DNA from: an uncultured Bacteroidales bacterium
GTDB taxonomy: Bacteria; Bacteroidota; Bacteroidia; Bacteroidales; Muribaculaceae
Assembly (NCBI GenBank): GCA_902800715.1
Contig: CADCFN010000015.1
Span: 62,001 to 126,000 of the forward strand
Direction of reading: 5' to 3'
Length of the DNA: 64,000 nt
Shown here: positions 1 to 64,000 of the stretch, piece after piece
How the letters are laid out: every line of letters begins with the position of its first letter
Numbering within the stretch: position 1 is the stretch's first letter
The notes under the pieces: model-generated
Databases searched by the model: none
What the model was told of the DNA's origin: nothing
What the model saw: the letters and a program-made list of their open reading frames with translations, nothing else
Program-made: the position numbers and the translations under genes

Positions 1-4
1 AGCA

Positions 5-22
5 ACTATTAACTATTAACTG
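5..22. repeat. Short AACTATT-type tandem repeat, intergenic
   Basis: The phrase aactattaactattaac is a 7-8 base tandem repeat just beyond the cobS stop. Similar phrases recur between genes at about 15.28 and 45.36 kb. Function unknown. Confidence 0.5.
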
Positions 23-23
23 T

Positions 24-803
24 TCACTGCATTGAGCATGCGACAAGATATACTGCCAGTTCGACCAACAGACACACAGCACCGCAGCAATCGCCCGTGT
101 AGCCTTGAATCTTGCGCAACATAAGCAGGTACAGGAAATACATCACCAGAGGTGGTATTGCGATAAACAGATACCAGGGCACGCCCGTCAGCCAAATCAT
201 CAATGCCATCGGCAACAGGCCTTGAACGGTAAGGCTCAATCCTGCAGCCAGCGAGGGTTTGCGATAGACGGTCTTGTTCTTGGCCTCTTCCTCACGACGG
301 GCGTAAGGAAGCATGTTTACCAGTTGGCTCGTTACCATCTTGGCGAACGGGTCGGCTGCCAGGATAGTAAGCGCCGCCACGGTTACGGGCAGGCTATAGA
401 GCGCTGTGCCCAACAGCAGCATGTAGATGATGAGCCCCAGCACGCCATAGGTGCCGATGTGGGAATCCTTCATGATGGCAAGAATGCGGTCACGATTGCC
501 ACCGCCGCCAAAACCGTCGAAGAAGTCTGCCAAGCCATCCTCGTGCAGTGCTCCGGTAATCAGCAAGCGCACGGCAATCGCTGCAATCACCGCCACGGCA
601 TGAGGCAAAACCATGCTGCCGAAATAGAGTGTCGCTGCCATCGCACCACCCGTGAGCCAGCCCGTCAAAGGCCAATACTCAACGACCGCTTTGTAACTCG
701 CTTGCGGTGGTTGATGAATGCGCCAAAAAGGCAAACGCGTGAAAAAAATCAACGCTGCCCAAATGTTGTCAAACCACCTTGTTTTTACAGCTGAATCTTC
801 CAT
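24..803 (-). CDS. cobS: Adenosylcobinamide-GDP ribazoletransferase (cobalamin synthase)
   Basis: CobS joins adenosylcobinamide-GDP and alpha-ribazole, the last assembly step of the cobalamin nucleotide loop, in the inner membrane. The protein has the family pattern: an early LIFFTRLP segment, the acidic motif GALHEDGLADFFDGFGGG (about residues 84-101 of the shorter form), a DSHIGTYG segment, and several hydrophobic helices. Length about 259 aa is normal. I chose the ATG at 803 rather than one 15 bases upstream because a -7 box (TATCTTTG, complement of 808-815) overlaps the longer start; even so the leader would be almost absent. Its usual partners cobU/cobT are not in view and may lie left of the window. 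Family assignment is firm; the exact start is inferred. Confidence 0.93.
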   Translation of the reverse strand: MEDSAVKTRWFDNIWAALIFFTRLPFWRIHQPPQASYKAVVEYWPLTGWLTGGAMAATLYFGSMVLPHAVAVIAAIAVRLLITGALHEDGLADFFDGFGGGGNRDRILAIMKDSHIGTYGVLGLIIYMLLLGTALYSLPVTVAALTILAADPFAKMVTSQLVNMLPYARREEEAKNKTVYRKPSLAAGLSLTVQGLLPMALMIWLTGVPWYLFIAIPPLVMYFLYLLMLRKIQGYTGDCCGAVCLLVELAVYLVACSMQ

Positions 804-821
804 ACTGCAAAGATACAAAGA

Positions 822-856
822 AGTTTCTAGTTTCTAGTCCCTAGTTCCTAGTTTTT
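822..856. repeat. Short TAGTTTC/TAGTCCC tandem repeat in the cobS-btuF divergent gap
   Basis: Five imperfect copies of a 7-base unit (tagtttc, tagtccc, tagttcc) fill the space between the two divergent promoters. The same kind of phrase appears near 15.22 and 43.16 kb. Nothing else is evident in it. Confidence 0.5.
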
Positions 857-873
857 GGTGATTTTCGTGTGGC

Positions 874-899
874 TTGCTCATTAAAAATTAGTACCTTTG
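874..899 (+). promoter_or_regulatory. Bacteroidetes-type promoter of the btuF-like gene
   Basis: TTGC at 874 and TACCTTTG at 892-899 match the -33/-7 pattern of the Bacteroidetes primary sigma factor. The ATG follows at 913. No cobalamin riboswitch is recognisable in this short leader. Confidence 0.7.
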
Positions 900-912
900 T
901 AGCATAAATCAG

Positions 913-2025
913 ATGAACAGAAAAATGAAGAAATTATTTGGAATTATCGCAGTTTTAGTGCTGCTGTGCGCCTGCTCTGCACAGGGCGATAAGCAATCGA
1001 AGTCGGACAAAGGTTCGATGGAAGAAATAACCGTGAAATATGCCACAGGATTCAGCGTTCGTGACTCTGCCGGCATTCGGCTGGTTGATGTGGGCAAAAA
1101 AGACCATTTTGCACTTGTGCATGATGCCGATGCCGTTGTCCCTGAGGGCTATGTCAAGGTCAAGGTGCCTATCGAGCGCACCATCTGCATGACAGCACTG
1201 CAACTGTCCAATTTCACCATCCTTGATGCCCACGATGTGGTCAGGGGCATTACTGGCACGAAAAACCTCTTTAACGAAGATATCAAGGCGCGCGTGAAGG
1301 ACGGACGCATCGTCAAAATCGGCATGGAGGGTGAGTTTGACCCCGAGGTGGTGATGGCAGCCAATCCTGATGTCATCTTCATTTCGCCGTCCAAACGCGG
1401 TGGCTATGATGCCATCAAGGAAATCGGCATTACGCTCGTTCCCCATCTGGGCTATAAGGAGCTTGACCCGCTGGGACAGGCCGAGTGGATTAAGTTCATC
1501 GGCATGTTCATCGGCAAGGAAAAAGAAGCCGCCGAGATTTTTGCAGGCATTGAGAGCCGCTACAATGAGTTGAAAGATAAAGCTGCCAAGGTCGAGCAAC
1601 GTCCCTCCGTCACCAGCGGCGAGATGCACTATGGCAACTGGCATGCCGTGGGCGGTAAGAACTACCTGGCGCAGATTTTCCGCGATGCCGGTGCCGACTA
1701 TGTTATCAACGACGATGAGACCTCGGGCGAGGATCTCGAATTTGAGAAGATGTATGCCCTGTCGGCCAATGCCGACTACTGGCGCATCCTCAACAGCTAC
1801 GATGGCGATTTCTCTTACGAGGCGCTGAAGGCCTCCGAGCCCCGCAACGAGATGCTCAAGGCGTTCAAGGAGAAAAAGGTCATCTACTGCAACATGAAGC
1901 AGACGCCTTATTACGAAATCGCCCCCGTCAAACCCGACGTGCTGCTGAAAGACTTTGTCGCCATCTTCCATCCCGAACTGGTCGAGAAGGACTACCAACC
2001 CACCTTCTACCGCCTGCTCAAATAA
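913..2025 (+). CDS. ABC transporter substrate-binding lipoprotein, BtuF/FecB-like
   Basis: Periplasmic-side binding protein for an iron-siderophore or corrinoid importer. The N-terminus is a lipoprotein signal (hydrophobic run ending LLCAC, modified Cys about residue 21). The mature part has the two-lobed class III binding-protein pattern, with the phrases VVMAANPDVIFIS and a TSGEMHYGNWHAVGGKNYLAQIFRDAGADY-like region broken here into GNWHAVGGKN and DAGADY. The next gene is a FecCD permease 84 bases downstream, so the pair forms a transporter. Its place between cobS and the cbi genes suggests corrinoid import, but heme or siderophore import cannot be excluded from sequence alone. An alternative start at 925 would also keep the signal. 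Confidence 0.82.
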   Translation: MNRKMKKLFGIIAVLVLLCACSAQGDKQSKSDKGSMEEITVKYATGFSVRDSAGIRLVDVGKKDHFALVHDADAVVPEGYVKVKVPIERTICMTALQLSNFTILDAHDVVRGITGTKNLFNEDIKARVKDGRIVKIGMEGEFDPEVVMAANPDVIFISPSKRGGYDAIKEIGITLVPHLGYKELDPLGQAEWIKFIGMFIGKEKEAAEIFAGIESRYNELKDKAAKVEQRPSVTSGEMHYGNWHAVGGKNYLAQIFRDAGADYVINDDETSGEDLEFEKMYALSANADYWRILNSYDGDFSYEALKASEPRNEMLKAFKEKKVIYCNMKQTPYYEIAPVKPDVLLKDFVAIFHPELVEKDYQPTFYRLLK

Positions 2026-2097
2026 ACTACTAATTTCACGAATTAATCCGATTAATACGCCTTGCGACATCTGTGAAATTCGCGTAATTCGTAGTTT
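2024..2097. repeat. Intergenic palindrome with AAACTAC/GTAGTTT ends
   Basis: Arms aaactac (2024-2030) and gtagttt (2091-2097), with inner arms aatttcac (2032-2039) and gtgaaatt (2073-2080), lie between the binding-protein and permease genes. The right arm gtaattcgtagtttt is repeated at 11931-11946 in another intergenic palindrome, so this is a dispersed family rather than a simple terminator. Confidence 0.6.
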
Positions 2098-2109
2098 TAG
2101 AATAAGAAT

Positions 2110-3141
2110 ATGAGACGCACGCTGCCCTTGATGTTGGCCCTTGTGGTAACAATCCTCGTGATGGTGATTGTCAACCTGTTCATCGGTTCTATTAAGATTC
2201 CGGTGGGCGACATTTGCCGTATACTTATCGGTCAGGGCAGCGAAAACGAAATCTGGACAAATATCATCCTCAGTTCCCGACTGCCGCAGGTGCTCACTGC
2301 CATTGTGGCGGGAGCGGGCCTTGCCGTGAGCGGTCTGATGATGCAGACCATCTTTCACAACCCGCTGGCGGGCCCTTCCATCTTGGGCATCTCCAATGGT
2401 GCAAGTTTGGGTGTGGCCTTTGTCGTGCTGCTGTCGGGACAGTTGGGCGGCGTGGCGTTGAGTAGCCTTGGCTATTTGGGTGATGCAGCCGTGTCGGTAG
2501 CCGCCATCGTCGGTGCCATTGCCGTGATGATGCTGATTGTGTGGATTTCGGGCAAGGTGCGGGGCAATGTTACCCTGCTGATTATCGGTGTGATGATTGG
2601 TTATCTTGCCACCGCCATCATCGGTGTTCTCAAGTTCCTCAGCCCCGAGGAAGATGTCAAGGCTTTCGTGGTTTGGGGACTCGGTTCATTCTCGCGAGTG
2701 TCGGGTGACCAGATGATACTTTTTGTCGTGCTCATGTGCATCTTGCTGCCCTTGAGTTTCCTGTTGGTAAAACCTTTGAATGCCATGCTGCTGGGCGACC
2801 GCTATGCCGCTAACCTGGGTGTCAACGTCAAGCGCGCCCGCACCTGGATTATCATCTGCTCAGGCACATTGGTAGCTATTGTCACCGCCTATTGCGGTCC
2901 CATTATGTTCATCGGTATGGCAGTGCCCCATCTGGCTCGCGGCATCTTCCGCACCAGCGACCATTGGAAACTCATGCCCGCCACCGCCCTGTGTGGCGCA
3001 GCCTTAGCTCTTATCTGTAATCTGATTGCCCGTGCACCAGGTTTCGAAGGAGCCATGCCTGTCAACAGCGTCACCGCCCTCATCGGCGCCCCCATCATCA
3101 TCTACGTCCTCTACCGCCGCCGCAAAACCTCCTACGAGTAG
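2110..3141 (+). CDS. FecCD-family ABC permease, BtuC-like
   Basis: Inner-membrane permease for a corrinoid or iron-chelate importer. It is 343 aa, normal for the family, almost wholly hydrophobic with about ten helices. Signature segments are SSRLPQVLTAIVAGAGLAVSG and MQTIFHNPLAGPSILGISNG (each given in part: RLPQ..., NPLAGPSILGIS), plus the C-terminal MFIGMAVPHLAR and NSVTALIGAPIIIYVLYRRR segments. It follows the substrate-binding lipoprotein in the same direction. No ATPase (BtuD/FecE) gene is adjacent, which is unusual; the ATPase must be encoded elsewhere. Confidence 0.87.
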   Translation: MRRTLPLMLALVVTILVMVIVNLFIGSIKIPVGDICRILIGQGSENEIWTNIILSSRLPQVLTAIVAGAGLAVSGLMMQTIFHNPLAGPSILGISNGASLGVAFVVLLSGQLGGVALSSLGYLGDAAVSVAAIVGAIAVMMLIVWISGKVRGNVTLLIIGVMIGYLATAIIGVLKFLSPEEDVKAFVVWGLGSFSRVSGDQMILFVVLMCILLPLSFLLVKPLNAMLLGDRYAANLGVNVKRARTWIIICSGTLVAIVTAYCGPIMFIGMAVPHLARGIFRTSDHWKLMPATALCGAALALICNLIARAPGFEGAMPVNSVTALIGAPIIIYVLYRRRKTSYE

Positions 3142-3210
3142 TCTTTTCAAACAACATTGACAGCCAATATAGACAACTGGGACAACGGTTTTTGTTATCT
3201 CTTGTTGTGT

Positions 3211-4980
3211 TTATTTGTTGTCCTTGTTGTCTGAGTAGATAGTGCCGGTGTCGGTGATAAGGAGAATGGTAAGATTGCCGTTGGGGAGTAGGGGAGAACA
3301 GTAGCGGTTACAGTGGTTGATGACGACCGTGGCAAAAGCTTGGAGTTTTTCTTGGGGGATTCTGTCCCACAGTTCGCGGGCGAGGGTGAGGTCACTGATG
3401 TCGATGTCAATGCTTGCCTCGTGGAGCATGCTCATAACGAAATCTTTGTCCATCGTGGTGTGGCGGCTGTGGGTGTCGAGGTTGCCCGCAGCGAGTTTCA
3501 CCGCCTTGCCCAGCATCACGCCCATGGTGACATTTTTGATATCGAGTTCATTAGCGATGGCCAAGGTCTCGCCGATGTAATTGCCATATTCCACAAAGGC
3601 TTGCTGTGGCAGGTCGGTGTATTGAGCTTTTACAAAGCGCTCGCTCTTGCCGCCACTGTTGATGACCACGCGGTCGCTGCCCGATGCCTTGGCGACCTGC
3701 ATGCACTTGCGGATGCTTGCCACAAACGCTTCCTCGCTAAAGGGCTTGACGATGCCCGACACGCCGATAATGCTGATACCGCCCTCAATGCCCAGTCTTG
3801 GGTTGAAGGTGCGGCGTGCAATCTCGGCACCACTTGGAACGCTGATGGTAATGCTCACGTTTTCCTTGATGTTGTAGCGCATCATCTGCCGCGGGGCCTT
3901 GTTGATGGCTGGCTCACCCGGAGGAAAGTCAAAACCAGGTACGGTAAATTTGCCGACGCCCTCACTGCCCAATATCTCGAAATGGTCGCTAGGCTGGACG
4001 CTTGCCCTAATCTCAATGCCATTGGTCACATCAGGATCGTCGCCTGATTCCTTGAATACGGCAGCATAGCCGTCACCATAAGTCACTTCGACGTCAATCG
4101 TCTCACCATCGGGCAAAATGACGGGCACCGAGGCTGGCGTTTCGCCTCTGGTCAGTCGCAGGGTTGCAGCAATAGCAGCAGCGGTGGCACAGGTGCCTGT
4201 GGTCAATCCGCTATGCAACGGATAAAACTCAGGCAACAGTTTTTCCACCATTCGTCGCAGGCCATGAGGACCATCGACGTGCTTAACGGTAACGCCATCT
4301 GCCATGGGATATTCTGGCCGTTCGACGGCAAAGACTTTGATTCCCGCTTGTCGCGCAGCATCGACTTTTTCCGTGAAACCGCCGCTCGTTCCACTTTCTT
4401 TAGTGATGATAGCCTGTGGGTGCAGTCGCTCAATCAGCGATGAGGTGTCATCTTTCTCGTAATAAACGAGATGGTCAGCAGGAAAGCCCGCCTTTTGTGC
4501 CCCGGCCAGCGATTCGTCGCGGTTCAGGATGCGGAACCAACATTCATGTTCCCTCCAGTAATCACGCAGTTTCGCAATAGTATTCACACCAGTTAGTGCC
4601 AACAGGCGATGAATGCCATGCTTTTCTAATTGGCTGATGGCATCGTCATAGTCCCTGCACCAGACGATTTCCTCGTCATGGGACGGATAGATACGGTCAT
4701 AACGAATGACAGGCACTCCTATTTGTCCCGCAAGGTCGATAACATTGCGGTGCAAATTGACGGCAAACGGGTGGGCAGCATCAACAATCAGGCGGATGCC
4801 ATGTTCCTGGCAGAAAGTGACCATCTCAGGCACTTCCATTGCACCAGTGATGTGGACGCCGTGGACAAATTGGATCTCCTGGATATCGCTACGGGTGGAA
4901 TAATAGTAAGTGGCGCCCGATTCTTCGAGCACCTTAGCCGCCATGCGGCCCTCAGTCGTTCCACCGAAAACCAGAATCAT
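3211..4980 (-). CDS. cbiJD: Fused CbiJ-CbiD: precorrin-6A reductase / cobalt-precorrin-5B methyltransferase
   Basis: Two cobalamin enzymes in one 589-aa chain. Residues 1 to about 250 are CbiJ/CobK-like (N-terminal MILVFGGTTEGR, VDAAHPFAVN, ESGTSGGF), a reductase. Residues about 255-589 are CbiD (LTTGTCATAAAIAA near 257, GEPAINKAPRQMM, GEGGISIIGVSGIVKPFSEEA-like region), the C1 methyltransferase of the anaerobic route. It is the most downstream gene of the leftward cbi run. A 240-base gap rich in palindromes separates it from cbiGF, so expression may be modulated there. Fusion of these enzymes is known in Bacteroidetes. The convergent btuC-like gene ends 70 bases away. Confidence 0.93.
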   Translation of the reverse strand: MILVFGGTTEGRMAAKVLEESGATYYYSTRSDIQEIQFVHGVHITGAMEVPEMVTFCQEHGIRLIVDAAHPFAVNLHRNVIDLAGQIGVPVIRYDRIYPSHDEEIVWCRDYDDAISQLEKHGIHRLLALTGVNTIAKLRDYWREHECWFRILNRDESLAGAQKAGFPADHLVYYEKDDTSSLIERLHPQAIITKESGTSGGFTEKVDAARQAGIKVFAVERPEYPMADGVTVKHVDGPHGLRRMVEKLLPEFYPLHSGLTTGTCATAAAIAATLRLTRGETPASVPVILPDGETIDVEVTYGDGYAAVFKESGDDPDVTNGIEIRASVQPSDHFEILGSEGVGKFTVPGFDFPPGEPAINKAPRQMMRYNIKENVSITISVPSGAEIARRTFNPRLGIEGGISIIGVSGIVKPFSEEAFVASIRKCMQVAKASGSDRVVINSGGKSERFVKAQYTDLPQQAFVEYGNYIGETLAIANELDIKNVTMGVMLGKAVKLAAGNLDTHSRHTTMDKDFVMSMLHEASIDIDISDLTLARELWDRIPQEKLQAFATVVINHCNRYCSPLLPNGNLTILLITDTGTIYSDNKDNK

Positions 4981-4996
4981 AGTTTTTCTACCTGTA

Positions 4997-5184
4997 GAGA
5001 CGCAAAATCTTGTGTCTCAAAATGTATCGCCTATTTCTTGGAGGGTGTGTCATAATTGCCACCCAGCAATAAAACCGTGCTATCGCACGGGAAATTAAAC
5101 AAATTTTTAAATTAAAATTGACATTATTATCAAATTAATAAAAATTTTATAATTAATTTGTTTAATTTCCCGCCCGCAGGGCGG
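4997..5184. repeat. Composite palindromic element between cbiGF and cbiJD
   Basis: Four nested or adjacent palindromes. gagacgca/tgtgtctc at 4997-5018; ccgtgc-tatc-gcacgg at 5075-5090; a perfect 17-bp inverted repeat gggaaattaaacaaatt (5089-5105) with its complement at 5155-5171; and ccgccc-gca-gggcgg at 5170-5184. The AT-rich long arms are thus capped on each side by a small GC hairpin, a REP/MITE-like layout. No ORF is inside. Confidence 0.75.
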
Positions 5185-5220
5185 TTATAGTTCTAGCCTT
5201 TGAATTATGACAAACCCCCT

Positions 5221-7002
5221 TCATTTGCCATTCTCCCCTTTCCGGTAAAGATGGGTAAAATGTTTATTATAAAGTTCTGACAAGCCTTTACGGTTGTCGA
5301 TGGCTTCGCCAACGACGAGCATCGTTGTCAACGTGAGGTTGTTATCGTGGACAATCTTGGCGAGGTCTTTCAGCACGCCGCGGTAGATGCGCTGGTCGGG
5401 CCATGTGAGGTGGTAACAGGCAGCGACGGGCGTATCCTCGGGATATTCCATCAACAATTCCCGCTGCACGTCATCGACAATGGCGGCACTGAGGAAAATG
5501 CACATGGTGCTCTGGCTGCGAGCCAGCAGATGCAGTTGCTCCTTCTCGGGCATGGGCGTGCGGCCCTCACCACGCGTGAGGATAATAGTCTGGGTGCGCT
5601 CGGGGATGGTGAACTGGCTCCTCAGTTCTGCGGCAGCGGCAAGGAATGACGAGATGCCCGGCGTGATGTGATAACTCATATTGTGCTGGTCAAAGAATGC
5701 CATCTGCTCCTGAATCGCTCCGAAGATGCACGGGTCTCCAGTATGCAGTCGCACGATGAATTTTCCCTGGTCATAGAACTCCTTCATCAACGCGCATTGC
5801 TCCTCCAGATTCATTCCTGCTGAACTGCGAACGACTGCCCCGGGCTTAGCGCAAAGAGTCAATTCACGAGGAACGAGAGAACCCGCGTACAGAATCAAAT
5901 CGGCTCGTTCCAACATCTTGCGGCCTCGCACCGACACCAAATCGGGGTCACCGGGGCCAGCGCCCACAATTTCGATAAAGCCTCCCTCGTCGCGCAAGTA
6001 CTTACGGTCGATAGCCAAAGCCACAGTGAAATTCTCGCCCTTGATTTTTGGCACAATCAGTTTGCCATGGTTGGAGCCTAGGATGGCTGCTGCCTCGCAC
6101 ACGCTGGGAGTGCCCACATGCTTAGCGACAGTGTCGCTGGGGTTGGGTACCTCGACGGCAGCCAACTGTTCGGCAGTGAAGAATTCAATGGTCTCGTTAT
6201 ATCCCTCTTCTAATAGTTGCACAAACGGCTCGTCAGCTTTAACGTCGATGGTGCAGTAACGGCAAGCACACGGCAAGATACCCCATTCAGCCAAGGCCTC
6301 GTCCATCTTGTCATAGATGAACTTGTAATTGTCAGGATGATGGGCGAGTCCGAAACCTATGGTTCCCACCATGGGCACAAAATGCAGCGATAACATGCCT
6401 TCAGGCGCATATCGGCGGTAAGGTGTCACCATGATGAGGAGTTTATATTTCTTGGGGTCAGCCTCGTTCAGGTCATTGATGATGGTAACGTGGTTGGGCA
6501 AGGTCTTTTCTAGATAATCGGTACCTTCGTCACGAACCTCCATAAACAAAGCCGTTGGTTTGCGGTTGACAAAAGCAAAGATGCAAGCATTCATGTCGTC
6601 CTCGCTGGCGATGGGCCAGTTAAAGCGCTCTTCCAGTGTGTCGAGTGCCCACAGTCCCGCATTGTCGCTCTGGGTCGTAATAACTGCTTCGGAGCCTAAG
6701 GCTGATGCAATACGGCGAGTCAGTTCATTGGCTCCACCCACATGACCTGACAATACCGAAATGACATGGTTCCCCATACTATCCACGCAGACGACTGCAG
6801 GGTCGGTATGCTTGTCTTCGATGAGAGATGCTATCGTGCGCACGCAGATGCCCATCGCGCCAATAAAGACAAAAGCATCGAAGTCCTTCCATCGCTTGGC
6901 GACCTCAGCACGTTTGATGATTGAGGCTTGGAACTCTTGCTGGAGCGTGTTGGCAATATTGTGTCCCTCGTCGCTGATGGGAATAATGGCTATCTTCTGC
7001 AT
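5221..7002 (-). CDS. cbiGF: Fused CbiG-CbiF: cobalt-precorrin-5A hydrolase / precorrin-4 C11-methyltransferase
   Basis: The N-terminal ~340 residues are CbiG (MQKIAIIPISDEGHNIA, FVFIGAMGICVRTIA, VVCVDSMGNHVISVLSGHVGG in part, and the C-terminal CbiG segment with GSNHGKLIVPK). From about residue 345 a SAM-dependent CbiF/CobM tetrapyrrole methylase follows (FIEIVGAGPGDPDLVSVRG, LHTGDPCIFGAIQEQ, YHITPGISSFLAAAA). Order of action: CbiF methylates C11 and CbiG opens the lactone, so the fusion pairs consecutive steps. The start overlaps the cbiET stop by 13 bases, indicating translational coupling. Confidence 0.93.
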   Translation of the reverse strand: MQKIAIIPISDEGHNIANTLQQEFQASIIKRAEVAKRWKDFDAFVFIGAMGICVRTIASLIEDKHTDPAVVCVDSMGNHVISVLSGHVGGANELTRRIASALGSEAVITTQSDNAGLWALDTLEERFNWPIASEDDMNACIFAFVNRKPTALFMEVRDEGTDYLEKTLPNHVTIINDLNEADPKKYKLLIMVTPYRRYAPEGMLSLHFVPMVGTIGFGLAHHPDNYKFIYDKMDEALAEWGILPCACRYCTIDVKADEPFVQLLEEGYNETIEFFTAEQLAAVEVPNPSDTVAKHVGTPSVCEAAAILGSNHGKLIVPKIKGENFTVALAIDRKYLRDEGGFIEIVGAGPGDPDLVSVRGRKMLERADLILYAGSLVPRELTLCAKPGAVVRSSAGMNLEEQCALMKEFYDQGKFIVRLHTGDPCIFGAIQEQMAFFDQHNMSYHITPGISSFLAAAAELRSQFTIPERTQTIILTRGEGRTPMPEKEQLHLLARSQSTMCIFLSAAIVDDVQRELLMEYPEDTPVAACYHLTWPDQRIYRGVLKDLAKIVHDNNLTLTTMLVVGEAIDNRKGLSELYNKHFTHLYRKGENGK

Positions 7003-8180
7003 TTAAGTATCTCTATCGGGTTGTTGTCGTTCAAGATGATGCGTGTTGACGGCTCCTGTGTCAAGCCCAACTCGGCACATGCCTCGTTAAACAGTTGGTG
7101 GCTGTCGGTATGCACCATGGGTGAGGTGACGCTGTTCAACACAATGCAACCGTCATCGGTCAGGACGGTCAATATGCGTGCCATGATTTCCTTGAGCTGA
7201 CCGCTATGCCCGCCGATGAAAACGGCATCGGGGCGGGGTAGGGTATCAATATCAGCTTCGAGAAAATTCCCAATGTGGACGTTGATGCCTGGCACGCCAA
7301 AGCGTCGGCTGTTTTCCTGTATCAATGTTTCGCACTCGGGTCTGACTTCGAAGGCCTCGACATACAGGTGCGGGAACTGCAACCGTGCCTCGATAGACAC
7401 GCTTCCCGTGCAGAAGCCTATGTCCCACAGGACTTTCTTTTGGGGCAATTCCAAGGCTTGCATGGTCAATAGGCGTATGGGTGACTTGGTAATCATCTTC
7501 TCCCTGCCATCAAGCAACGCGAACTCGCTCTCGGGAATGCCAAAATATCGTGGTCTCGAGTCATTACCGACCAGAATGAGGCAGTTGGGATAATCAAAGT
7601 CCTGTTTGGCGGCCTCTTCTAGTGTCCAGCTTGAGATGCGTTCTTCCTTGGGATTGCCTAGATGCTCACCCACATACATTTGATAGTTATGGTAGCCATA
7701 ATCCAGCATTCTGTTGGCGATAGCGGCTGGCGTGTGTTCGTTGTCGGTCAGTACACCAATTTTTCCAGCTCGCTCAATCAATGCCCGGTCAAATTCGGGC
7801 CAGGGACGCCCCGTCAATGATACGATGCGCATATCATGATAAGGCATCACAAGCCGATGCGTCAATAGTTGCAGTGAGTTAAAAGCAGGGAAAAGCACAA
7901 TCTCGGCATCAGGCATTTTGCGCTTGATGGTGTTGGCAAACCCAAAGAACAGCGGGTCACCGCTGGCAAACACAATCACCTCGTCGTGATACTGCTCAAA
8001 GACCGCATCCAGCGGCGTGGTGATTTCAATCCATTGCGACCCCTCGGGCAAATAGGGCGCGACAAGTCTGTGATGGCGTTTGCCACCCGAGAAAATGCGT
8101 CCTTTACAGATAAGACTTATCACCTCTGGTGGTAAAAAAGGCCGAGGTGCGTCACTGATACCTATCACATAAAACTTCAT
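6990..8180 (-). CDS. cbiET: Fused CbiE-CbiT (CobL-like) precorrin-6Y C5,15-methyltransferase/decarboxylase
   Basis: 396 aa with two domains. CbiE (residues about 1-205) is a tetrapyrrole methylase: MKFYVIGISDAPRPFLPPEV, VFASGDPLFFG, NSLQLLTHRL. CbiT (about 225-396) is a class I SAM methyltransferase: VLWDIGFCTGSVSIEA, PDAVFIGGHSGQLKEIM, DDGCIVLNSVT. It methylates C5 and C15 and decarboxylates the C12 acetate. It precedes cbiGF with a 13-base overlap. The 128-base gap to cbiHC upstream contains imperfect inverted CAAACAAC-type sequence (about 8214-8288). Confidence 0.93.
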   Translation of the reverse strand: MKFYVIGISDAPRPFLPPEVISLICKGRIFSGGKRHHRLVAPYLPEGSQWIEITTPLDAVFEQYHDEVIVFASGDPLFFGFANTIKRKMPDAEIVLFPAFNSLQLLTHRLVMPYHDMRIVSLTGRPWPEFDRALIERAGKIGVLTDNEHTPAAIANRMLDYGYHNYQMYVGEHLGNPKEERISSWTLEEAAKQDFDYPNCLILVGNDSRPRYFGIPESEFALLDGREKMITKSPIRLLTMQALELPQKKVLWDIGFCTGSVSIEARLQFPHLYVEAFEVRPECETLIQENSRRFGVPGINVHIGNFLEADIDTLPRPDAVFIGGHSGQLKEIMARILTVLTDDGCIVLNSVTSPMVHTDSHQLFNEACAELGLTQEPSTRIILNDNNPIEILKCRR

Positions 8181-8213
8181 ATCATTCTTGATTATTATTG
8201 TTCAAACAACTAC

Positions 8214-8288
8214 CTTTTCAGTCAAACAACATGAACAACAAATAACAACAGAAACTACTTATATTATTGTTGTTTTGGTTGTTTGAAA
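8214..8288. repeat. Imperfect CAAACAAC/GTTGTTTG inverted repeat between cbiHC and cbiET
   Basis: A left arm reading caaacaacatgaacaacaa (from about 8222) and a right arm reading ttgttgttttggttgtttg (to about 8286) are imperfect complements. Similar caacaa-rich sequence lies at 3150-3230 between the btuC-like gene and cbiJD. It may be an intra-operon stabilising hairpin or a degenerate repeat. Confidence 0.45.
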
Positions 8289-8308
8289 AAATGTTGCTTG
8301 ATTGAGTG

Positions 8309-9709
8309 TCATAAGTCTCGTCCTGGTTTGAGTTGTTCTGCATCGTCAAAGGTCAAAATGGCGTTGCACAGGGTAGCAGCCAGGTTACTGCCGCCCTTGC
8401 GACCATCGACGATGATTTTTGGAATATCCTTGAAAGGTTTGACCATGTGTTTGGACTCACGCACATGCACAAAGCCTACGGGCGCGGCGATGATGCCGGC
8501 GGGGTGGGCCTTGCCCTTGCGGATGAGGTCGCACAGTTCCATCAATGCCGTCGGCGCATTCCCGAAGGCAAACAGGGCGTCGGGATGTTCCTCAACAGCC
8601 AGACGGATGCCCGCCTGAGTGCGGGTGATGCCTTGTGTGGTAGCCATTTCGGCAACCCGTGGGTCACTCAAGTAGCACTTGGCCTCCACGCCTAATCGTG
8701 TCAGCGCACCCTTGCGAATGCCGCTGGTCACCATCGTCACGTCGGTCACGATGGTCTTGACTTCGCCTTTTGCGACCTTGTTATAGAGCGTTTCCACCGC
8801 ATGATCATCGGTATAGAGGATGCGTTCCATCTCAAAGTCGGCGGTCGTGTGGATGGCGTGCAGGAGCGCCCACTTGTGGTCAAGCGGGATGTCCTTGTTG
8901 CGCAGTTCGCTCTCGATAGTGCGGAACGACTCTATCATAATCTGCTGGCCTGGTTTCATCTCCTGGTTATTGCGTTCGCGATAATAACCGCGTGGGGTGA
9001 TGATGTGACTATCGCTGATATAGGACTGGGAGTTGCCGATGAGGATGACGGTGAACATGTCCACGCCTACGGGGTCGAACTCGCCGAGTGTGGTCACCTT
9101 GATTTCCTGTTCATCGCGTCCCGCCTGACGGACATAGCCCACAGGAGTATCGGCAGAGCGTTGCTGCAGGAACAGCTCTACCAGGCGATACAGTTGCCAG
9201 TAGCGGCCATTGGATTTGGGGTTATAGACGGCTGTAACAAAATCGCCCACTGCGGCTGCCTTGATGCGGCGCTCAATCACTTCCCACGGGGTCATCAAGT
9301 CGCTGAGCGAAATGATGCATAGGTCATGGCCGATAGGAGCGCCCAACAACGAAGCGGCTTTCTGAAAGGCTGAAATGCCGGGCAATGATTCAATCTCGAC
9401 GTTAGATTGGCGTTCACGCTTCATCTCAAAAACCAGCGGCGTCATGCCATAGATGCCCGCGTCCCCCGAGGAAATAACAACAACGGTCTTACCTTGCTCG
9501 GCCAGTTCAAAAGCCTGCTCGGCACGTTCGCGTTCCCGCTTCATGCCCGTGTCGATGCACTCGCAATCCTCCTTGACGTATTCCTGGATGAACTGGAAAT
9601 AGTATTTATAACCCACAATGGCGTCAGCTGCGCGCACTGCTTCAAGTACGGCGGGCGTAATATCTTCTTTACTGCCAGGTCCGATGCCTGCTACTATAAT
9701 TTTACTCAT
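8309..9709 (-). CDS. cbiHC: Fused CbiH-CbiC: precorrin-3B C17-methyltransferase / precorrin-8X methylmutase
   Basis: Start at MSKIIVAG (9709) fits the CbiH N-terminus; an upstream in-frame ATG adds 21 residues without family character. Residues 1 to about 245 are CbiH/CobJ (VAGIGPGSKEDITPAV, VVVISSGDAGIYGM, LPGISAFQKAASLLGAPIGHD in part), which methylates C17 with ring contraction. The rest is CbiC/CobH (IEHRLD-type helical start QIMIESFRTIESEL, VTDVTMVTSGIRKG, IAAPVGFVHVRESK), which moves the C11 methyl to C12. It lies 81 bases downstream of the second TonB receptor gene in the riboswitch-headed operon. Confidence 0.92.
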   Translation of the reverse strand: MSKIIVAGIGPGSKEDITPAVLEAVRAADAIVGYKYYFQFIQEYVKEDCECIDTGMKRERERAEQAFELAEQGKTVVVISSGDAGIYGMTPLVFEMKRERQSNVEIESLPGISAFQKAASLLGAPIGHDLCIISLSDLMTPWEVIERRIKAAAVGDFVTAVYNPKSNGRYWQLYRLVELFLQQRSADTPVGYVRQAGRDEQEIKVTTLGEFDPVGVDMFTVILIGNSQSYISDSHIITPRGYYRERNNQEMKPGQQIMIESFRTIESELRNKDIPLDHKWALLHAIHTTADFEMERILYTDDHAVETLYNKVAKGEVKTIVTDVTMVTSGIRKGALTRLGVEAKCYLSDPRVAEMATTQGITRTQAGIRLAVEEHPDALFAFGNAPTALMELCDLIRKGKAHPAGIIAAPVGFVHVRESKHMVKPFKDIPKIIVDGRKGGSNLAATLCNAILTFDDAEQLKPGRDL

Positions 9710-9790
9710 ATCAGTCGCAAATTTAGCAAAAAAGATTAAAAATGGAGGCACTGTCTCCCGACAATCCTCCATAATGATTACAATATAAGG

Positions 9791-11857
9791 TTACTTGATT
9801 TTCAATTTCAGACCAATCACGAGCATGCGGCCCGGGGAATACAGGGCATACTTGCGGTTGGAAGAGTCGATGCGGCGGTCCACTTTGTCAAAGATGTTGT
9901 CGATGCCGATGCTCGGCTCCAGATACAAATGTTTCAACCCATCAAATGAGTGAGACGTGTTTAGGTTCCAGATACCATAGCCTGGAGCATCCTCATAGTC
10001 GGGATAGTAGGTCTTGGATTGCAACCTGCCGTTGATGTTCACGTTAAGGCCGTAATTTCCCCAACTGTGGAAATAGTTGGCTGCAATAGTGGCGGCATTG
10101 CGGATGCTGCGCTCCAGCGGTGTCCATTGGTCTCCGCTGCAGGTGCGGGCATAGGTGTAAACGTAGTTAGCCGACAGGTTGAAGCCACGGAACAGGTTGG
10201 CTGACACGTTTACTTGCACGCCCTTGACGTCGCCCTTGTCGCTGTTCTTGTAAAGCGAGTAGCGTTCGAGGCTATGAGCCTGGTCATCAGTCATCTCGGG
10301 AAATTCGGCCCGTAGCATGGCCAGTGAGGTGGCATCCACATCGATGTTCTGCCTGATGACCATGTCGTTGATGCGGTTGATGAAGCCCGTCACGCTCACG
10401 GCAAGGATATTGCTGCGATACTCGGCATTGAGCGAGAAATAGTTGCTCTTCTCGGGCTTGAGGTCCTTGTTGCCGAAGATAATCTGAGCCTTGCCACGAT
10501 TGACCGAGAAATAGTGGTAATACAACTCGTCAAGACCTGGAGCGCGGAAACTCGCCGAATAGGTGGCACGCAGGCGGAAGTTGCCAGGGGCATACATCAG
10601 CGTGGCTTTGGGCGTGAGATGCCAGTTGAAGGTCTCGTGATAGGTCAGGCGCAGTCCCGCCGTGGCAGTGAGTCGGTCAAAAAAGGTCATCTCGTGCTGG
10701 GCAAAGGCGGCTGCCGTATAGACGTTCTGCTTGATGTTGCCCGATGTGGCGGTGAGGTAATCCTTGCGCCAGTCGGCACCGAAAATGGTCGTTGAATTTT
10801 TCATCAGCCCCAGGATGGCTTTCAATTGGCCTTCCATCGAGCGCTGCTTTTTGGACTGCACATAATCACCGATGGCATAGTTCTTGGTCGCTACGTCATA
10901 TTGCTTGCCGTAGCGGAAACGGTCGACCGTGAAATCGGTCTGCAACGAGTTGCGGCTCGTGAACTTGTAGATACCGCCCACGTTCCAGCGCAGGCCCTTG
11001 TAACGCATCTCATAGTCGGTGCCGCCAGTGATGTCTTTGCGGGTTGCAGGGCGGTCGGTAATCTTGTAGGAGTAGTCGATGCCGGCATTCAGCGCCAGGT
11101 GCTCGTTGGGGGCATAGGTGAACTTTTGGCCCACGAGGTTAGCGCGATAGCCCGTGAAGAACGGTGCAATGGTCGGCTGGGTCTCGGTTTCAGAGCCCTT
11201 GATGTACTCCACATCATTGATGCGGTAACTGTCGGCTCGGTCACGCGAGAATGAGGTATAGGAGCCGAAGCCGTTCTTGTAGATGTCCAGGGCAATGTTT
11301 TCGGTCAGTTGGCCATGGCCCGACACGCGCGTGTCGCTGGTCACACTCACCAAATCGCGTGTGGGCTGGTCGGTGATGATGTTGATGACACCGGCGATAG
11401 CGTCCGAGCCGTAGAGCGACGAAGCGGCACCGTCGAGCACCTCGATGCGTTTCACGCGCGCCATGTTGATGCGGTTCAAATCGACGTTATTGGAGATATC
11501 GCCCGTCAGTTTCTGGCCATTAATCAAAATCAAAATATACTTGTTTCCCAGTCCGTTGAGCCTCAAGAAAGTACCCATCGAGTTGGGCGCCATCGATACT
11601 TGGGGCATCATGCGCGTCAAGGCACCATCAAAGGTGGTGATACCTTGCTCCTTGATTTCTTGACTGCTGAGTACATGGACTGGAGTGGCGGTGGATTTCA
11701 GGCGCTGGTGGTGACCCGAACCGGTCACAACCACGGGATTTAAGGTATAAGAGCGGCTCATCATCGACGAGTCGCTGCGTTCCATCTTGTGGATTTGGGA
11801 AACAGCAGCACTCCAGGAAAGGAGTGCCACTGTAATTAATATGATTTTCTTAATCAC
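9791..11857 (-). CDS. TonB-dependent outer-membrane receptor, BtuB-like (second copy)
   Basis: 688 aa with signal peptide (MIKKIILITVALLSWSAAVS), a TonB-box-like region, a plug domain (LNPVVVTGSG, LNGLGNKYILILINGQKL, IEVLDGAASSLYGSDAIAGVINIIT given in part) and a 22-strand-type barrel ending in K-I-K. It takes up a large ligand, most likely a corrinoid, across the outer membrane with TonB energy. The position inside the cobalamin operon supports that substrate; the plug alone is not specific. It resembles the upstream receptor at 13.0-15.2 kb in plug layout and motif order, so the two may divide substrates. Confidence 0.88.
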   Translation of the reverse strand: MIKKIILITVALLSWSAAVSQIHKMERSDSSMMSRSYTLNPVVVTGSGHHQRLKSTATPVHVLSSQEIKEQGITTFDGALTRMMPQVSMAPNSMGTFLRLNGLGNKYILILINGQKLTGDISNNVDLNRINMARVKRIEVLDGAASSLYGSDAIAGVINIITDQPTRDLVSVTSDTRVSGHGQLTENIALDIYKNGFGSYTSFSRDRADSYRINDVEYIKGSETETQPTIAPFFTGYRANLVGQKFTYAPNEHLALNAGIDYSYKITDRPATRKDITGGTDYEMRYKGLRWNVGGIYKFTSRNSLQTDFTVDRFRYGKQYDVATKNYAIGDYVQSKKQRSMEGQLKAILGLMKNSTTIFGADWRKDYLTATSGNIKQNVYTAAAFAQHEMTFFDRLTATAGLRLTYHETFNWHLTPKATLMYAPGNFRLRATYSASFRAPGLDELYYHYFSVNRGKAQIIFGNKDLKPEKSNYFSLNAEYRSNILAVSVTGFINRINDMVIRQNIDVDATSLAMLRAEFPEMTDDQAHSLERYSLYKNSDKGDVKGVQVNVSANLFRGFNLSANYVYTYARTCSGDQWTPLERSIRNAATIAANYFHSWGNYGLNVNINGRLQSKTYYPDYEDAPGYGIWNLNTSHSFDGLKHLYLEPSIGIDNIFDKVDRRIDSSNRKYALYSPGRMLVIGLKLKIK

Positions 11858-11871
11858 TTTTGTTAAAGTTT

Positions 11872-11945
11872 AAACTACGAATTACACCAATTTAATGAAT
11901 GTTTCGTTGCGAGTCAATTAGTTTAATTAGTGTAATTCGTAGTTT
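11872..11945. repeat. Intergenic palindrome, same family as 2024-2097
   Basis: Perfect 16-bp arms aaactacgaattacac (11872-11887) and gtgtaattcgtagttt (11930-11945) with 42 bases between, in the gap after the cbiK-like gene. It shares the end sequence gtaattcgtagtttt with the palindrome at 2024-2097. Confidence 0.7.
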
Positions 11946-11954
11946 TGAATTGAT

Positions 11955-13049
11955 TTACTCGGGATTCTTGCTGTGGTAGAAATCGAGGGGCTCGCCGTTG
12001 ATGGCGTCACGGGTGTGGTTCATCCACACTTGACGGATGGTGGGGAGCTCCAGCAGACCCTTCTCAATCATGGTCGAATTGTTGCACTCGTAACCCAAGT
12101 GGTGGAAGTACATCTTCCAGGAGGTGTCCTCAACCTCACCCTCATCGTTGGGGGTGAACTTGGTGCCGTCCCAGTTGTCATCGTCATCACCTGCCATGTC
12201 GTTGTGACCATGGTCACCGTCAATCGACATCAGGGGGTGGCAATATACCTTACCGCTGGTGATACCGGCGGCAACCATACGCTCATATACGTCGGTCTTG
12301 AAGTTGTCCATCATGTCAACGGTACCCACAAAGTAGTTCTTGTTGAACTGCTGGAGGGCCTCCTCGAGCTGGGTATAGCGCACGTTTGCCTTGTAGGTGT
12401 CATAGGAGTCGGGGTTACCGTGGCCCATAAAGGCAACAACACCCTCGCTAGCCTGCTTGTTGTAGAGCTTGTTCAGCTCGGTGGCAACGAGGTTCACATC
12501 AGCCTCGGCATCCTGCAACAGGGGCACACCCAGCTTGAGGTCAACAATCGACAGATACTTGTCGCTGATGTCACCGTTGGCGTTGTTGGCAAAGTCCTTG
12601 ATGTAGTTAATCACGCGGGTATATTCCTCACCGGGAATCACCTGCAGCGATTGAACGACGATTTCCATGTACTCAACCTCGGCAAAGGCGTTGAGCCAGA
12701 AGGGAGGAGCATAGAAATTGCGGGGGTCAACATTCTCACCGGCAGCTGCGCGGTTGATGCAGATGGCAGAGGAGAATGACAGGAATACGTCATAACCGGG
12801 GAAAGCCTGCTTGTAGGCGGCTACAGTGGCATCAAATGCGTTGTAAGCCTGCTCCCAGGTTGAGCCAAAGGCAACCAGCAGGATAGCCTTGTCGCTCTTC
12901 TTCTGTGACTTCACGGTCTGAGTAACGGCTTTCTGGTAAATGGTGTAGTTGTTCTCAACGGGATCGTCCTTGTCATCTTTACAGGAAGTGATACCCATGG
13001 TCAGACAGATTGCCATCATGGCAATCAATAAAGATTTAATCTTCATCAT
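11955..13049 (-). CDS. CbiK-like cobaltochelatase, periplasmic lipoprotein
   Basis: CbiK-type chelatases insert cobalt into sirohydrochlorin. This one carries a lipoprotein signal (MGITSC, Cys about residue 23), so it is exported. Chelatase features: AILLVAFGSTWEQAYNAFDA near residue 56, VVAFMGHGNPDSYD with a candidate metal-ligand His, and HPLMSIDGDHGHNDMAGDDD with a second His plus a His/Asp-rich stretch. Its start overlaps the btuB-like stop by 14 bases, so both are coupled, and a second TonB receptor follows. That context argues for handling of corrinoid, cobalt or tetrapyrrole in the periplasm. Whether it is an active cobaltochelatase or a binding/dechelating relative is not decided by sequence. 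Confidence 0.82.
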   Translation of the reverse strand: MMKIKSLLIAMMAICLTMGITSCKDDKDDPVENNYTIYQKAVTQTVKSQKKSDKAILLVAFGSTWEQAYNAFDATVAAYKQAFPGYDVFLSFSSAICINRAAAGENVDPRNFYAPPFWLNAFAEVEYMEIVVQSLQVIPGEEYTRVINYIKDFANNANGDISDKYLSIVDLKLGVPLLQDAEADVNLVATELNKLYNKQASEGVVAFMGHGNPDSYDTYKANVRYTQLEEALQQFNKNYFVGTVDMMDNFKTDVYERMVAAGITSGKVYCHPLMSIDGDHGHNDMAGDDDDNWDGTKFTPNDEGEVEDTSWKMYFHHLGYECNNSTMIEKGLLELPTIRQVWMNHTRDAINGEPLDFYHSKNPE

Positions 13050-15180
13050 TGTTTTGTTGTTTATAGTTAGACTTATACTTATTAAAAAGTTTCTTTCCTT
13101 GATTGAAGCGGATAGTCAGGGACACATAGCCTGTGCGCCCTGGGGTTGTCGTGCCCAGGTGCAGTCCGTGAGGCGTGCGGTCGCAGTAGTTGAAAATGTT
13201 GTCCACACCAGTCTCTACGCGCCAGGTAGTCGCCTTGAAGTGACCCAGGTCATGCGTGGTGGACAGGCGCCAGGTCTGGTAGCCCTTGCCGTTGCCGTCG
13301 TCCTGATAATAGCGTTTGCTCGACATGCGGCCATAGATGCCCACGCCCAAGCGGTAGTCATTCGAGAAACGATGTCCCCAGGTGGCAAACCAGTTGCCCT
13401 TGTGGTGGGCCATGCCGTCGATGGTGACTTTGCGCATCTTGTCGTGGTTGGTGTCATATTGGTTGGCATCGGTGTCCAGGTAACTGTAGCCCAGACCGAA
13501 AGCAAACTCGCGCCACTGGTAATTGACATTCACGTCAACGCCGTAGGTCTTGGCGTCCTCAATGTTCTGGTACTGACGCGTTTTGACGGGGTCATATTGG
13601 ATGATATACTCGTCAGGGGCCTGATAGTTGGGAATCGTCACCAGGGCAATCATGTCTTTAACCTTATTATAATAACCCGTGACGGTCACATTCAAGCCCC
13701 GCCAACCATATTCGCCGCTTAGCGAGAAATAGTTGCTCGACTGGGGCTTGAGGTCGGTGTTGCCAAGGTAGAGATAGGTGCCACTCATCTGGCGCACGTA
13801 GCGATAGAACAGTTCGCGGATGGCGGGCGTCTTGAAGCCCTGGCTCCAAGTGGCACGCAAGCGCCAGGGTTGTCCAATCTTCCACATTGCCGACACCTTG
13901 GGCGTCAATTTGGTGCCGAACTGCTCGTTTTGGTTCAGACGCAAGCCGGCGGTGATGTTCACGTTGTGGATGAGGTTGAATTCGTCCTGCACATATACGG
14001 CAGCGGTCCAGTCGCTGGCCTTGCCGCCCTTGACACGGGTTGGGGCATGCAGCCAGTCGTAGCGGAACTCTGCACCGGCACTCAGGATGTTCTCGTAGGG
14101 TAGGGTGAACACACCCTTCAAGGCCGCCATCGTGCGTTGCTGGTCACTCTGCAGTTCCTTTTGGTCAGGAAGATAGGGGTAGTAGGGATAGTAGGCTGTG
14201 CCCGCGCTCTTCTCGTAGTCCTCGACGAGCGTGGTGGCGGTGTAGTAGTAATAATAGGCATGGCGGTGCCAGTCCACGTCGAGCGAAATGTAGTCGGTCT
14301 TTGACTTGTTCCACTTGCCGCCAACAGATGCCGAGCCGTTGTGGTACTCCATGTCCCAGGTTTTCACGTCGTAGTGGGGATGATGGCCGCTCACGCGGTA
14401 GATGCGCTTCCAGTAGGTGCTGCCGTCGGCATAGAATTCCAGATTCTTTGTCGGCTGATAGGTCAACCGCTCAGCGACCTGCCAGTTTGTATGGCGGTTC
14501 ACGGTCTTGTTGCGGGAGTCGGTGATGGGAGGCTCAGAGCCTTCGGTATGCTCGACCGAGGTGTTCTGCCAGCCGTCGCTGTGCTGCAGCTGGAAGTTGG
14601 TGTAGGAGCTGAATTTGCCGTAGTTTAACGCCAGACCATTGTGCTGACGCACGTCGCCATAGCTACCCACGCGTGTGGTGTTTTCAATCAGCAAACCCTC
14701 CTCGCGGTGTTTCTTGGTGATGATGTTTACTACACCTGCAATGGCATCCGAGCCATAGAGCGCACTCGACGCACCCTTCACGATTTCGATTTTCTCGATA
14801 TTCTGCGGGTCAATCAGCGACAAGTCATTTTGCCCGCCCACGTCGCCATGGATGCGCTTGCCGTCAATCAAAACCAAGATATAGCTGTTGCCCAAGCCGT
14901 TCAGTTGCATTTGGGAGCCCATGTCATCCTGATTGAAGGCAAACGACGCAGTGAGACCACCCAGGATGTCCTCGATGCTCTTGCCTGCATAGTTGCGCAG
15001 CATCTTGCTGGTAATCACCTCGGTCTGTACGGGCGCATCCTTCAGCAGGTGCTGCGTGCCAGTACCCGTTACTACCACCTCGGGCAGACTATCCTGCCTC
15101 CAGATGTCATTCTGTCCATTGACAGCCGCAAACGTGCATAAAGCCAGCACTGCTGCTGTCAGTCTTTTTCTTTTCTTCAT
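13036..15180 (-). CDS. btuB: TonB-dependent cobalamin receptor, BtuB-like
   Basis: First gene after the riboswitch. Start chosen at 15180 (MKKRKRLTAAVLALCTFAAV, a signal peptide); the longer reading frame runs into the leader. Plug: LPEVVVTGTGTQH, LNGLGNSYILVLIDGKRIHG, IEIVKGASSALYGSDAIAGV. Barrel: about 550 residues with alternating aromatic strands. Corrinoid transport is supported by the cis riboswitch. The last strand is followed by a polar tail (QGKKLFNKYKSNYKQQNNDED in part) that is longer than usual after the terminal aromatic residue. Confidence 0.9.
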   Translation of the reverse strand: MKKRKRLTAAVLALCTFAAVNGQNDIWRQDSLPEVVVTGTGTQHLLKDAPVQTEVITSKMLRNYAGKSIEDILGGLTASFAFNQDDMGSQMQLNGLGNSYILVLIDGKRIHGDVGGQNDLSLIDPQNIEKIEIVKGASSALYGSDAIAGVVNIITKKHREEGLLIENTTRVGSYGDVRQHNGLALNYGKFSSYTNFQLQHSDGWQNTSVEHTEGSEPPITDSRNKTVNRHTNWQVAERLTYQPTKNLEFYADGSTYWKRIYRVSGHHPHYDVKTWDMEYHNGSASVGGKWNKSKTDYISLDVDWHRHAYYYYYTATTLVEDYEKSAGTAYYPYYPYLPDQKELQSDQQRTMAALKGVFTLPYENILSAGAEFRYDWLHAPTRVKGGKASDWTAAVYVQDEFNLIHNVNITAGLRLNQNEQFGTKLTPKVSAMWKIGQPWRLRATWSQGFKTPAIRELFYRYVRQMSGTYLYLGNTDLKPQSSNYFSLSGEYGWRGLNVTVTGYYNKVKDMIALVTIPNYQAPDEYIIQYDPVKTRQYQNIEDAKTYGVDVNVNYQWREFAFGLGYSYLDTDANQYDTNHDKMRKVTIDGMAHHKGNWFATWGHRFSNDYRLGVGIYGRMSSKRYYQDDGNGKGYQTWRLSTTHDLGHFKATTWRVETGVDNIFNYCDRTPHGLHLGTTTPGRTGYVSLTIRFNQGKKLFNKYKSNYKQQNNDED

Positions 15181-15221
15181 TTGCTTTCCGTCACACCTGT
15201 TCCTGAGTGAACGTACTAAAT

Positions 15222-15304
15222 AGTTTTTAGTCTCTAGTCTATAGTTCCCAGTCATAATAGTTCGCAAAACCAACTATTGACTGTTAACTATAAACTATTA
15301 ACTG
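15222..15304. repeat. TAGTCTC and AACTATT short repeats between riboswitch and btuB
   Basis: From 15222 a run of tagtttttagtctctagtc-type units is followed by aactattgactgttaactat-type units to 15304. They lie in the leader between the riboswitch and the btuB-like start codon, so they are transcribed. They resemble the phrases at 5-22, 822-856 and 45358-45381. Confidence 0.5.
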
Positions 15305-15307
15305 ATA

Positions 15308-15480
15308 TGGCAGGTCTTCTGACTTTTCCCCAGTCTGCTTTGCCTTCCCAGCCATGTCCACGGCCAGTGACATTTAGTAAGCAGACCCTGTGTTTGAGGG
15401 GATTACAGCTGCAGGTACAGTTCCGGACTCTCACCGGATTCCCTTGCATCGCAGTGGCCCAAAGCCACCCGATTACCATC
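15308..15480 (-). promoter_or_regulatory. Cobalamin (AdoCbl) riboswitch
   Basis: Read on the minus strand, the segment contains the conserved cobalamin-riboswitch blocks in order: a GGGAA(T)CCGGTGAGAGTCCGG block (complement of about 15421-15446), CTGTACCTGCAGCTGTAA, a GCCACTG block near the 5' end, and the terminal AGTCAGAAGACCTGCC (complement of 15309-15324). It sits between the promoter at 15492 and the btuB-like gene and should repress the leftward transport-biosynthesis operon when cobalamin is plentiful. Confidence 0.95.
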
Positions 15481-15491
15481 ATTTACGGCCG

Positions 15492-15499
15492 CAAAGGTA
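15492..15499 (-). promoter_or_regulatory. -7 box of the riboswitch-controlled cobalamin operon
   Basis: The complement reads TACCTTTG followed by CGGCCG, and lies just upstream of the riboswitch 5' end. This places the transcription start within a few bases of the aptamer. Confidence 0.75.
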
Positions 15500-15938
15500 C
15501 AACAATTTCCTCAACTACCAACCAAACCACCCCAAAAACCATGATAAAAAGAACTATTAGTATGACAGTTCATGTTTCCCGTTCCGTTCTCCTTGTTTCA
15601 ACCACATAGCATAGACCTAGAACAATTAATTAGGTATGATAAGGCTTTTTTGTAATTGATTATTATTCAAATGAAGATGTCCCAATAAGAAAAAACTGGA
15701 GAATGATTCATCCTCTTAATTTATCTTTGTGGAACTAACGGAATCAAGGGCCAAAGATTAAAATGAATCTCTATCGCTTGGGCTTCGAGGGCCGATTTTG
15801 ACGGATAAAAGCATTAGTCTGCTTATTTGAGTTTGCTCTTTCGCTGCAGTTTTTTCAGAGGACTATTTGCTTTATTTGAAAAGTTTTTGTATATTTGATG
15901 TCGGAAATAAAAACAACGTAACAACACTTAATGAAACA
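15500..15938. other. Intergenic region between divergent units
   Basis: 440 bases without a convincing gene. It holds a TATCTTTG box at 15722-15729 with no obvious ORF behind it, and TATATTTG at 15890-15897 with TTTG at 15875-15878, a good promoter for the esterase gene at 15939. The rest shows nothing recognisable. Confidence 0.5.
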
Positions 15939-16517
15939 ATGAAAACTATCGTTTATTTTCATGGCTATGGATCCAGCAGCCAAAGTAATTCAGCAACTTG
16001 TCTTGCCAAGAATATGCCAGAGTTCAATGTGATTGCCCCGGATATTCCTGTAGACCCTGAAGAGGCATTGCCTTTTCTGAAGAATTACTGTGCTGAGAAT
16101 AGAGTTGATCTCATCATCGGTACCAGCATGGGTGGCATGTATGCCATGCAGATGTCGGATTATCCCCGCATTTGCGTTAATCCCGCTCTGCACATGTCGC
16201 ATAAAAAGGATATCCTCCAGGTAGGCACCTTCGAGCGTTTCCAGCCGACAGCCGATGGCCAGACACATTTCACGATTACCGAAGAAATCACTGAGCACTT
16301 CAAAGAGATGGAGCAGCACCTGTTTGACGGCATCACGAGTGAAAACCAGTCCCTGTGTTGGGGCTTCTTTGCCGACGGGGATACACTGGTCAACTGCAAG
16401 GCTGAGTTTGCCCAGCATTTCACCCATGTGGATGATTTCCACGGCGAGCACCGCATGAACGATCAGGTCATTCGCGACGTCATCATTCCCGCAGCCCAAA
16501 AAATCCTTGCGGAGTAA
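15939..16517 (+). CDS. YqiA-like alpha/beta-hydrolase (esterase)
   Basis: 192 aa, start at ATG 15939 (MKTIVYFHGYGSSSQS); an upstream start would add a sequence without family character. The nucleophile elbow is GTSMGG at about residue 64, HGYGSS supplies the oxyanion region, and the C-terminal HVDDFHGEHRMND has a candidate catalytic His. Size and motif order match the YqiA/UPF0227 group of small cytoplasmic esterases. Substrate unknown. The promoter at 15890 suggests an independent unit. Confidence 0.75.
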   Translation: MKTIVYFHGYGSSSQSNSATCLAKNMPEFNVIAPDIPVDPEEALPFLKNYCAENRVDLIIGTSMGGMYAMQMSDYPRICVNPALHMSHKKDILQVGTFERFQPTADGQTHFTITEEITEHFKEMEQHLFDGITSENQSLCWGFFADGDTLVNCKAEFAQHFTHVDDFHGEHRMNDQVIRDVIIPAAQKILAE

Positions 16518-16541
16518 TCAACCGTGTAGCCTCTGCTGGTG

Positions 16542-16721
16542 TCAGGGCTCATATTGCTGGCACCAGTAGTGGAACCGCAGCAGGAGAATGATAGCCGCGG
16601 TACAGAACAGTTTGTTCCAGACCGAGATGTTACCAACAATCTCAGGCGACCAGCATACTGCTATCATCACCACACCTGCCACAACATGAATCGTTACCAT
16701 AAAAATCTTGTCCTTGTTCAT
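16542..16721 (-). CDS. Small two-helix membrane protein, unknown function
   Basis: About 59 aa (MNKDKIFMVTIHVVAGVVMI...) with two hydrophobic segments separated by a short polar turn and a C-terminal RFHYWCQQYEP tail. An in-frame ATG at 16736 would add MIFKI. It converges on the esterase with 25 bases between. The hydrophobic pattern and stop/start layout make it a plausible gene, but no family is recognised. Confidence 0.5.
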   Translation of the reverse strand: MNKDKIFMVTIHVVAGVVMIAVCWSPEIVGNISVWNKLFCTAAIILLLRFHYWCQQYEP

Positions 16722-16894
16722 AATCTTAAAAATCATTAGTTCCTAATTTTGGTCTTAAAATGTAAAAATGCCCCCAAAATATTAAAACGAAAATCGATAA
16801 AAATTTCATTAGGTTGCTTTTTTATCAAAAGTTGGGAAATATGCCATAGATTTGTTATCTTTGCAATCCAATAATTAACCATTTATCACTACAT

Positions 16895-18436
16895 ATGCCA
16901 GGACTTTCCAAATCAAGATACACCACCTTCTGCCAGTGCAGCAAGGCCTTATGGCTTCGAGTTTATCACCCGGAACTGCAACCTGAGGACCCTAACCTGC
17001 AAGCCCGGTTTGACGCAGGCAACGAAGTGGGCGACCTGGCGATGGGGCTCTTCGGACCCTTTGTTGAGGTGACTACGCACACTGCTGAAGGGAAACTCGA
17101 TCTCAAAGCGATGATTGAGAAAACCAATCAGGAAATGGACCGTGGCACCGAGGTCATCTGCGAGGCATCGTTCTCATACGAGGGCTGCTATTGTGCAGTT
17201 GACATCCTGCGCCGCGAGGGACGCGGATGGGCCATCTATGAAGTGAAAAGTTCCTCAAGCCATAGCGGTGATGAGGTCCAATTGCCTGACAAGTTTGACA
17301 AATATGCCGTGGATATCGCCTTCCAGCGATGGGTTCTCGAGCAATGCGGTGTAAAGGTGACTGGCACCTATCTGGTGACCATCAATGGTGACTATGAACG
17401 CGTGGGAGACCTAGACATTCACCAGTTGTTCCGAATTATCAACCTTAAGGATAAAGTTGATGATGAGTATCCGTTGGTCCCTGCCAGAGTGCAACTCGCC
17501 AAGCAAACATTGGAACAGGAGCAGGAGCCTGAACGTGCCATAGGACCTCATTGTGCCGATCCATACGAATGCGGCTTTTGGCAATATTGCGCTGCTCAGC
17601 AGGGTTTGACACAGGACGAGGGCGAGCCCACCGTATTTGACCTTTACAGGATGAAAGCCGACAAGAAATGGGAATACTACAATGCCGGTAAAATTACCTT
17701 TGAGGATTTGCGTGACGAATCCTTGAGCGATATGCAGCAGTTACAGGTTGAATGTACGTTGACTGGCACCGAACATATCGAACATGAGGGTATCAGAGAC
17801 TTCCTTGACGGACTTTCCTATCCGCTCTATTTCCTGGACTTCGAGACCTTTCAGCCAACCATTCCGCCATTTGACCACATTCGGCCGTATCAGCAGGTTA
17901 CTTTCCAATACTCGTTGCATATCATCGAGCATGAGGGCGGTAAGTTGGTTCACAAAGAATTCTTGGCACCCAGTGACGGCAGTGACCCTAGGCGGGCCCT
18001 TGCTGAGCGCTTGTGCCAAGACATACCGATGAACGTCTGCTCGTTGGCCTACAACAAAGCCTTTGAGTGCACTCGCATTAAAGAGTTGGCTGGTTTATAT
18101 CCCGACTTGTCGGCACATCTGCTCAATATATCCGACCATATCGTGGATCTGATCACGCCTTTCCGAGCCAGGCATTATTATGTGCCAGCGATGGGCGGTT
18201 CATTCTCCATCAAGAGCGTGCTGCCCGCCCTGTTCCCCGATGACCCGTCACTCGACTACCATAACCTCGATGAGCGTGTGCAGAACGGCGTCGCCGCCAT
18301 GACCATCTTCCCCCAGATTCAGCACATGGCCCCCGACGAGGCCGCAGCAACCCGCGAAGCCCTGCTCCGCTACTGCGAACTCGACACCCTAGCCATGGTA
18401 AAAGTCTGGCAAAAACTGAGATCGGTAACGGAATAA
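16895..18436 (+). CDS. DUF2779 protein: Cas4-like nuclease module plus DnaQ-like exonuclease module
   Basis: 513 aa. The N-terminal half resembles Cas4/PD-(D/E)XK nucleases with Fe-S cysteines: CQC at residues 13-15, AIYEVKSSS near 114 (catalytic E-x-K), and HCADPYECGFWQYC near 220. The C-terminal half is the DUF2779 region, with the RNase H-fold pattern LYFLDFETF near 310 and a final YCELDTLAMVKVW. It therefore looks like a two-module DNA-processing enzyme, possibly in repair or defence; the actual role is not known. A promoter TATCTTTG lies at 16855-16862. It is the last ordinary-looking gene before the unusual cluster at 18.5-22.8 kb. Confidence 0.8.
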   Translation: MPGLSKSRYTTFCQCSKALWLRVYHPELQPEDPNLQARFDAGNEVGDLAMGLFGPFVEVTTHTAEGKLDLKAMIEKTNQEMDRGTEVICEASFSYEGCYCAVDILRREGRGWAIYEVKSSSSHSGDEVQLPDKFDKYAVDIAFQRWVLEQCGVKVTGTYLVTINGDYERVGDLDIHQLFRIINLKDKVDDEYPLVPARVQLAKQTLEQEQEPERAIGPHCADPYECGFWQYCAAQQGLTQDEGEPTVFDLYRMKADKKWEYYNAGKITFEDLRDESLSDMQQLQVECTLTGTEHIEHEGIRDFLDGLSYPLYFLDFETFQPTIPPFDHIRPYQQVTFQYSLHIIEHEGGKLVHKEFLAPSDGSDPRRALAERLCQDIPMNVCSLAYNKAFECTRIKELAGLYPDLSAHLLNISDHIVDLITPFRARHYYVPAMGGSFSIKSVLPALFPDDPSLDYHNLDERVQNGVAAMTIFPQIQHMAPDEAAATREALLRYCELDTLAMVKVWQKLRSVTE

Positions 18437-18534
18437 CACAAAACATCCAGGAAGCAATCAGCATTTTTAACAATCAATCAACAGGCTACTGCTCAGTAAA
18501 TTAATTAGAGAAGCACATAGAAAATTTGTGTTCC

Positions 18535-18566
18535 TTTTGAATTTTTTCATTTTCGTACTATGTTAT
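18535..18566 (+). promoter_or_regulatory. Promoter-like motif TTTTGAATTTTTT / TACTAT, copy 1
   Basis: ttttgaattttttc starts at 18535 and tactatgtta at 18556 (21 bases start to start), upstream of the gene at 18600. The -10-side sequence differs from the usual TAnnTTTG box. Confidence 0.55.
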
Positions 18567-18599
18567 AAGTGTGAAAATCATTCTTAATAAAGTACGATT

Positions 18600-19007
18600 A
18601 TGAGATTACAGATGCCAGAACTTCCTTGTTTTAAGCCGCGAGCTGAAGTCGGCGACGTTGTGTATTACATTTCGCCAAATAATCGTTATGCCGTAAAACG
18701 GGCGACTGTTGTTGAGATTTTGCGCTCGGGCGGTGAGTATCGTCAAGTGATGAGCAATGCCGAAGTTGTTGTCAAAGATGCTCATTCGGTTGACGATTAC
18801 TCGACGTTTACCAGCCGCGATGATGCTGTGCAGTTTATCCTCGCCTCTCTTGTTGATCGCATCAATGACCATAAGACCCGCATTGCCACGCTGCAGCATG
18901 AATTAGATGTCAGTGAACGTGTACTTGCTACCCTGCGAAAGCAATACCCTGATTTGCCAGCCGAACTCCCGGTACCCATGAAAAGCACAATAGACTACCA
19001 GAATTAG
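18600..19007 (+). CDS. Hypothetical protein, 135 aa
   Basis: Not recognised. The N-terminal half has a beta-rich, SH3-like look (VGDVVYYISPNNRYAVKRATVVEI in part) of the kind that reads a ligand or nucleic acid; the second half (residues 75-115) is helical with heptad-like spacing, DRINDHKTRIATLQHELDVSE in part, so a coiled coil is likely. It is the first gene of the cluster that uses the TTTTGAATTTTTT motif. It is soluble, with no signal peptide. Confidence 0.7.
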   Translation: MRLQMPELPCFKPRAEVGDVVYYISPNNRYAVKRATVVEILRSGGEYRQVMSNAEVVVKDAHSVDDYSTFTSRDDAVQFILASLVDRINDHKTRIATLQHELDVSERVLATLRKQYPDLPAELPVPMKSTIDYQN

Positions 19008-19044
19008 GAGTTTCGACGCCCCAAATGAAAATAGTTGCCCGAAA

Positions 19045-19077
19045 TTTTGAATTTTTTTCCAAAAATTACTATATTAA
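19045..19077 (+). promoter_or_regulatory. Promoter-like motif TTTTGAATTTTTT / TACTATATTA, copy 2
   Basis: ttttgaattttttt at 19045 and tactatatta at 19067 (22 bases apart). The preceding bases gaaaatagttgcccgaaa resemble those before copies 3 and 4. The gene starts at 19118. Confidence 0.6.
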
Positions 19078-19117
19078 TAGTATAAAAGCATGTTGAACAA
19101 TATAAATCATTTCAGTT

Positions 19118-19327
19118 ATGACCATTTCAATTAAAATCAGCAATCCTTATCTGATGAATCGTGCCCACAACTATTTCTACAACAAAAATGTCCAGACCAT
19201 GTTGTGCAATAATGAAACTGAATTGACCCTTTTTAACCTAGAACGGACTGAAGCTGAGCTCCTTCTCAATGCCTTTACCAAACACTTTCACCTGAAACCA
19301 ACCATGCAGCATCCCCTTGCCGCATGA
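19118..19327 (+). CDS. Small protein, 69 aa, paralogue of the protein at 20199
   Basis: Not recognised as any known family. It shares with the 68-aa protein at 20199 a central YNRVHNYLYNK-like segment (here MNRAHNYFYNK) and the C-terminus LIKHFHLTP..Q..LAA (here FTKHFHLKPTMQHPLAA). The charged middle (LERTEAELLLNAF) would form an amphipathic helix. Both copies have the same promoter-like motif, so they are probably co-regulated. Small size and pairing fit a toxin, antitoxin, inhibitor or adaptor, but nothing shows which. Confidence 0.65.
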   Translation: MTISIKISNPYLMNRAHNYFYNKNVQTMLCNNETELTLFNLERTEAELLLNAFTKHFHLKPTMQHPLAA

Positions 19328-19365
19328 ACAAAAAAAGCGACCATAACGAAAAAAGTTGGTCCAGA

Positions 19366-19398
19366 TTTTGAATTTATTTCCTGGATGTTTCTATATTA
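19366..19398 (+). promoter_or_regulatory. Promoter-like motif TTTTGAATTTATT / TTCTATATTA, copy 3
   Basis: ttttgaatttatttc at 19366 and ttctatatta at 19389 (23 bases apart), preceded by cgaaaaaagttggtccaga. It lies about 210 bases before the LRR gene and would transcribe the conserved leader at 19541-19580. Confidence 0.55.
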
Positions 19399-19540
19399 AA
19401 TATGCGCCTTGTCTATCTGAATAATTATTCGTTAAAATGAGTTAAATTATTCATTAGAATTTGGCCAGCCAGATAAATTTCAGTATATTTTATCTCGGAA
19501 AAATTCCAATTGTTTGTTGAAGCGAACAAGTCATATAATA

Positions 19541-19580
19541 ATGAGAGGTATCCGAAACGCTCACTTGAAGGGAGTAGGAA
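19541..19580 (+). promoter_or_regulatory. Conserved 40-base leader element, copy a
   Basis: Begins atgagaggtatccgaaacgc and ends acttgaagggagtaggaa, 22 bases before the LRR start codon. It is repeated at 22224-22263 with only two changes. In this copy it could be read as a 16-codon ORF (MRGIRNAHLKGVGTTK), but in the other copy the fifth codon is a stop, so an RNA or DNA role is as likely as a peptide. Confidence 0.6.
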
Positions 19581-19601
19581 CAACTAAATAAATCATTGAT
19601 T

Positions 19602-20024
19602 ATGGGATTAGCAATTACAAATTATGGTGTGAAATTCTTTAGGAATGGTGTTGAGGTCACTGACGGTGTGAAGATCACTCAAGACAGGGTTGCCGTCGGC
19701 TCGGCCTGTGAGAACCCCGTCTGCATCATTTTCCCGTATTATGTCAAGGAAATCAAGGACCACGCGTTCCAGAATCTCGACTCCTTGGAGGCAATCTACA
19801 TCCCTGAGGGTTTGAAGGAGATTGGCCTCAATGCCTTTGCCGGCTGCTCCAACCTGCGACACGTCATCGTTCATGACTCCATCGAGACCATCGAGTACAG
19901 CAAGCCGGAACGCAAGTGGGAAATCTCCACGGGCAGACAGTGTGATTTCCTTGCCGAGAAGCTGAAGAAAGGGGGCTATGAAGTGCATCTCTACAAGAGC
20001 GGCGAGAACTTCTCTTGGGATTGA
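19602..20024 (+). CDS. Short leucine-rich-repeat (BspA/LRR_5-like) protein
   Basis: 140 aa starting MGLAITNYGVKFFRNGVEV. The centre has two LRR_5-type units (VKEIKDHAFQNLDSLEAIYIPEGLKEIG... and LNAFAGCSNLRHVIVHDSIETI), far fewer than surface BspA proteins, and no signal peptide, so it is probably cytoplasmic and may serve as a binding adaptor. The C-terminus (FLAEKLKKGGYEVHLYKSGENFSWD) is polar. It stands behind the 40-base leader and motif copy 3. An ATG six bases upstream is less likely. Confidence 0.72.
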   Translation: MGLAITNYGVKFFRNGVEVTDGVKITQDRVAVGSACENPVCIIFPYYVKEIKDHAFQNLDSLEAIYIPEGLKEIGLNAFAGCSNLRHVIVHDSIETIEYSKPERKWEISTGRQCDFLAEKLKKGGYEVHLYKSGENFSWD

Positions 20025-20127
20025 TGGGGCACTAACGGTGCTCTTATCATCAAAATGTTGTCATATTCACGCATTTCCAAATGCCTATATATCAATGGCT
20101 TGAAAAAATGAAAAATATTACCGAAAT

Positions 20128-20160
20128 TTTTGAATTTTTTGGGCCATGTTTACATATTAC
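20128..20160 (+). promoter_or_regulatory. Promoter-like motif TTTTGAATTTTTT / TACATATTAC, copy 4
   Basis: ttttgaattttttgg at 20128 and tacatattac at 20151 (23 bases apart), preceded by gaaaaatattaccgaaa. The gene starts at 20199. Confidence 0.55.
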
Positions 20161-20198
20161 TGACGAATTTCATTTTTAACTTTTAAATAATTACAATT

Positions 20199-20405
20199 AT
20201 GACAACAATCAAAACTACTTCACTGAGAACTTACAACCGGGTACACAACTACCTTTACAACAAACACATTGAATGCTGGGGGGACCTCGAAAAACTCGAA
20301 ATATCCTTCTTTGGGCTTGACAAAAATCAAACCGACCAACTCCTTGAAAAACTCATCAAACATTTCCACTTGACTCCAATTTCGCAACGAACCCTTGCAG
20401 CCTAA
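20199..20405 (+). CDS. Small protein, 68 aa, paralogue of the protein at 19118
   Basis: Unrecognised. YNRVHNYLYNKHIE and the C-terminal LIKHFHLTPISQRTLAA match the 69-aa protein at 19118. Predicted soluble. It is followed after 14 bases by a stable hairpin (20419-20462) and then by the AAA+ ATPase gene, which has no obvious promoter of its own, so the two may share a transcript partly terminated by the hairpin. Confidence 0.65.
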   Translation: MTTIKTTSLRTYNRVHNYLYNKHIECWGDLEKLEISFFGLDKNQTDQLLEKLIKHFHLTPISQRTLAA

Positions 20406-20418
20406 TTGGTTGCATCCG

Positions 20419-20462
20419 CTTGATATTGGGCGGATTGCAAATAACATCCGCTCAATATCAAT
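20419..20462 (+). terminator. Hairpin between small gene and AAA+ gene
   Basis: cttgatattgggcgga (20419-20434) pairs with tccgctcaatatcaat (20447-20462), 14 of 16 positions. No T-run follows directly, so it may attenuate or stabilise rather than fully terminate. Confidence 0.5.
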
Positions 20463-20545
20463 GATTAACATCATCATTGTTGTGCTCGTTTATCGGGTGC
20501 GACGCAAGTTTCATCGCAATTTATCAACCAAAATATCGTTTTACA

Positions 20546-22216
20546 ATGGAGAAAGAGAACAAAACAACCAAGCGTACAACCAGCAAGCAACTCACCTTGA
20601 TGAAAGCTGTCGAGACCATCGTTGAGAAATCCTGTGAATCGCAATTGTGCGACCTGTTCCTGAAGCAATGCAAGAAAGAAATCAAACTGGTCGCCGAGGC
20701 GTACAACATCACGCCGCAGCAAGCCATCCTGTTCTGCATCACGGTCGAATGCGGCCCCCGCAATGTGAGTCTCATCGAGTTATCACATCACCTCAATATG
20801 AGAAATGTCGCGAGCCTTTCTTTTGATGCCGACATTAAGGCCATGATAAAGATGAGGCTGATGCGCTATCGTAACCGGGAACGTGAGGCCTTTGACATTC
20901 CCGAGCATGTAATCAATGCCCTGCAGGAAAACAAAGCACAAATCTTACCCAAACTGACGGTTGAAGATGCCCCTGCAATGCTCGACCTGATGGGCACATG
21001 GTTCGATGCTCTGGATAATAACGACATCAGTCCCGATGATTTGGGCCAAGACTTGTTGAGTCTCTTCAAGGACAACCTGCATATCGGCTTTGCCCGAAAG
21101 ATGCTTGACCTGAAGCTCCCCTGCGCCAACATGATGCTTCTCTCGTTCTTCTGCAGCCAGCTCATCAACGAGGATGATAATCGCATTTGCAGCCATCAGT
21201 TAAAGTGCCTTTATGAGCGATGTTACGAACACCGTTCGACCGTGATGCATCTGGCGCATGGCGCACATATTCTTGCACAAATGGGATTGATTGAACCCGT
21301 CTGTGAAGACGGCAGGGCAAACACTTCGACGTTCACGTTGACCAGTAAGGCAAAAACTGACTTGCTGGCAGAATTTGACCTTACCGAGCCCGAGATGAAA
21401 CTGAGCAATGTGCTCTATCCTGACGGCATCACGCCCAAGGTCCTGTTTTATCCCAAGGCAATGGCGCAGCAGATCAAAGAACTGAATTCTTTCCTCGAGG
21501 CCGACAAATTCAAGCAGATTCAGCAGCGCATGATGGACAGCGGTTTCCGCACGGGCTTCGCCTGCTTGTTCTATGGCGCTCCAGGAACGGGAAAGACCGA
21601 GTCGGTTTATCAGCTGGCAAAAAAGACGGGCCGATGTGTCATGGCGGTGGACGTACCGCAAATCAAGAGCAAATGGGTTGGTGACAGCGAGAAGAACATC
21701 AAAGCGCTCTTTGACAAGTACCGTGAAATGGTCAAGCGAAGCAATGTGGCACCTATCCTGTTGTTCAACGAGGCCGATGCCATCTTCGGGGTGCGCAAGA
21801 ACGGTGCCGAGAGTGCCGTGGACAAGATGGAGAATACCATCCAGAACATCATCCTGCAGGAGATGGAAGACCTGAACGGTATCCTCATCGCAACGACCAA
21901 TCTCGCCACTAATCTGGACAGCGCCTTCGAGCGTCGTTTCCTCTATAAAATCGAGTTTGAAAAGCCGGACGCCAAGGTGCGCACTCGCATCTGGCAAAGT
22001 ATGGTGTCTGGTCTGAGCGACAGTGATGCCAGTGTCTTGGCGCAAGCCTATGAGCTGAGCGGAGGCCAAATCGAGAACATCGCCCGCAAAGACACCATCA
22101 ACCGAGTCCTGTATGGCGAGGGAAATGCCACTGAACGCCTCTCCACTCTCATGGACTACTGCAAGGCCGAGACCATGCAATCCGCCGCTAAAGCCCAAAG
22201 AATAGGTTTTAATTAA
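20546..22216 (+). CDS. AAA+ ATPase with long N-terminal helical region
   Basis: 556 aa from ATG 20546 (MEKENKTTKRTTSK). Residues 1 to about 310 are helical and unrecognised. The C-terminal part is an AAA+ domain: Walker A GAPGTGKT near residue 343, Walker B-like ILLFNEADAIFG near 405, sensor/Arg-finger region LDSAFERRFLYKIEF near 462, and an ELSGGQIENIARK sensor-2 segment. The Walker B line has N in place of the first acidic residue but keeps E and D. The family (FtsH/RuvB-like group of stand-alone Bacteroidetes ATPases) remodels proteins; the partner is unknown. The neighbours suggest a shared role with the small paralogues and the nucleotidase. Confidence 0.82.
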   Translation: MEKENKTTKRTTSKQLTLMKAVETIVEKSCESQLCDLFLKQCKKEIKLVAEAYNITPQQAILFCITVECGPRNVSLIELSHHLNMRNVASLSFDADIKAMIKMRLMRYRNREREAFDIPEHVINALQENKAQILPKLTVEDAPAMLDLMGTWFDALDNNDISPDDLGQDLLSLFKDNLHIGFARKMLDLKLPCANMMLLSFFCSQLINEDDNRICSHQLKCLYERCYEHRSTVMHLAHGAHILAQMGLIEPVCEDGRANTSTFTLTSKAKTDLLAEFDLTEPEMKLSNVLYPDGITPKVLFYPKAMAQQIKELNSFLEADKFKQIQQRMMDSGFRTGFACLFYGAPGTGKTESVYQLAKKTGRCVMAVDVPQIKSKWVGDSEKNIKALFDKYREMVKRSNVAPILLFNEADAIFGVRKNGAESAVDKMENTIQNIILQEMEDLNGILIATTNLATNLDSAFERRFLYKIEFEKPDAKVRTRIWQSMVSGLSDSDASVLAQAYELSGGQIENIARKDTINRVLYGEGNATERLSTLMDYCKAETMQSAAKAQRIGFN

Positions 22217-22223
22217 CTAGAAT

Positions 22224-22263
22224 ATGAGAGGCATCTGAAACGCTCACTTGAAGGGAGTAGGAA
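22224..22263 (+). promoter_or_regulatory. Conserved 40-base leader element, copy b
   Basis: Begins atgagaggcatctgaaacgc and ends acttgaagggagtaggaa, 8 bases after the AAA+ stop and 25 before the nucleotidase start. It differs from copy a (19541-19580) at two positions, one of which creates a TGA in the possible short ORF. Confidence 0.6.
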
Positions 22264-22288
22264 TCATCAATTAAAAAAAGTATAGATT

Positions 22289-22816
22289 ATGGGATTTAAA
22301 ATTAGCAGAAACACAAGTTTGAAATGCGGAAAAATCGTGTATGTCGATATGGATAATGTCCTGGTTGATTTCCAGAGCGGACTTGACCGTGTGCCTGAAG
22401 CGGTCAAAGCCGAATATGCCGATGACGGCACGGGTAAGCCACATTATGACGATATCCCCGGAATCTTCTCGTTGATGGACCCGATGCCTGGCGCTATCGA
22501 AGCCATGCAGGAACTGAACAAATTCTTCGACCTCTACATCCTCTCCACGGCCCCATGGCTCAACCCGTCTGCCTGGTGCGACAAACTGGAGTGGATACAG
22601 CGCTACTTCGGCAAGGGAAAAGACTCCATCTTCTACAAACGACTCATCATCTCTCACCACAAAGACCTCAACCGCGGCGACTTCCTGATCGATGATCGCG
22701 AGAAGAGCGGCGCCAAGGAGTTCAAGGGCGAGTTAATCCAATTTGGCTCACCCAAGTTCCCCGACTGGTCCGCTGTAGTAAAATATCTGAATAACCATCA
22801 ATACCTAAACAAATAA
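22289..22816 (+). CDS. 5'(3')-deoxyribonucleotidase-like HAD phosphatase
   Basis: 175 aa. HAD motif I is VYVDMDNVLVDF near residue 18, motif II lies in YILSTAPWLNPSAWCDKLEW, and motif III/IV in GDFLIDDREKSGAKEF. This matches NT5C-type enzymes that dephosphorylate dNMPs. It is soluble. Both this gene and the LRR gene begin ATGGGATT and are preceded by the same 40-base leader. Lying after an AAA+ ATPase, it could limit nucleotide pools in a stress or anti-phage response; that is inference only. Confidence 0.85.
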   Translation: MGFKISRNTSLKCGKIVYVDMDNVLVDFQSGLDRVPEAVKAEYADDGTGKPHYDDIPGIFSLMDPMPGAIEAMQELNKFFDLYILSTAPWLNPSAWCDKLEWIQRYFGKGKDSIFYKRLIISHHKDLNRGDFLIDDREKSGAKEFKGELIQFGSPKFPDWSAVVKYLNNHQYLNK

Positions 22817-22853
22817 AGCTTGAAATAATAGACCATAACAGACATAAGGTATT

Positions 22854-22990
22854 TAATCATGTGATAACATAAACTAATGAAAACATTTGGTTATCAGTAG
22901 ATTACAAATCAATGATTAATTTGTCGCATCACTTGATTTAGTATGTTATATCCCAAAACAGGGGACTACAAATCGGTCCGAGTCCCCCTC
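22854..22990. repeat. 137-base island repeat, copy R1
   Basis: Starts taatcatgtgataacataaa and ends in a GGGGACT...AGTCCCC hairpin (about 22961-22987). A copy of about 80 percent identity lies at 33191-33328 in the same orientation. The outer parts aatcatgtgat and atcacttgatt are imperfect inverted repeats. The bases just beyond, gtgggctggag (22998-23008), resemble the tmRNA 3' end core gtggagctggag. Confidence 0.75.
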
Positions 22991-23166
22991 AGCGTAAGTG
23001 GGCTGGAGTACAATTATTTTGGCAATGATATAGCTGTTGGCCCACTAAAACCCGCGAATCTTTATCGGTTTGCGGGTTTTCTAGCATTCTTTAGCTAAAA
23101 ATATTCCGGATTTACTGGAAAAGTCGCGAACTTTGCATTACTTTAATACAAAAACGGTATATTGGT

Positions 23167-24141
23167 ATGATTAACTTCGCAAAGTTCAATAACATTATCT
23201 CACTCACTTCTTACTTCAACACTAAGGAGAAGTGCCAACAGGCCATCATCGAGTCACGTTGGGATGACGGTGACGTGGTTTGTCCCTACTGTGGCGCACA
23301 TCATTGCTCCAAGCGTGGTGACGGACGTTTCCGTTGCAACCACTGCCTCAAGAACTTCTCCTGTCTTGTGGGTACAATCTTCGAGAATACTAAGATGCCG
23401 CTTATCAAGTGGTTCGTGGCCATGTACCTTATCAGCAGCCATAAGAAAGGCATTTCCTCTCATCAGTTGAGCCGCGACCTTGATATCACCCAAGCAAGCG
23501 CATGGTATATGTTGCAGAAAATCCGCTTGCTTTATCCTCAGAGCGATGCAGAAGCCTTTGAGGGCACTGTGGAGTGCGATGAGGTGTACATCGGTGGCAA
23601 GGAGAAGTGGAAGCACAAATCCATGAGAACGCCCCATACCCAAGGCCGTTCAACCAAGACCAAGACCCCCGTATTCGGTATGATGGAGCGAACCTACATC
23701 GAGGATGAAAAGGGTGACGTAATTCCCATGAGTTACGTTCACGCGTTCGTTGTTGAAAAGACCGACAAGGCCACATTGCAGCCCATTATCAAGCAGTTCG
23801 TTGCTGAGGGTTCAACAGTCATTACCGATGAGTTGAACGCCTACAATGGTCTGACCAAGTTGGGTTACGGTCACGCCATCGTTAATCACGGTGCTGAACA
23901 GTACGCGATTGGGGACATATTTACCAACACCATTGAGGGTTTTTGGAGTCATTTCCGTAGGATGATTACGGGTTGCTACCATGACGTTAGTGACGAGCAC
24001 CTTCAGCAATACATTGACGAGGCCGTGTATCGTTGGAATACACGAAAAATGGACGAATCAGAGAGATTCGCCCACATGTTCTCGATGTCAATCGGCATGA
24101 TTGTCCGTTGGAGTGAGGTTAGGTTGTGCCAAGCGGCTTAA
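23167..24141 (+). CDS. IS1595 family (ISXO2-like) transposase
   Basis: 324 aa. An N-terminal zinc ribbon (CPYC near residue 39, CNHC near 57) for end binding is followed by the ISXO2-like DDE domain: VECDEVYIGG near 140, VITDELNAYNG near 220, and NTIEGFWSHFRRM near 258, which supply the acidic catalytic residues. Length and motif order are typical and the frame is intact. It is the element's mobility gene, 124 bases inside the left end. Confidence 0.95.
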   Translation: MINFAKFNNIISLTSYFNTKEKCQQAIIESRWDDGDVVCPYCGAHHCSKRGDGRFRCNHCLKNFSCLVGTIFENTKMPLIKWFVAMYLISSHKKGISSHQLSRDLDITQASAWYMLQKIRLLYPQSDAEAFEGTVECDEVYIGGKEKWKHKSMRTPHTQGRSTKTKTPVFGMMERTYIEDEKGDVIPMSYVHAFVVEKTDKATLQPIIKQFVAEGSTVITDELNAYNGLTKLGYGHAIVNHGAEQYAIGDIFTNTIEGFWSHFRRMITGCYHDVSDEHLQQYIDEAVYRWNTRKMDESERFAHMFSMSIGMIVRWSEVRLCQAA

Positions 24142-24166
24142 TACTACTTGGTGATGGCAGTAATAG

Positions 24167-24934
24167 TTAATAATCATAACCTAAATATTGGTCAGTAGGT
24201 TCACGATGTGTGTCTAACGCCATATGGAGGCTTTCTAACGCATGTGCTGCCTGATAAAGATGTGTCGCACATTCTCCAAGCGCACCCATATTATCCCATT
24301 TTGTGTCACATGTCTGAAGATAATTCTTCAAACACAAGCTAGCGTCGTTAATCTTGTCAAATATTTCTTGTACTTTTTTTCGATGCCCATTCCACTCATC
24401 ATTGCCTAAATCTTTTTGTGTTTCTTTAAGACATCGTTTTACGGATTCCTTAATCACTCTATGTAAATCCGATTCTGTAAGTCTAATTGTCTTCTTCATA
24501 TTATATCTTGTTTTATGTTGTTTATTTTCGTTTGTTTCTGAGTTATGTAGTTTATAATGTGCTGACACTACTCGTTCAATTGCGTTAAATACATCTTCAT
24601 CCAACGATGTTTCGTATTCATTGGCATCAATCTGAATATCGTTGAAATCAAAGTATATCGTCTGTCCGTCAGGATATACCAAAGCAATGACGAATTTCCG
24701 TGAATCTTGAATGCTTTTAGACCAATCGCATATAATCAACACCCTTACATTTAAAGCCATGTACTTTTCGAACTTGTTATCACCAACTGTTCTATTAACA
24801 CACCACACATCAGGTATAGGAAAAGCCATCGCATCATCTAAGGTCTTGAACTCTCCAATGCTGACATTGCCCTTTTCAAAAATCACATTCGGACACCATT
24901 TATATTTATTGTTCTCGTTTTGGCTGTTATCCAT
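24167..24934 (-). CDS. Transposon passenger gene, unknown, 255 aa
   Basis: No family recognised for the N-terminal part (residues 1-140; soluble, mixed alpha/beta). From residue about 145 the sequence MKKTIRLTESDLHRVIKESV begins, which resembles the start of many small Bacteroidales phage/plasmid-associated proteins, so this may be a fusion of two former genes or a gene with an internal start at about 24499. The C-terminus is helical. It converges on the transposase and is divergent from the second passenger gene, with a 47-base gap containing both promoters. AT-rich compared with chromosomal neighbours. Confidence 0.65.
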   Translation of the reverse strand: MDNSQNENNKYKWCPNVIFEKGNVSIGEFKTLDDAMAFPIPDVWCVNRTVGDNKFEKYMALNVRVLIICDWSKSIQDSRKFVIALVYPDGQTIYFDFNDIQIDANEYETSLDEDVFNAIERVVSAHYKLHNSETNENKQHKTRYNMKKTIRLTESDLHRVIKESVKRCLKETQKDLGNDEWNGHRKKVQEIFDKINDASLCLKNYLQTCDTKWDNMGALGECATHLYQAAHALESLHMALDTHREPTDQYLGYDY

Positions 24935-24981
24935 TATTTGCTTACTTTTGCACTCTTATCAATCATAAATATCGTCGAAAT

Positions 24982-25527
24982 ATGAAATTTTTAGAGTTTG
25001 TTTATGGTCAATTATTGGATTTGGCAGAAATATACTATTGTTTTGGAAATAATGATGCTTGCCTTATTATAGATAACGATGGGGTAAAGAAGTTGGCGAT
25101 AAAGATGCCGTCACTGATTGGAGCATATGCATTATATCAATGGGATTGGAATAAGGTTGATAAAGGTGAAATCGGTCAAATCGTAACGGACAAGTCTAAA
25201 GAAGCGTGTGATTTTTTCCGAAGTGTGTTTGGCTTATTGCAAACGAACTCAGCGAACCCAATTTATACGGAAGCACAAAGCCTAATTAAAAAATCAGCAT
25301 CAAAGGATGATTATCATAATGAACAATTCTTTGATACTATAGGTGATATAAGTCTCATTCATTTGGAGAAGAATAAGAATATGAATATATGGAAGGTTAT
25401 TGTTGATGACGTGTTATCCTTCACTCTTAAAAATGAAAACGCGGCAAAACGCTTATCTGCGCTAATTAAGCAAGATATGAAAAATTATGCTAAGGTAAGA
25501 TGGGGTGGCTTGGCCCAATGGCTATAG
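24982..25527 (+). CDS. Transposon passenger gene, unknown, 181 aa
   Basis: Unrecognised soluble protein (MKFLEFVYGQLLDLAEIYYCFGNN at the start, given in part). A -7 box TACTTTTG lies at 24943-24950. The C-terminal half is helical and lysine-rich. It ends 43 bases before the right terminal repeat. Lying opposite the other passenger gene inside a transposon, it may be accessory cargo such as a resistance, toxin-antitoxin or exclusion function; nothing in the sequence decides this. Confidence 0.65.
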   Translation: MKFLEFVYGQLLDLAEIYYCFGNNDACLIIDNDGVKKLAIKMPSLIGAYALYQWDWNKVDKGEIGQIVTDKSKEACDFFRSVFGLLQTNSANPIYTEAQSLIKKSASKDDYHNEQFFDTIGDISLIHLEKNKNMNIWKVIVDDVLSFTLKNENAAKRLSALIKQDMKNYAKVRWGGLAQWL

Positions 25528-25621
25528 AAAGTAAAATGCAGCCATATCTGACTGCATTCATAAGATATTTGGGCCAACAGCTATATCATTGCCATTATTT
25601 TTTTAGAGGAGATGAAAAAAG

Positions 25622-25670
25622 CAAACCTCGGTCATAAAATGGCAGAGGTTTGTTGTATCTTTGCGTTGTG
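25622..25670 (+). promoter_or_regulatory. Promoter of WYL gene with overlapping palindrome (member of a three-copy set)
   Basis: caaacctc (25622-25629) and gaggtttg (25645-25652) form a palindrome over tggcagag at 25640; TATCTTTGC follows with TTTGC at 25660 and GTG at 25668. The spacing TGGCAGRG-12-TTTGC-3-GTG recurs exactly at 30984 and 31961. Confidence 0.65.
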
Positions 25671-25692
25671 AAAATAAAAAAACGCGTGTATT

Positions 25693-26625
25693 ATGGCTAA
25701 TAATGACAGAGGACCGAACTTGATGAGGAAGTACGTCTGGTTGATTGATACAATCTACCGAGCAGGGAGGATTTCGTTTAAGGAGATTAATGAGCGCTGG
25801 CGCCGTGACGTTGACATCAGCAGAGGGGAGGATTTGTCCATCCGCACATTCAAGCGGTGGGTCAATAACATCGGGGACTTGTTCGGGGTGTTTATCGAGA
25901 ACGAGCATTGTGCGGGATATTGCTACTACATTGAGAACATGGAGGACATCAACGAGAGCGGACTGCAGTCGTGGTTGTTCAACACATTCACGGTGAGTAA
26001 CGCTCTGACGGGTTGCATGGGCATCAAGGACAGAATCCAGCTGGAGTATGTGCCCTCGGGAGAACTGTACTTGCAGCCCATCATCGATGCGATGAAGGAG
26101 AACCGGGTGCTCAACATCACCTACAAGAGTTATTGGGAAGACCACGAGAAAAACTATGATGTACAGCCACTTTGCTTGAAACTGTTCCGCCAGCGATGGT
26201 ACGTGATAGTTCGTAAAAATGTCGATGAAGAGGATGCCAAAATTTGGATTTGCGCCCTTGACCGCATTTTGTCACTGGAGAAAACTGAGGAGACCTTCAC
26301 CATGCCTAAGGATTGGGACGTTCAGGCCTATTTCGATGGCTTTATCGGTGTGATTCGAAGCGAGGATTATGACAAGGAAATAGTGAAGTTTAAATTGGAT
26401 GCTGATCAGGCCAACTACCTCCGCGACCTCAAAATCCATCGGTCGCAGAAGGAGGAGCGCAATGACGAGTACAGCATATTTGAATATTATCTGCGTCCTA
26501 CTTTTGACTTCCAGCAGGAACTGCTCAAGTATGGTGAAGCATTGGAGGTACTTGAACCCAAGTGGCTCCGCGCCGAGATGGCTGAGAAGATCAATGAGAT
26601 GTTGAACTTATACAGAAAAGATTAA
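25693..26625 (+). CDS. WYL-domain transcriptional regulator
   Basis: 310 aa. The N-terminal part is a winged-HTH-like region (LMRKYVWLIDTIYRAGRISFKEI in part, residues 10-60), the middle (about 120-200) is the WYL domain with VLNITYKSYWE and LKLFRQRWYVIVRK, and a WCX-like C-terminal region follows. WYL proteins sense nucleic acids or nucleotides and often regulate defence islands. It sits between the transposon and McrBC, and its own promoter carries a palindrome that may be its operator. Confidence 0.85.
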   Translation: MANNDRGPNLMRKYVWLIDTIYRAGRISFKEINERWRRDVDISRGEDLSIRTFKRWVNNIGDLFGVFIENEHCAGYCYYIENMEDINESGLQSWLFNTFTVSNALTGCMGIKDRIQLEYVPSGELYLQPIIDAMKENRVLNITYKSYWEDHEKNYDVQPLCLKLFRQRWYVIVRKNVDEEDAKIWICALDRILSLEKTEETFTMPKDWDVQAYFDGFIGVIRSEDYDKEIVKFKLDADQANYLRDLKIHRSQKEERNDEYSIFEYYLRPTFDFQQELLKYGEALEVLEPKWLRAEMAEKINEMLNLYRKD

Positions 26626-26628
26626 TCC

Positions 26629-27127
26629 ATGAGAGATTTTGCAGCTATAGATTTTGAAACCGCCAACTATGATCGTTCCTCGGTGTGTTCGGTTGGAGTG
26701 GTCATTGTCCGTGACGGGGAGATTGTGGACAAGTTCTACTCGCTCATCCAGCCCGAGCCTAACTATTATAACTACTGGTGTAGTCAGGTTCATGGCCTGT
26801 GCCGTGCTGACACCGACAATGCCCCGGTGTTCCCAGATGTGTGGGCACAAATTGAGCCTCTGATTGAAGGCCTGCCGTTGGTCGCCCACAACCGCCCCTT
26901 TGACGAAGGCTGCCTTCGCGCCGTCTTCCGCACCTATCAGATGGATTATCCCGAGTATGAGTTCCTCGACACGCTTGCCGCAGAACCATCAACTCCAGAC
27001 CGTAGCTGCCGTCTGCGGCTTCCAATTAGAGAATCACCACCACGCCCTCGCCGACGCCGAGGCCTGCGCCTGGATAGCCATTCGGCTATTCTCTGACAAC
27101 AATGGCAATTTAGAGAACAAGAAATGA
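26629..27127 (+). pseudogene. DnaQ-like 3'-5' exonuclease, frameshifted
   Basis: Frame 1 (26629-27096) encodes Exo I (FAAIDFETAN) and Exo II (LVAHNRPFDEGCL) and then runs out of homology after EYEFLDTL. The expected C-terminus LPQNHQLQTVAAVCGFQLEN and Exo III HHALADAEACAWIA is encoded in frame 2, ending at 27127. Between FLDT and LPQNHQL about nine residues usual for the family are missing, so a small deletion of about 26 bases explains the shift. Without Exo III the product should be inactive. The start lies 3 bases after the WYL stop, so it was probably co-transcribed. Confidence 0.8.
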
Positions 27128-27214
27128 CAGCAGAAAAGTCGGTTTTGAAACTCATTAAGAATTTACATCACTCAAAAACCGCTAATCGTTTATCTTGAAT
27201 GACGGCAAATTTAA

Positions 27215-27246
27215 TTTGGGGCTTTAGGGGATTTTAACTACATTTG
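27215..27246 (+). promoter_or_regulatory. Promoter of the McrBC operon
   Basis: TTTG at 27215-27218 and TACATTTG at 27239-27246 fit the Bacteroidetes promoter. The rest of the 270-base gap (27128-27397) is AT-rich with no gene visible. Confidence 0.55.
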
Positions 27247-27397
27247 CAACCAGAACAATTTCTTACATTGTCAAAAAAGAGTTTTGACTTTGATAAGAAT
27301 AATAACACCCAGAGCAGATAGTAATCCATTCTATTGAGACAATTTTGTCGTAATACGATTATAACGATTTGTGATAATTATTTAAAGAAATCAAGCT

Positions 27398-29107
27398 ATG
27401 GCCAAATTCTATGTTATAAGTCCAAATGTGGAAAATGATAATAGTAAAACAGAAGATTATCTGAAAGAAATGTTCAATAACCATTCAATTCTAATGGGTT
27501 ATGACACAGATAGTCGCTGGGGGCAAATGTTTGCTGATATGCAATCAGGAGATTATGTTATATGTGCCCAAGGCGCAAATTGGCAAAAAAAATGTTTTTT
27601 TGCTGGAATGGTATGTGGTGAGAGACAAGGTGAATGGCCTTTTTCGCGAAACCTTAAAGGTTTTGTGGATCTTCGTAATGAAAAGGTCCCATTTTCAACA
27701 AGCAATACATATGGAGCTTCTAATCAAACTACTGCGATATATGAATTAAAAAAGGATAATGAAGCTGATTTAGTTATTATTAGCCTTATAGAGAACAAAG
27801 TAAACAATACATTAAAGAAAGAAATGATTCTTAATTGCTCTAATTTATTGGTGGCAAATAAAAATATGATTCTTACCGGTGCCCCTGGCACCGGTAAGAC
27901 GTACTTAGCTAAGGAGATTGCAATGAATATGGGGTGTGACGAAGATTTTATAGGCTTTGTTCAATTTCACCCATCTTATGACTATACAGATTTTGTTGAG
28001 GGTTTGAGGCCGATAAAAAAGGGAAACACAGTAGGGTTTGAAAGAAAAGATGGTGTATTTAAGGAATTTTGTAAGAAAGCTCTTACTCTTTCAGCGGGGT
28101 CATTATTTGATAAAGCTTACAATAATCTTATTCAATCTATTGAATCTGGTAAATTGACAACCATTCAGCTAAAGACTAAGCCTTCTGCTAAATTGGATGT
28201 AAGGGGGACCGATAGTATAGGGTGGTATTCTGAAACAGAAAAGGGGAACAAGTCAAGTAATGTGGTATCAAGAGATCGCCTAAAAAATCTTTATGAAGTT
28301 TATAATACACTTGAAAAGTTAGATAATCTGACTAATATCAATGAAGGCATTCAATCTGTCATAGGTGGTTGTGATTCCACTTATTATTGGGGAGTACTTC
28401 ATCATATACTAAAACAACCGTTTGTTTTCATTATAGATGAAATTAACCGTGGCGAAATTTCAAAAATCTTTGGTGAGTTATTTTATTCGATAGACCCTGG
28501 ATATCGAGGAGGTAAAGGTAAAGTTGATACTCAATATCAAAACTTGATTCCTAAAGAAGGAGATATTGATTTTGAAGCAAACAATGCAGATGCCTTTAGA
28601 TACGGTTTTTACGTTCCTGAAAATGTCTATATCATAGGAACTATGAATGATATTGATAGAAGTGTAGAAAGTATGGATTTTGCTATGCGAAGAAGATTTG
28701 CTTGGAAGGAAATGTCTGCAAAATCTAGACAGTCTATGCTTGATGAAGAAGATGCTTGGGGTGAGAATGGCAAACCAGAGCAAGTGATTATTGATAAAAT
28801 TAAGGTTAAAATGGATAACTTGAACGCTTGCATCATTGATGAGTATAAAAAAGAATTATCTACCAAGGATGAGATTGGACTTACCAAGGCTTACCAAATA
28901 GGTGCAGCGTATTTTCTCAAATATGGTCTTTATGAAAGCAACCAATTTGAAAATTTATGGAATAACCATCTTGAAGGGTTACTTCGTGAATACTTAAGAG
29001 GTACTACAGACATTGAAGATAAGATACAAAAGTTAAAAGCAGCCTATGATGATGAGAGTAAGAACCAAAACGAGAAACCAAGAAACCAAGAAATTGATAA
29101 AGACTGA
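27398..29107 (+). CDS. mcrB: McrB-like GTPase subunit of a type IV restriction system
   Basis: 569 aa. Residues 1 to about 130 look like an EVE/PUA-type base-reader (MAKFYVISPNVEN, GDYVICAQGANW, FFAGMVCGE), expected to recognise modified DNA. The AAA+ GTPase has Walker A GAPGTGKT near 161, VQFHPSYDYTDFVEGLRP near 188 (McrB signature), Walker B FIIDEINRGEISKIFGELF near 345, and NDIDRSVESMDFAMRRRFAW (MNxxDRS motif) near 410. It drives cleavage by McrC at modified DNA. It overlaps mcrC by 62 bases. The region is markedly AT-rich against the PLD gene that follows, suggesting acquisition. Confidence 0.92.
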   Translation: MAKFYVISPNVENDNSKTEDYLKEMFNNHSILMGYDTDSRWGQMFADMQSGDYVICAQGANWQKKCFFAGMVCGERQGEWPFSRNLKGFVDLRNEKVPFSTSNTYGASNQTTAIYELKKDNEADLVIISLIENKVNNTLKKEMILNCSNLLVANKNMILTGAPGTGKTYLAKEIAMNMGCDEDFIGFVQFHPSYDYTDFVEGLRPIKKGNTVGFERKDGVFKEFCKKALTLSAGSLFDKAYNNLIQSIESGKLTTIQLKTKPSAKLDVRGTDSIGWYSETEKGNKSSNVVSRDRLKNLYEVYNTLEKLDNLTNINEGIQSVIGGCDSTYYWGVLHHILKQPFVFIIDEINRGEISKIFGELFYSIDPGYRGGKGKVDTQYQNLIPKEGDIDFEANNADAFRYGFYVPENVYIIGTMNDIDRSVESMDFAMRRRFAWKEMSAKSRQSMLDEEDAWGENGKPEQVIIDKIKVKMDNLNACIIDEYKKELSTKDEIGLTKAYQIGAAYFLKYGLYESNQFENLWNNHLEGLLREYLRGTTDIEDKIQKLKAAYDDESKNQNEKPRNQEIDKD

Positions 29108-30443
29108 AGACTATAATAAAGGAGAATCTGTCAACCCTGAAGATCTTCATGACCTAAAGGCCATTGCAGATGTGGGTATCTCTAATATTACATTAGAGGA
29201 TTATCCCAATTTGCTTGTTTTCCCAGACTCCTTTGATAAGTATGATACGAATTTTGGGAAAAAGGTTATATGTAGCATTTCTGACGATGGTAAGATGCTA
29301 TACACAAATAGCATTGTAGGCTTTGTTGGTAGGAATAATACCCACTTATCCATTCAATCAAGGTTTGCCAATGATGATAAAGAAGACTTCTTTTTGCACT
29401 ATATGCTCCAAAAGGTCGCAAAGATTAACTTATTTAGTCTTCAACATATGATGGATAAAGATAGTGTTTTTGATTTTCTTATATATCTCTTCCCTCTATA
29501 TTTAAAGAAAGCGATCAACCAAGGTATATTTAAGAAATACGTTACCCATAAGTATAACGATGCCAATGTTAGGGGTGTGATTGATGTCAACAGGCACATA
29601 AGGTATAATGAACCCTTCAATGGCAAAGTAGCTTATAACACCAGAGAATATGACTATGATAATGAAGTCACACAGCTTATCAGACATACTATCGAATTCA
29701 TCCGAAAGCACAAGCGAAGCGATATTCTTAAAATAGATACTGATACCAACCAAGCTGTAGCTCAAATCGTAAGTGCAACCCCATCATTTATGCCCAATCA
29801 AGTTCATCTGGTTATTAATAAGAATCTGCGACCAATAGCCCATCCTTATTATAGTGAGTATACACCACTTCAAAGACTGTGCTTGCAAATCCTTAGGCAC
29901 GATGAAATAAAGTATGGCCAAAAGAAAGATGAAATATATGGTGTACTGATTGATGCTGCATGGTTATGGGAAGAATACTTAGCGATATTGTTGCACAGCC
30001 AATACATTCATTGTGTAAAGAACAAACGGCCAAAGTTTTTTCTTTTTAAACCCAAGAATCAGCAGATAATACCGGACTTCCTTTCTTTGGATAAAAGAAT
30101 TGTCGCAGATGCAAAGTACATACGATTGAATGAAAAACATTGGTTCGAGGAGGATAGTGCAAATGCTACTGCCATTTACTATAAGACCATCACTTATATG
30201 TATAGGTTTTGCTCAAAAAAAGGATATCTGTTATATCCACATCCTGAAGATAAGCCAATGACGCCAACCACCACACTTGAAATCTTATCTGAGCAAGAAG
30301 GAATAAATGGCGGAACATTAATCAAGTTGGGATTGATAATACCTCAAGGTTGCACTGACTTTCCACAATTTGTAGATTCAATTCGGAAAAATGAGGACAA
30401 TTTTAAAATGAATCTATTTAATAATGCTACAGTTCATCTCTAA
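29046..30443 (+). CDS. mcrC: McrC-like endonuclease subunit
   Basis: 465 aa; the true start may be one of several ATGs near 29046-29100 because the frame opens inside mcrB. The C-terminal PD-(D/E)XK nuclease is seen as IIPDFLSLDKRIVADAKYIRL (given here as IIPDFL and VADAKY, about residues 345-362). The N-terminal part has the McrC pattern, with a LLVFPDSFDKYD region and NDANVRGVIDVNRHIRYN. It cuts DNA recognised by McrB. It overlaps the PLD gene by 20 bases, so all three proteins should be made in fixed ratio. Confidence 0.9.
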   Translation: MMMRVRTKTRNQETKKLIKTEDYNKGESVNPEDLHDLKAIADVGISNITLEDYPNLLVFPDSFDKYDTNFGKKVICSISDDGKMLYTNSIVGFVGRNNTHLSIQSRFANDDKEDFFLHYMLQKVAKINLFSLQHMMDKDSVFDFLIYLFPLYLKKAINQGIFKKYVTHKYNDANVRGVIDVNRHIRYNEPFNGKVAYNTREYDYDNEVTQLIRHTIEFIRKHKRSDILKIDTDTNQAVAQIVSATPSFMPNQVHLVINKNLRPIAHPYYSEYTPLQRLCLQILRHDEIKYGQKKDEIYGVLIDAAWLWEEYLAILLHSQYIHCVKNKRPKFFLFKPKNQQIIPDFLSLDKRIVADAKYIRLNEKHWFEEDSANATAIYYKTITYMYRFCSKKGYLLYPHPEDKPMTPTTTLEILSEQEGINGGTLIKLGLIIPQGCTDFPQFVDSIRKNEDNFKMNLFNNATVHL

Positions 30444-30936
30444 TAGTGACCATTATGGGGAGGTGCTGGCGCGGGTAGCAAATGTAAAGCGCAGCCTGTG
30501 GATCGGTACGGCTGACATCAAAGACTTGCATGTCAAGGTGGGTGATACGACCAAGCCGTTTCTGGCGGTTATCGCTCTGCTGATTAGACGTGGTGTTGAG
30601 GTAAGGCTGATTCATGCTAAGGAGCCGGGGCCGAACTTCAGGGAGGACTTTGACAGGTATCCCGTGCTGTATGACCGGTTGGAGCGGGTGCTGTGTCCCA
30701 GGGTGCATTTCAAGATGCTGGTGTTTGACTGTGAGGAGGTCTATATCGGTAGCGCCAACCTCACGGGGGCAGGCATCGGCATGAAGAGTAGCGATAAGCG
30801 CAACTTCGAAGCCGGCATCCTTACCGATGATCCTCAAATCGTCGAGCAGGCCATGAAGCAGTTCGACAACGTCTGGATGGGCAAGCACTGCAAAACCTGC
30901 AAGCGCAAGGACTTCTGCCCAGATCCCATTGTATAA
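30424..30936 (+). CDS. Phospholipase D-like nuclease coupled to McrBC
   Basis: 170 aa with a single HKD half-site: H-F-K-M-L-V-F-D near residue 95 followed by GSANLTG. Single-HKD proteins act as dimers, commonly as nucleases. A C-terminal cysteine cluster, CKTCKRKDFC (about 158-167), may bind zinc or Fe-S. The start lies within the mcrC end, so it is translationally coupled and likely an extra effector of the restriction system. Codon use and GC content are unlike mcrBC and resemble the chromosome, so it may have joined the operon separately. Confidence 0.82.
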   Translation: MLQFISNSDHYGEVLARVANVKRSLWIGTADIKDLHVKVGDTTKPFLAVIALLIRRGVEVRLIHAKEPGPNFREDFDRYPVLYDRLERVLCPRVHFKMLVFDCEEVYIGSANLTGAGIGMKSSDKRNFEAGILTDDPQIVEQAMKQFDNVWMGKHCKTCKRKDFCPDPIV

Positions 30937-30970
30937 GTTTTTTCGAGAAAAATCCATCATAAGGACGCGC

Positions 30971-31014
30971 CTCTGCCACGTTTTGGCAGAGTGTGTCTTT
31001 TTCTTTGCATCGTG
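30971..31014 (+). promoter_or_regulatory. Hairpin plus promoter, second member of the TGGCAGRG set
   Basis: ctctgcca (30971-30978) pairs with tggcagag (30984-30991) and is followed by a T-rich stretch, so it can terminate the mcrBC-PLD transcript; the same bases lead into TTTGC at 31004 and GTG at 31012, a promoter for the next gene. Confidence 0.6.
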
Positions 31015-31044
31015 ATTATTATTAACTATTTAAAAAACAAGATT

Positions 31045-31581
31045 ATGGCAAAGACAATTAATGATGAATTCATGCTGCAGGTAGCCACAGAGCAGGCTTG
31101 GCAAAAACTCGCCAAAGACTATGCATGGACCGAAGATCTTCTTGAGAAGTACGCAGACAAGTTGGACTGGAAAAAGATTTCATCGAACGGGGCCATCCGT
31201 TGGACGGTGCCGATGCTCAGGAAGTTCTCCAGCAAACTTGACTGGAAAGAGTTATCGGAAAACATCAATGATGAATGGTTTACCGAGGCCCATCTAGAAG
31301 CCTTTAAGGACAAGTGGGACTGGTCGTACTTGATTTCACTGTACAAATTGTCAGATCGTTTGATCGATAAGTACACTGATTACATTGACTGGGCTGCTTT
31401 CATAGGAGCAGAAGGATCCTACCGCATCTGTGGCCTCCCCCGTGACGACAGTTTCGACGCGATGTCATTCTATGAAAAGTACAAGGAACACATCACAATG
31501 TCGGCGTTGCATCAGTCGGACTTATGGGACAAAATCGTGGAACAACGCTGCAAGCAACTTCTTGCCGAGATTTTATCTTAG
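31045..31581 (+). CDS. Hypothetical protein with repeated LDWK motifs
   Basis: 178 aa from MAKTINDEF. It is built of about five imperfect 20-25-residue units with D-W at fixed places (DYAWTEDLLEKYADKLDWKKI; LRKFSSKLDWKEL; LEAFKDKWDWSYL; IDKYTDYIDWAAF). Proteins with this unit are common and uncharacterised in Bacteroidales. No signal peptide or catalytic motif. It stands first in a three-gene group before the small protein and the FtsZ paralogue and has its own promoter of the TGGCAGRG set. Confidence 0.72.
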   Translation: MAKTINDEFMLQVATEQAWQKLAKDYAWTEDLLEKYADKLDWKKISSNGAIRWTVPMLRKFSSKLDWKELSENINDEWFTEAHLEAFKDKWDWSYLISLYKLSDRLIDKYTDYIDWAAFIGAEGSYRICGLPRDDSFDAMSFYEKYKEHITMSALHQSDLWDKIVEQRCKQLLAEILS

Positions 31582-31639
31582 CTCCATCAAGAAATGACTT
31601 TTCTGCGAGCATCTGCCGCAATATGACTTAGGTATGCCC

Positions 31640-31647
31640 TATATTTG
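31640..31647 (+). promoter_or_regulatory. -7 box of the 73-aa gene
   Basis: TATATTTG lies 42 bases before the ATG at 31689. Confidence 0.45.
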
Positions 31648-31688
31648 ACGCGATTATCAATTTTGTTTCACATTTAATCGCTAGCATT

Positions 31689-31910
31689 ATGAGCAAAGTT
31701 TTTAGAATTACGCCGAAGCGCACCAGGCGCGTCAATGGGCAAGTAATCACGCCCGAAATGGTGATTACGGTAACAACCCGCCAGCACTGTCTCAATCCGT
31801 TCTACAACGGAGCTGTCGAGGTCCAGGAGCAGTACATGCGTATGTACCAGTTCGACTACAAGAAGGCCTGCATGAGCGCCGCCGACTTCACCTACCAGGC
31901 ACTCGACTAA
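31689..31910 (+). CDS. Small protein, 73 aa, unknown
   Basis: Sequence MSKVFRITPKRTRRVNGQVI... with a basic N-terminus and a beta-rich middle (EMVITVTTRQ), then a helical end. No known family is recognised. It lies between the LDWK-repeat protein and the FtsZ paralogue and has its own -7 box. Small basic proteins of this kind are common in Bacteroidetes mobile islands. Confidence 0.6.
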   Translation: MSKVFRITPKRTRRVNGQVITPEMVITVTTRQHCLNPFYNGAVEVQEQYMRMYQFDYKKACMSAADFTYQALD

Positions 31911-31941
31911 GCACTTTTTCTTCAAGAAAAACAACTTTTGA

Positions 31942-31991
31942 CTGCACCTCTGCCACGGTTTGGCAGGGGTGCAGTTTTATTTTGCAGCGTG
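31942..31991 (+). promoter_or_regulatory. Hairpin plus promoter, third member of the TGGCAGRG set
   Basis: ctgcacctctgcca (31942-31955) pairs with tggcaggggtgcag (31961-31974), then TTTTATTTTGC with TTTGC at 31981 and GTG at 31989. It probably terminates the upstream gene and starts the FtsZ-like transcript. Confidence 0.65.
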
Positions 31992-32014
31992 ATTAATAAT
32001 TCTAAAGAACCATT

Positions 32015-33016
32015 ATGACAAAAATGAATTCAGATAGCCAAGAACAGGATAACTACCAGCGTAACATTATCAAGGCGATTGGCGTCGGCGGTGGTGGCAT
32101 CAATGCTGTTAACCACATGTATTTACAAGGTATCGAGGGAGTAACCTTTGTTGTATTCGACACAAACAGTTATCTTCTCGACACATCACCAGTTCCCAAC
32201 CGTTTTTTGCTAAGATCAGACATGACACATCGTAGTGCTGCTGAGGTGAGTGAATCCGAGATTGCTGCTCTATTTGACGATGATACCAAGATGGTCATCA
32301 TTATTGTGGGCTTGGGTGGGGAGACTGGAACCGATGTGGCTCCTGTCGTGGCTCGTATTGCTCGCGAGAAAGAGGTAACACTTACCGTTGGCGTCGTGAC
32401 AATCCCCTTCCAGTTTGAGGGAACCGAAAAGATTCAAATGGCTCTTGCAGGGATCGAAGAGATGCGCAAGCATGTCGATGCTTTGTTTGTCATCAACAAT
32501 GAGCACTTAACTGAAATAAACAACGACCTAGACCAAAGCAATGCATTTGCAAAATCCGATGAAACGCTGACTACAGCTGTTCGCTCTCTCTACGAGATTA
32601 TTGCAGTCAAGAATTAACTCTGCATAGACTTTAACGATTTGAGATATACCCTGCACAAAGGCGGTCAAGCTATGGTCTTTTCGGGCTATGCCGTGGGTGA
32701 GTGCCGCGTGACCAAGGCTCTTGAAGACGCCTTTGAATCGCCCTTGCTCAAGGACTGCGATATTTATAGTTCTAGAAAGATGATGATGAATTTCTATTAC
32801 AATCCCGACAGCGAGTCTCCGCTCCTAATGGAGGAGATGAATGATGTCCAGGCATTCATGTCCAACTTCAACCAAGACACGGATGTGATATGGGGTATGG
32901 CATACGACAACACCCTTGAGGATCAACTCAAAGTGACTGTGTTGGCTTCAGGATTCAACGTGTCATACAAGAGCGATATAAAGCCACTAAAGAATATGCT
33001 ATCACAGAATGGCTAG
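32015..33016 (+). pseudogene. FtsZ paralogue split by one in-frame stop codon
   Basis: Codons 1-200 (to 32617) encode an FtsZ GTPase domain: GVGGGGINAVNHMY near residue 23 (T1 loop), VGLGGETGTDVAPV near 97 (tubulin signature, normally GGGTGTG, changed here), TIPFQFEG, and VINNEHLTEI. A TAA at 32615-32617 ends the frame. The same frame then continues with IDFNDLRYTL (T7 loop, D residues kept, N replaced by C) and the FtsZ C-terminal domain (SGYAVGECRVTKALEDAFESPLL, DVIWGMAYD, VTVLASGF) to 33016. Only the stop separates the halves. It is not the housekeeping ftsZ (no ftsA/murC neighbours). It may be a recent pseudogene, two polypeptides, or a read-through product. Confidence 0.8.
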
Positions 33017-33107
33017 ATTTTTCAGAGTACTTCCGTTATCTTTGAGGCTGAAGACAGCAGGCAACAAGTGGATCTATATGAATGATTTATTCGAGTTTTG
33101 AAGTAAA

Positions 33108-33169
33108 TAGCTCCATTAAAAAACAGCAAGTAGCTGAATGTTAGCTGCTTGCTTGTGGCGCTGGAGGTT
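33108..33169. other. Degenerate copy of tmRNA 3' end plus terminator (candidate att site)
   Basis: Read on the minus strand: acctccagcgccac, then a hairpin gcaagcagct/agctacttgc (33126-33153), then a T-run and aatggagcta. The tmRNA gene end at 38026-38092 has the same order: ctccagctccac, hairpin, T-run, attggagcta. The hairpin stems differ but keep pairing. This is what a displaced 3' end left by integration at ssrA would look like. Confidence 0.6.
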
Positions 33170-33190
33170 TTATCGAATGATAATACTTAC

Positions 33191-33328
33191 TAATCATGTG
33201 ATAGCATAAACTAATGAAAATATTTGGTTATCAATCAGTTGCAGACTGATGATTAATTTGTCGTATCACACGATTAGTATGTTTTATCCCAAAAGGGGGG
33301 AATACAAAACGGCCCCGATTCCCCCCTC
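33191..33328. repeat. 137-base island repeat, copy R2
   Basis: Starts taatcatgtgatagcataaa and ends in a GGGGGGAAT...ATTCCCCCC hairpin (about 33295-33326). It is about 80 percent identical to R1 at 22854-22990. The part aaaaggggggaatacaa is repeated at 37934-37950. Confidence 0.75.
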
Positions 33329-33363
33329 TGATATCTATCGTAATGCAATAGAAATAGGCCAAT

Positions 33364-36228
33364 TTATATGCTACTTAACGAGTCAATAAGAGTAGTAGCA
33401 ACCTCAGGATGGCGGAAAGTGATGATATTGTCATCTTGCTTGTAGAAGCCAAGGGGGTTAACGTTGCCGTACCATAGACGGGAGCGGTCGATGATGGTGG
33501 CTGAAAATGATAGGCTCACTTTAATGATGATTCTTATTCCGTACTTTTCCAAGTGTTCGGTATACTCGTTCTTCTCTCTGGTCGCTACTGCAATCTTGAT
33601 GCCTTTGGGAATGAGGTCAGCAAGTCGTGTGGCGACTAATGAGCGGTGGCTAAACTTTACTTTGGGACAAATGATTATGATGGATCTTTTGGCAGAACCA
33701 AGAGATGAAATGTAACGAGTTATGAAGTTGGAGCCATTGAAAATCTGGTTTTCTGGTTCTTGAATGTCGGCGAATAGGCCATCTGGCATGAGCGAGTATC
33801 CGATGGATGCATAGCCTTTAAGTCTGCGTCGATACATAGCTTCACATACAGGAATATTAAAGTCGATATAGTCATAAATGCGCACCTCTTGTTTCCCGAC
33901 GTGATCGCGATGCAGGCGACCTGCATATTGCGCGATGATACCTTTCCATGAAACTGGCAGAGCGAGAAACAATGTGTCAAGCCTGGGACGGTCAAATCCC
34001 TCGCCGATGTACTTTCCTGTGGCTATGATGACGAGAGGGTCATTGTCTGAGAGTTGATTTAATCGTTCCATTTTCAACCTCTTCTCTTTGGTGCTCTCTG
34101 AACCTATCAGTACGATGACATTTGCGCAATGATGTTTCAGGAGATTAGCAAGTGAATCAACATGTGTTGTTAGGCTAGAAAGTACTAATGGAGTTCGCCC
34201 TTCTTTCAATGCTGTGCAAACGTCATCAACAATGAGGCGGTTACGGTATTCATCCTCTGCGAGTTGGTGAATGATTTGCATGTAGGGCAAATTCTTGTCA
34301 ATAACATCGTGGTAATGTGTGAAACGGGGTACAAGCAATCTGCTAAAAGACTGCATTTGCATTTGATGCTTGGCGTCAGCTGTGTATCTAATCGGGCCGC
34401 ATTGCATGAATATGATGGGCTGATGTCCATCTTTCCTTATGGGAGTCGCGGTCAGGCCATAGACCCGATGTGCATTTGTTTCTTTCAGAACGTGCTCAAA
34501 GTTTACCGCAGACACATGATGACACTCATCGACAATCACCAAGCCGTATTCCTTGACAAACGGTTTTACCTCTCCATTGGTAATGCAAGACTGGATGAGG
34601 GCGATATCAATGAAGCCATGCAATGAGTTGCCAGCAGAACTGAGTGTGCCAATAGGGGAAGATTTCTTTGGTCTGCCTCGTTTGGGTTTGGTTTCTTTAG
34701 GTATGTATTTGATTGACAGAAACTTGCCTAATTCCTTTTTCCATTGTTCAAGGAGCGCTTTAGTATGCGTTAGAATTAGCGTATTAACTCCGTGTCTTGC
34801 AATCAGTCCTATTGCGGCAACAGTCTTACCAAAAGCCGTTGTAGCCGACATCACGCCATTTGTATTCTCGCTTAATAGTGAAACTGCTTTTGCTTGGTCG
34901 CTGCGCAACTCTTCAGTGAAAGTGACATGAATGGGTTTCCCATGATTGGTTTTGTCGATGATTTCATAGTTCACCTCATTGTCTTCTAGGAATTGGATGA
35001 CAGCATCTTCACAACCACGAGGTAATGCCAGGTAGTCATCAATGATTTCAGCGCAAGAGATGATGCGAGGAATGTTATAGGTGGTTAGACGCATAGCCTG
35101 TCGGCTATAAAATTCTGGATTCCTGAATGAGGCGATACGCTTGAAGTGATTGATAATCTTTGCCGATAATGCCCCAATAGGAAAGTATAGCATGTTCGCT
35201 TTTACGATGGTCAGTTTGGCTGCAAAATCTCTTTTATCAATCGTTGGTGCCACAGGAGTTTCCCAAGGCTTGTTCTCGCTAGTTGTGGCAAGTGCACCAA
35301 GGGGCTGGGCACCAGCTTTTGACTGAAGCAAGATGTCAACATCTGCCTTAGCCAGTTTCTTTATTTTGAGCAAGTATTCCCATTGGTCGGGATAGGGCTC
35401 AAAATGCTCGTTCACAAATACGCTGTTTCCTTGTTTTCTTGCCTGGCCTTGTAACGGCAGTGCCACGAGGTTACCTAAGCCACCTTGTGGCAGGTAATCC
35501 TGATTTGGAAAGAAACGGTCATATGATTTGAACGAAATACAACCGTCACGATTTGTGGCTTCAGTTAGAATAGCATACCCTAACCGTCGTGCTTTGGCAG
35601 CCGAAATCGGAGCATCAAAAAATATCCAGACATGTGCCCCATTTCCTGAACGAGAACGTTCAATAGAGTAGGGGATGTTCCAACTTTTGCAGACGTTGAC
35701 AAATGTCAATACATCACCTTTATAGCCATGCTCGCAGTTCTTGTCATCAAAATCGGCGCAAAGCAGATGGCAGGTATTGTCATCCTTGATGACATACAAC
35801 CCCATCACATCGCGGCAATTGGGCGCTTTCCCTTCAAGATGACGATAGATGTCATTGTCAGTGAGCTTGGAGAATTGCCGGTTAGGGCATTCACTGCATT
35901 TGTATAGTCGCTTGTTGCACAGTTGCGGATTCCATTCGTTTTCACAGGCTGGTTGATATCCACTTTTGCCATTTGAACAGTTCTGCCATCGCCGGGCAAA
36001 TACATCTTCCCGTCCACGGAACAAACTACGAAACAAGGCAACCTTTTCATCCAACGACAATCGGGTCATTGCTGGAGGAGGCAGGGACTTTTCGTGGCCT
36101 GACCTTTGTGGCTCATACTGTATCAGTCGCTGACGAAGTACCGAAATCACATCCTCAAGTTGCTTTATTCGCACTAGAAGAGCATCCCGTTCGCGCTTGA
36201 GTTCCTGATATGATATCGAATCGTTCAT
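33364..36228 (-). CDS. TOTE-type protein: AEP primase, SF2 helicase and PLD nuclease in one chain
   Basis: 954 aa. A coiled-coil start (residues 8-40) is followed by an archaeo-eukaryotic primase domain of the TOTE type: FRSLFRGREDVFARRW near 70, a Cys cluster (C..C near 112-119), CADFDD near 159 (catalytic acids), and SRSGNGAHVWIFF near 195. An SF2 helicase follows: ATTAFGKT near 460, VDECHHVS near 566, TATPIRKDG, QYAGRLHRD near 767. The last ~120 residues (from NGSNFITRYI near 835) look PLD-like but with a degenerate HKD. Such proteins are the core of TOTE conflict systems proposed by comparative genomics. It follows the ATPase gene by 23 bases on the same strand. Confidence 0.85.
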   Translation of the reverse strand: MNDSISYQELKRERDALLVRIKQLEDVISVLRQRLIQYEPQRSGHEKSLPPPAMTRLSLDEKVALFRSLFRGREDVFARRWQNCSNGKSGYQPACENEWNPQLCNKRLYKCSECPNRQFSKLTDNDIYRHLEGKAPNCRDVMGLYVIKDDNTCHLLCADFDDKNCEHGYKGDVLTFVNVCKSWNIPYSIERSRSGNGAHVWIFFDAPISAAKARRLGYAILTEATNRDGCISFKSYDRFFPNQDYLPQGGLGNLVALPLQGQARKQGNSVFVNEHFEPYPDQWEYLLKIKKLAKADVDILLQSKAGAQPLGALATTSENKPWETPVAPTIDKRDFAAKLTIVKANMLYFPIGALSAKIINHFKRIASFRNPEFYSRQAMRLTTYNIPRIISCAEIIDDYLALPRGCEDAVIQFLEDNEVNYEIIDKTNHGKPIHVTFTEELRSDQAKAVSLLSENTNGVMSATTAFGKTVAAIGLIARHGVNTLILTHTKALLEQWKKELGKFLSIKYIPKETKPKRGRPKKSSPIGTLSSAGNSLHGFIDIALIQSCITNGEVKPFVKEYGLVIVDECHHVSAVNFEHVLKETNAHRVYGLTATPIRKDGHQPIIFMQCGPIRYTADAKHQMQMQSFSRLLVPRFTHYHDVIDKNLPYMQIIHQLAEDEYRNRLIVDDVCTALKEGRTPLVLSSLTTHVDSLANLLKHHCANVIVLIGSESTKEKRLKMERLNQLSDNDPLVIIATGKYIGEGFDRPRLDTLFLALPVSWKGIIAQYAGRLHRDHVGKQEVRIYDYIDFNIPVCEAMYRRRLKGYASIGYSLMPDGLFADIQEPENQIFNGSNFITRYISSLGSAKRSIIIICPKVKFSHRSLVATRLADLIPKGIKIAVATREKNEYTEHLEKYGIRIIIKVSLSFSATIIDRSRLWYGNVNPLGFYKQDDNIITFRHPEVATTLIDSLSSI

Positions 36229-36251
36229 GAAAAGCTTTCCATTGGAGACAA

Positions 36252-37676
36252 CTACTTGAACAAATCATCCATGGTCAGCGTTTCAACAAATGTGGATGAA
36301 TGCATTCCGTCCTTCAAACCATAGGTTGTTATCAACGTGGGCCATAATGCTCCTTTTGCACCTGTGTCCTGTTTAAAGGCTGCGGCTCGATTGCGTAATT
36401 TAATCGTTTCGGTGTTGTTCATGGAAAACTCAGCTTCGCTGTATTTCATTTCGCAAAGGTTGATGATTCCGTCTGCGCGATCAAGAATCATGTCTATTTG
36501 AGCTTTCGGTTGCGATTGCTTACTTTGCCACGAATAGAATTTTGTCGAAATCCGATCGATGCCCAGGGCTTTCTTGATTTGAGTTACATGGGTCATGCAG
36601 ACCCTCTCAAAGCACAGCCCCAACCATGTGTTGATTTCAGGTGTACCGATATGATTCGTCCAATAGTTGGTTTCGGCCTCTGCACGCGGAACGAATGTCA
36701 GATAAAACTGCGAATAGAAATCTGTTAGCTGATAAATAGCGGAACGATTGCTGATGCGTTTCTCTCTCACCACGTACTTTCGGATGATATCACAATTAAC
36801 TAAGTCCTCCAACTTCTGGCTGAGCGTACCGTTTGGGGCAGTTCCAAGAGCAGAGCTTAACTCTTTGCGGGTCATACCATGTTTTACTTTTGATAATGTA
36901 TTGACGATAGACATATAAGACTCAGGCGATTGAAACAATGTTGAATACAATCGTTTGTATTCCCTGCGTAACTCCTCCTCTTCTCCAAAGAAAAGCCGGT
37001 CAATGTTTGTTGCAAAGCTCTCATTATGATGCAAAAGGCTCAAATAATAGGGCACTCCGCCAAGAGCCATGTATGCCTGTAAAACAGAAAGACGCTCCCA
37101 CTTGAAATTGCGACTTTTTAGATATGTTTCGGTTTCATGAAGTGTGAATGGATGCAGATGTATTTCGTGAGTAATGCGGTCATGGAGTCCGCCCTTATCA
37201 TTAACAACATTTTTGATCATCCAAGATGTGGCACTGCCGCAAACAATTAATGTGAGATTGTCTTGCATCGATGCCCATGAGTTCCAAAAGTATCCCAAGG
37301 CCCGCACAAAACCTGAGCGTTGTGTGTCCATGGATGGAAGTTCATCCAGGAATACGATGCAACGTCGTTTCAATGTGACCTTTCGTTTTAGGTGCTCCTT
37401 CAATAACCTAAATGCTTCCATCCAGTTTTCAGGACGTTTGACGGTTTTCTTGCTATATTCTTGGAGTGCATCTATAAACGCCTCCATTTGTTCCTCTGAA
37501 GTACCGTCAAGTACCCCAGTCATGGCAAAAGCCATTTTGCCATGAAACAAATGATTGACCAAGAATGTTTTTCCCACACGTCTGCGACCATAAATGGCAA
37601 CAAATTCAGGACGGTCTGAAGATGTGTATTCTGTCAACAGTTGTATCTCTTTTTCTCTGCCAATAAGCTTATCCAT
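36252..37676 (-). CDS. AAA ATPase with C-terminal DUF234 nuclease-like domain
   Basis: 474 aa. Start MDKLIGREKEIQLL, Walker A YGRRRVGKTFLV near residue 30, Walker B CIVFLDELPSM near 108, CGSATSWM sensor near 147, a winged-helix region (about 270-320) and a C-terminal DUF234 segment with the PD-(D/E)XK pattern AQIDMILDRADGIINLCEMKYS (in part; D, E and K kept). Members are linked to mobile islands and are thought to act as toxin-like or defence ATPases. It is the first gene of a two-gene leftward operon with the TOTE protein. Promoter TACCTTTG is at 37701-37708 on the minus strand. Confidence 0.85.
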   Translation of the reverse strand: MDKLIGREKEIQLLTEYTSSDRPEFVAIYGRRRVGKTFLVNHLFHGKMAFAMTGVLDGTSEEQMEAFIDALQEYSKKTVKRPENWMEAFRLLKEHLKRKVTLKRRCIVFLDELPSMDTQRSGFVRALGYFWNSWASMQDNLTLIVCGSATSWMIKNVVNDKGGLHDRITHEIHLHPFTLHETETYLKSRNFKWERLSVLQAYMALGGVPYYLSLLHHNESFATNIDRLFFGEEEELRREYKRLYSTLFQSPESYMSIVNTLSKVKHGMTRKELSSALGTAPNGTLSQKLEDLVNCDIIRKYVVREKRISNRSAIYQLTDFYSQFYLTFVPRAEAETNYWTNHIGTPEINTWLGLCFERVCMTHVTQIKKALGIDRISTKFYSWQSKQSQPKAQIDMILDRADGIINLCEMKYSEAEFSMNNTETIKLRNRAAAFKQDTGAKGALWPTLITTYGLKDGMHSSTFVETLTMDDLFK

Positions 37677-37700
37677 AATGAAAGGTTAATTTGGTTGATG

Positions 37701-37781
37701 CAAAGGTATGATTATTATTTAAATCGACAATGAGTTTTGGCTAAAACTCGCAAAAAATCTTTGTTTTAGCTGAAACTCATT
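37701..37781 (-). promoter_or_regulatory. Promoter and large operator-like palindrome of the ATPase-TOTE operon
   Basis: The -7 box is the complement of 37701-37708. Behind it aatgagttttggctaaaac (37729-37747) and gttttagctgaaactcatt (37763-37781) form a 19-base imperfect palindrome (17 matches) covering the -33 region. This suggests repressor control, perhaps by the ATPase's own winged helix. Confidence 0.65.
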
Positions 37782-37932
37782 TGTGATTTATGTCATTTGT
37801 GCTTCCCAAACTTCGTCATTTCAGATTTTGACTTCTTGATGTTAGCAATAGCTTTTGGAGCAAAGAACTCCAAAACAAAACGAGATATGGTGAGTTGAGC
37901 ACAGATGCTTCAAGCCATCATTCAATGTCAGG

Positions 37933-37960
37933 AAAAAGGGGGGAATACAACGGGGGAATA
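37933..37960. repeat. GGGGGGAATACAA motif R3 near the tmRNA gene
   Basis: Contains aaaaaggggggaatacaa and cgggggaata. The first part also occurs inside R2 (33291-33309). The two copies lie near the two ends of the segment between the tmRNA and its degenerate 3' copy. Confidence 0.5.
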
Positions 37961-38025
37961 AAGTGGTAATAAGAAATCATAAATCGCTGAAAATCATTTA
38001 CTTGAAAGCAATCTATTGGAGCCAT

Positions 38026-38081
38026 CTAGCTCCAATAAAAACAAACGAGTAACCATCTGACAGATGGTTGCTCGTTGTTTG
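38026..38081 (-). terminator. tmRNA terminator
   Basis: caaacgagtaaccatct and agatggttgctcgttgtttg pair closely around gac (38042-38081), and on the minus strand a T-run follows (38033-38041). A further small palindrome attggagc/gctccaat lies at 38015-38036. Confidence 0.85.
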
Positions 38082-38478
38082 TGGAGCTGGAGGGGTTTGA
38101 ACCCTCGTCCAAACGTGGAACTAATAAGGTTTCTACATGCTTAGTCTTGGCTTGGTTTTCGACCGCTGGCAGGCCCGAGACAACCAACCGGCGGCTTATC
38201 CTCTAAATTTCGGACTCGGCCCGAGGCTTACCTTGTCCTATCGCCGATATTCCTGCACCACCGTTTCAACCCGCCTCGGCGCGAGGGCAGTTGGGTGATG
38301 TCTCGTCACTGCCCCTTGGGCAGCGATAAAGCCGAACTTACTGTGCTTCGGTTAGGCAGCGAGAGCGTAGTTGTTTTCGCCATTTAATTGAGTCAATGAC
38401 TGAGATTTAAGAGCATTGCCATTATCGCTCTGCATGCTTGCTTACCACCTCTACACGCTGTCAAAGCCAGTCAGCCCC
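38082..38478 (-). ncRNA. ssrA: Transfer-messenger RNA (tmRNA)
   Basis: Read on the minus strand it starts GGGGCTGACTGGCTTTGACA at 38478 and ends in the T-arm and acceptor GGGTTTGAACCC..CCAGCTCCA (complement printed as ggagctggaggggtttgaac). The acceptor ends pair as in all tmRNAs; CCA is not encoded. The tag frame at 38352-38381 reads GGC GAA AAC AAC TAC GCT CTC GCT GCC TAA, giving GENNYALAA, the type known from Bacteroidales. A promoter with TACTTTTGC lies about 35 bases upstream. It rescues stalled ribosomes. Its 3' end is a frequent integration site for islands. Confidence 0.95.
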
Positions 38479-38585
38479 AATAGTATGTGTCCGCAGTAAA
38501 CGGGCTGCAAAAGTACTACAATTTCTGTGCCAAACAAGCGATTTGGCGCATTTTTTTTGAAAAAAAACTTGAAAAAGTGTGATGA

Positions 38586-39212
38586 CTATGTGGTTTCCTC
38601 GGTCAATTCGTGGTAAAAAGGAGACTCTTCAGGAATAAATGAGCCCGACTGCAGGTAGCGGTAGATGTGCAGGCATGCCCAGGCGTCAATGGCTGCGTAA
38701 CGCTGCTGGGCGTCGGTGAGTTGGGGGGCTTCCCAGTTGGAGAGCTGCTGGCCTTTGCTGATTTTTTGCTGGAAAAGGATGGCAAAGATCTTCTGCAGGC
38801 TCATGTCCGTAATTTGATACTTTGTGACCAACTGTTGCAGCTCGATGAATCCTGCGGGATGGATGTCGCAGACGCGGGTGAGCTGGTGGAAGTCGTCGGG
38901 AGTCGACAGACCGACCTTGGTGTGACTGTTGTCTTCGAGGAATTGCTTGAGTGGGGCGGGGATGCCGGTCTTGTTCAGGCGGAACAGGAAGGCATGGTCG
39001 TCGGTAGCCAGTTGCAGCAGGGCGACGTTGTGGCGCTCGCCGCGGCGGAAGCAGGGTCGCGTCTCGGTGTCAAAGCCGACGATGCTTGCCGTGCACAGTG
39101 CAGTGACGGCGCTTTTTACCTGAGAGATGGCGTCGATGATATGGATTTGCCCCTCGAAGGTGACAAGGGGCATCTGGTTTATTGTCTGTTTTTCTATCGA
39201 GACGATGTGCAT
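38586..39212 (-). CDS. RNase D-like 3'-5' exonuclease
   Basis: 208 aa from ATG 39212 (MHIVSIEKQTINQMPLVTFE); a -7 box is the complement of 39221-39228, so the leader is very short, and the longer reading is excluded by this promoter. DEDD motifs: VGFDTETRPCF near residue 45 (Exo I), KVGLSTPDDFHQL near 100 (Exo II), and YAAIDAWACLHIY near 180 (Exo III, YxxxD). It is shorter than full RNase D and lacks HRDC domains. Likely RNA 3' processing. It lies between tmRNA and relA on the same strand. Confidence 0.85.
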   Translation of the reverse strand: MHIVSIEKQTINQMPLVTFEGQIHIIDAISQVKSAVTALCTASIVGFDTETRPCFRRGERHNVALLQLATDDHAFLFRLNKTGIPAPLKQFLEDNSHTKVGLSTPDDFHQLTRVCDIHPAGFIELQQLVTKYQITDMSLQKIFAILFQQKISKGQQLSNWEAPQLTDAQQRYAAIDAWACLHIYRYLQSGSFIPEESPFYHELTEETT

Positions 39213-39294
39213 ATCGCCTGCAAAGGTACAATTTTTTGCTGAATAGTTGATAGAGAATAGTGAATATTGAATGGTAATTGTTGTTGCTTGATGT

Positions 39295-41511
39295 TTATAG
39301 GCGGTCAACTTGCTTGACTCCCTTGACGTTAAGGATTTTCTTGGTCAGCTCGTCGAGCAGGGTGATGTCGCTGACGTTGACGGTGAGCACGCCCTCGAAC
39401 AGGCCGCCTTGGGACTGGATGCTGATGCTGCGCAGCAGGCAGTTGTCGGTCTTGTTGATGACCGAGGTGATGGATGCCACGATGCCGATGTCGTCACGAC
39501 CCAGCACCTTGAGCGAGGCGACGAACTGGCTGCCGGCCTTTCCGGTCCAGCGTGTGCGGATGATACGGTACGGGTAGCGTCCCTTGAGGTGCTTGAGGTT
39601 CTTGCAGTCAACGCGGTGAATCTTGATGGCGCCGTCGCTGGCGATAAAGCCCTCGATGCGATCGCCGTAGATGGGGTTGCAGCAGTGGGCCAGCTTGTAG
39701 TTCACGCCTTTCACATCGTCGCCGATGGTGAGGATGTCGTCGCTGGCGCGTGCCACATTAGCGGTCGGTTGCTGCAGGACGAATTCGTCGGCGGTGCCGC
39801 GGCTGGTGGCCTCGTTCTGCTTGGTGGTGAGCGCCTCATATTGCTCCACGACGTCGTTCACGTCGATGACGTCTTCCTGGATGGCAGCATAGAACTCAAT
39901 GGTCGTCTTGTAGCCCATCTTCTTGATGACACGTGCCAGTGTGGCGTCGTCAGGCTCTATCTTGCGGTTCTTGAAGCGCCGTTGCAGGGTTTCCCTCGCC
40001 AGTTGCGCCTGATGGGCACGCCGCTCGTTGATGGCGTTCTTGATTTTGTTGCGTGCTTTGCTGGTGACGGCGATTTTGAGCCAGTCGAGACGCGGCGACT
40101 GCGTTGCCGATGTGATTACCTCGACTGTGTCACCGCTCTTAAGGCGGTAGTTGATTTTCTGGTTCTTCCCGTCCACTTTGCCGCCCATGCAGGTGCTGCC
40201 CACGCGCGTGTGGATGTGGAAGGCAAAGTCGAGTAGGGTAGCGCCCTGCGGCAGGCGGATGAGGTCACCCTTAGGCGTGAAGACGAACACCTCGTCGTTA
40301 TACAGGTTGGTGTCCATGTTGCGCATGAGGCTCATCTGTCCTTCCTGTCCGCTCGCCTCAAGCATCTCGCGCACCTCGTTCATCCACTTGTCGGCGTCAC
40401 CATCACTCTTGATGCCCTTGTAGCGCCAGTGTGCGGCGACACCGCGCTCGGCGGTCTCGTCCATGCGCTTGGTGCGTATCTGCACCTCCACCCACTTGTC
40501 GCCGGGACCGTACACGGTGATGTGCAGAGACTCATAGCCGTTGCTCTTGGGGATGGTAATCCAGTCCTTGAAGCGTGACGTGTTGGCGCGGTAGATGTCG
40601 GTGACGATGCTGTATGCAAGCCAGCAGGCACGCTTCTCGTCCTTGGACGAGGTGTCCAGGATGATGCGTATGGCAAACAGGTCATAGATGCCGTTCAGGT
40701 CCACATCCTGTTTCTGCATCTTCTGCCAGATGCTGTTGATGGACTTGGTGCGTCCCTTGAGCTCATATTTCAACCCTTCGGCATCCAGCCGTTCTTGAAT
40801 CGGTTTGATGAAGTCCTCGACATATTTGTCGCGTTCTTCTTTGGTCGCACGCAGGCGTTCTGCGATTTGTGAGAACACCTTGCGGTTCAAGTACTTGAGT
40901 GAGATGTCCTCTAGCTCGTTCTTGATGGCATACAGACCCAGCTTGTGTGCCAGCGGAGCATACAGGTAGCGCGACTCACTGGCTATCTCGTGGACAAATT
41001 TCTCGTTGGGATGATGGTTGATGGCGCGCATGAGGGCGAGACGGTCCACCGTCATGATAAGGATGACGCGCACGTCCTCGGCAAAGGTGAGCAGCAGCTT
41101 GTGGAAATTCTCGTTCTCGACAGCAGCCTGCTTTTTATAAAGCGGTGCCACATGTAGCAGACCGTGTACCACGCGGGCGATGTCGTCGTCAAACAATGAC
41201 CTGATGCGCTCAACGTCAAGGTAGTCACCGCGGCACAGGTTGTAGATGATTGTGGCGATGACCATCGTGCGGTCGGGCGCGATGCTTTCACACAGGGCCA
41301 GCGCAGTGCGCAGGTGGCGCACTACGGGATTCAGCCCGTACTGGTCACGCTTGAATACCTTGCCCGTAGCGATGCCCTGTTCGACCAGTCGATGGACGGT
41401 ATTGATGTCACTGACCGACAGTTGGCTGCCGAGCTTGGTGTTCAAGTCCTTAACCATCTGCAGCACTTCTTGCCGCTCCTCTTGTGTGAAGTATTCCTGT
41501 ATCGTTGTCAT
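39295..41511 (-). CDS. RelA/SpoT homologue, (p)ppGpp synthetase
   Basis: 738 aa with the long-RSH layout: N-terminal HD region (about 50-200), synthetase domain (about 240-370, YDLFAIRIIL, HITVYGPGDKWVEVQIRTKRMDE in part), TGS domain (VFVFTPKGDLIRLPQGATLLDFAF in part, near 405), a helical/CC region with LAHCCNPIYGDRIEGF near 625, and C-terminal ACT. The hydrolase motif HDVVED expected in the HD region is replaced by YNLCRGD near 97, so hydrolysis is probably lost and this is the RelA-like synthetase; a SpoT-like partner should exist elsewhere. Its start is 106 bases from the divergent DUF4301 gene. Confidence 0.92.
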   Translation of the reverse strand: MTTIQEYFTQEERQEVLQMVKDLNTKLGSQLSVSDINTVHRLVEQGIATGKVFKRDQYGLNPVVRHLRTALALCESIAPDRTMVIATIIYNLCRGDYLDVERIRSLFDDDIARVVHGLLHVAPLYKKQAAVENENFHKLLLTFAEDVRVILIMTVDRLALMRAINHHPNEKFVHEIASESRYLYAPLAHKLGLYAIKNELEDISLKYLNRKVFSQIAERLRATKEERDKYVEDFIKPIQERLDAEGLKYELKGRTKSINSIWQKMQKQDVDLNGIYDLFAIRIILDTSSKDEKRACWLAYSIVTDIYRANTSRFKDWITIPKSNGYESLHITVYGPGDKWVEVQIRTKRMDETAERGVAAHWRYKGIKSDGDADKWMNEVREMLEASGQEGQMSLMRNMDTNLYNDEVFVFTPKGDLIRLPQGATLLDFAFHIHTRVGSTCMGGKVDGKNQKINYRLKSGDTVEVITSATQSPRLDWLKIAVTSKARNKIKNAINERRAHQAQLARETLQRRFKNRKIEPDDATLARVIKKMGYKTTIEFYAAIQEDVIDVNDVVEQYEALTTKQNEATSRGTADEFVLQQPTANVARASDDILTIGDDVKGVNYKLAHCCNPIYGDRIEGFIASDGAIKIHRVDCKNLKHLKGRYPYRIIRTRWTGKAGSQFVASLKVLGRDDIGIVASITSVINKTDNCLLRSISIQSQGGLFEGVLTVNVSDITLLDELTKKILNVKGVKQVDRL

Positions 41512-41617
41512 TGGTGATTTTTGTAAAAATCACGCAAATTTAATGATTTTGTCTCGATTTGCTTGCATGAACGTGAATAAAAAACTAATTTTGGGACAAA
41601 ATTAATTATCTAGTAAT

Positions 41618-43141
41618 ATGTGGAACGAGAATGATAAAAAATTGATGGCAGCCAAGGGCATCACCGAGTCTGTGATTGAGGCTCAACTCAAGCGTTTCGA
41701 GACTGGATTCCCATGGCTCAAGTTAGAGGCAGCGGCAACAGTTGGCAAGGGCATTATGCGCCTCGATGCCAAGCAGCAGGCCCAGTGTATCAAGTTGTGG
41801 AAGGAATTTCAGGGTGGGGGAGCCTCGATTGAGAAGTTCCAGCCCGCCTCGGGTGCGGCAAGCCGCATGTTCAAGAACCTGTTCGCCTTCATCAACGAGG
41901 GCAAGTCTGCACCCCAGACCGATTTCGAGCGCGAGTTTTTTGACGGCATTACCCAATTTGCATTCTATCCTCTGCTAAACAAGACCTGTGTCACGCTTTA
42001 CAAGAGCAACGTCAGCGAGCTCATTGAGGCTGGACGTTATGCCGACGTGTTGCGCGCCTTGCTTTTGCCCGAGGGCATGAATTATGGCTCGCTGCCCAAG
42101 GGATTGCTGCGTTTCCACCGTGCAGCGGCAGGTTCGGTTCACACGCCGCTCGAGGAACACCTCGAGGAAGGCGCCCAGTATGCCGCCGACAGCGACCGTT
42201 GCGTGCGCATCCATTTCACCGTGTCGCCCGAGCATCGCAGCGGCTTCGAGAAACTCATCAAGGCCAAGGTGCCCCTCATGGAGAAGGTGTGGGGCGTGAA
42301 ATACGATATCACGCTTAGCGAGCAGAAGGCTTCGACCGACACCATCGCCGTGAACATGGACAATACCCCTTACCGTGACGCCAACGGCAACCTGCTGTTC
42401 CGTCCTGCCGGACATGGCGCTCTGCTCGAGAACCTCAACGAGCGTGATGCCGACGTCGTGTTCATCAAGAATGTGGATAACGTGGTGCCCCTGCGTCTGC
42501 GCAGCGTGAGCACACGCTTCAAGAAAATCATTGGCGGATACCTCGTTCAGGTGCAGCGCCAATTGAAGAAATATCTCGAGATGCTTGACAAGGAGAATGT
42601 CAAGGCCAGTGACCTCAAGGCGATGTTGCGCTATGCCAAGCAGACCCTGTGTATCATCGACACGGCTACCGACTCGATGGATGATGCAGCGCTTGCAGCA
42701 TGGTTGCGTGACAAGTTCAACAGGCCTATCCGCGTGTGTGGCGTTGTGCCCAACGAGGGCGAGCCTGGTGGCGGTCCCTATCTGGCTTATAACGCCGACG
42801 GCTCGGCTTCTCCCCAAATCCTTGAGTCAGCACAGATTAACCCCGACGACCCTGCTGCTGTCGAGATGATGAAGGGTGGCACCCACTTCAACCCGGTGGA
42901 CCTCGTGTGCTACATCAAGGACTACAAGGGCATCAAGTTTGACCTGCGCAAGTTTGTCGATGCCGAGACGGGTTTCATCAGTGTCAAGAGCAAGGACGGC
43001 GTCGATATCAAGGCACTGGAGCTGCCCGGCTTGTGGAACGGCTCAATGAGCAACTGGAACACCATCTTCGTTGAGGTGCCCATCGACACCTTCAACCCGG
43101 TCAAGACTGTCAACGACCTGTTGCGCCGCACTCACCAGTAA
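41618..43141 (+). CDS. DUF4301 family protein
   Basis: 507 aa, typical of a Bacteroidetes-wide family of unknown function. Near residue 76 the segment PASGAASRMFKNLF resembles the nucleotide-binding start of sugar-nucleotide pyrophosphorylases, and RPAGHGALLENLN near 267 and GGGPYLAYNADG near 380 are further conserved-looking parts. A nucleotidyltransferase-like fold is inferred, the substrate is not known. No signal peptide. It is followed by the thioredoxin gene after 37 bases that carry a ctagaaactagaaac repeat. Confidence 0.85.
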   Translation: MWNENDKKLMAAKGITESVIEAQLKRFETGFPWLKLEAAATVGKGIMRLDAKQQAQCIKLWKEFQGGGASIEKFQPASGAASRMFKNLFAFINEGKSAPQTDFEREFFDGITQFAFYPLLNKTCVTLYKSNVSELIEAGRYADVLRALLLPEGMNYGSLPKGLLRFHRAAAGSVHTPLEEHLEEGAQYAADSDRCVRIHFTVSPEHRSGFEKLIKAKVPLMEKVWGVKYDITLSEQKASTDTIAVNMDNTPYRDANGNLLFRPAGHGALLENLNERDADVVFIKNVDNVVPLRLRSVSTRFKKIIGGYLVQVQRQLKKYLEMLDKENVKASDLKAMLRYAKQTLCIIDTATDSMDDAALAAWLRDKFNRPIRVCGVVPNEGEPGGGPYLAYNADGSASPQILESAQINPDDPAAVEMMKGGTHFNPVDLVCYIKDYKGIKFDLRKFVDAETGFISVKSKDGVDIKALELPGLWNGSMSNWNTIFVEVPIDTFNPVKTVNDLLRRTHQ

Positions 43142-43178
43142 CTTGAGGATTCCATCAAAAACTAGAAACTAGAAACTA

Positions 43179-43631
43179 ATGAAAAAAATACTGTTTTTCT
43201 TGCTGGTGGCGCTGTCACTGGCCTTTGGAGCCAACGCGCAACGGTATCATGTTGATGAGGATGGGGACACCACCTATGTGGTTCAGACCATCAATCAGGA
43301 CCAGTTCAAGGACGTGATTGCCGACTGGGAAGCAAGAGACTGGAATGTGGTCAGCCCACGTCCCGTCGTGGTGGATTTCTATGCCGACTGGTGCCGGCCC
43401 TGCAAGCGCTTGGCGCCCATCCTGGACGACGTTGTCCAGCACTACCAGGGCGAGGTGGACTTCTACCGCATCAACGTGGATGATAACCCCGACATCGCCG
43501 CCGCATTTGAGGTTCGCAGCATCCCCATGCTGCTCATCTGCCCGCTGGAGGGTGACCCCAAGACCGTCACAGGCCTCTATCCCATGCAGGAATACATCCG
43601 TGTCATCAACCTGGCTTTGGGCAGGCATTGA
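43179..43631 (+). CDS. Exported thioredoxin-like protein
   Basis: 150 aa with a signal peptide (MKKILFFLLVALSLAFGANA, cleavage near residue 20) and a thioredoxin fold: VVVDFYADWCRPCKRLAP with the WCxPC active site near 65 and the cis-Pro region RSIPMLLICP near 112. It works in the periplasm as a disulfide reductase or oxidase; the partner is unknown. A strong hairpin follows at 43665-43717. Confidence 0.88.
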   Translation: MKKILFFLLVALSLAFGANAQRYHVDEDGDTTYVVQTINQDQFKDVIADWEARDWNVVSPRPVVVDFYADWCRPCKRLAPILDDVVQHYQGEVDFYRINVDDNPDIAAAFEVRSIPMLLICPLEGDPKTVTGLYPMQEYIRVINLALGRH

Positions 43632-43664
43632 CACAACCCTTTCTGCTAAGCGATTTACTCAACA

Positions 43665-43717
43665 CTGAGGACAACTGCAGACAACCACATGAAAGTGTTG
43701 TCGACAGTTGTCCTCAG
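43665..43717 (+). terminator. Hairpin terminator after thioredoxin gene
   Basis: Perfect 13-bp arms ctgaggacaactg (43665-43677) and cagttgtcctcag (43705-43717), with an inner gacaac/ttgtc stem, then tttgtttg. Confidence 0.8.
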
Positions 43718-43845
43718 TTTGTTTGTGCAGTTTGGTCATGTTTTGGGGGCTTTGCATCTTGGTGGCGTGCCTTGATGGACTGGGTATTCCTTGCGTGAAA
43801 TCTCAAAAAAACTTCAAAGGGTATTGTCATTTCAGAAAATTGTTG

Positions 43846-43853
43846 TAACTTTG
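43846..43853 (+). promoter_or_regulatory. -7 box of the rpsF-rpsR-rplI operon
   Basis: TAACTTTG followed by CCCCGC; the first ATG is at 43904. Confidence 0.7.
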
Positions 43854-43903
43854 CCCCGCTTTTTTGGCACAACAATTATTAATTAACTTATTTTTAACGA
43901 TTT

Positions 43904-44329
43904 ATGAACAAATACGAAACCGTTTTCATTTTAACTCCCGTTTTGTCTGATGATCAGATGAAGGAAACGGTAGAAAAGTTCAAGAAGGTGCTCACCGACA
44001 ACGGCTGCACTATCGAGAACGAAGAGAACTGGGGACTGCGCAAGCTCGCATATCCCATCGAGAACAAGAACACTGGTTTTTACAACCTGATTGAGTTTGA
44101 GGGTGAAGCCACCATCGTCGACAAGCTGGAAACTGCTTATCGCCGTGATGAGAAGGTCATTCGTTTCCTCACTTTCCGCCTGGACAAGTACGCTGCTGAG
44201 TACGCTGTTAAGCGTCGCGCCGTGCGCAAGGCCAAGCAGGAAGAGCGCGCTGCCGCCGAGGCCGCCGAGAAAGAGGCTCCCGTAGTTGCTGAGGCTCCCG
44301 CCGAGGCTCCTGAGAATGAGGAGGCTTAA
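43904..44329 (+). CDS. rpsF: 30S ribosomal protein S6
   Basis: 141 aa. [26 protein letters not shown] is the typical start (given in part), then [21 protein letters not shown] and [13 protein letters not shown]6 binds 16S rRNA with S18. The C-terminus carries an alanine/glutamate-rich tail (from about residue 110), a feature also seen on the L9 product of this operon. First gene of the rpsF-rpsR-rplI operon. Confidence 0.97.
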
Positions 44330-44369
44330 GTGAATTTCAACGTGTAAAACTTAATTTAGGAAGTAAAAA

Positions 44370-44657
44370 ATGGCACAAGAACAAATGAGGCCCAACAATC
44401 AGGGCGAAATCCGTTATCTGACTCCGCTGTCAGTTGACACCCGCAAGAAGAAATACTGCCGCTTCAAACGCAGTGGTATCAAGTACATCGACTACAAGGA
44501 TCCCGAATTCTTGAAGAAGTTCCTCAACGAGCAAGGCAAAATCCTGCCCCGTCGCATCACCGGTACTTCGCTGAAGTTCCAGCGCCGCGTGGCTAAGGCT
44601 GTGAAGCGTGCCCGTCATCTGGCATTGCTGCCCTATGTGACCGACTTGATGAAATAA
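44370..44657 (+). CDS. rpsR: 30S ribosomal protein S18
   Basis: 95 aa. [25 protein letters not shown] and [34 protein letters not shown] are the S18 hallmarks (each quoted in part from KKYCRFKR and [12 protein letters not shown]). It pairs with S6 on the small subunit platform. The N-terminus ([19 protein letters not shown]) is slightly extended, as in Bacteroidetes. 31 bases separate it from rplI, including an AAAGGAGG ribosome-binding site at 44674-44680. Confidence 0.97.
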
Positions 44658-44688
44658 ACAACACGATTACACAAAGGAGGAAACAATT

Positions 44689-45257
44689 ATGAAGATTATT
44701 TTGAAAGAAGATATCGTCAATCTTGGTTTCAAGAACGACGTTGTGGAAGTGAAGAACGGCTACGGCCGCAACTATCTCATTCCTCAGTTCATGCCGAGAA
44801 TCTGCGTCAGCAGGCTCACAAGATCGCTAAGGTGAAGGCTGATGCCGAAGAGGCTGCTAAGGCTTTTGATGGCGTATCCCTGACCATCCCCGTTAAGGTT
44901 AGCCCTACGGGAACCATCTACGGTTCGGTTGGTGCAAACCAGATCCACGAGGCTCTGCTCGCTGCTGGTCACAATGTTGACCGCAAGATCGTCAGCGTGC
45001 ACGAGAGCGTGAAGACCCCTGGCAAGTACACTGCTATCGTGCGCCTGCACAAGGAGGTTGCTGTCGAGATTCCCTTCGAGGTGATTGCCGAGAACGCTGA
45101 GGAGCTCGCCGCTGAGCGCGCTGCTCGCAAGGCCGAGGAGGCTGCTCACCAGGCTGCTCTCGCTGCCGCTAAGGCTGCCGAGGAAGGCGCTGAGGATGAG
45201 GCCGAGGCTCCCGTTGAGGGTGAGGCTGATGCCGAAGAGGCTCCCGCTGCTGAATAA
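44689..45257 (+). pseudogene. rplI: 50S ribosomal protein L9, internal deletion with frameshift
   Basis: ATG 44689 with a good AAAGGAGG opens the L9 N-terminus [20 protein letters not shown], then [13 protein letters not shown] to 44787. Instead of the usual ~14 residues (GKAVIAS...KKVL), only five bases follow, and the L9 sequence resumes in another frame at [20 protein letters not shown] (from 44793) and runs to 45257, with a GTIYGSVGANQIHEAL region and an acidic Ala/Glu-rich tail. The first frame stops after about 46 codons. A loss of about 37 bases explains this. L9 is dispensable in some bacteria, but an assembly error is as likely, since the rest is conserved. Confidence 0.88.
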
Positions 45258-45280
45258 TAAAACAACATGATAATGACGAA

Positions 45281-45316
45281 GACACCGGTCCTCTCCACAA
45301 GACCGGTGTCTTTTTT
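45281..45316 (+). terminator. Terminator of the ribosomal operon
   Basis: gacaccggtc (45281-45290) pairs perfectly with gaccggtgtc (45301-45310), followed by TTTTTT. Confidence 0.92.
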
Positions 45317-45357
45317 ATTAGTATTTTTCAAAAAAGCGGCATTTGCCGTACCTCAAC

Positions 45358-45381
45358 TATTAACTATTAACTATTAACTAT
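45358..45381. repeat. AACTATT tandem repeat upstream of the Dabb gene
   Basis: Four copies of a 7-base aactatt unit end 8 bases before the start codon at 45389, so they cover the expected ribosome-binding region. Confidence 0.5.
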
Positions 45382-45388
45382 AACTGTC

Positions 45389-45682
45389 ATGACCAAGCAC
45401 ATTGTAATGTTTAAGCTGCAAGGCACCGATGAGATTCGTCGCCAGACCGCATTGCGGTTCAAGGAGGCGCTCGATGCACTGCCCGACCAGATTGATGTAC
45501 TCCAGAGCATTGAGGTGGCCATCAACGAGAATCCCGCTGAGGACTGGGACGTTGTCCTCACTGCCATTGTGCCCACGATGGACGACGTGGCTGTCTATGC
45601 CAAGCATCCGGCTCATGTGGCTGCAGCATCCATCATCAAGGATGTGAAGCAGCTGCGTGCCTGTGTGGACTACAATTGCTGA
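45389..45682 (+). CDS. Dabb (dimeric alpha/beta barrel) family protein
   Basis: 97 aa. MTKHIVMFKLQG at the start and HPAHVAAASIIKDV near residue 73 fit the Dabb/stress-responsive A/B barrel family of small homodimers. No catalytic residue can be named. It is probably cytoplasmic; function unknown. The start region is preceded by the aactatt repeat, leaving no clear Shine-Dalgarno sequence, as is common in Bacteroidetes. Confidence 0.85.
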   Translation: MTKHIVMFKLQGTDEIRRQTALRFKEALDALPDQIDVLQSIEVAINENPAEDWDVVLTAIVPTMDDVAVYAKHPAHVAAASIIKDVKQLRACVDYNC

Positions 45683-45739
45683 CCAGTCGCACGGCATCAC
45701 ACAGTTGTGATGCACACCAGTGCTCATTGCGCAAAATAA

Positions 45740-45773
45740 AAGCAGGGCTCCCAAGCGGGAACCCTGCTTTTTT
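45740..45773. terminator. Bidirectional terminator between Dabb and dockerin-protein genes
   Basis: gcagggctccc and gggaaccctgc pair around aagc and are followed by TTTTTT on the plus strand; the convergent gene ends at 45822. Confidence 0.85.
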
Positions 45774-45821
45774 ACAGTTCAGTGAATTCTCACAGTTGAG
45801 AATCACTTGGCGTCATGCCAA

Positions 45822-47899
45822 TTACCACTGGCCATTCAGCAGGTAGTCAATCAGAGCGGTTACGTCACCGATTGAAGCACCCTCCTGACCATCGCAGTTG
45901 GCCTCGGCAGGAACTTCGCCACCAGTCAGCAGCATGTCGATAAGAGCAGTTACGTCACCGATTGAAATGTCACCACTGTGGTCAACATCACCCATCTCAT
46001 AAGCCGAAGCGGGAGTTGCATTGAAGGTGATCTTGTTCATGTCGTCAGCAGCGGGATCGAAGGTGATCACTACATTGTAGGTGCCAGCCTCAGTTGCCTG
46101 ATACCACCAGTTGTTTGAGGGCCATGCATAGGTCCAAGCGTGGTCTTGAACAACCTTGAACTCAACTACTTCCTCAGCAGCAAACTCAACACCGTTCTTG
46201 GTCCAGGTGTAGATGCCGTCCTCGCCCTTAACCATGTTGTTGGCCTCGTCGGTGGCATCCCAATAGCTGCCGAACAGATTCTCGGTACCAGCTACGGTGT
46301 AAACGTGCTCAACGGGAGTAACATCACCGGTCTTGGTCAGTGTGCAGGTGATGCGGTCCTCGTCGTTAGCCTCGGGATCGAAGGTGATCTCGATGGTGTA
46401 GATGCCTTCCTCAGCAACATTAGCAACCCAGTTGTTCATGCCGATGGGCCACTCATAGACTTCGTAATCGTGGTTGCCGACAACCTTGAACTCGAAGTTG
46501 CCGTACAGGGCTACATTCTCCTTGCTCCAGGTGTAAACGCCGTCTCAGGCTGGGGCTCTACACCCTCAGCTACGCAAGCGAAGGTAACTTCCTCGGTCTC
46601 GGGATTGAAGGTAATGGTAAGGTCATAGGTGCCATCCTCGGCAACGGTGTACTCATAGTTGTTAGCGGGCCAGCAGGTTGTCCAGTTGGCATTCTTCACA
46701 ACCTTGAACTCGATAAAGGTCTCAGCAGCGAGCTCAGCCTTCTTGGTCCAGGTGTAGATACCGTCAGCGAGAGTCATGTTGTTAGCTGCAAAAGCGGGAT
46801 TCCACTCAGCACCAAACAGTGACTCGGGGGCACCGGCAACGGTGTAGAAGTCTTCAACCTCCTCAACGATGGTAGCCTCGAAGGTGATGTCCTTGGTCTC
46901 CTCGTTGAAGGTGATCTTCACGTTGTAGTTGCCGTTCTCCTCAATGTTAGCAATCCAGTTCTGGCTGGGATAAGCGGTAGACCAGTTGTGGTCCTGAACC
47001 ACCTTGAATTCGATGGTGCCAGCGGTGAGTTCTACATTCTCCTTGGTGAAGGTGTACAGGCCCTGAGTCAGGGTCATGTCATTGTCAGCGTTAGCTGCAT
47101 CCCACTCGGTACCAAACAGGGTAATGTTGTTACCAGCAACGGTGTAGGTGTGAACATCGGTGTCGGGAATTTCCTCAACGAGGGTCAGCTCACAAGCCAC
47201 GTCCTTGGTCTCGGCGTTGAAGGTGATCTTCACGTTGTAGATACCCTTAACAGCAACAGCCTGAACGTAGTTGCTTGAAGGATAAGCCTCAGCCCAATCG
47301 TGATTAACAGTTACCTTGAATTCGAATGCACCAGAGGGAAGCTCGACATTCTCCTTGCTCCAAGTGTACAGACCGTTAACCAGGGTCATGTCATTGTCGG
47401 CATTGCCGGGAGCCCAGGTGGTGCCGAAGAGGGCAGCGCTGCTACCGGCAACGGTGTAAACCTCACCAGCCACGGGCTGCTCAAAAGTACCGTCCACTTT
47501 GAATTTGCTGTTGGCAGCATCATAGCTCACGGTGTAAGCCTCGCCTTTAACACCCTTAAAGAAGTAAGCGCCATTGTCGCCGCCAGCCTTCTGAGTATCG
47601 ACCCAATTGTTATCTTCGATTTTCACGTCGCCAGAGGTAGGACCAATACGGTAGTTGCCGTTGAAGTCATCCCAGCTGGTGCCGCGGCCATCGGCAAACG
47701 CGAAGTAAACAGTTGCTGATTCAGCGTCCTCGGCAATAGTGAAGTTGTAGGAGTAGATGTCGCCATTAGCGGTCATCTCGTTACCGCCATTGAAAGCCCA
47801 GCCACCCAGGGGACCGTCGCCCACAATGTAAATTGCAGCATTGGCGTTCAGGCCAACGAGCGCAATCATCATAGAAAGAACTAAAGATAATTTTTTCAT
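45822..47899 (-). pseudogene. Secreted five-repeat protein with C-terminal dockerin, frameshifted
   Basis: Frame one starts at 47899 (signal peptide MKKLSLVLSMMIALVGLNANA in part), has a SusE/CBM-like N-terminal domain (IYIVGDGPLGGWAFNGGNEM), then three ~100-residue repeats, each YTVAG..LFG..W....NDMT..GLYTW...EFKV..., and derails after EGVEPQPE near 46550. A second frame resumes inside repeat 4 at DGVYTWSKENV and continues through repeat 5 to a dockerin-like tail with two DVDHSGDISIGDVTALIDML-type calcium loops, ending at 45822. About 30 residues of repeat 4 are missing at the junction. It is probably a surface glycan-binding protein. Deletion between repeats or repeat misassembly are both possible. 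Confidence 0.78.
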
Positions 47900-47982
47900 T
47901 CTTGTGAAAATTGGTTATTAAGTTAAACAATATGAATTGAAATTGGTTTGTCTTGTAATTGAAGTCAACTTGTTTAGTGGCT

Positions 47983-47990
47983 CAAAATTA
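47983..47990 (-). promoter_or_regulatory. -7 box of the dockerin-protein gene
   Basis: The complement reads TAATTTTG, about 85 bases before the start codon, preceded by TTTGTTTG. The remaining gap to rimO (to 48120) shows nothing else. Confidence 0.5.
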
Positions 47991-48120
47991 CAAACAAAAT
48001 TCAATAATACATAATATATAATGACTTTTCCTTTAATTAATTACGCAAACGATTGCACGGTGGCAATGGTATGCCATCGTGGCTGATTGTCAGTTGACTA
48101 TGGTTTTAGGTTGTCTTCAG

Positions 48121-49416
48121 TTAATCGGCTGTGCCCAGCAACTCAAACGGCAGCGCTTGGGTGATTTTCACTTGGGCAAATTCGCCGATGGCAAGCGGTT
48201 TCTCTTTGCTGATAAGGACTTCGGGGTCCACTTCGGGACTGTCCCACTGGGTGCGCCCGATGTAATAGTCGTCCTCCTCGCGGTCGATGATGACTCGGAG
48301 CGTCTGGCCCACTTTCTGCTCTTGGATGTCCAGCGAGATATCCTCTTGCAGTGCCATGAGGCGGTGCAGGCGGTCCTGCTTGACCTCGTCGGGGATATCG
48401 TCGGTCAGATTCTGGGCTGCCCACGTGCCGTTCTCCTCGCTGTAGGCAAAGGCGCCCATGCGCTCAAACCGAGCATCTTTCACAAAGTCCAGCAGCTCCT
48501 CGTATTCCTGCTCGCCCTCGCCGGGGAAACCCACCATGAGCGTGGTGCGGATGTGGATGCCGGGCACCTCGTTGCGTAGCCGTTCCAGCAGGTCGAGCGT
48601 CTCCTGGCGGCTAATGTGGCGACGCATGTTGGTCAGCACCTTGTCGCTGATGTGCTGCAGGGCGATATCCAGGTAGCTGCACACGTTGTCACGGCTCGCC
48701 ATCACGGGCAGGATATCGTAGGGGAATTGGGTCGGGTAGGCATAGTGCAGCCTGATCCACTCCACGCCCTCGATGTTGGCCATGCGGTCAATCAGTTCGG
48801 GCAGCATCATGCGGTTCTCCAGGTCGAGGCCGTAGGATGACAGGTCCTGGGCAATGACGTTGAACTCCTTCACGCCTTTGTCCACCAGTTGGCGCACCTC
48901 GTCGAGCAAGTCGGGCATGGGAATCGATGTGTGGCGACCGGTAATCAGTGGAATGGCGCAGAAGGCGCAGAAGCGGTTGCAGCCCTCCGAGATTTTGAGG
49001 TAGCAATAGTGGTTGGGAGTCGTGAGGTGGCGTTCGCGGTCGATATCGTAGCGGTAGGCGTGCCCCAGGTCGGCAAGCATCCCCTTCCAGTCAAATTTGC
49101 CGTAGAAACGGTCCACTTCGGGCAGGGCGTCAATGAGGTCAGCACGGAAGCGTTCCGACAGGCATCCCATCACCAGCAGGTTGCGGATTTTGCCTTGCCG
49201 TTTCGCTTCGCCCAGCGACAGGATGGTGTCGATAGACTCTTGCTGGGCGTCGGCGATAAAGCCGCAGGTGTTCACCACCACCGTCTCGCCATCGACGCGG
49301 TCCGGATTGTGCGCCACGCGATAGCCTGCCGCCTCAAATTGCCGCATCAGTCGCTCACTGTCCACAAGATTCTTGGAACAGCCCAGCGAGATAATGTCTA
49401 TCTTGTTCTTCCTCAT
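48121..49416 (-). CDS. rimO: Ribosomal protein S12 methylthiotransferase
   Basis: 431 aa radical-SAM enzyme that adds a methylthio group to an Asp of ribosomal protein S12. Three parts are visible: the N-terminal MTTase domain (IDIISLGCSKNLVDSERL, CGFIADAQQESID, Cys residues for one Fe-S cluster), the radical SAM core with SEGCNRFCAFCAIP near residue 147, and the C-terminal TRAM domain. RimO rather than MiaB is supported by the GCSKNLVDSE start. It is 51 bases downstream of ftsY in the same direction. Confidence 0.95.
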   Translation of the reverse strand: MRKNKIDIISLGCSKNLVDSERLMRQFEAAGYRVAHNPDRVDGETVVVNTCGFIADAQQESIDTILSLGEAKRQGKIRNLLVMGCLSERFRADLIDALPEVDRFYGKFDWKGMLADLGHAYRYDIDRERHLTTPNHYCYLKISEGCNRFCAFCAIPLITGRHTSIPMPDLLDEVRQLVDKGVKEFNVIAQDLSSYGLDLENRMMLPELIDRMANIEGVEWIRLHYAYPTQFPYDILPVMASRDNVCSYLDIALQHISDKVLTNMRRHISRQETLDLLERLRNEVPGIHIRTTLMVGFPGEGEQEYEELLDFVKDARFERMGAFAYSEENGTWAAQNLTDDIPDEVKQDRLHRLMALQEDISLDIQEQKVGQTLRVIIDREEDDYYIGRTQWDSPEVDPEVLISKEKPLAIGEFAQVKITQALPFELLGTAD

Positions 49417-49467
49417 GAGCCCCGTTTCCCGTTCTCTTCGTATTATCCGTTATATCCGTTCTCTCCG

Positions 49468-50433
49468 TCACTCTTTCGTCACCCCGAACAGCGACTTGAC
49501 AAACTCCTGCTTGTTGAAAATCTGCAGGTCGGTCATCTGCTCGCCCAGGCCGATGTACTTCACGGGAATCTGGAACTGGTCACTCACACCGATGACAACG
49601 CCACCCTTGGCGGTGCCGTCGAGCTTGGTGATTGCCAGCGCATTGACCTCGGTAGCGGCCGAGAACTGTTTGGCCTGCTCAAAGGCGTTCTGGCCCGTCG
49701 AGCCGTCAAGCACGAGCAGCACTTCCTGCGGTGCGTCGGGCAGCACCTTGCGCATGGTGTTCTTGATTTTGGTCAGCTGGTTCATCAAGCTTACGTTGTT
49801 GTGCAGGCGGCCTGCAGTGTCGATGATGACGACATCGGCATTCTGTGCCACAGCACTCTGCACGGCGTCAAACGCCACAGCAGCGGGGTCGGTGCCCATC
49901 TTGTGCTTGATGACGGGAACGCCCACGCGGTTGCCCCAGATTTCCAGCTGCTCATCGGCAGCGGCACGGTAGGTATCGGCGGCACCCAGCACCACCTTGT
50001 TGCCTGCCTGCTTGAACTGATAGGCCAGCTTGCCGATGGTAGTGGTCTTGCCCACACCGTTCACGCCCACGACCATGATGACGTAGGGCTTGCTGTCCTC
50101 GGGCACGGTGAAGTCCTCGAGTTCGGCATTATTGTTGTCGGCAAGCATCTGTGAGATTTCGTCACACAGCAGCTCGTTCAGCTCTTCGGTGCCTACATAT
50201 TTATCGCGCGCCACGCGTGCCTGCAGGCGGTCAATAATCTTAACGGTAGTATCGACGCCCACGTCGCTGGTGACAAACACTTCCTCCAGATTGTCGAGAA
50301 CGTCATCATCAACAGTCGATTTGCCGGCAACGGCATGCTTGATTTTCTCAAAAACGCCCTGTTTGGTCTTCTCCAAGCCCTTATCGAGCGTCTCTTTCTT
50401 CTCACGAGAGAATAATTTCTTGAATAGTCCCAT
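49468..50433 (-). CDS. ftsY: Signal recognition particle receptor
   Basis: 321 aa from MGLFKKLFSREKK (50433); an upstream start adds 10 residues over the promoter region. NG domain motifs: GVNGVGKTTTIGKLAYQ near residue 115, DTYRAAADEQLEIW, DTAGRLHNNVSLM, and TKLDGTAKGG. It brings SRP-bound ribosomes to the Sec translocon. The acidic A domain is short, as in Bacteroidetes. The minus-strand -7 box TACCTTTG is the complement of 50461-50468. Confidence 0.96.
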   Translation of the reverse strand: MGLFKKLFSREKKETLDKGLEKTKQGVFEKIKHAVAGKSTVDDDVLDNLEEVFVTSDVGVDTTVKIIDRLQARVARDKYVGTEELNELLCDEISQMLADNNNAELEDFTVPEDSKPYVIMVVGVNGVGKTTTIGKLAYQFKQAGNKVVLGAADTYRAAADEQLEIWGNRVGVPVIKHKMGTDPAAVAFDAVQSAVAQNADVVIIDTAGRLHNNVSLMNQLTKIKNTMRKVLPDAPQEVLLVLDGSTGQNAFEQAKQFSAATEVNALAITKLDGTAKGGVVIGVSDQFQIPVKYIGLGEQMTDLQIFNKQEFVKSLFGVTKE

Positions 50434-50531
50434 ATTAGTTCCTATATTTATATTTGGGTACAAAGGTACACATTTTCCTGTGGTTAGATGGTGTGGGATG
50501 CGATTTTTTTGTTTTTGTGCAAGGGTTTGAT

Positions 50532-50539
50532 TAACTTTG
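50532..50539 (+). promoter_or_regulatory. -7 box of the carboxylesterase gene
   Basis: TAACTTTG, 25 bases before the start codon, with TTTG at 50525-50528; divergent from the ftsY promoter. Confidence 0.6.
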
Positions 50540-50564
50540 CGCTCATTAATGATTTAAGAATCTT

Positions 50565-52316
50565 ATGAAACGGATTGCTATATGGACGATGCTCGCGCTC
50601 TTGCTGGCGGGTTGTGCCTCCAAAACGGAGCAGATAGAGGAGCCTTCGGAGTTGGAGTTGGAAATGAAGGCGCTCTATGGCGAGAACAAGGTCATCGAGG
50701 GTGATTATCCCGATTCGCTGGCGGTAGAGACCGCTAACGGCATCTTTGTGGGACAGCGTGACAGCATTTTGCTGGAATTTAAGGGTATTCCTTACGCCGT
50801 TCAGCCCACGGGAGAACGCCGATGGCAGGTCGCCCAGCCCGAGCATGACAGCCGCTTGGTGCGTGAGGCGCGGTATTTCGGCCACAGTGCTATCCAGTGG
50901 CGTTCACAGGGCAATGCGGCATCGCTATACCCCCAGGGCGAGGATTGCCTGACGCTTAACATATGGACCGCTGCCGACGGCATGCGGTCGGCACGGCGCC
51001 CCGTGATGGTGTGGATTCACGGCGGTTCCTATGTGAGCAACGGGACGGTGAATCCCCGCGATTGGGGAGACGCGTTTGTCAAGGCGCACCCCGAGGTCGT
51101 CTTGGTTTCAATCAATTATCGCCTGGGCTTGCTGGGCTTTCTCGACCTTTCCTCGCTGCCCGACGGCAAGGCGTTTGCCCGCAGCGGCAATTTGGGCATC
51201 CTGGACCAGGTCGAAGCGTTGCGATGGGTTAAACGCAACATCGCTGCCTTTGGCGGTGACCCCGGGAACGTGACCATCTTTGGACACTCGGCGGGTGCGG
51301 GAAGCATCTCGATACTTGCCAGCATCGACGAGGCACAGGGCTTGTTCCACCGTGCCATCATGCAGAGCGGCAGTGTGGCGCTCACCAGCAGCCGTGAGGA
51401 CTGCGAGAGCTTGACCAAACGCGTGCTCGATGCAACGGGAGCCAAAACTGTAGCCGACCTGCAGGCACTTTCCGAGGACGAAATCATCGCCCTCAACGAC
51501 GAGGTGGGCGGGTTCTATCGATTTCCCGAGCGTGACGGGGCGCTCCTGCCCGAAGAGCCGTACACGCGTTTTGACGGTTTCAACGCCGGCATCGACATGC
51601 TCATCGGCACGACAGCCGACGAGTCGCGTTACTGGATTGACGCCATGGGCGGTGAGGAAGACTTCGGCATGGCGGTGCAACTGTGGTACCGCTACATTGC
51701 CATGTCGATGGACAGCCTCCAGCGCGAGAATGCCAGCCGTTTCCTCGACATCGTCCCCAAGGACAACCCTTGGCCCGTTGCCGAGTTGCTCAACGACCTG
51801 ATGTTCCGTGGACCCGCCATCGAGATGGCGCAGCGCCACGCGGCATCGGGCGGCAGGACCTATATGTACTATTGGAACAAGCCGTTGAGCGAACCGATTT
51901 ATGGCGCTTGCCATGGGGTAGAGGTGTCCTACGTCCTGAACACGGGACGCCAAATCAAGATGGGCGACCATCACAATCCCGCCCTGGCTGCCGAGGTGCA
52001 GCAGATGTGGGTGAACTTTGCCACAACGGGCAATCCCAGCACTCCAGGACATTACTGGCCTGCCTATGAGCCCAACCAGCGCGCGACAATGGTGCTGGGC
52101 GACACCATCAGGCTGGTCAATGACCCGCTCAAGGAGCAGCGACTCCTTGTCGCACCCTTGATGAGCGAGTATATCTCCCCGATTTTCAGCGATCTGCTCG
52201 ATAAGGCACCATGGTATGCCGGCATCGCCATCGGCGCATTGGTTGCGGTTCTGTTGCTGATTGTGTGGCTCATCATTCGCATTCGTCGCCGTTTCAAAAA
52301 AAAGTCTTCCCGATAA
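50565..52316 (+). CDS. Type B carboxylesterase, lipoprotein with C-terminal membrane helix
   Basis: 583 aa. It has a lipoprotein signal (LLLAGC, Cys about residue 18), then the esterase domain: GIPYAVQPTGERRW, EDCLTLNIW near 126, VWIHGGSYV near 148 (oxyanion hole), FGHSAGAGSISIL near 243 (nucleophile Ser), and GACHGVEVSYVL near 448 (catalytic His). The last 40 residues form a transmembrane helix (YAGIAIGALVAVLLLIVWLI) and a basic tail RRRFKKKSSR. Two membrane anchors in one periplasmic enzyme are unusual. Likely substrates are acylated or esterified glycans, given the fucosidase that follows. Confidence 0.88.
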   Translation: MKRIAIWTMLALLLAGCASKTEQIEEPSELELEMKALYGENKVIEGDYPDSLAVETANGIFVGQRDSILLEFKGIPYAVQPTGERRWQVAQPEHDSRLVREARYFGHSAIQWRSQGNAASLYPQGEDCLTLNIWTAADGMRSARRPVMVWIHGGSYVSNGTVNPRDWGDAFVKAHPEVVLVSINYRLGLLGFLDLSSLPDGKAFARSGNLGILDQVEALRWVKRNIAAFGGDPGNVTIFGHSAGAGSISILASIDEAQGLFHRAIMQSGSVALTSSREDCESLTKRVLDATGAKTVADLQALSEDEIIALNDEVGGFYRFPERDGALLPEEPYTRFDGFNAGIDMLIGTTADESRYWIDAMGGEEDFGMAVQLWYRYIAMSMDSLQRENASRFLDIVPKDNPWPVAELLNDLMFRGPAIEMAQRHAASGGRTYMYYWNKPLSEPIYGACHGVEVSYVLNTGRQIKMGDHHNPALAAEVQQMWVNFATTGNPSTPGHYWPAYEPNQRATMVLGDTIRLVNDPLKEQRLLVAPLMSEYISPIFSDLLDKAPWYAGIAIGALVAVLLLIVWLIIRIRRRFKKKSSR

Positions 52317-52347
52317 CTTCCGTTTTTTCATTATTTATATTATTCCC

Positions 52348-53670
52348 ATGATTCCCAGTTCCCTTAAAACGATTGCCATCGCATTGGCTTTTACCGCTTG
52401 TCTCGGCATCAACGCCCAGCAAGCCGATTACATTCCCACTGACGAGAACCTGCGTGCCCGTCAGGAGTTCCAGGACAATAAACTTGGTGTCTTCATCCAT
52501 TGGGGCGTCTATTCGATGCTCGCCGACGGTGAGTGGGTCATGCTAAACAAGCACATCGACCGTGACGAGTATGCCCAGTTGCCTGCAGGCTTCTATCCCT
52601 CGCGTTTCAATGCCGACGAGTGGGTGCGCACCATCAAGGATGCCGGTGCCCGTTATATCACCATCACCTCGCGCCATCACGACGGTTTCTCGATGTTCAA
52701 GAGTGCCGTCAGCGACTATAATATCGTCGATGCCACCCCCTTCAAGCGCGACGTTCTCAAGGAACTTGCCGACGCCTGCCAGCGCCATGGCATCAAGCTG
52801 CATTTCTACTATTCCCACTTGGACTGGCATCGGTTGGACTATCCGCTGGGACGCCACCAGAATGAATTGCCCCACGACCCCGCTACCACCAACTGGCCGC
52901 AGTATTACAAATTCATGAACGACCAGCTGACCGAACTGCTCACCAACTATGGTCCAATCGGCGCCATCTGGTTTGACGGTAAGTGGGAGCACGATACCGA
53001 TCCGACGCCCTTCGACTGGCAGCTCGACGAGCAGTATGCCCTCATCCACCGTCTGCAGCCCTCCTGCCTTGTCGGCAACAACCACCATGAGGTGCCCTTC
53101 CCTGGCGAGGACATCCAGATTTTTGAGCAGGATGTGCCGGGCGAGAACACGGCAGGTTATTCGGGCGAGAACGGCATCAGCCAGCTGCCGCTCGAGACCT
53201 GTATGACGATGAACCGCGCCTGGGGATACCGCATCACCGACAAGAACTACAAGAGCGGTGACGACATCATCCGCACCCTCGTCCGCGCTGCTGGGCGCAA
53301 TGGCAATCTGCTCATCAACGTGGGACCACGCCCTGACGGATGTCTGCCTATCGAGGCGGTCGAACGCCTGCATCAGTTGGGAGAATGGATGCGCGTCAAC
53401 GGCGAGAGCATCTACGGCACCCGTGGCGGTATCATCCCGCCGCATGACTGGGGCGTGACCACACAGCGCGGCAACACTCTCTATGTGCACATCCTGAACC
53501 TGAAGGACAACGCTATCTATCTGCCCTTGAGCGGTAAGCGCGTTAAGTCGGTGCAGCTGTTCAGCGACAAGACCAAGTTGCGCTACACCGCTGCCGGCGA
53601 CGGTGTAACCGTCGTGTTGCCGATGGTCCCCTCAGGCGTGGATACCATTCTGGAAATCCAGCTGCGGTAA
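52348..53670 (+). CDS. Alpha-L-fucosidase, GH29
   Basis: 440 aa from MIPSSLKTIAIALAF (52348), with a signal peptide ending near residue 23. GH29 features: KLGVFIHWGVYSML near 45, SRHHDGFSMFKSAVSDYNIVD (in part) near 108, GPIGAIWFDGKWEHD near 204 with the nucleophile Asp, and NLLINVGPRPDG near 320. It removes alpha-linked L-fucose from glycans such as mucin, in the periplasm or outside. It follows the esterase after 31 bases and may be co-transcribed. Confidence 0.92.
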   Translation: MIPSSLKTIAIALAFTACLGINAQQADYIPTDENLRARQEFQDNKLGVFIHWGVYSMLADGEWVMLNKHIDRDEYAQLPAGFYPSRFNADEWVRTIKDAGARYITITSRHHDGFSMFKSAVSDYNIVDATPFKRDVLKELADACQRHGIKLHFYYSHLDWHRLDYPLGRHQNELPHDPATTNWPQYYKFMNDQLTELLTNYGPIGAIWFDGKWEHDTDPTPFDWQLDEQYALIHRLQPSCLVGNNHHEVPFPGEDIQIFEQDVPGENTAGYSGENGISQLPLETCMTMNRAWGYRITDKNYKSGDDIIRTLVRAAGRNGNLLINVGPRPDGCLPIEAVERLHQLGEWMRVNGESIYGTRGGIIPPHDWGVTTQRGNTLYVHILNLKDNAIYLPLSGKRVKSVQLFSDKTKLRYTAAGDGVTVVLPMVPSGVDTILEIQLR

Positions 53671-53952
53671 CGGTCCCTGGTCGGTCGGCGCAGATGATTA
53701 TACAAAAACCTGAAAATTAATGCAGAAAAACTTATAAAATATTATTAGTTTCGGTATAAGATGACCGAAATAGGGCATATATTTTAGCTTTATATTTTAT
53801 TAACAATATTAATACCATTTAATTAATAATTAAATGCTAAATTTGTCACGGTTTCCAGTAATGCCTTGCTGAAACTTGTGGCGGAAACCTCTTTGTGTTC
53901 TGTAGATAATTTTTATTTATTAACTTTTAATAATTCTTTAAATCATTATCAA
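53671..53952 (+). other. Intergenic leader region before the MBG-repeat gene
   Basis: AT-rich, 282 bases. It holds an inverted repeat ggtttcc/ggaaacc (about 53848-53887) and a long T/A-rich leader, but no clear -7 box or ORF. Confidence 0.4.
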
Positions 53953-56229
53953 ATGAAAAGATTAACATCTCTTTTGATTGCGATGATTGCTGTTGCTTTT
54001 GCAATGGAAATCAATGCGGGTCCTGATTCATATAAGGTCCGCACCAGGGCTGCAAACCCCCAAATTTATCAAACGAAGCCTGATCCTTTTAAGCAGGTAG
54101 GTGATTCCAAGATGTACTATAGCATCGCTATGCGTTACTTCTGGAATAGTGAAGATGAATATACTGCAAACCCGGGCGACCAGTATGGTGTCAGTCTCCT
54201 GGGTGAGATTGATGGTGTGTATTATGGTTGCACCTTCGGTGATACCCGTCGTTACAATGGCATCGGCGCAGGTTTCCTTGCTGCCTTGAAGGTGGATGAA
54301 AATGATGCTCAATTCATGAACGTCGAGTCAGGCATGGTGAACAACGGGGGTAATTCGTCCAACCATGGTGTGACGATGACCGCCCGCTTGGAACCCCACG
54401 GTGAAGTAGCTGCCAAGATTATTTACACCTTGACCAACACCAACGATAAGGCTGTGACTGTTAGCGCTGGTGTGTATGGTGATATCATGATTGGCAACAA
54501 TGACTACGCTCCACTGGAGCGCCTCGTCCATGAGGGCGATACCTATGGATTGAAAATGAAGCAGAGCCTGGAAGATGGTGCGCCTCTGTTCTGTGCACTC
54601 TTCGGTGAAGGCGTTACTGGTGTGACTCCTGTCGATGAGTACTGGTTTGGTTTCTTCGACCACAACTGGAGTCCCGAACAGGTCGTGGGTAACGTGTATT
54701 CTAACATTAGAGGCACTGAAACTCATTGGGTATGGGACGGGCCTATAAGTGGTCACAACGAAGAAACCCCAATTTACGACGAACACTACTTGGTGGAAGA
54801 TGGCGGCTATGATAGTGGCGCTGGTTTCTGCTGGAAGAATAAACGCATCGAGGCTTTCGAGAGCATCGAGCTGTCTTACATCATCAGCGTGGGTGAAATC
54901 GAGTACGAGGAGCCCTTCGTGCCTGGTGACGACCGCTTCGAGTACACTGTTGAGGCTTATGACTTCGAGGGTTGGAATGACCTGAGCGTTGCACATCCCG
55001 CACATGTGTTCGGCTATTATGAGCATCCCTATGGCCAGAATGGTTTCATCGAGTATCAGGTGGACGGCATGAGGTCATGGACGCGCATTCCCACCGAGCT
55101 GGTTTCTGGTCAGGAATTCGACCTGCCCTTCGACATGTTCTTCAATGCTGACGTTACCACGACCCACACCCTTGAACTCCGCTTCAACGACGGTCTGGAT
55201 AACATTACACCCATGGACGGCCTGAGCTGGACTGATGTTCGCTCATTCAACATCGAGGGCATTGAGGACCGTGTTTACACTGGCGAGCCTCAGACCTTTG
55301 AGGTGACCGTAGGCGAAGAGACCTTCACCATTGGTCAGAATGGCGAATATGTTGAGCCGGGTACCTACGACTACAGCATTGAAGGTGACTTTGACCAGAA
55401 TACCATCGGCATGAACACCGTTGAGTTCAAGATTGACAAGGCTCAGAGCGAGATTGAATATACCATTCCCGAGGATTGCGTATATGACGGCGAGGCTCAT
55501 GCTGCTACCGTTGAACTCGTTAAGGGTGATGGCGAACTCACTGTAACCTATGTGGACACCAAGACGGGTGAATCTTCTACCGAGGCTCCCATTGAACCGG
55601 GCACCTACAGCGTTGTTGTTACCGTTACCGAGACCAACCGCTACTATGGTCTGGAAGAGACTATCGGCACCTTCACCATCGGCAAGGCTCAGAGCGAGAT
55701 TACCTATACCGTTCCCGAGGACTGCGTATATGACGGCGAGGCTCATGCCGCTACCGCTGAACTCGTTAAGGGTGATGGCGAACTCACTATAACCTATGTG
55801 AACACCGAGACTGGTGAAACTTCAACCGAGGCTCCCGTTGTTCCCGGCACCTATGACGTGGTTGTTACCGTGACCGAGACCGACCACTACTATGGCTTGG
55901 AGCAGACCGTCGGCACCTTCACCATCAAGAAGGCTCCGTGTGTATTTGACGTTATCGTTCCCGAGGACGTAGAGCATGACGGTGAGGGTCATCCCGCAAC
56001 CGTTATCGTAACCCAAGGTGGTGAGCCTATCGTGACCTATCTGAACACCAAGACTGACGTTATCTCGGCAGATGATCCCGTTGATATCGGCGAAGCTACC
56101 GGCCTGCAGGAGATGGGCGCTGCTAAGGAAAGCAACAACGCTTGGTACACCATCCAGGGTATCCGCGTTCCCGCTCCCACTGCTCCCGGTATCTACATCC
56201 ACAATGGCAAGAAGTACATCCTGAAGTAA
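53953..56229 (+). CDS. Secreted MBG-repeat surface protein, copy 1
   Basis: 758 aa from MKRLTSLLIAMIAVAFAM (signal peptide to about residue 25). Residues about 30-330 form an unrecognised beta-rich domain, followed by an Ig-like region (to about 460) and three or four ~82-residue MBG-like repeats, each with CVYDGEAHAATVELVKGDGE and EPGTYSVVVTVTE. The C-terminus WYTIQGIRVPAP...GIYIHNGKKYILK resembles the Bacteroidetes sorting/secretion signal (T9SS-like), so it is probably exported to the surface. The next gene is a tandem paralogue. Role unknown; adhesion or glycan binding is possible. Confidence 0.82.
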   Translation: MKRLTSLLIAMIAVAFAMEINAGPDSYKVRTRAANPQIYQTKPDPFKQVGDSKMYYSIAMRYFWNSEDEYTANPGDQYGVSLLGEIDGVYYGCTFGDTRRYNGIGAGFLAALKVDENDAQFMNVESGMVNNGGNSSNHGVTMTARLEPHGEVAAKIIYTLTNTNDKAVTVSAGVYGDIMIGNNDYAPLERLVHEGDTYGLKMKQSLEDGAPLFCALFGEGVTGVTPVDEYWFGFFDHNWSPEQVVGNVYSNIRGTETHWVWDGPISGHNEETPIYDEHYLVEDGGYDSGAGFCWKNKRIEAFESIELSYIISVGEIEYEEPFVPGDDRFEYTVEAYDFEGWNDLSVAHPAHVFGYYEHPYGQNGFIEYQVDGMRSWTRIPTELVSGQEFDLPFDMFFNADVTTTHTLELRFNDGLDNITPMDGLSWTDVRSFNIEGIEDRVYTGEPQTFEVTVGEETFTIGQNGEYVEPGTYDYSIEGDFDQNTIGMNTVEFKIDKAQSEIEYTIPEDCVYDGEAHAATVELVKGDGELTVTYVDTKTGESSTEAPIEPGTYSVVVTVTETNRYYGLEETIGTFTIGKAQSEITYTVPEDCVYDGEAHAATAELVKGDGELTITYVNTETGETSTEAPVVPGTYDVVVTVTETDHYYGLEQTVGTFTIKKAPCVFDVIVPEDVEHDGEGHPATVIVTQGGEPIVTYLNTKTDVISADDPVDIGEATGLQEMGAAKESNNAWYTIQGIRVPAPTAPGIYIHNGKKYILK
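55441..55932 (+). repeat. 246-bp tandem repeat within MBG gene 1
   Basis: Units begin gctcagagcgagatt at 55441 and gctcagagcgagatt at 55687. Close copies with a 252-bp period occur in the second gene at 58292 and 58544. Confidence 0.85.
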
Positions 56230-56259
56230 TCTCAGATTGCTTTTGCTGGAAATTTTGGC

Positions 56260-56287
56260 AGTCCCGCTCTAAGCGGGGCTGCTTTTT
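56260..56287 (+). terminator. Terminator of MBG gene 1
   Basis: agtcccgct and agcggggct pair around cta, followed by gcTTTTTT. An almost identical sequence follows the second MBG gene. Confidence 0.88.
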
Positions 56288-56293
56288 TGTTTG

Positions 56294-56356
56294 CTGAAAA
56301 TATAGCAGTTGACTTAAAACCCTGCGGGGTTTTGGGCCAACAGCTATATCATTGCC
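56294..56356. repeat. MITE-like remnant of the IS1595-type transposon
   Basis: 56334-56356 is an exact 23-base copy of the transposon's right terminal repeat (25571-25593). To its left are a hairpin aaaaccctgcggggtttt (56316-56333), similar to that inside the transposon's left end, and a degenerate opposite end (atatagcagttgact, 56300-56314). Thus a 63-base miniature element with two ends and no transposase. Confidence 0.75.
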
Positions 56357-56572
56357 TAATCATAAGATGGTGCATCATATTTTTTGCATCATTTTTTGCG
56401 AATTCCTGCAAAAAAATGAAGAATCTAATTATTTTTAGATTTTATTAACGAAATAGAAAGGCATTTTGTTTGGTTTAATACGTAATTTTGTAAAATTAAA
56501 AGTTTCTGAAGTAAAAACTGATAGTATTATTAACCAAATCAAGTTTAATAATTTATTAATTTTCAACTTATT

Positions 56573-59139
56573 ATGAAAAGAATTACGTTTTATTTATTTG
56601 TGATGGCTGCATGTCTGTGTGGCCTGCAAGTGAGCGCCCAGATAGCTAAGGCTCCGTCGCGCTCTGCTGTTTATTCTTATCTGCCCAGTGGATATATCTC
56701 ATTGGGGTCGTATGATAATCCTAACCACATCTATTACAGTACCCAACGGCAAACCGCTGTTCCCATGGGCAACGTTCACGGCATCAGCATTATTGGCGAA
56801 GTTGACGGTAAATACTACTCGACAACCTATGCCAAGGCGTCTAGTGATAATGCATCTAATGCCGGTGCTGGCTTTATCGCTGCAATGAAGGTCGACGGCC
56901 CTATCTTGGACCATGACGCTGTTCTCTGTGATTGCCAGAGTGGAACTACTAGTCATGATGTGAGATTCACGGCGCGCGTGGAACCTGCGGGCGAATTCGG
57001 TGCCAATGTTATCTATACGCTGACCAACAACGCTTGGCTCACATCAAGGACCGTATCGCTGGGTGTATGGGCCGACATCATGATTGGTGATAATGACAAT
57101 GCACCCATCTATCGTCTGGTCAATAATCAGGGCAAGGTCTACGGTTTGGACATGAAGTACAAAAATGAAGAAGATGCCGAACCTGGTGAAAAAATTCCCG
57201 TGTTCACCGCCATTTTCGGTGGAATTTCAGGTATTACTCCTGTCGATGATTATTGGTTTGGTCAGTTCAGGAACAACTACGAGAATAATGAGATCGTTGG
57301 TAATTATGACAACCTCTGCGATATCCAGACTGGAACAGGTGACGATGCTACGTTCCAATACGACGTGGTCGATGAGTTTTTCATGACTGAAGGCGGCTCA
57401 TACGACAGTGGTATGGGCTTCTGCTGGAAGGATATTACGCTTGAAGCTGGTGAGACCGTCGAGTTGTCTTTCTTGGTTAGCGCAAGTGAGATTGATATTG
57501 ACGAGCCTGAACCCGACCCCGATGAGGAATATAATGTTGAGGTGTATAACACCGAGGCTTGGAATGACTATGCTGCCGACCATCCCGCTCGTGTTTGGGG
57601 TTACTATAAGCACCCGTTTGACTGGACCAGCCACATTGAGTATTTGGTAGATGGCGACCGTGGTACCGGTGAGTGGACCGCCATCCCTGGCGAGCTGACT
57701 CCGAATTCTGCATTCGACCTGTCGTTCAACTTGAACTTCAATCCCGACGTTGCCGACATCCACACCTTGAAGCTTCGCATCACCGATATTGAGGGTAACT
57801 CCACATATTTGACCGACTTGTACAAGGAGTGGGAGGATGTTCGCAACATCGACTTGACTGTCAATCCGCAGACTCAGTATTACGATGGCACACCCAAGAC
57901 CTTCGTGGTAACCGTTGGTGGTGTTTTAGACTACACTCTTGGCGAGGATGGCGGGTATGTTGAGCCCGGTACTTATGATTTCAGCATCTATGGTGATTAC
58001 GATATGGAAACCATCGGTATCAATACCGTTGAATTCTCAATCGTAAGGCGCCAGGCTGGACTTGATGTACAGGTTCCCGAGGATTGTGTATATGACGGTG
58101 AGGAGCATCCTGCAACCGCAACCTGTGACGGCGACGGTAATGTGATTATCACTTACAAGGACGATGAGGGTAATATTTCAACCGAGGCTCCCGTTGAGCC
58201 CGGCACCTATGAAGTATTCGTTGAGGTAACCGATGGTCAAATCTACGATGGTATTGAGAACACCAGTTACGGCACCTTCACCATCGACAAGGCTCAGAGC
58301 GAGATCACCTTTACCGTTCCCGAGGATTGCGTATATGACGGCGAGGCTCATGCCGCTACCGCTGAGCTCGTTAAGGGTGACGGCGAACTCACTATAACCT
58401 ATGTGAGTGCGAACGGTGAGACTAGCGAAACTTCTACCGAGGCTCCTGTTGAACCGGGCACCTACAGCGTAGTTGTTACCGTTACCGAGACCGACCGCTA
58501 CTATGGTCTGGAAGAGACTATCGGCACCTTCACCATCGACAAGGCTCAGAGCGAGATTGAATATACCATCCCCGAGGATTGCGTATATGACGGCGAGGCT
58601 CATGCCGCTATCGTTGAACTCGTTAAGGGCGACGGCGTGCTCACTGTAACTTATGTAAAGGATGCAAGAGACGCTGAAGCTTCTACCGAGGCTCCCGTTG
58701 TTCCCGGCACCTACAGCGTAGTTGTTACCGTTACCGAGACCGACCACTACTATGGTCTGGAAGCAACCATCGGTTCCTTCACAATCTCCAAGGCTCCGTG
58801 TGTATTTGACGTTATCGTTCCCGAGGACGTAGAGCATGACGGTGAGGGTCATCCTGCAACCGTTATCGTAACCCAAGGTGGTGAGCCTATCGTGACCTAT
58901 CTGAACACCAAGACTGACGTTATCTCGGCAGATGATCCCGTTGATATCGGCGAAACGAGGGCCTGCCTTCTACCATGTTTGGTCCGTTCGAGATTTACTC
59001 CGGAACTACCGGCCTGCAGGAAATCGGTGCTGCAAGGGAAAGCGACAACGCTTGGTACACTATCCAGGGTATCCGCGTTCCCGCTCCCACTGCTCCCGGT
59101 ATCTACATCCACAATGGCAAGAAGTACATCCTGAAGTAA
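56573..59139 (+). pseudogene. Secreted MBG-repeat surface protein, copy 2, C-terminal frameshift
   Basis: Tandem paralogue of the preceding gene: signal peptide (MKRITFYLFVMAACLCGLQVSA in part), same N-terminal domain (NAPIYRLVNNQGKVYGLDMK in part) and MBG repeats. After DDPVDIGET near 58954 the frame goes into unrelated sequence and ends at 59134. The expected end GLPSTMFGPFEIYSGTTGLQ and then WYTIQGIRVPAP...NGKKYILK is present in another frame, stopping at 59139. One base lost or gained near 58955-58962 explains it. As written, the secretion-like C-terminus is missing, so export or anchoring would fail. Confidence 0.8.
58292..58800 (+). repeat. 252-bp tandem repeat within MBG gene 2
   Basis: Units start gctcagagcgag at 58292 and 58544. 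The last ~180 bases of coding sequence and the terminator are nearly identical to those of gene 1. Confidence 0.85.
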
Positions 59140-59169
59140 TCTCAGGTCACTTTTGCTGGAAATTTTGGC

Positions 59170-59197
59170 AGTCCCGCTCTAAGCGGGGCTGCTTTTT
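59170..59197 (+). terminator. Terminator of MBG gene 2
   Basis: agtcccgct/agcggggct then gcTTTTT, a duplicate of 56260-56287. Confidence 0.88.
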
Positions 59198-59261
59198 GTT
59201 TGCGTGACGGTCTGTGGCAAATTTATCTGTCGCTGATGCTTGGGGGGTGAGGAAAAAGTGC

Positions 59262-59269
59262 TACCTTTG
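59262..59269 (+). promoter_or_regulatory. -7 box of the dipeptidase gene
   Basis: TACCTTTG, 22 bases before the ATG at 59291. Confidence 0.65.
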
Positions 59270-59290
59270 TCAGTGAACAATATTGACATT

Positions 59291-60907
59291 ATGAATAGAC
59301 TGACATTGATTCTTGCCGTCATCGTGGCGGCATTTACCGTGAACATCAGCGCCCAGGAGGCCGAGCGCATGACCGAGTCCTGCACCAGCATCATGGTGGG
59401 CAAGTTGGCGAGCACCGACGGCTCGGTAATCACCTCACACACCTGCGACGCCCGTTACCGCACCTGGATGGCTGTCGTGCCAGCACACGACTATGAGCGC
59501 GACACGGTTACCGCCGTGTACAAGAACCGCTTCCACACCCGTTCGGCTGCCGACAGCACCAATATGCCCCGTCTGGGCGTCATCCCGCAAGTGCGGCACA
59601 CCTACCGCTTCCTCGACACCGCCTATCCCTGCCTCAACGAGAAGCAGCTGGCGATGGGCGAGACGACCATCTCGGGACGTGACACGCTGCGCAATACCAA
59701 GGGCATCTTCATGATCGAGGAACTCTCACGCATCGCCCTGGAGCGTTGCACCACCGCCCGTGATGCCATCCGCCTGATGGGACAGTTGGTCAAGAAATAC
59801 GGCTACGGTGACAGTGGCGAGTGCCTCACCATCGCCGACAAGGACGAGGTGTGGCTGTTCGAAATCTTTGGTGAGGGACCCAAGACGGTGGGCGGCGTTT
59901 GGGCTGCCGTGCGCATCCCTGACGACGAAATCGCCGTGTCGGCCAACATCTCCCGCATCGGCTACCTCGACCTCAGCGACCCCGACCGTTATATGGCGTC
60001 GGACAACGTGTTTGATGTGGCTAAGAAGTTGAAACTGTGGGACGGCAAGGAGCCTTTCTGCTTCTGGAAGGTCTATAGCGGCACCAACTACCAGAAGGAG
60101 GCGAAAAACTACAGCATACGCGAACTCTACATCATGCAGCAGCTCGCACCCTCGCTGGGACTTGACAACAGCATCGAGAACCTGCCAGTCAGCGTCAAGC
60201 CCGACAAGAAAGTCAGCGTCGAGGACGTTTCGCGTCTGCTGGGCAGTTACTACGAGGGCACGCCGCTCGACCTGAGCGCCCGCCACAAGATTCCCAACCC
60301 CAAGCGCAAGGACAAACAGGGCAACATCGTCGAGAACGAGCCCGACAGCATCGTATCGCCCGTCGCAAATCCCTGGATTACCAATGAGCAACTCGCGATG
60401 TTCTATGCCATGGGCGACTCGGCGATGAAGTGGACACGCACCGTCAGCGTCCCCTGGTGCTCCTACAGCACCGTCATCCAGCTGCGCTCTTGGCTCCCCG
60501 ATGAAATCGGTGGCGTGGCTTGGATAGCGTTCGACAACCCCGGTCAGAGCCCCAGGTTCCCCGTCTTCTGCGGCAACACCAAGCTGCCCGCCTCGATGTC
60601 GGTGTGCGGACACGCCAGCGAGGACGACAACACCCCCTTGTGGCAGTTCCGCAAGGCAAACCGACTGGCGTCGCTGCGATGGGGCGTCTTCCGCAAGACG
60701 CTTGAGCCCGCCCGCGACCACTTCCTCAGCAAAGGCATCCGCGAACTCCCCATGATAGAAAAAACATGGCTGGAGCTCAACGCCGAGGACAGCAAGAAGG
60801 CCGCCCAACTGCTCAACGACTATACAGCCGACATGCTCGGTGCCGCCGCCTACCGCTGGCAGCAGATGGCTCACGAATTCTGGCTCCAAACCTGGAAAGG
60901 CTTCTAA
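59291..60907 (+). CDS. C69-family dipeptidase
   Basis: 538 aa from MNRLTLILAVIVAAFTV (signal peptide to about residue 22). Mature start is near ESCTSIMVGKLASTDGSV at about residue 28, where Cys 30 is the N-terminal nucleophile-type residue of the PepD/C69 group. Further conserved-looking parts are RNTKGIFMIEELSRIALERC and YGDSGECLTIADKDEVWLFEI. It hydrolyses dipeptides, presumably in the periplasm. Length is normal. The gene has its own promoter and converges on the GlmU-like gene. Confidence 0.88.
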   Translation: MNRLTLILAVIVAAFTVNISAQEAERMTESCTSIMVGKLASTDGSVITSHTCDARYRTWMAVVPAHDYERDTVTAVYKNRFHTRSAADSTNMPRLGVIPQVRHTYRFLDTAYPCLNEKQLAMGETTISGRDTLRNTKGIFMIEELSRIALERCTTARDAIRLMGQLVKKYGYGDSGECLTIADKDEVWLFEIFGEGPKTVGGVWAAVRIPDDEIAVSANISRIGYLDLSDPDRYMASDNVFDVAKKLKLWDGKEPFCFWKVYSGTNYQKEAKNYSIRELYIMQQLAPSLGLDNSIENLPVSVKPDKKVSVEDVSRLLGSYYEGTPLDLSARHKIPNPKRKDKQGNIVENEPDSIVSPVANPWITNEQLAMFYAMGDSAMKWTRTVSVPWCSYSTVIQLRSWLPDEIGGVAWIAFDNPGQSPRFPVFCGNTKLPASMSVCGHASEDDNTPLWQFRKANRLASLRWGVFRKTLEPARDHFLSKGIRELPMIEKTWLELNAEDSKKAAQLLNDYTADMLGAAAYRWQQMAHEFWLQTWKGF

Positions 60908-60989
60908 CCCCCCACGCGCTTGCCCAGATAACGGTGTGAAGGACAGCCACCCTCCGTTGCCTCCATCATTTCCGTTCTATCCGTTAAAA

Positions 60990-61029
60990 CCAACAATAGC
61001 CACCCGAATCTTCAGGTGGCTATTGTTGG
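60990..61029. terminator. Bidirectional terminator, dipeptidase / GlmU-like gene
   Basis: ccaacaatagccacc and ggtggctattgttgg pair around cgaatcttca. It serves both convergent genes. Confidence 0.88.
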
Positions 61030-61060
61030 TTTGTGTGAAATCCGCGAGAAACGATGTGAT

Positions 61061-62257
61061 TTACTTGTAGCGGTCGCGGATGTTGTAGATGGCGCGGTAG
61101 ATGTCGCGGTCTACATCGGTCAGGGGGATGTTGCGGCGTGCCATGACGCGCTCAGCAATCGTGAAAAAGGTCTCGAGGGGCACGTCCTTGAAGCCTGCCG
61201 CTGCGCTGCCCTCCTGGAACGAGGCAACAAAGTTGCGGGGGAATCCGGCACCGTGGATGTTGACGCCGACGCCCAGCACCGTGGCGGTGTTAATCATGCC
61301 GTTGACGCCAATCTTGCTGTGGTCGCCCATGAACAGGCCGCAGAACTGCAAGCCCGTACGCTCAAAGCGTTTGCTGGCGTAGTTCCACAGCTTGATTTCG
61401 CCGTAGTCGTTCTTGAGGTTGCTCGCCGTGGTGCCGCCGCCGATGTTGCACCACTCACCGATGACGGCGTCGCCCAGGAAACCCTCGTGGGCCTTGTTGC
61501 TGTAACCGATGAAGACGGTGTTCTCGACTTCGCCGCCAATCTTGACGTGGGGTCCCAGCGTGGTAGCACCATAGACCTTGGCGCCGATGCGCACCTTGGC
61601 ATCGTGGCACGCAGCAAAACCGCCGCGGATGCAAGCGCCCTCCATCACCTCGACGTTGCGGCCGATGTAGATGGGACCCTCGTTGGTATTGAGCGTGGCG
61701 CCCTCGACGTAGGCTCCTGGCTCGACAAAGATGAGACCGGGGTCACCGATGATGGTGTTGGTCGAAGACAGCGACTGGGACTCACGCCCGGCGGTGAGGC
61801 GTTCAAAATCCTGTGACAGCACGACGCCGTTAAACTCAAAGATGTCATATAGGTGCTTGATGACGAGGGGCAGATTCTTGGGATAGACCACGTTGGCGTA
61901 ATGACGTGCATCATAGTCGTGTGCCGTGCCGTTGAAGGCGATGAGTTCCTCGCCCACCATCAGAGCCTCGCCCACACCCAGCGAGAGCACCTGCTGGGCA
62001 AGTTCGGGCGTCGGAATCACGTTGCCGGCGACCATGAGGTTGGTGGTGCGGCGCACATGCAGCGGGAATTTCTTTTTGAGGTAGGGGACGGTGAGGTAGC
62101 TGTAGGTCGCCTCGCCGAGCAGTGCCTGCCACTTCTCGCTGATGGTGGTGATGCCCAGGCGCAGCATGGCGGTGGGACGGGTATAGGTGAACGGCATGAG
62201 ATGCTTGCGAATCTCGTTGTCGTCAAACAGGATGATATTGCGGGCTGTCTTCTTCAT
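61061..62257 (-). CDS. GlmU-like putative sugar-nucleotidyltransferase
   Basis: 398 aa from MKKTARNIILFDDN (62257). The N-terminal ~190 residues form a degenerate nucleotidyltransferase-like domain (HLMPFTYTRPTAMLRLGITT); the C-terminal half is a left-handed beta-helix with hexapeptide repeats (IYIGRNVEVMEGACIRGG, VKIGGEVENTVFIGYSNKAHEGFLGDAVIGEWCNIGGG in part). This layout matches the Bacteroidetes GlmU-family proteins of unsettled substrate, distinct from true GlmU. Cytoplasmic; likely cell-envelope precursor synthesis. Confidence 0.85.
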   Translation of the reverse strand: MKKTARNIILFDDNEIRKHLMPFTYTRPTAMLRLGITTISEKWQALLGEATYSYLTVPYLKKKFPLHVRRTTNLMVAGNVIPTPELAQQVLSLGVGEALMVGEELIAFNGTAHDYDARHYANVVYPKNLPLVIKHLYDIFEFNGVVLSQDFERLTAGRESQSLSSTNTIIGDPGLIFVEPGAYVEGATLNTNEGPIYIGRNVEVMEGACIRGGFAACHDAKVRIGAKVYGATTLGPHVKIGGEVENTVFIGYSNKAHEGFLGDAVIGEWCNIGGGTTASNLKNDYGEIKLWNYASKRFERTGLQFCGLFMGDHSKIGVNGMINTATVLGVGVNIHGAGFPRNFVASFQEGSAAAGFKDVPLETFFTIAERVMARRNIPLTDVDRDIYRAIYNIRDRYK

Positions 62258-62368
62258 TGTGTCGTGTTTAAAAATGCGCGGCAAAATTAATTGTTTTTAT
62301 TGAATTATCTTGTCACTGTTCTTAAAAATGGTTAACTTTGCCCATTGTTTCATCAGATAAAATAGGTC

Positions 62369-62926
62369 ATGAATTTCATCGAGCAGAATATCAAAGGCGT
62401 CTGGGTTGTAGAGCCCAAGAGGTTTGGGGATAGCCGTGGCTATTTCAGCGAGGTCTTTAAGCAGGCTGATTTTGATGCCCATATTGGACATGTCGACTTT
62501 GTGCAGGACAACGAGTCGTTCTCGACCCAAGGCGTGCTGCGAGGACTGCATTTCCAACGCGGCGAGTGGAGCCAGGCAAAGCTGGTGCGCGTCTCGCGGG
62601 GCACGGTGCTCGATGTGGTGGTGGACTTGAGGAACGGCAGCCCCACTTGGGGACAGCACGTTGCCGTCGAGTTGAGTGCCGAAACGGGCCGCCAGCTGTT
62701 CATCCCACGCGGTTTCGCGCATGGCTTTGTGGTGCTCAGCGACGTGGCACAGTTCCAGTACAAGGTGGACAACCTCTATGCGCCGCAGAGCGAGGCAACG
62801 CTTCGCTTTGACGATCCCGCTCTGGGCATCGACTGGCGCATCAACCCAGCCAACATGCTGCTGAGTGAGAAAGACCTGAAAGGCCTCACCCTGGACCAGA
62901 TGACTCCCGATTTCCTCGGCTTCTAG
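62369..62926 (+). CDS. rfbC: dTDP-4-dehydrorhamnose 3,5-epimerase
   Basis: 185 aa. It has the RmlC pattern: GVWVVEPKRFGDSRGYFSEVFK, FVQDNESFSTQGVLRGLHFQ with the catalytic His region, VLDVVVDLRNGSPTWGQHV, and FIPRGFAHGFVVLSD. It makes the rhamnose precursor for cell-surface polysaccharide. The other rfb genes are not in view, which is a little unusual for this pathway. Confidence 0.95.
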   Translation: MNFIEQNIKGVWVVEPKRFGDSRGYFSEVFKQADFDAHIGHVDFVQDNESFSTQGVLRGLHFQRGEWSQAKLVRVSRGTVLDVVVDLRNGSPTWGQHVAVELSAETGRQLFIPRGFAHGFVVLSDVAQFQYKVDNLYAPQSEATLRFDDPALGIDWRINPANMLLSEKDLKGLTLDQMTPDFLGF

Positions 62927-62950
62927 GAAAAATCAAGGATAACAGAATAA

Positions 62951-62992
62951 AAAAACGTGGGCGACAGTTTCAACGCTGTCGCCCACGTTTTT
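62951..62992. terminator. Bidirectional terminator, rfbC / clpB
   Basis: aaaaacgtgggcgacag (62951-62967) pairs perfectly with ctgtcgcccacgttttt (62976-62992). Confidence 0.92.
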
Positions 62993-63012
62993 AAAATGTG
63001 GTGGCTTGTCGT

Positions 63013-64000
63013 TTAGTTCTTGAAGACAAGCTCATTGCCTTCGGCATCGATGATGATGGGATGGTTGCGGTCAACCTTCGAGGCAATGATGTCCTTGCTG
63101 AGCTGGTTGAGCACCATGTTCTGGATAGCTCGCTTGACGGGACGTGCGCCAAACTCGGGGTCATAGCCTGCCTTGCCCAACAGGGCTACGGCGGCTTCGG
63201 TCACTTCGAGGGTAATACCGTTCTTGGCGAGCATCTTCTTGACGCCCTTGAGCTGCATGGCGACAATCTGACGAATCTGCTCTTCGTCGAGCGGCGTAAA
63301 CATGATAATCTCGTCGATTCGGTTCAAGAACTCGGGACGGATGGTCTTTTTCAGCATGTCCATCACATCGTTGCGGGTGCTGTCAATGACTTGATTCCTG
63401 TTCTCGGAAGTCATGTGCTCAAACCGCTCTCGGATGAGGCTGGAACCCAGATTGCTGGTCATGATGATGATGGTGTTCTTGAAATTGACCGTGCGGCCCT
63501 TGTTATCGGTCAGACGGCCGTCGTCAAGTACTTGCAACAGCACGTTGAACACATCGGGGTTGGCCTTCTCAATCTCATCGAACAGCACTACTGAGTAAGG
63601 CTTGCGCCTGACGGCTTCGGTCAGCTGTCCGCCCTCATCGTAGCCCACATAGCCGGGAGGCGAACCGATGAGCCTGGTGACCGAGAATTTCTCCTGATAC
63701 TCGCTCATGTCGATGCGCGTCATCATGTTCTCGTCGTTGAACATATAGTCGGCAAGCGCCTTGGCGAGCTCGGTCTTACCCACACCAGTGGTACCCAGGA
63801 AAATGAACGAACCGATGGGACGGCGCGGGTCATTCAACCCGGCACGGCTGCGGCGCACGGCGTCGCTGATGGCCTTGATGGCGTCATCCTGGCCCACGAC
63901 ACGCTTGTGCAATTCCTCTTCGAGGTGGAGCAGCTTGTCCTTCTCGCTCTGCAGCATCTTGGTCACGGGGATACCGGTCCAGCGCGAAACGATTTCGGCA
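63013..64000 (-). CDS. clpB: Chaperone ClpB, C-terminal part, runs off the window
   Basis: The coding frame continues to the right edge ([16 protein letters not shown] at the edge). Visible is the second AAA+ module: [22 protein letters not shown], Walker [39 protein letters not shown], Walker [17 protein letters not shown], and [14 protein letters not shown], then the C-terminal small domain ending ...NELVFKN. ClpB dissolves protein aggregates with DnaK. The N-terminal half lies outside the window. Confidence 0.96.

What the first reader, a model, noticed from the sequence alone, without database searches (positions are those of the whole stretch)
33364..37676. TOTE-type primase-helicase-nuclease protein in operon with a DUF234 ATPase
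The 954-aa protein combines an archaeo-eukaryotic primase-like domain, an SF2 helicase and a PLD-like end, the architecture proposed for TOTE conflict systems, few of which have been tested. Here it is coupled to an AAA/DUF234 ATPase behind a large palindromic operator, a pairing I do not recall as standard. The PLD-like end seems to lack a clear HKD.
Basis: partly seen in the sequence, partly recalled or inferred. Interest (0 to 1): 0.7.

Follow-up and report, generated by a model that had tools for sequence, protein, structure and literature searches.

The report
Primase-helicase operon with swappable partner
In a rumen Prevotella-like bacterium, a small mobile DNA cassette carries a primase-helicase gene behind an ATPase gene that appears to read its own palindromic switch, and across gut bacteria the same primase-helicase is coupled to several unrelated, mostly untested candidate defence genes, which makes the unknown function of these common genes easier to test.

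Summary
ORF 33364-36228(-) matches the AEP-TOTE primase profile (E=3e-97), with intact primase and XPB-like helicase motifs and a PLD-like end without the H and K of HKD. Directly upstream, ORF 36252-37676(-) is an ATPase_2/DUF234 protein, a full-length PDC-S27 (638 bits). A twin palindrome abuts its promoter. It is not a TOTE system as defined (TPR, OB, TBP, Effector): none of 15 neighbouring proteins scanned matches TPR, OB or TBP. Three things emerged. (1) The primase-helicase closes operons whose earlier gene is exchangeable: AlbA_2/HATPase, AAA_14-DUF4143 (PDC-S01), DUF234 (PDC-S27), AbiE or RhuM in 46 of 89 loci, 27 label changes at the fewest. (2) The palindrome belongs to the ATPase family: 78 of 96 PDC-S27 loci have an upstream inverted repeat, and among 52 close pairs repeat similarity best follows residues 278-289, the predicted recognition helix. 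This points to self-operator binding. (3) The operon is a 4.94-kb integrase-less cassette between 14-nt copies of the tmRNA 3' end, one of a family of ssrA cassettes. A defence role is inferred, not shown.

The parts
33364..36228 (-). AEP primase-polymerase / XPB-like SF2 helicase / pseudo-PLD protein (954 aa)
   Evidence: Pfam AEP-TOTE E=2.9e-97; CAPP prim-pol and XPB structures by sequence and fold (model pLDDT 84.8); catalytic residues conserved in 87-89 of 89, the rest gaps or T593S/A594S
36252..37676 (-). ATPase_2 - predicted wHTH - PD-(D/E)XK (DUF234) protein, PDC-S27 family (474 aa); 23 bp upstream of the AEP start
   Evidence: Walker A/B and E357/D395/E409/K411 in 68 of 68 family members examined
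37701..37708 (-). Probable -7 box TACCTTTG; TTG at 37728-37730, 19 bp upstream, as -33 box
   Evidence: Read from sequence; both present in 6 of 6 clade loci; the Bacteroidetes promoter consensus is recalled
37720..37790 (.). Twin palindromic operator: arms 37720-37747 and 37763-37790
   Evidence: above all shuffles in 6/6 clade loci; changed in both arms in L065 together with the predicted recognition helix
33154..33167 (-). Right att copy of the tmRNA 3' end (CCTCCAGCGCCACA, 1 mismatch)
33155..33332 (-). Conserved right-end signature of the ssrA cassette family
   Evidence: E=4e-57, but the window's end is among the model's sequences
38080..38093 (-). Left att: 3' end of the tmRNA gene itself (CCTCCAGCTCCACA)
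38081..38478 (-). tmRNA gene (ssrA), the integration target
   Evidence: ARAGORN and Rfam RF00023
33154..38093 (.). Integrase-less cassette of 4,940 bp holding the operon
   Evidence: att copies flank the operon; homology in the clade ends at the right border in 5 relatives and at the left border in L076
22853..23005 (-). Second, truncated cassette-end signature: relic of a neighbouring older cassette
   Evidence: E=1.1e-33, not in the model; att part missing

Best explanation
The locus is a 4.94-kb site-specific cassette, without its own recombinase, inserted at the 3' end of the tmRNA gene. Its cargo is a two-gene operon. Gene 1 is a PDC-S27 protein (AAA+ ATPase, winged helix, PD-(D/E)XK nuclease) that most likely binds, through its winged helix, the twin palindrome overlapping its promoter and so represses its own operon. 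Gene 2 is a primase-polymerase fused to an XPB-like helicase and a catalytically dead PLD fold. The most likely role is a two-component anti-mobile-element (defence) module: the exchangeable first gene senses or sets the threshold, and the constant last gene works on foreign DNA by unwinding it and laying primers or copying exposed single strands, with the partner as a possible second, nucleolytic arm. Shown from sequence: anatomy, cassette borders, partner exchange, operator-helix covariation. Inferred: repression, sensing, and any effect on phage or plasmid.
For: Domain and catalytic-residue conservation. Gene order, nearest ORF of at least 150 aa within 1.5 kb: upstream same strand 73 of 83, same strand within 100 bp 48 of 83; downstream 27 of 68 and 6 of 68. 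Partner-family gene directly upstream of 32 of 89 AEP genes versus 5 of 636 other genes of the same loci. Upstream Pfam counts of 83: AAA_14 25, DUF4143 16, AlbA_2 12, ATPase_2 9, RhuM 4, AbiEii 4; downstream of 68: AAA_14 2, DUF4143 2. Of ten partners tested in PADLOC, three match PDC-S01, two PDC-S27, one PDC-S05, one AbiEii. Operator. Cassette.
Against: No functional data. In 43 of 89 loci the upstream gene is none of the five families, and 10 of 83 nearest upstream ORFs are on the other strand. AEP-helicase relatives are common on plasmids (106 records), so the gene may serve plasmids rather than fight them. The helix-palindrome link is strong only in close pairs, which are not independent: over all pairs the partial value for residues 262-318 is 0.166, other segments reach 0.05-0.10, and in 213 pairs of at least 55% identity the helix (0.37) is little above the ATPase (0.31) and nuclease (0.32) parts; a window at 88-99 ranks fifth among close pairs (all). 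An earlier column scan with a cruder arm measure put only 2 of its top 25 columns in 256-300. Control genes too had repeats passing the shuffle test in 21 of 110.
Confidence: 0.5

Rival explanations
1. The AEP-helicase is a replication or establishment protein of integrative elements and plasmids; the partner is a stabilising (addiction-like) or regulatory gene of the element.
For: AEP-helicase relatives on 106 plasmid records; of four looked at, one lies beside AlpA and inovirus-Gp2 genes and three near toxin or antitoxin genes. Integrases beside AEP operons: 7 of 68 downstream neighbours match an integrase profile, and integrases lie upstream in L075 and L069.
Against: In the window's cassette family other cassettes with the same ends carry a GH97/TonB-receptor sugar-use locus or an epimerase-like gene and no AEP gene, so the AEP looks like cargo, not a mobility part. 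No recombinase in the window's cassette.
Confidence: 0.27
2. A canonical TOTE conflict system with the AEP-helicase as effector.
For: AEP-TOTE profile match.
Against: No TPR, OB/CSD or TBP among 15 neighbouring proteins scanned; none of these among the 25 commonest families of 83 upstream and 68 downstream neighbours in the 89 loci (91 and 121 families matched, only the first 25 were shown).
Confidence: 0.05
3. Two independent single-gene defences lie side by side in an ssrA defence hotspot; their adjacency has no functional meaning.
For: Partners occur mostly alone: 2 of 31 PDC-S27 loci not known to adjoin an AEP gene have a same-strand ORF of at least 150 aa within 100 bp downstream. PDC-S01, PDC-S05, PDC-S27 and AbiE are among the commonest rumen defence genes (PMC13356809, passages), so chance neighbours are possible.
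Against: Strong strand, gap and order bias and 32/89 versus 5/636 adjacency; repeated separate pairing on the tree.
Confidence: 0.18

Closest known systems
TOTE conflict systems (TPR, OB, TBP, Effector; Aravind et al. 2022, known here only through passages of PMC12458937)
   Same: AEP domain family PF22548; large multidomain DNA-acting protein
   Different: No TPR, OB or TBP gene found near; partner is one of several ATPase, NTase or regulator genes instead
CRISPR-associated primase-polymerase, CAPP (PDB 7nqd, 7nqe, 7nqf, 7p9j)
   Same: Closest solved AEP by sequence (E=7e-21) and fold (TM to target 0.77-0.81)
   Different: Here fused to helicase and pseudo-PLD; no CRISPR gene among the 15 scanned neighbours
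PDC-S27 / PDC-S01 single-gene defence candidates (PADLOC; PMC12988326, passages)
   Same: Partner is a full-length PDC-S27; the homologous slot holds PDC-S01 or PDC-S05 elsewhere
   Different: Catalogued as single-gene systems; here coupled to a constant AEP-helicase; paralogue-specific palindromes found here
Dehalococcoides ssrA genomic islands and cis-mobilizable elements (PMC3146451, passages)
   Same: Tandem islands bounded by ssrA and direct repeats of its 3' end; some encode neither integration nor transfer
   Different: Other host, other ends, one as small as 4.9 kb; the recombinase found nearby is of the tyrosine type, not serine
XPB/Rad25, UvsW and RadD SF2 helicases
   Same: XPB and UvsW among the best helicase matches by sequence and fold, RadD by sequence
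   Different: Embedded between a primase-polymerase and a PLD fold

Membership tests
TOTE conflict system | AEP-type effector domain | tested here: met
   PF22548 E=2.9e-97
TOTE conflict system | TPR protein | tested here: not met
   None in 15 neighbours between 23167 and 43631, nor in the two genes themselves (Pfam, E<=0.001)
TOTE conflict system | OB-fold (CSD) protein | tested here: not met
   None in the same proteins
TOTE conflict system | TATA-binding-like protein | tested here: not met
   None in the same proteins; rest of the genome not searched
AEP primase-polymerase | Catalytic DxD, H and D motifs | tested here: met
   D159, D161 and H199 in 88 of 89 (one gap), D237 in 89 of 89; motif naming recalled
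PLD nuclease | HxKxxxxD | tested here: not met
   S-F-S-A-T-I-I-D in the window; 10 of 79 family rows keep it
PDC-S27 | Full-length profile match | tested here: met
   638 bits, residues 1-473 of 474
PDC-S27 | ATPase and PD-(D/E)XK active-site residues | tested here: met
   G30 R31 G35 K36 T37, D111 E112, E357 D395 E409 K411 in 68 of 68
PDC-S27 | Antiviral activity | not testable with these tools
   33154-33167; 3 matches with at most 1 mismatch in the held genome, two of them these borders
ssrA-integrated element | Empty site in a relative | tested here: inconclusive
   G264 ssrA is followed at once by the 34 nt that follow the cassette end in G313, but they are a terminator-like hairpin and further flanks differ; none found for the window's own flank in 30 loci
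ssrA-integrated element | Own recombinase | tested here: not met
   Only the two genes fill the span between the borders; homologues of the likely helpers not found in the own genome at E<=1e-60 and 1e-20 (genome 89% complete)

The most novel reading that the evidence does not exclude
One primase-helicase serves as a common downstream module that plugs behind many unrelated, self-regulated candidate-defence genes, and PDC-S27 ATPases are a class of nucleases each guarding a private palindrome through its own recognition helix: a modular system in which the sensor is swapped while the DNA-acting engine stays, spread in the window's lineage as small ssrA cassettes.
Probability: 0.35. Interest if true: 0.82.

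Novelty: new variant of a known kind. Interest (0 to 1): 0.64.

Why it matters
[quoted passage not shown] The private palindrome with its predicted recognition helix gives a direct biochemical handle (which DNA the protein binds), and the shared downstream primase-helicase gives a functional link among several such families. The ssrA cassettes explain how the operon moves and show that a candidate defence operon and sugar-use operons travel in the same kind of vehicle in the window's genus.

Tried and rejected
Canonical TOTE membership: rejected, three of four defining components not found near the window. A dedicated, fixed AEP-DUF234 pair: rejected by partner exchange. Operator as a trait of the AEP operon: rejected; such a repeat passes all 60 shuffles in 0 of 14 AlbA, 0 of 4 AbiE, 2 of 14 DUF4143 and 7 of 8 DUF234 partner loci, and at most one of 60 in 27 of 31 PDC-S27 loci without a known AEP neighbour. 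A loss of HKD across the whole family: rejected; my first reading from 20 sequences of the window's own taxonomic family was too wide, 10 of 79 keep it. An arm-similarity measure without reverse complements gave a weak, unspecific correlation and was replaced. The ATPase structure model was poor (pLDDT 54.6) and was not searched. A search for the window's 18-nt half-site (up to 3 mismatches, one strand, the site being near-palindromic) in 30 other PDC-S27 loci found nothing: repeats differ between paralogues. Own-genome search for the second recombinase found nothing. A strict empty site for the window's own flank was not found in the 30 ssrA loci fetched. tRNA scans of the other loci gave scattered tRNA neighbours only, some close (for example L098, L073, L114), not followed up. 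Phage records gave no match to the AEP protein at E<=1e-30; the viral-contig scan was not followed beyond its listing and a tRNA scan of five loci. Ten paper searches for TOTE, DUF234, PDC, DUF4143, primase-helicase and island wording listed, in the rows shown, no title or abstract start that describes this pairing or the PDC-S27 palindromes; only the listings and the named passages were seen, and subscription papers and preprints are mostly not held.
Full report
What is there. The window is C15:62001-126000 of an unnamed 3.3-Mb genome. The relatives with 93% identical AEP protein are uncultured Prevotellaceae and Bacteroidales assemblies named RUG; that RUG stands for rumen is recalled, so a rumen Prevotella-like host is inferred. 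Two adjacent ORFs on the minus strand, 36252-37676 (474 aa) then 33364-36228 (954 aa), are 23 bp apart. The 954-aa protein has a helical start (7-37 in the model), a four-cysteine cluster and an AEP domain (61-298, E=2.9e-97), an SF2 helicase (440 to about 800) and a C-terminal PLD-like fold. Its AEP part is closest to CAPP primase-polymerases (E=7e-21 by sequence, TM to target 0.77-0.81 by fold), the helicase to XPB; the C-terminus is weakly like mitochondrial cardiolipin hydrolase (E=0.008). Primase and helicase catalytic residues are kept in 87-89 of 89 family rows. H and K of the HKD motif are not both present in the window and in 68 other rows of the 79 with letters there; the 10 rows that keep it are Bacillota, WOR-1 and Saganbacteria members, so the dead PLD is typical of the Bacteroidota branch.

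The partner. The 474-aa protein is ATPase_2 plus DUF234 (sub-threshold) and a full-length PDC-S27. Walker motifs and the PD-(D/E)XK residues E357, D395, E409, K411 are invariant in 68 of 68 family members examined. [quoted passage not shown]

Exchangeable slot. PF22548 was found in 25 of 397 genomes of the family; PDC-S27 at E<=1e-20 in 207 of 397 (only the three best candidates per genome were scored). I examined 104 fetched loci (24, which kept the best 80 of 573) plus the window: 3 without an AEP ORF over 500 aa, 12 duplicates and 1 short were dropped, leaving 89. Partners upstream: SLFN-AlbA_2/HATPase_c_4 16, AAA_14-DUF4143 15, ATPase_2-DUF234 9, AbiEii 4, RhuM 2, other 43. In 8 of the 16 AlbA loci another ORF lies between AlbA and AEP gene, and two AlbA labels (L059, L130) rest on fragments of 181 and 104 aa. 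On the tree (quick search, SH-aLRT only) the six labels, 'other' included, need 27 changes (least possible 5, shuffled mean 42.4): AlbA 10, DUF4143 10, DUF234 2. So labels cluster, but unrelated partners were gained repeatedly. The nearest sister lineage of the window's clade has DUF4143 (L063), an AlbA fragment (L059) and AbiE (L138). Controls: upstream against downstream neighbours 73/83 versus 27/68 same strand and 48/83 versus 6/68 same strand within 100 bp (6 and 21 of the 89 loci had no ORF of 150 aa within 1.5 kb); Pfam upstream AAA_14 25/83, DUF4143 16/83, AlbA_2 12/83, ATPase_2 9/83 versus downstream AAA_14 2/68, DUF4143 2/68, with AlbA_2 and ATPase_2 not among the 25 families shown; partner-family gene within 300 bp upstream of 32/89 AEP genes versus 5/636 other genes in the same loci, three of those five lying inside AEP operons (the partner profiles were built from the partner set itself, so the Pfam comparison is the independent one). 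Of ten partners tested in PADLOC, three DUF4143 proteins are PDC-S01, one RhuM protein PDC-S05, two DUF234 proteins PDC-S27 and one AbiEii; two AlbA proteins match parts of Argonaute-system models and one AAA protein (L096) matches nothing.

The operator. Upstream of the ATPase lies an inverted repeat made of two near-palindromic 18-mers 29 bp apart; its inner arm abuts TTG-19-TACCTTTG, a probable promoter, present with 19-20 bp spacing in 6 of 6 clade loci (the Bacteroidetes consensus is recalled). In L065 (the same record as L085), whose ATPase is 94% identical, both arms changed (AGCT core to ATCC/GGAT) and 10 of 30 amino-acid differences fall in residues 266-285, with 279-285 all changed (0 of 20,000 random placements as dense). 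The same design exists across PDC-S27: of 98 loci, 96 had enough upstream sequence, and 78 of these have an upstream repeat reached by at most one of 40 shuffled sequences (shuffles were first-order Markov samples, and the loci are high-scoring ones plus partner loci, not a random draw). Score 12 or more: 58 of 95 against 8 of 110 control genes; control genes also passed the shuffle test in 21 of 110. Arms differ greatly between paralogues. After dropping loci with weak repeats, arms over 25 nt and four named rows, 68 of 96 were kept. In 52 pairs at least 80% identical, the 12-residue protein window that best predicts arm similarity is 278-289 (rho 0.64); the first four windows lie in 276-290, the fifth at 88-99 (0.58). 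Over all pairs the partial Mantel value is highest for residues 262-318 (0.166, 0 of 200 permutations), but small, and other segments reach 0.05-0.10; in 213 pairs of at least 55% identity the helix (0.37) barely exceeds the ATPase (0.31) and nuclease (0.32) parts. In one group of 85-90% identical proteins a single arm base follows the helix start: CCTCC with IP[TS]GGD (L032, L034, L253), CCCCC with IKTSGD (L048), CCGCC with VRTGGE (L247). The helix assignment rests on the motif and a low-confidence model.

The cassette. The operon begins just 3' of the tmRNA gene (38081-38478). A 14-nt copy of the tmRNA 3' end stands at 33154-33167 with one mismatch; the held genome has three matches with at most one mismatch, two being these borders. 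Six clade loci (W, L061, L064, L065, L066, L070) share the same right border; in L076 the operon is followed by more cargo before its end and preceded by the end of another cassette, at which the homology to the window stops. The exact end motif occurs in 12 of 101 genomes of the genus (not in the window's, whose end differs by a base) and in no reversed-pattern control listed; the tmRNA end in 79 of 101. Cassettes with the same ends carry a GH97/TonB-receptor locus in five genomes, with proteins 90-100% identical and most over 96%, or an epimerase-like gene; one of each stands in tandem with the operon (G307, G222). L063, with the DUF4143 partner, sits at the same site with its own end. A 34-nt stretch after the tmRNA gene in G264 equals that after the cassette end in G313, as expected of an empty site, but flanks beyond differ. 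A tyrosine recombinase family lies beside a cassette end in G260 and beside an end-like signature 8 kb from ssrA in G095; it occurs in 16 of 101 genomes at E<=1e-60 and not in the window's own. It is the likely helper, inferred. The precedent is the tandem ssrA islands of Dehalococcoides (PMC3146451, passages). A truncated second end at 22853-23005 suggests an older cassette that held the McrBC-like genes between.

How it probably works. Shown by sequence: two-gene order, intact enzymes, exchange of partners, cassette borders, covariation of helix and palindrome. Inferred: the ATPase represses the operon from the palindrome; a trigger (foreign DNA or replication stress) releases it; the primase-helicase then acts on invading DNA, perhaps with the partner's nuclease. 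Exchange of partners that share little but DNA-binding or toxin-like character argues that coupling is regulatory or guard-like rather than a tight, partner-specific complex. The main rival, a replication function, is weakened for this cassette family because sister cassettes lack the AEP gene, but relatives on 106 plasmid records keep it alive; in 18 of the 20 rows shown the plasmid match stops at residue 811-817, before the PLD part.

Verdict. A real, conserved operon; not a TOTE system by the features tested; a new variant of known kinds, with a testable handle on PDC-S27.

Noticed in passing
32015-33016 (+): A second ftsZ-like gene split into an N-terminal (200 aa, Tubulin/FtsZ domain) and a C-terminal (125 aa, FtsZ_C) ORF just beyond the cassette border; that it is a second copy is assumed.
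   Followed up: no
25693-30936 (+): WYL regulator, exonuclease, McrB-like AAA_5, McrC and a PLD protein with weak DrmC-like matches in one direction: a separate defence-like cluster next to the cassette.
   Followed up: partly
22853-23005 (-): Truncated cassette end without the att part, near an IS1595-type transposase at 23167-24141.
   Followed up: partly
L355, L356, L357, L358, L361: A 13-kb sugar-use cassette (GH97, TonB receptor) at ssrA or bounded by the cassette end, with most proteins over 96% identical between genomes held as different species: recent transfer is likely.
   Followed up: partly
L360:729-3725 and L377:7362-8747: Tyrosine recombinases beside cassette ends, likely the helper for recombinase-less cassettes.
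   Followed up: partly
L067, L069, L071: A 286-294 aa ORF sits between the AlbA partner and the AEP gene; the one scanned (L067) matches no Pfam family.
   Followed up: no
PDC-S27 loci L028-L057, L243-L302: Spacers between the palindrome arms often hold an A-tract, many in a GTG..AAAAAA..GAG-like pattern, although the arms differ (read by eye).
   Followed up: no
G000:C12:94915-95166: A fragment of a second PDC-S27 gene with a stop inside, elsewhere in the same genome.
   Followed up: no
15292-15483 (-): Cobalamin riboswitch.
   Followed up: no
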